The notes under the pieces: generated by a model
The model's database searches: none
What the model was told of the DNA's origin: nothing
What the model saw: the letters and a program-made list of their open reading frames with translations, nothing else
Made by a program: the position numbers and the translations under genes
Assembly (NCBI GenBank): GCA_002410715.1
Contig: DHOG01000198.1
Span: 4,672-14,369 of the forward strand
Direction: 5' to 3'
DNA length: 9,698 nt
DNA from: Ruminococcaceae bacterium UBA5396
GTDB taxonomy: Bacteria; Bacillota; Clostridia; Oscillospirales; Acutalibacteraceae
In this document: piece after piece, positions 1 through 9,698 of the stretch
Layout of the letters: the number at the start of each line of letters is the position of its first letter
Position numbering within the stretch: position 1 is the first letter of the stretch

Positions 1-307
1 AGGTCTTGCCGCCGCCGATGCCGATCACAACATCGGGTGCGTAGTCCCTGATGCTGTCCGAAATTGCCTTGACGCGCTGCGCGGAGCATTCGGCCTCGTA
101 CTGGCAGGTTTTGATTGTGGAATCCGTGCCTGCAAAGCCCTTCTCCAGCCGGGCGGTCATGTCTTTATAGAAGAACGGGTCGATAACGGCAAACGCTTTC
201 TTGCCAAACATTTTTGTGTAATTTTGGAGATTGTCGATCTCTCCGGGGCCCTGGTAATACTTGGATGGCGAACACCATCCCCTGGTTGTTCTTGTTACTT
301 TTGTCAT
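1..307 (-). CDS. gldA: GldA-family glycerol dehydrogenase, partial (C-terminal part outside window)
   Basis: The first 102 residues of an iron/zinc-dependent polyol dehydrogenase of the glycerol dehydrogenase type, which oxidises glycerol to dihydroxyacetone with NAD+ in the cytoplasm. Visible are the N-terminal KYYQGPGEI segment, the AVIDPFFYKD strand and, at the cut edge, the GIGGGKT dinucleotide-binding turn. The ATG at 305-307 is chosen because AAAGGAG lies 10 nt upstream. About 75 of the 102 residues match the complete paralogue at 619-1773, so this is a tandem duplicate. A terminator and about 310 non-coding bases separate the two, and a good promoter lies at 409-437, so this copy is probably transcribed on its own. 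The metal ligands lie outside the window. The exact substrate (glycerol or another vicinal diol) cannot be told from the sequence. Confidence 0.9.
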   Translation of the reverse strand, partial: MTKVTRTTRGWCSPSKYYQGPGEIDNLQNYTKMFGKKAFAVIDPFFYKDMTARLEKGFAGTDSTIKTCQYEAECSAQRVKAISDSIRDYAPDVVIGIGGGKT

Positions 308-363
308 AATCCAATATCTCCTTTTTCATGATTCATGTAGTTAAGGCGTGGCTTCTTGAAATG

Positions 364-373
364 TGTTGCAACA
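364..373. promoter_or_regulatory. 10-bp perfect palindrome in the leader of the first gldA copy
   Basis: TGTTGCAACA lies about 30 nt downstream of the predicted transcription start and about 57 nt upstream of the start codon. It could be an operator half-way along the leader. A 10-bp palindrome alone is weak evidence. The remaining non-coding bases between this gene and the next (308-618) hold the promoter and terminator listed separately and nothing else I can recognise. Confidence 0.2.
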
Positions 374-408
374 AATGCCACCATGCGAAACAAATTTTCT
401 TAGATTGG

Positions 409-437
409 ATTCTAACATAACTGGCAATGCTTCGCAA
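409..437 (-). promoter_or_regulatory. Sigma-A-type promoter for the partial gldA
   Basis: Read on the minus strand: -35 TTGCGA (432-437), a 17-bp spacer, and -10 TAGAAT (409-414). Transcription would begin near 402 and give a leader of about 95 nt before the ATG at 307. Confidence 0.6.
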
Positions 438-565
438 CAGGCATTCTTTATGCGTCGCGGCAGTATTTGTGTATAACAGCATAGCGCTTTTGGTTGTGGA
501 CTGCAAGGAATTGTATTTCAAATTCTGGTGGCATATTTTTCTGGAAAGCTGCAAAATATTTATGT

Positions 566-599
566 AAAAATAAAACGGCAGCCGAGGGGCTGCCGTTTT
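566..599 (-). terminator. Rho-independent terminator after the complete gldA
   Basis: A perfect 12-bp stem (572-583 with 588-599) has a 4-nt loop, and its own run of T is extended by a second one (minus-strand GCCGTTTTATTTTT). It begins 20 bp beyond the stop codon of the gene at 619-1773 and would stop read-through into the second copy. Confidence 0.9.
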
Positions 600-618
600 G
601 TACTTGAATCGGGTATGC

Positions 619-1773
619 TTACCGGCGTGTGTACGCAGGTTCGATGTTGTAGGTTTCCCTGTATTCCCTACCCATTTGATCTGTCGCCTTGATTGCGGCA
701 AAAACATCGTCCTCTGTTACGAGGAACGGCTCGCGCTCCCAATAGGAATGGAACGAGTGCTTCGCGATGGCGCGGACGTTTTCATCTGTATTGGGGATGA
801 ACAGGTCATCTAATGTCAGCGGAAGGCCGATTTGGCCGCAGAAGTCAATGACTTCATCGATCAGGTCGTCGGGCGTGTTTTCGAGGATCATCTGGCAGAG
901 CGTGCCAAAGCCTACTTTTTCGCCGTGCATCGTTTTTACGTCCAGCTCCGGAAGGATGGAAATCCCTTCGCAGATGGAGTGCGCGCCTGCACAGCCGTTG
1001 TTTTCTACGCCAAGGCCGCTCATCAGCACGTTTGCCTCGATGACGTCCTCAAGCGCTTCGGTGACCACGTGGTTCTGGGCTGCGTACAATGCCTTGATGC
1101 CGTTGGCCATCAGTATGTCGTAGCAGAGTTCGGCGATCATACGGCCCGATTTGGTGCTGCGGAAGCCGCCTGCCTGGGCGTTTACAAAGTTGGCGCTGTC
1201 GGACTTGATGTTGGCGCGCGCCTCAAAAACGGTGGAGAGCGCATCGCCCATGCCTGATACGAGGAAGCGCACAGGCGCGTCGGCGATGATCTGGCTGTCG
1301 ACCAGCACGATGTCGGGGTCGTTTACATAAAAACGTGCCCGCACATGCTCGTGCTCCTCGGTGTAAATGACGGAAAGGCCGATGGCCGGCGCATCGGTGG
1401 ACGCGGCTGTAGGCACGATGATGGTTGCGGCGTCAAGGTCGTCCGCAACGCCCTTGGCAGTGTCGAGCGTCTTGCCGCCGCCAATGCCAATCACGACCTG
1501 CGGTGCATAATCCTTCATGCTGTCGGAAATCTTTTTAATGCGCTCGTCGGTTACTTCGAATTCATACTGGAATGTTTTAATTTCCGAACCGGTGCCGGCG
1601 TACGCTTTTTCCAGCCGGGCGGTAAGGTCTTTGTAGAAAAAGGGGTCGATGACGGCAAAAACTTTTTTGCCAAAAAGCTCAGTGTAACTCGGCAATTTGT
1701 CGATTTCTCCGGGCCCCTGGTAATATTTTGCAGGTGAACTCCAACCTCTGGTTGTTTTTGTGACTCTGACCAT
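619..1773 (-). CDS. gldA: Glycerol dehydrogenase, GldA family, complete
   Basis: A 384-residue NAD-dependent, metal-containing polyol dehydrogenase of normal length for the family. Residues 98-102 are the GGGKT nucleotide-binding turn. The family segment PTAASTDAP is at 121-129. The expected metal ligands are D177 (GMGDAL), H265 (GAHSI) and H283 (TMHGEKV). It should interconvert glycerol and dihydroxyacetone, or a similar diol/ketol pair, in the cytoplasm, feeding glycerol into glycolysis or disposing of reducing power. The ATG at 1771-1773 is preferred over an in-frame ATG at 1800 because AAGGAG lies 9 nt before it and the paralogue begins at the same point. It has its own promoter (1958-1986) and terminator (566-599). 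The partial gene downstream is a paralogue of about three-quarters identity. Confidence 0.95.
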   Translation of the reverse strand: MVRVTKTTRGWSSPAKYYQGPGEIDKLPSYTELFGKKVFAVIDPFFYKDLTARLEKAYAGTGSEIKTFQYEFEVTDERIKKISDSMKDYAPQVVIGIGGGKTLDTAKGVADDLDAATIIVPTAASTDAPAIGLSVIYTEEHEHVRARFYVNDPDIVLVDSQIIADAPVRFLVSGMGDALSTVFEARANIKSDSANFVNAQAGGFRSTKSGRMIAELCYDILMANGIKALYAAQNHVVTEALEDVIEANVLMSGLGVENNGCAGAHSICEGISILPELDVKTMHGEKVGFGTLCQMILENTPDDLIDEVIDFCGQIGLPLTLDDLFIPNTDENVRAIAKHSFHSYWEREPFLVTEDDVFAAIKATDQMGREYRETYNIEPAYTRR

Positions 1774-1957
1774 AATAAACATCTCCTTTATATTTTTCAT
1801 TTGGAATGATTGTATTCATGTTTATGTTTTGCCTGTGGGAAACCCACTCTTGCAATGGCAACAACATTGTGTACTGCTTGTTTTTTGCTTAAATATCGTC
1901 CGGCACGCGGCGCATGCCATATTTCATTGATTGATAGTTATGTAAGGTATAGATATC

Positions 1958-1986
1958 ATATTACATTATGATGTATAAGATGTCAA
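1958..1986 (-). promoter_or_regulatory. Strong sigma-A promoter of gldA with an operator-like palindrome in the spacer
   Basis: On the minus strand: -35 TTGACA (1981-1986, consensus), a 17-bp spacer, and -10 TAATAT (1958-1963). The near-palindrome TACATCATAATGT (1963-1975) fills the spacer and touches the -10 box, where a bound protein would block RNA polymerase. Confidence 0.75.
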
Positions 1987-2096
1987 GCAACGTTACGCAA
2001 TCGTTTATCCGCACTGGAAGAGCGAGAAAATAATAGAGAGAGGACATGTGTTGCGCCCTGTTGTGGGAAACGCGATTATAAATTACATCATAATGT
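1963..2096. repeat. Pair of 13-bp inverted operator-like repeats
   Basis: ACATTATGATGTA at 1963-1975 recurs as its exact reverse complement TACATCATAATGT at 2084-2096. Each copy is itself close to palindromic (ACAT-4-ATGT). The centres are 121 bp apart, roughly 11.5 helical turns. One copy is inside the gldA promoter and the other is well upstream. This is the arrangement of a main and an auxiliary operator for a dimeric regulator, though no regulator gene is in the window. Confidence 0.5.
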
Positions 2097-2204
2097 TTCG
2101 GGCGAGTGTTTTCCACAATAAATTTGCTGATCCTGGCGTGCATAAAGCATAAAACGGGGTATGCCGGGATACGTGATCTGTGATTCGGTACATCAAAATG
2201 TGCC

Positions 2205-2915
2205 CTAGAGCAAGCCGGGGGCGCGGTGTGAAATGGTATCCATAATAAAGGATTCCATCAGGCTGTGGCCTTCTTCGTTGGGATGGATGCCGTCCTCGCA
2301 GAGGTATTGTTTGTAGTCTTTCTGCCGCAAAAACAGGTTCCGGATATTGACCACAAACACATCCATGGCCCGGGCGGCCTTTTCGACAGCATAGGAATAC
2401 ATCTCCTGCCACCAGTAGATATGCCCTATATCCTTGAGCCATACCAATGTTTGCGCCTGCCGGTCGGGATCGTTGCGGGTAAACCAATTAAAATAATTAT
2501 GACTGCTCAGTGGGTGCAGATTGGTCAATATGGGAATTTTTCCATTTTGGCGCACGGTGGAGATCATACCTAGGACGTTTTCCACATATTTGCCGAGCGG
2601 GAGCTTTGGCTGATGGTCTTTTAACGGATCGGCCGCCACGTCGTCCCAGTTGAAATCGCAATCGTTGCTACCGTATTCGATGAGCACAAGGTCGGGCGCC
2701 AACTCGTGAAATTTCTCGTCGATCAACTTTTTGCCATACTCGGTTGTGGAGCCGTATTTTGAAAAATCAAACACCTCCGGCCGCAGTTTTTGCGCCAGGC
2801 GCTTGATAAAGCCTTCCTTTGAAAATATATAGCGTTCCTTCTCCGCGCTGTAAACAACGCCTTTGGATACGGAATCGCCCAATACCATGATGGATTGCAC
2901 TTCGTTATATGTCAT
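2205..2915 (-). CDS. SGNH/GDSL-family hydrolase
   Basis: A 236-residue esterase/lipase-fold protein. Block I is GDSVSKG with nucleophile S15. Block II glycine is in SKYGSTTEYG (about G55). Block III is YGSND with N84. Block V is DGIHPNEEGH with D208 and H211. The catalytic and oxyanion residues are therefore complete. There is no signal peptide or membrane segment, so it should be cytoplasmic and cleave an ester or acetyl group; the substrate is unknown. The ATG at 2913-2915 has only a poor ribosome binding site (AGTGGA). A later in-frame ATG at 2888 would remove part of the first beta strand and has none, so the longer form is kept. A possible promoter, TTGTAA-17-TAAAGT, ends only a few bases before the ATG, so the message may be leaderless or start further upstream. 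Confidence 0.88.
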   Translation of the reverse strand: MTYNEVQSIMVLGDSVSKGVVYSAEKERYIFSKEGFIKRLAQKLRPEVFDFSKYGSTTEYGKKLIDEKFHELAPDLVLIEYGSNDCDFNWDDVAADPLKDHQPKLPLGKYVENVLGMISTVRQNGKIPILTNLHPLSSHNYFNWFTRNDPDRQAQTLVWLKDIGHIYWWQEMYSYAVEKAARAMDVFVVNIRNLFLRQKDYKQYLCEDGIHPNEEGHSLMESFIMDTISHRAPGLL

Positions 2916-3013
2916 AAATCCACTTTAGCATGGTCATAATTTTTTTACAATAGAGTAAGCGCGGTAATATATCATTTTTTGTGCATATATATTATAATGA
3001 TAGAATATTTAGC

Positions 3014-3047
3014 AAAAAACCCAAATCAAAAAGAAATTTCATTTGGG
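3014..3047 (-). terminator. Terminator-like hairpin upstream of the SGNH hydrolase gene
   Basis: CCCAAAT (3020-3026) pairs with ATTTGGG (3041-3047) over 7 bp. On the minus strand the stem is followed directly by six T (3014-3019). It would stop minus-strand transcripts about 100 bp before the hydrolase start codon. It may insulate the gene, or act as an attenuator if transcription begins further right. Confidence 0.45.
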
Positions 3048-3160
3048 AAAGGGTGCGTGATTTGCTCCTGGACGGGGACCTTATTGAGGGCTTCCCAAAC
3101 GTGCTTTGAGCTATAAAAAGTTGGGGTTGATATCAAAAAGTAATAAGGCAGGAATGTTTT

Positions 3161-4012
3161 TTGAAGAAATATACGACAAAGAGAACAACGGATATCAGCG
3201 CAATGGATATTTTGCGTGAAAATAAAAAACCATTGCTGGCTTTGGCGGCAGTGGCGGCAGTGATTGTAGCGGCGATCCTCCTGATCATCAACCTGGCGGG
3301 CAGACAGAGCTTTGACCAGAGTTTTCTTGTTTCGGGAGATACGATAAAAATTGGCATCCGCACAGACGTGTACCCTTTTGGGCAGGTTGGTGAAGATGGT
3401 AACGTAACAGGGTTTGACAGGGAATACATCGATGAGGCGTTGCGCAGGCTGCTGCCCGACCAGGAGAGGCGTTTTGAGTATGTGCCCATTACATCGCAGG
3501 ATGCGGGCGCAAGCATCAAATACAGTGTCGCAAACATCTGCCTGGGATTGCTGGTGGACGGGACGGACAGGGCGAGTGGGTTCCGCCTGACGGACCCGTA
3601 CTATACGGATGCGGTGGTGGCGGTGGTCCCCAGCACATCTCGGCTGGACAAGCTGAGTAACCTTGACGGCGGAAAAATAGGCGTTTTTTCTGGCGCGATC
3701 CTTTTGGACGACGTGGAAAAATATGTGGAAAAGAATCAGATGGACTGTGGCCTGCTGCGTTATTTTGATTATGAAAGCGCGATGGTCGATATTGAAAATA
3801 ACAGGGTCAATGCGGTTGTTTTGCCCTATGCGCTTGCGCGCCAGTTTGAGGATGCGGGGTTTCGGGTGCTGGCCGAACCGCTTTATGAAGTGGGGTATTC
3901 CATTATGTTACCAACCGGTCAGGCGGCGGTCACCAGTGAATTGAACAAAGTGATTGCCGAAATGGAATATGACGGAACCGCGGCAGAACTGAAATATAAA
4001 TGGGGATTGTAG
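3161..4012 (+). CDS. Membrane-anchored family-3 extracellular solute-binding protein
   Basis: A 283-residue protein with a charged N-terminus, one hydrophobic helix (about 24-44) and a periplasmic-binding-protein family 3 domain (about 60-283). Family features are IKIGIRTDVYPFG at the domain start, GFDREYIDEALRRLL, the FRLTDPYY segment, GGKIGVFSGA, and the C-terminal pattern LNKVIAEMEYDGTAAELKYKW. Relatives bind amino acids or similar small solutes outside the cell. There is no lipobox cysteine, so the helix is probably an uncleaved anchor. The start is a TTG at 3161, supported by AGGA 7 nt upstream; the ATG at 3154 is out of frame and the first in-frame ATG has no binding site. No ABC permease or ATPase gene is adjacent and signalling genes follow, suggesting a sensory role (inference). 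TATAAT at 2993-2998 may be its -10 box, with a poor -35. Bases 3048-3160 show nothing else convincing. Confidence 0.85.
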   Translation: MKKYTTKRTTDISAMDILRENKKPLLALAAVAAVIVAAILLIINLAGRQSFDQSFLVSGDTIKIGIRTDVYPFGQVGEDGNVTGFDREYIDEALRRLLPDQERRFEYVPITSQDAGASIKYSVANICLGLLVDGTDRASGFRLTDPYYTDAVVAVVPSTSRLDKLSNLDGGKIGVFSGAILLDDVEKYVEKNQMDCGLLRYFDYESAMVDIENNRVNAVVLPYALARQFEDAGFRVLAEPLYEVGYSIMLPTGQAAVTSELNKVIAEMEYDGTAAELKYKWGL

Positions 4013-4044
4013 CGTATTCGCGCGCGTGTACGGCATTGCCCATG

Positions 4045-4074
4045 TTGACAGAGTTTTACAATGCGGGGTATACT
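4045..4074 (+). promoter_or_regulatory. Sigma-A promoter for the V4R-GGDEF gene pair
   Basis: -35 TTGACA (4045-4050, consensus), an 18-bp spacer, and -10 TATACT (4069-4074). It lies in the 125-bp gap after the solute-binding protein gene, with a leader of about 57 nt before the V4R start. The V4R and cyclase genes can thus be expressed apart from the binding protein gene. Confidence 0.75.
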
Positions 4075-4137
4075 AAAAGATGGATTGGTATAAGTAAACA
4101 CGGGGTTTAGTCTTTAGTAGTGAAAGGGAAATATATT

Positions 4138-4662
4138 ATGAAATATGAAAGTATTCCATCAAAATTCACGTGGGAAGCATTGGGTGATATTGAGGAGGGG
4201 CGCCGTACGCTGGGGCCTGATATGCCCGTAATTGTTTACCGTCTTTTTCAGTATACACTGAAGGATGTGCTTTCGCGTGAATGCGGCGAAGAAGCGGCCT
4301 GCGAGCTTTTTCGGGCGGCAGGGCACCTTGCGGGGATGTCTCTGGCGAAGAAGGAGCTGGATCTTTCCGGGGACCTGGACTTTTTTGTGGCGAATCTTAC
4401 CAAGAAGTTGAAGGAATTGAAGATCGGCATTTTGCACATCGAACGCGCCGATCCGGAAAATTTGCAGTTCATGCTCACGGTCTCAGAAGACCTGGATTGT
4501 TCGGGCCTGCCCATCATGGGAGAAACGGTTTGTGACTATGATGAAGGGTTTATATCTGGGATAATGGAGGCATACACCGGCAAGAAGTTTGACACAAAAG
4601 AGATTGATTGCTGGGCCAATGGAGACAGAACATGCCGGTTTGAAGTCCAGGGCCAAAAATAA
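4138..4662 (+). CDS. Stand-alone V4R-domain (4-vinyl reductase fold) ligand-binding protein
   Basis: A 174-residue protein consisting of little but a V4R domain, the small-molecule-binding module known from XylR/DmpR-type regulators and from bacteriochlorophyll synthesis. The diagnostic part is the C-terminal half: C121, then VCDYDEGFISGIMEAYTGKKF from C132, then EIDCWANGDRTCRFEV with C158 and C166. These spaced cysteines are typical of the domain and may hold a metal. There is no signal peptide, membrane segment or output domain. ATG 4138 is chosen over the in-frame GTG at 4120 because GAAAGGG sits 9 nt before it. The diguanylate cyclase begins 42 bp downstream with no terminator between, so the two are probably co-transcribed. 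The likely role is a ligand sensor acting on the cyclase, which is inference. Confidence 0.85.
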   Translation: MKYESIPSKFTWEALGDIEEGRRTLGPDMPVIVYRLFQYTLKDVLSRECGEEAACELFRAAGHLAGMSLAKKELDLSGDLDFFVANLTKKLKELKIGILHIERADPENLQFMLTVSEDLDCSGLPIMGETVCDYDEGFISGIMEAYTGKKFDTKEIDCWANGDRTCRFEVQGQK

Positions 4663-4704
4663 TCATTTGGCAGTCCATGCTGCTTGCTTGAGGATACAAT
4701 AAAT

Positions 4705-6003
4705 ATGTCTGACCCAAAAGGCAACGACAAGGTTTTGCAGGCTATATCAGAAGCGCTGGGGAACCTTTGCAGGACGGGGAATGCAAAAACGCTGGATGAG
4801 AGCATGACCGGCGATCCCGTGCTCAAAGATATAATTCAATACATCAATAAGCTCTTTGGGGATCTTTCCGAAGTGCATGATTTTATTTACGCGCTTGCGG
4901 CCGGGAAACTGGATGTACCGCCGCCCAGCCGCGGGAATATTTGCGCGTCCCCACCCAAACAGTTGCAGTCGCAGCTTTCCACACTCAACTGGAGCCTTGA
5001 GCAGCTGCTGAAGGGTAAGATTGTCAGCAAAATGGAGGCGCAGGGCATTCTTTTTCAAAACTTCAATAAACTGGTTGACCGGGTCGTTGATGCGTCGACT
5101 GGTCTTGCCAAAGACAATCAATATGCCTTTGGCGACGAGGACGGTCAGAAGATCAACAGCTGGCGGTATCACCAGATTATGCTGGCTGTCAACATGTTGG
5201 ACATTAAGGTGATCGAGACAGACCAGGACGGCAAAGTGGTGTATGCCAATGCCCCCGGCATGGGGCTTTTGAATGGGATGGAGGTGCTTTTGCCCGAGAA
5301 TGTTGCCGGTTCCGACAGCAGGATACTCAAGCATCTTGCCGCTGTGGGAAAGGAAGAGGACGACTTTCCTGTCATTAAAGAAATTACTGATTCCGACAAC
5401 ATCATATGGTACCGGGTGACACCCGACACGTTTGAGCTGCCGACGGGGCAGAGGTTCTTTCTGCATGTGGTGGACGACATCACCGATTGGAAAAAGAACG
5501 AGCGGAAGCTGGAGCGTACGGCCAACGTTGACCAGATGACGAGCGCGATGAGCAGGCGCGCCGGTGTCAGGCTGCTGAAGACATTGAATGACGACAGAAG
5601 TGACACCATGCATTGCCTTGCCTTTGTGGATATTGACGACCTGAAAAGCGTGAATGACATCTATGGCCACAATGAAGGCGACGATTATATCCGCATTGTC
5701 TCTAAGGTTATGCTGACATCGACACGGACAACAGAAGCCGTTGTGCGCTATGGCGGGGATGAGTTTTTAATCATTTTCCGCAACTGCAATATTGAGCTGG
5801 CAAACAAGGTGATGAAGCGGATGGAGGAAAACCTGGAAAAGCTGAACAAAGGCAATGTGAAGAAGTATAAAATGTCGTTTAGTTATGGGATACAACAATT
5901 TGGCGGGTACAGCAGCCTGGACGTGGAGGAACTGCTGGAACAGGCCGACCGGCAGATGTATGAAAATAAAAAAGCAAAGAAAAGCCATCGGGCAGATGGA
6001 TGA
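4705..6003 (+). CDS. HAMP-like / PAS / GGDEF diguanylate cyclase
   Basis: A 432-residue soluble protein that should make cyclic di-GMP from two GTP. The order is an N-terminal helical part; a HAMP-like helical module (about 55-125, with the DLSEVHDFIYALAAGKLD segment and the helix around LNWSLEQLLKGK); a PAS domain (about 155-265, ending FLHVVDDITDWKKNERKLE); and a GGDEF domain (about 275-425). The active site looks complete: VDIDDLKSVNDIYGH with D309, and RYGGDEF with GGDEF at 350-354. The product-inhibition motif RxxD, expected five residues before GGDEF, is RTTE (341-344), so the I-site is degenerate. No membrane helix is present, so a partner must supply outside signals. ATG 4705 is preferred, with GAGG 11 nt upstream; an in-frame TTG at 4684 is unsupported. 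It follows the V4R gene closely. Confidence 0.93.
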   Translation: MSDPKGNDKVLQAISEALGNLCRTGNAKTLDESMTGDPVLKDIIQYINKLFGDLSEVHDFIYALAAGKLDVPPPSRGNICASPPKQLQSQLSTLNWSLEQLLKGKIVSKMEAQGILFQNFNKLVDRVVDASTGLAKDNQYAFGDEDGQKINSWRYHQIMLAVNMLDIKVIETDQDGKVVYANAPGMGLLNGMEVLLPENVAGSDSRILKHLAAVGKEEDDFPVIKEITDSDNIIWYRVTPDTFELPTGQRFFLHVVDDITDWKKNERKLERTANVDQMTSAMSRRAGVRLLKTLNDDRSDTMHCLAFVDIDDLKSVNDIYGHNEGDDYIRIVSKVMLTSTRTTEAVVRYGGDEFLIIFRNCNIELANKVMKRMEENLEKLNKGNVKKYKMSFSYGIQQFGGYSSLDVEELLEQADRQMYENKKAKKSHRADG

Positions 6004-6030
6004 TGTGCGTAAATTCTTATTTACATAAAG

Positions 6031-6085
6031 TTTACACCGTGTCTATTTGGTGTATATTGACAATATAAGGGGAAAATGCTACTAT
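6031..6085 (+). promoter_or_regulatory. Tandem overlapping promoters for the 77-residue protein gene
   Basis: The first is TTTACA (6031-6036), a 16-bp spacer and TATATT (6053-6058). The second is TTGACA (6057-6062), a 17-bp spacer and TACTAT (6080-6085). Either would serve the small gene at 6143, so that gene need not depend on the cyclase transcript. Confidence 0.6.
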
Positions 6086-6142
6086 TTTAGCAGATGCTCC
6101 TGTAGCTCTGACCCACAAATAGTATTTAGGAGGTAAAAAGGA

Positions 6143-6376
6143 GTGAAAATCAAGAACATTACAGAACCTCAAAAGTTCTTTGAAGTTCTCAAGGACTGCA
6201 AAGGTAAGGTGGAACTTGTGACTTCGGAGGGCGACAGGCTTAACCTCAAGTCGACACTGTGCCAGTATATTGCGCTGACGCAGATGTTTAAGGATGCTCA
6301 AATTGACGAGCTGGACCTGGTGGTTTCCGAGCCGGAAGATCTGAATCTTTTGCTGAATTATCTGGTAAGAGGATAA
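6143..6376 (+). CDS. Conserved small protein of unknown function (77 residues)
   Basis: A compact acidic/basic protein with no signal peptide, membrane segment or cysteine pair. Notable parts are KITEPQKFFEV-like text near the start (KNITEPQKFFEVL), the central strand pattern GKVELVTSEGDRLNLKS, and a C-terminal PEDLNLLLNYLVRG. It resembles a small family I recall as widespread in Clostridia, often carrying the automatic and probably meaningless label 'polya polymerase'; I cannot verify this here. The GTG start at 6143 is well supported by TAGGAGG 9 nt upstream. It has its own promoters, a terminator right behind it, and coding-like composition throughout, so it is a real gene. The function is not known; proximity to the cyclase does not prove a link. 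Confidence 0.85.
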   Translation: MKIKNITEPQKFFEVLKDCKGKVELVTSEGDRLNLKSTLCQYIALTQMFKDAQIDELDLVVSEPEDLNLLLNYLVRG

Positions 6377-6394
6377 CATCTTCTAAGAATTGAG

Positions 6395-6430
6395 GTCATG
6401 GTTTACGTATGTAGACCGTGACTTTTTTTT
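6395..6430 (+). terminator. Rho-independent terminator of the 77-residue protein gene
   Basis: GTCATGGT (6395-6402) pairs with ACCGTGAC (6415-6422), 8 bp with one G-T wobble, followed at once by eight T (6423-6430). Confidence 0.85.
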
Positions 6431-6609
6431 GCTGTCATGTTCACGAGACGAAAGTCGAGTGGTTAGCATGACGCATGCAAGGCTTTCCCGAGAACCGAGC
6501 GCTCTTTGCGAAGGTGATTGGCTGAAAGCTACTGCGGCAGTCATGTCCGCAAGCCATTTGCTGTATCAATACACACAATAAAAAACGGACGCCTTTATCA
6601 GGCGTCCGT
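6431..6609 (+). ncRNA. Candidate plus-strand structured RNA of unknown class
   Basis: About 180 nt with no usable reading frame but ordered structure. GTCATG (6434-6439) pairs with CATGAC (6467-6472). Inside that, CAC/GTG, a tandem GA/GA step and GAC/GTC close a GAAA tetraloop (6442-6461); the tetraloop and GA pairs exist only on the plus strand. GGCTTTC (6481-6487) can pair with GAAAGCT (6524-6530). GCGG and CCGC form a further hairpin (6534-6550). The region ends in the hairpin 6585-6609. It starts directly after a terminator and I see no good promoter, so it could depend on read-through. It does not match the motifs I know for T-box, c-di-GMP, SAM, TPP, FMN or cobalamin RNAs. Confidence 0.4.
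6580..6609 (-). terminator. Strong terminator, possibly bidirectional
   Basis: A perfect 9-bp stem, ACGGACGCC (6585-6593) with GGCGTCCGT (6601-6609), and a 7-nt loop. On the minus strand six T follow the stem directly, ending the large RNA. On the plus strand the stem is followed by AAATGTTTTT, a weaker version that could end the plus-strand element. Confidence 0.88.
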
Positions 6610-7210
6610 AAATGTTTTTCTTAAATTCTTAATATTCTTTGATCAGATCGTCATCACACATTTTACCGATGCATCGGGTCATGCGTCCCCCTGTCGGTTC
6701 TCGCCGACCACCCTACAATATGCAGCTTAATTTATATTATATTTGCATACCGCCAGGCACTTCCTGCAACGTATTTTTGCATTCGGACCGCTCTGGCTAC
6801 ACGGAAATCAATAACACTCTCATTTGCGGATTTACGCCCCGCTCAGGCTTACTTGTGTGATTGATTCCACCGGGTACCATCCAACTCTTCTTTACGACCT
6901 GGAAAACCCTGCCGCGAATCTTTTTACCATTCACCATTACGGTATATACAAATTGTACAAAACCATTTCTGCTTTTAGTAAAACCTGCCCGTAATCCCTA
7001 AATCATACACAAGTCTTTATTCAGAGTGTCACCGTGCATCCCAAAGAATATCGTTTCACTTATATCCATCGGCATCACGTCCCTTCGTCTGAATTTGAGA
7101 CCTTTCCCCAGGCCACATGCCCGCCGTCCGGTCTCATCCGGTCTGATACTATTTATATAACCTTATCATCAGCCGGTTAAACATTTACCCAAAACAATCA
7201 TATGGATATC
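6580..7210 (-). ncRNA. Candidate large structured noncoding RNA, about 630 nt
   Basis: Between a minus-strand promoter (7217-7244) and terminator (6580-6609) no frame longer than about 25 codons has a plausible start, yet complementary segments are abundant and mostly nested: 7143-7147/7168-7172; 7096-7102/7130-7136 (7 bp); 7019-7025/7088-7094 (7 bp) enclosing 7033-7036/7076-7079 and 7046-7051/7062-7067; 6852-6858/7007-7013 plus 6862-6866/7001-7005 (12 bp, 140 nt apart) enclosing 6936-6942/6989-6995; 6752-6756/6793-6797 enclosing 6765-6769/6777-6781; 6719-6724/6744-6749; 6693-6697/6704-6708; and the palindrome 6666-6677. One helix needs a G-U pair that exists only on the minus strand. Length, many stems and a tRNA/integrase setting recall the ornate large RNAs ROOL and GOLLD, but I cannot recognise either by sequence. 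It could be a new class or a diverged member. Confidence 0.6.
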
Positions 7211-7216
7211 TGTCTT

Positions 7217-7244
7217 ACTATAATAATTCTACATCGATTGCCAA
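7217..7244 (-). promoter_or_regulatory. Sigma-A promoter for the large noncoding RNA
   Basis: On the minus strand: -35 TTGGCA (7239-7244), a 16-bp spacer, and -10 TATAGT (7217-7222), each one base from consensus. The expected start is near 7210. A second, weaker candidate (TTAACC-17-TATAAA, -10 at 7152-7157) would give a shorter RNA of about 565 nt. Confidence 0.65.
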
Positions 7245-7270
7245 AATCCTTCTTGAAAATGATAAAATGA

Positions 7271-7299
7271 TTGAAATATTTTTTGTGATATCATATAAT
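7271..7299 (+). promoter_or_regulatory. Strong sigma-A promoter for the tRNA-Thr unit
   Basis: -35 TTGAAA (7271-7276), a 17-bp spacer, and consensus -10 TATAAT (7294-7299). It is back-to-back with the minus-strand promoter 27 bp away. Its transcript would run through both tRNA-like fragments and the intact tRNA to the terminator at 7686-7734. Confidence 0.8.
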
Positions 7300-7323
7300 A
7301 GCGAAAGGCCATCGTATAGGAAT

Positions 7324-7360
7324 GCTGCTATAGCTCAGTAGGGCGGGCGCGTCATTGGTA
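7324..7360 (+). pseudogene. tRNA-Thr 5'-half remnant, copy 1
   Basis: It matches a tRNA-Thr from the acceptor strand GCTGCTA through the D-arm to the anticodon loop TTGGTA, then diverges at once. The D-stem is kept only with a G-U pair. The anticodon stem has no partner, and the T-arm and 3' acceptor strand are missing. Confidence 0.7.
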
Positions 7361-7500
7361 TATTTGGGTCTCGGGGTTGCGGAACGAGCGCGCCCGGTGG
7401 GCGATGAAGCGAGAGGAGCAACCATTGAGCATGAGGCGATGCTGACCGAGCTTGCGGCGGGATAGCAGAGGTCATAGCGAAGTGGGAACCCGAGCCGGAA
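7345..7500 (+). other. GC-rich multi-helix insert between the two tRNA half copies
   Basis: The segment is much richer in GC than its surroundings. It folds on paper as a closed multi-branch structure: CTCGGG (7370-7375) with CCCGAG (7489-7494), extended by GG/CC; GTTGC (7376-7380) with GCAAC (7418-7422), enclosing CGCCC/GGGCG (7391-7395/7399-7403); AGCAT/ATGCT (7428-7432/7439-7443); and TGACC/GGTCA (7443-7447/7470-7474), which shares one base with the previous stem. It would be transcribed from the promoter at 7271-7299. I do not recognise it as a group I or II intron, riboswitch or known RNA. Confidence 0.45.
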
Positions 7501-7525
7501 GCGTGTTGGAAGAAATTGAATATGT

Positions 7526-7565
<40 letters not shown>

Positions 7566-7596
7566 TAGTGCTCTAATACGTAAAAAATTTAATAAT

Positions 7597-7672
7597 GCTC
7601 TCGTAGCTCAGTCGGTAGAGCGCATCCTTGGTAAGGATGAGGTAGGCAGTTCGATTCTGCTCGAGAGCTCCA
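7597..7672 (+). tRNA. tRNA-Thr (anticodon GGT), CCA encoded
   Basis: A full cloverleaf. Acceptor stem GCTCTCG (7597-7603) pairs with CGAGAGC (7662-7668). The D-arm is GCTC/GAGC, the anticodon stem CATCC/GGATG with loop TTGGTAA, and the T-arm has loop TTCGATT. Discriminator T is followed by CCA (7670-7672). It reads ACC and ACU codons. It is the last gene of the plus-strand unit and the likely attachment gene for the integrated element to its right. Confidence 0.97.
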
Positions 7673-7685
7673 AAAACATTTTAGC

Positions 7686-7734
7686 AGAGCGGTTTTCTTT
7701 AAGTGATATGGGAAATCGCTCTTTGTATTTTCTT
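7686..7734 (+). terminator. Terminator of the tRNA-Thr unit
   Basis: A 12-bp stem with two wobble pairs (AGAGCGGTTTTC at 7686-7697 with 7711-7722), a 13-nt loop and a T-rich tail (TTTGTATTTTCTT). It lies 13 bp beyond the CCA. Confidence 0.7.
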
Positions 7735-7803
7735 AAAATGGTTGCATGAATTTTTGTAAAACCTCGACACATTCTCTTTACCCTTCTTTCATCCAAAACT
7801 GGG

Positions 7804-7826
7804 TTTGCTCACGTTTTTGCTCACGT
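7804..7826. repeat. Two tandem copies of an 11-bp repeat by the recombinase 3' end
   Basis: TTTGCTCACGT occurs at 7804-7814 and 7816-7826, a 12-bp period close to one helical turn. It lies between the recombinase stop codon and the tRNA and may be an arm-type binding site for the recombinase or excisionase. The perfect 10-bp palindrome AGCTGCAGCT (7835-7844) is next to it. Confidence 0.45.
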
Positions 7827-7852
7827 CATGCATTAGCTGCAGCTCATGTAGT

Positions 7853-9292
7853 TCACTGCAATGCGGGTATTTTATTGAGACTCTCATAGATTTTCTCGGC
7901 AAGCTCCGGAGTATGGGATAACTGTTCAAATAGCTTCATCATACTAAAATCAGATTCGCTTTCCGGACAGTCTTCTTTTCCATAGAAATCTCCTTCAACC
8001 AAAGCCGACAATCTGCGACGATCTGTTTCCATAACCTCGTCATAATGGTCAAGCATTGTGGCGGCTGATGTGTGTCCGGTTTCTCCGCTCACCGATTGCA
8101 AATCATAATTCGTCAATCGGAGTTTATACATGGTCGCGGATTTACGGACACCTTGCATATCTACCATATCATTTTCCTCGAACCCTTGCTCAGCTTGCCA
8201 CTTCTTAAAATACTTGTCCATTCTTCTTGGCTCTATTGGATCGCCGTTTGGCCAACACAAGAGCAGACCATAATCGTGGTACTCGGAACCAAAATATTCC
8301 TTGTCTCTTTCAATTTGTGCCATTCTATTTGATATTTCTTTCTGCAAATAGCCGTTTAAAAAACCAGTACGCTCACTTTCATCAGTCTTTGGTTTTTTTA
8401 GGATTAGCACAGTTTTTGCATTCATTTTCTTTTTGGGGAATATTCTTATGATATCCTCATGTGATACCTCATTCAGCGAATCTTCTTCCACTCTCTGCAA
8501 AGTTTGTTTTACCCATAATGTTCTGTTTGATAATTCGATACTATGAATATCCACGCCAACGGTTTCTCCTGGGCGCAACGAACAAATAAAAGCGAGATGA
8601 ACAGCCAAATGGAGCAGAGGTTCGGCTATATTGTCAATCGCAAATAACATTTGCTCCTTTGTCCAATATTTACGCTTCTCATACCGTATTGTAGGCGCTT
8701 GATCCTTACTGACAGGACTTCTAGCAGTATAGCCCCATGCCTCAGCATCTCTGAAAGCAGGACTTATGACATTAAAAGATTTCATTATGGTGCTTCCCTT
8801 CAATGTCGGAATATCTTCTTCCTGCTTATGATAGCTTTTAGGGCCTTTGCATTTCTTCAAGCTCATTTGATGAACCCACTCATCAATATCTTCGGCTGTG
8901 ATTTTACTGACGATTTTATCTCCAAAAAAAGGTTCAATGTGGTTCCTTATATTGGCTTTCATTTGTCCGTAGGGCGCTGGTTTCATCCGTACCTTGCGAG
9001 CGTGTCGCGGCATCCACATCCAAATGAATTCTGAAAATGTCTTCTTCATATTTTCGTTTTTTGAATTATGGACACACTTTTTCCCGTTCTTGTTTTCATT
9101 GTACTCATTCACCAGCTTTAACAAAGTCACATTATCTTTGTTGTCACGCAAGAAATCAATAACTTTTGCTCTTTGTTCCGCTTCTTCCATAGTATCGTAT
9201 GCTTCATATTGTTGCCGGCTGACGCCTTGCTCATCAGAATAGTAATAGATGAACGTAAACTTCTTTCCTCTTGATTTAATTGTAATTGCCAT
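7853..9292 (-). CDS. int: Tyrosine recombinase / integrase
   Basis: A 479-residue phage-type site-specific recombinase. The N-terminal arm-binding-like region is about 1-75. A core-binding SAM-like domain is about 83-200 (TFSEFIWMWMPRHARK; NHIEPFFGDKIVSKITAEDI). The catalytic domain is about 205-430. Visible active-site residues are R240 (SLRPGE), a beta-hairpin lysine near 299-302, R383 (QGVRKS), H407 (ETGHTS) and nucleophile Y417 (LDHYDE). The usual first histidine of the HxxR box is Gln (Q380). A tail of about 50 residues follows the catalytic domain. AGAGG 7 nt before the ATG supports the start. It follows the excisionase-like gene by 17 bp in one operon and points at the tRNA-Thr, where it presumably integrates and excises the element. 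Confidence 0.95.
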   Translation of the reverse strand: MAITIKSRGKKFTFIYYYSDEQGVSRQQYEAYDTMEEAEQRAKVIDFLRDNKDNVTLLKLVNEYNENKNGKKCVHNSKNENMKKTFSEFIWMWMPRHARKVRMKPAPYGQMKANIRNHIEPFFGDKIVSKITAEDIDEWVHQMSLKKCKGPKSYHKQEEDIPTLKGSTIMKSFNVISPAFRDAEAWGYTARSPVSKDQAPTIRYEKRKYWTKEQMLFAIDNIAEPLLHLAVHLAFICSLRPGETVGVDIHSIELSNRTLWVKQTLQRVEEDSLNEVSHEDIIRIFPKKKMNAKTVLILKKPKTDESERTGFLNGYLQKEISNRMAQIERDKEYFGSEYHDYGLLLCWPNGDPIEPRRMDKYFKKWQAEQGFEENDMVDMQGVRKSATMYKLRLTNYDLQSVSGETGHTSAATMLDHYDEVMETDRRRLSALVEGDFYGKEDCPESESDFSMMKLFEQLSHTPELAEKIYESLNKIPALQ

Positions 9293-9309
9293 TTCTATAC
9301 CTCTTTCAT

Positions 9310-9507
9310 TTAGATATCGGCCACAACACCGTTATATGGCATCCACTTATCAAAGGATTCTTTGTTTATACGAATACTGCGCGGCCCAACATGGTGAACT
9401 TGAAATTGATCCGTATTCTTGCAAAATTCGTATGCGGTGCGTGGCTTCATATTTAGCATTTGTGCAACTTGCTCCACAGTATAGACGCGCGAAGAAAAGT
9501 TATCCAT
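9310..9507 (-). CDS. Excisionase-like helix-turn-helix protein
   Basis: A 65-residue MerR/excisionase-type DNA-binding protein: VYTVEQVAQMLNMKPRTAYEFCK forms the helix-turn-helix (about 8-30), followed by a wing (VGPRSIRINKES) and FDKWM, as in many Xis and 'helix-turn-helix domain 17' proteins. It probably bends attachment-site DNA and directs the recombinase towards excision. The ATG at 9505-9507 has AAAGGA 9 nt upstream. Longer in-frame forms exist: an ATG at 9531, and a TTG near 9555 preceded by GGGGGTG, which may be an alternative start. The recombinase gene follows after 17 bp. It could instead be a small regulator of the element. Confidence 0.82.
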   Translation of the reverse strand: MDNFSSRVYTVEQVAQMLNMKPRTAYEFCKNTDQFQVHHVGPRSIRINKESFDKWMPYNGVVADI

Positions 9508-9588
9508 ATTAGCACTTCCTTTCTTTCGCATGGCAACTTTGTCCCGTAGCAAACAGCACCCCCTTTCATAATATGATGGTGCCTTAAG

Positions 9589-9618
9589 TTTATACCACAG
9601 GACTGTGCCATGCAACAA
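9589..9618 (-). promoter_or_regulatory. Promoter of the xis-int operon with a palindrome in the spacer
   Basis: On the minus strand: -35 TTGTTG (9613-9618), an 18-bp spacer, and -10 TATAAA (9589-9594). The inverted repeat CACAG-GA-CTGTG (9596-9607) fills the spacer and could be an operator. The 80 bases beyond it (9619-9698) show only a short GTCGC/GCGAC hairpin near the right edge. Confidence 0.6.
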
Positions 9619-9698
9619 ATATGATTAATAAGAAGGATAATGGTTATATCAGACCGCACATAGCTTGCGCGTCATAGGAAAGTCGCCTTGCGACCGCC

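Follow-up and report, generated by a model that had tools for sequence, protein, structure and literature searches.

The window, i.e., the whole stretch of 9698 nucleotides that was analysed, carries a candidate RNA gene on its minus strand and, divergent from it, a tRNA-Thr(GGT) gene, the 3' end of which faces an integrase gene (Table 1). Two truncated 5' halves of tRNA-Thr (7323-7369 and 7523-7570) stand ahead of the intact tRNA. An excisionase-like HTH gene (9310-9519) lies behind the integrase, and further past it (L076) are ORFs that we take to be an IS110-type transposase and the start of a DNA methyltransferase. Tandem glycerol dehydrogenase genes (window 1-307 and 619-1800, L075 3645-4700) are 72-76% alike. 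The contig that holds the window (G000:C59; 17,903 bases) has runs of N inside genes, which suggest scaffolding joints or masking.

Table 1. Features of the RNA locus and its neighbours, in window coordinates. Partner segments of helices are joined by "with".
Feature	Position	Strand	Details
Structured RNA	6580-7225	-	Eight homologues aligned (A6); covariation, terminator and -10 element common to homologues
TTGGCA	7239-7244	-	Upstream hexamer of promoter-like pair
-10-like element TAGAAT	7226-7231	-	In 7/8 homologues; GAGAAT in G806
Second hexamer TATAGT	7217-7222	-	Follows TAGAAT
Hairpin P2	7096-7137	-	P2a, TGAGACC 7130-7136 with GGTCTCA 7096-7102; P2b, 7119-7123 with 7109-7113
Shine-Dalgarno-like CGAAGGGA	7080-7087	-	GAAAGGG in most homologues
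Hairpin P3, around ORF start codon	7036-7080	-	7076-7080 with 7036-7040; 7063-7072 with 7042-7052
Short ORF	6998-7069	-	23 codons in the window, 17 in the other seven: MDISETIFFGMHGDTLNKDLCMI
P4, outer helix of the first-pass annotation	6852-7013	-	Window ACTTGTGT with ACACAAGT
P5, inner helix of the first-pass annotation	6937-6994	-	6989-6994 with 6937-6942
P7	6763-6767 with 6753-6757	-	Weaker: 82.5% paired, 1/5 pairs with changes on both sides
P8	6745-6752 with 6716-6723	-	95.3% paired, 6/8 pairs with changes on both sides
P9 and conserved 3' motif GGCGAGAACCGACAGGGGGACGCATGACC	6677-6709	-	6702-6709 with 6677-6685
P1, possible long-range pairing	6668-7076	-	GATGCC 7071-7076 with 6668-6672
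Intrinsic terminator hairpin	6585-6609	-	10 bp, 7 GC, T-run; usable in both directions
tRNA-Thr(GGT)	7597-7672	+	Divergent neighbour of RNA; 3' end faces integrase
Integrase	7853-9292		Faces tRNA-Thr 3' end

The first-pass annotation, made from this sequence alone, had described 6580-7210 as a candidate large noncoding RNA with a near-consensus promoter and a strong terminator on the minus strand. The terminator was confirmed; its hairpin also scores on the plus strand, and the homologues described below have terminator hairpins at the same place, that of G821 being without a good T-run. The promoter-like pair TTGGCA-16-TATAGT (7244-7217, minus strand, 10/12) is indeed present, but such sites are no commoner in that stretch than in shuffled sequence (four found against 3.2 expected). 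In six of the eight homologues TTGCA occurs 17 nt upstream of the -10 element; it is absent from the window and G821. The predicted transcript would be about 630 nt long, starting near 7219 and ending in the T-run of the terminator. The annotation's statement that the region encodes no credible long protein held, as a Pfam search of eight frames returned one insignificant match (E 0.27, plus strand). The longest minus-strand frame of the RNA (66 codons) has too few words in common with any protein for homologue detection. A decayed gene was considered and rejected: two minus-strand frames are without a credible family, and the longer of them has no homologue.

Searches of the genomes to which the window is assigned as a relative were negative. 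Besides the window itself, two short matches (29-45 bases), judged to be chance, were obtained both in 60 genomes of its assigned relatives and in 398 genomes of the family (two candidates scored per genome). The GGDEF, small-ORF and glycerol dehydrogenase genes of the contig have no close orthologue in the G000 genus, and a comparison of the GGDEF protein with genome contigs gave nothing but distant GGDEF matches. The best match of the glycerol dehydrogenase outside G000 among 391 class genomes was in G571 (51%), so the family of that genome (f74) was searched, which led to the homologues of the RNA: blastn with the window against its 18 genomes gave clear matches. We discarded the other blastn matches in this family, most of which span 20-60 bases near the 5' end of the query and do not touch the RNA. 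The contig seems to be misbinned, judging from its genes without orthologues in the genus and from an RNA that matches the Christensenella family, and an RNA family on such a contig may escape notice as long as searches are confined to the wrong relatives.

The homologue set comprises only eight sequences, from about three clusters of related genomes. One is the window itself, six come from genus g224, and the last is that of G821, a member of the sister genus g375. We infer that g224 is Christensenella and that the window and G821 stand near that genus; Christensenella are gut bacteria studied for a link to leanness. A model of the 3' domain of seven sequences (R1), from whose training G806 was left out, was run against 396 genomes of the order with the stricter filters for large searches and gave matches in 12 of them at E 0.05 or better. 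Seven of these are real (E 7.8e-26 or better) and correspond to the six genomes of g224 and G821, and G806, outside the training set, scored 96.6 bits. The five remaining matches (18.8-22.3 bits) are without the motif, and four further matches of 15.3-18 bits in G810, G813 and G814 were judged to be chance by score alone. A second model (R2) was built from all eight homologues, and its seven strong matches follow from this construction. In G820, R2 gave a match of 24.4 bits within an apparent coding sequence, where R1 is silent, and R2 matches of 18.7-22 bits in G571, G807 and G497 were dropped, one of them after inspection of the alignment. Since such weak matches reach E 0.001, the E-values are rough. 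Neither model found anything convincing in the 11 remaining family genomes. The RNA family is narrow: besides the window, it occurs in all six Christensenella genomes, one of two genomes of g375 and none of ten from three other genera, several of the negative genomes being just 69-85% complete.

In the full-length alignment of the eight sequences (A6), six helices comprise 38 pairs, and 92.4% of 302 cells are paired. Changes on both sides were found in 18 of the 38 pairs, and 0/500 shuffles reached either the pairing or the change count. With slid partners 31-39% of cells were paired, a control in which the A6 structure is favoured because it was drawn partly from the tested sequences. The alignment of the 5' domain (A7), which adds P2 and P3, has 84.9% of its cells paired and 14 of 29 pairs compensated (0/500 shuffles), with 25-48% paired in the slid-partner controls. 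Five measures of pairing were taken, of which the number of further pair types did not exceed that of shuffles (85/500 as high for A6, 83/500 for the 5' domain). These homologues and compensatory changes back the proposal that the minus strand encodes a large structured RNA, and the minus strand of 6580-7225 is almost certainly a member of a real structured RNA family.

The two helices singled out by the first-pass annotation fared differently. P5, which the annotation proposed from one sequence when no homologues had yet been identified, is paired in 100% of cells in the eight sequences, with changes on both sides in three of six pairs; of the 7-bp helix originally drawn (6936-6942 with 6989-6995), these six pairs are kept in 8/8 sequences, but the seventh is lost in 6/8. 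The 12-bp helix (6852-6866 with 7001-7013; P4) is conserved in part: 8 bp remain in the window and, with compensated letters, 7 bp in G821, but none of the other six homologues has more than 4-5 bp. In P9, 96.8% of cells are paired, three of eight pairs show changes on both sides and five are invariant; the region of the 3' motif was seen by blastn in six genomes. Within the 5' domain, 90% of the cells of P2b are paired and four of its five pairs have changes on both sides. P2a forms with 4-7 bp in seven of the eight homologues, its arms differing in sequence between them; those of G497 escaped automated detection. The two parts of P3 are paired in 92.5% and 86.3% of cells, with one and three pairs changed on both sides, respectively, and P3 is not formed in the local minimum-energy fold of G821. 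The possible long-range pairing P1 (85.1% of cells paired, one compensated pair) is energetically not special, and a switch between P1 and P3 was set aside, as the energies give it no support.

The folding energy of the region is low. The minus strand of 6580-7210 without the terminator has a z-score of -4.25 (0/100 shuffles as low), and in 8/8 homologues the folding energy lies under that of all 60 shuffles (z -2.2 to -7.5). The signal is strongest in the central 175 nt (z -4.29, 0/300 shuffles as low), followed by the 190-nt 5' part (z -2.21, 9/300), while the 231-nt 3' part of the window RNA is ordinary (z -1.39, 36/300). However, the strand opposite the RNA folds nearly equally well (z -3.67), and among 62 windows of 400 nt the two lowest values elsewhere in the sequence were -3.64 and, antisense to a coding gene, -3.46. 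The plus-strand window 6301-6700, which overlaps the region and holds two terminator hairpins, reached -6.74. Since other windows come to about -3.6 by chance and the opposite strand also folds well, folding energy alone is only suggestive.

The word noncoding has become doubtful, for one 17-codon ORF inside the RNA is conserved. Its ATG is present in 8/8 homologues, with the same stop column in 7/8; the window has lost one base immediately ahead of the common stop, so that its frame ends at codon 24, and apart from this deletion the alignment has no gap inside the ORF. Among the six start columns common to at least six of the eight rows, just two have a stop in common (7 rows), and both are in the frame of the ORF. 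The Shine-Dalgarno-like GAAAGGG comes first, followed by the motif GTGATRCCR and then the ATG; when the homologues are folded locally, the Shine-Dalgarno-like stretch stays largely unpaired in seven and is paired in G821. The score for protein-like substitution was 0.85 against 0.10 for shuffled columns (11/2000 as high). However, this test also gave 0.61 and 0.68 for two antisense frames, and as the ORF overlaps a conserved hairpin, structure alone might mimic a coding signal. The ORF is short, and the encoded peptide varies much between homologues. Weighing these points, we lean towards the ORF being translated. An ATG is also invariant in the 3' motif (A6 columns 690-745; window 6650-6700), where it is preceded by GGGGGA and in four genomes starts a frame of 13 codons; as a second ORF it was rejected, its commonest stop being common to 3/8 rows only.

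The genome neighbourhood indicates that the RNA belongs to the chromosome. The tRNA-Thr(GGT) stands divergent beside the RNA in 7/8 loci (window, G821, G808, G809, G806, G571 and G807), separated from it by three ORFs in G571 and G807, and this tRNA is absent from the 10-kb stretch taken around the RNA copy of G497. An integrase faces the 3' end of this tRNA in 4/8 loci (window, G571, G808 and G806), and the first 70 residues of the integrase ORF in G806 are identical to those of the G571 ORF. As the integrase stands at the 3' end of the tRNA and the RNA on the other side, the tRNA is the integration site, and the RNA is its chromosomal neighbour and not cargo. A comparison of the first 70 residues of each ORF gave no downstream gene common to all loci read, so the RNA is not the leader of one fixed gene; G571 and G807 both have a DEAD-box helicase gene downstream (Pfam on the G571 copy). 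In G808 and G809 the interval from the RNA to the tRNA contains fragments similar to the truncated tRNA halves of the window, as if left by repeated integration.

A dual-function regulator, i.e., an RNA that encodes a peptide and also acts through a regulatory fold, fits best with a stand-alone gene in which separate transcription signals flank a conserved fold and the start codon of a short ORF is covered. We regard this reading as our best guess, with a probability of roughly 50%. The conserved RNA structure that it presupposes was found in the covariation of both A6 and A7. One predicted promoter would give rise to an RNA that encodes the 17-codon peptide and acts through its fold. With the start codon inside P3 and the Shine-Dalgarno-like stretch mostly unpaired, opening of P3 could gate translation, and the 3' two-thirds of the molecule (P4, P5, P7, P8, P9 and the conserved loops) might bind a partner, be it a protein, a target RNA or a second molecule of the RNA itself. 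The gene is a chromosomal one beside tRNA-Thr rather than the cargo of an inserted element. It may even be, although the odds fall slightly short of even, the first known case of a new ornate RNA class, a Christensenella molecule that is folded scaffold and gated micro-gene at once, with a hairpin concealing the start codon for the 17-residue peptide that it encodes.

The main rival is a purely structural, noncoding ornate RNA that works in the style of ROOL or GOLLD, perhaps by self-assembly, and in which the ORF is a by-product of P3. The many covarying helices and conserved loops, the size of about 600 nt, the overlap of the ORF with P3 and the antisense frames that also score in the coding test all suit it. 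However, it leaves the conservation of the ORF's start and stop, matched by no other start, and the Shine-Dalgarno-like stretch upstream without a reason, and we consider the odds to be rather against it. The opposite view, that of a long messenger for a tiny peptide, the structure of which merely controls stability or translation, accounts for the conserved ORF, the Shine-Dalgarno-like sequence and the terminator. It is improbable, as the 3' motif, which is among the most conserved stretches, and several covarying helices extend up to about 300 nt past the ORF, and an mRNA for 17 codons needs no such downstream structure.

A diverged copy of ROOL, GOLLD, OLE, tmRNA or another known RNA, the first two of which the annotation had offered as relatives, would be in keeping with the size and with the tRNA and integrase nearby. 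At the thresholds of Rfam 15, however, the window and eight loci matched nothing except tRNA, so none of these families, ROOL, GOLLD and OLE included, is detectable, and the idea is refuted at the sensitivity of Rfam. Down to E 10 the window matched three families (E 1.3-8.8), two of them at the terminator, and three loci down to E 1 gave few matches to other families, all far below threshold. An identity with tmRNA was rejected, as a separate tmRNA is present in 7/7 genomes and RF00023 is unmatched by the RNA itself. The suggested setting in phage-derived DNA found no support either: seen from the tRNA, the RNA is on the side of the chromosome, outside the element, and a search of phage and plasmid records at E 0.01 was negative. 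Neither of two patterns of the 3' motif is present exactly in the IMG/VR viral contigs. The 5' motif occurs exactly in five viral sequences, which were discarded; they have no R1 score, and with R2 one locus reached 13.8 bits, elsewhere in the locus. A known RNA is thus a very improbable explanation.

Comparison with particular large RNAs shows both likenesses and differences. ROOL and GOLLD are carried by phages and prophages and form an RNA-only nanocage, OLE (Ornate Large Extremophilic) RNA is about 600 nt long and has the gene of an associated protein beside it, and Staphylococcus aureus RNAIII is a dual-function RNA of about 500-600 nt with its own terminator and a short ORF in its 5' part. 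The Christensenella RNA resembles OLE in being large, stand-alone and structured, but it has no Rfam match and no downstream gene common to all loci read here, and we know of no counterpart of the 17-codon ORF in OLE. With RNAIII it shares the size of about 500-600 nt, the structure, the own terminator and the position of the short ORF, but it has no Rfam match, the peptide is unrelated, and no agr-type neighbours were noticed in reading through the ORFs of the loci; as a regulator it would resemble RNAIII without being its relative. Its likeness to ROOL and GOLLD lies in the size class, the many nested helices, the stand-alone gene and the nearby tRNA. According to PMC12286853, those RNAs often occur near tRNA islands, whereas a single tRNA-Thr stands near the Christensenella RNA, which is not prophage-borne. 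It further differs from them in that it has no Rfam match, is chromosomal, occurs in all six genomes of one genus, lies outside the inserted element and has a conserved short ORF, and no phage or plasmid copy was found. The 520-nt lncRNA of Ligilactobacillus salivarius, identified as a ROOL RNA in PMC12286853, is likewise a narrowly distributed large RNA of a gut commensal and has no defined function (PMC5643018), but it lies on a megaplasmid and not on a chromosome, and no ROOL match was obtained here.

Lastly, a decayed remnant of a gene or mobile element, structured in appearance only, would be at home in an integration hotspot with broken tRNA copies, but it has no protein homologue and is refuted by the compensatory changes in eight genomes, which makes it the least probable explanation of all.

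As far as Rfam 15 and the literature searches go, the RNA of 6580-7225 is supported as a new class, the alternative that the first-pass annotation had placed beside a diverged relative. Among the listed open-access papers that combine Christensenella with noncoding RNA, small RNA or Rfam, no title or abstract beginning describes such an RNA. The main text of the C. minuta genome paper reports noncoding RNAs annotated with RNAmmer and Rfam and names none (PMC5256218), and the word Christensenella is absent from the main text of two genome-wide ncRNA surveys (PMC11109978, PMC8632094). The RNA would be a new regulatory RNA of Christensenella, for which an own transcription unit is predicted. All six Christensenella genomes examined carry it, and the carriers probably include a cultured strain, so it can be tested at the bench. 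To our knowledge, bacteria have only a small number of large structured RNAs, and for most of these no function has been established; an ornate fold with a gated tiny ORF, if true, would connect ornate RNAs with dual-function regulators.

A separate element lies next to the RNA gene on the plus strand (6427-6580), with the core CATGCAAGGCTTTCCC...CGATTGGCTGAAAGCTACTGCG. It occurs at nine places in G820 and, in a weaker form, at one in G807, where it stands upstream of what is presumably the start of a 23S rRNA, and so appears to be a multi-copy intergenic element of the family. Its part between the terminators folds modestly (z -2.64, 4/300 shuffles as low).
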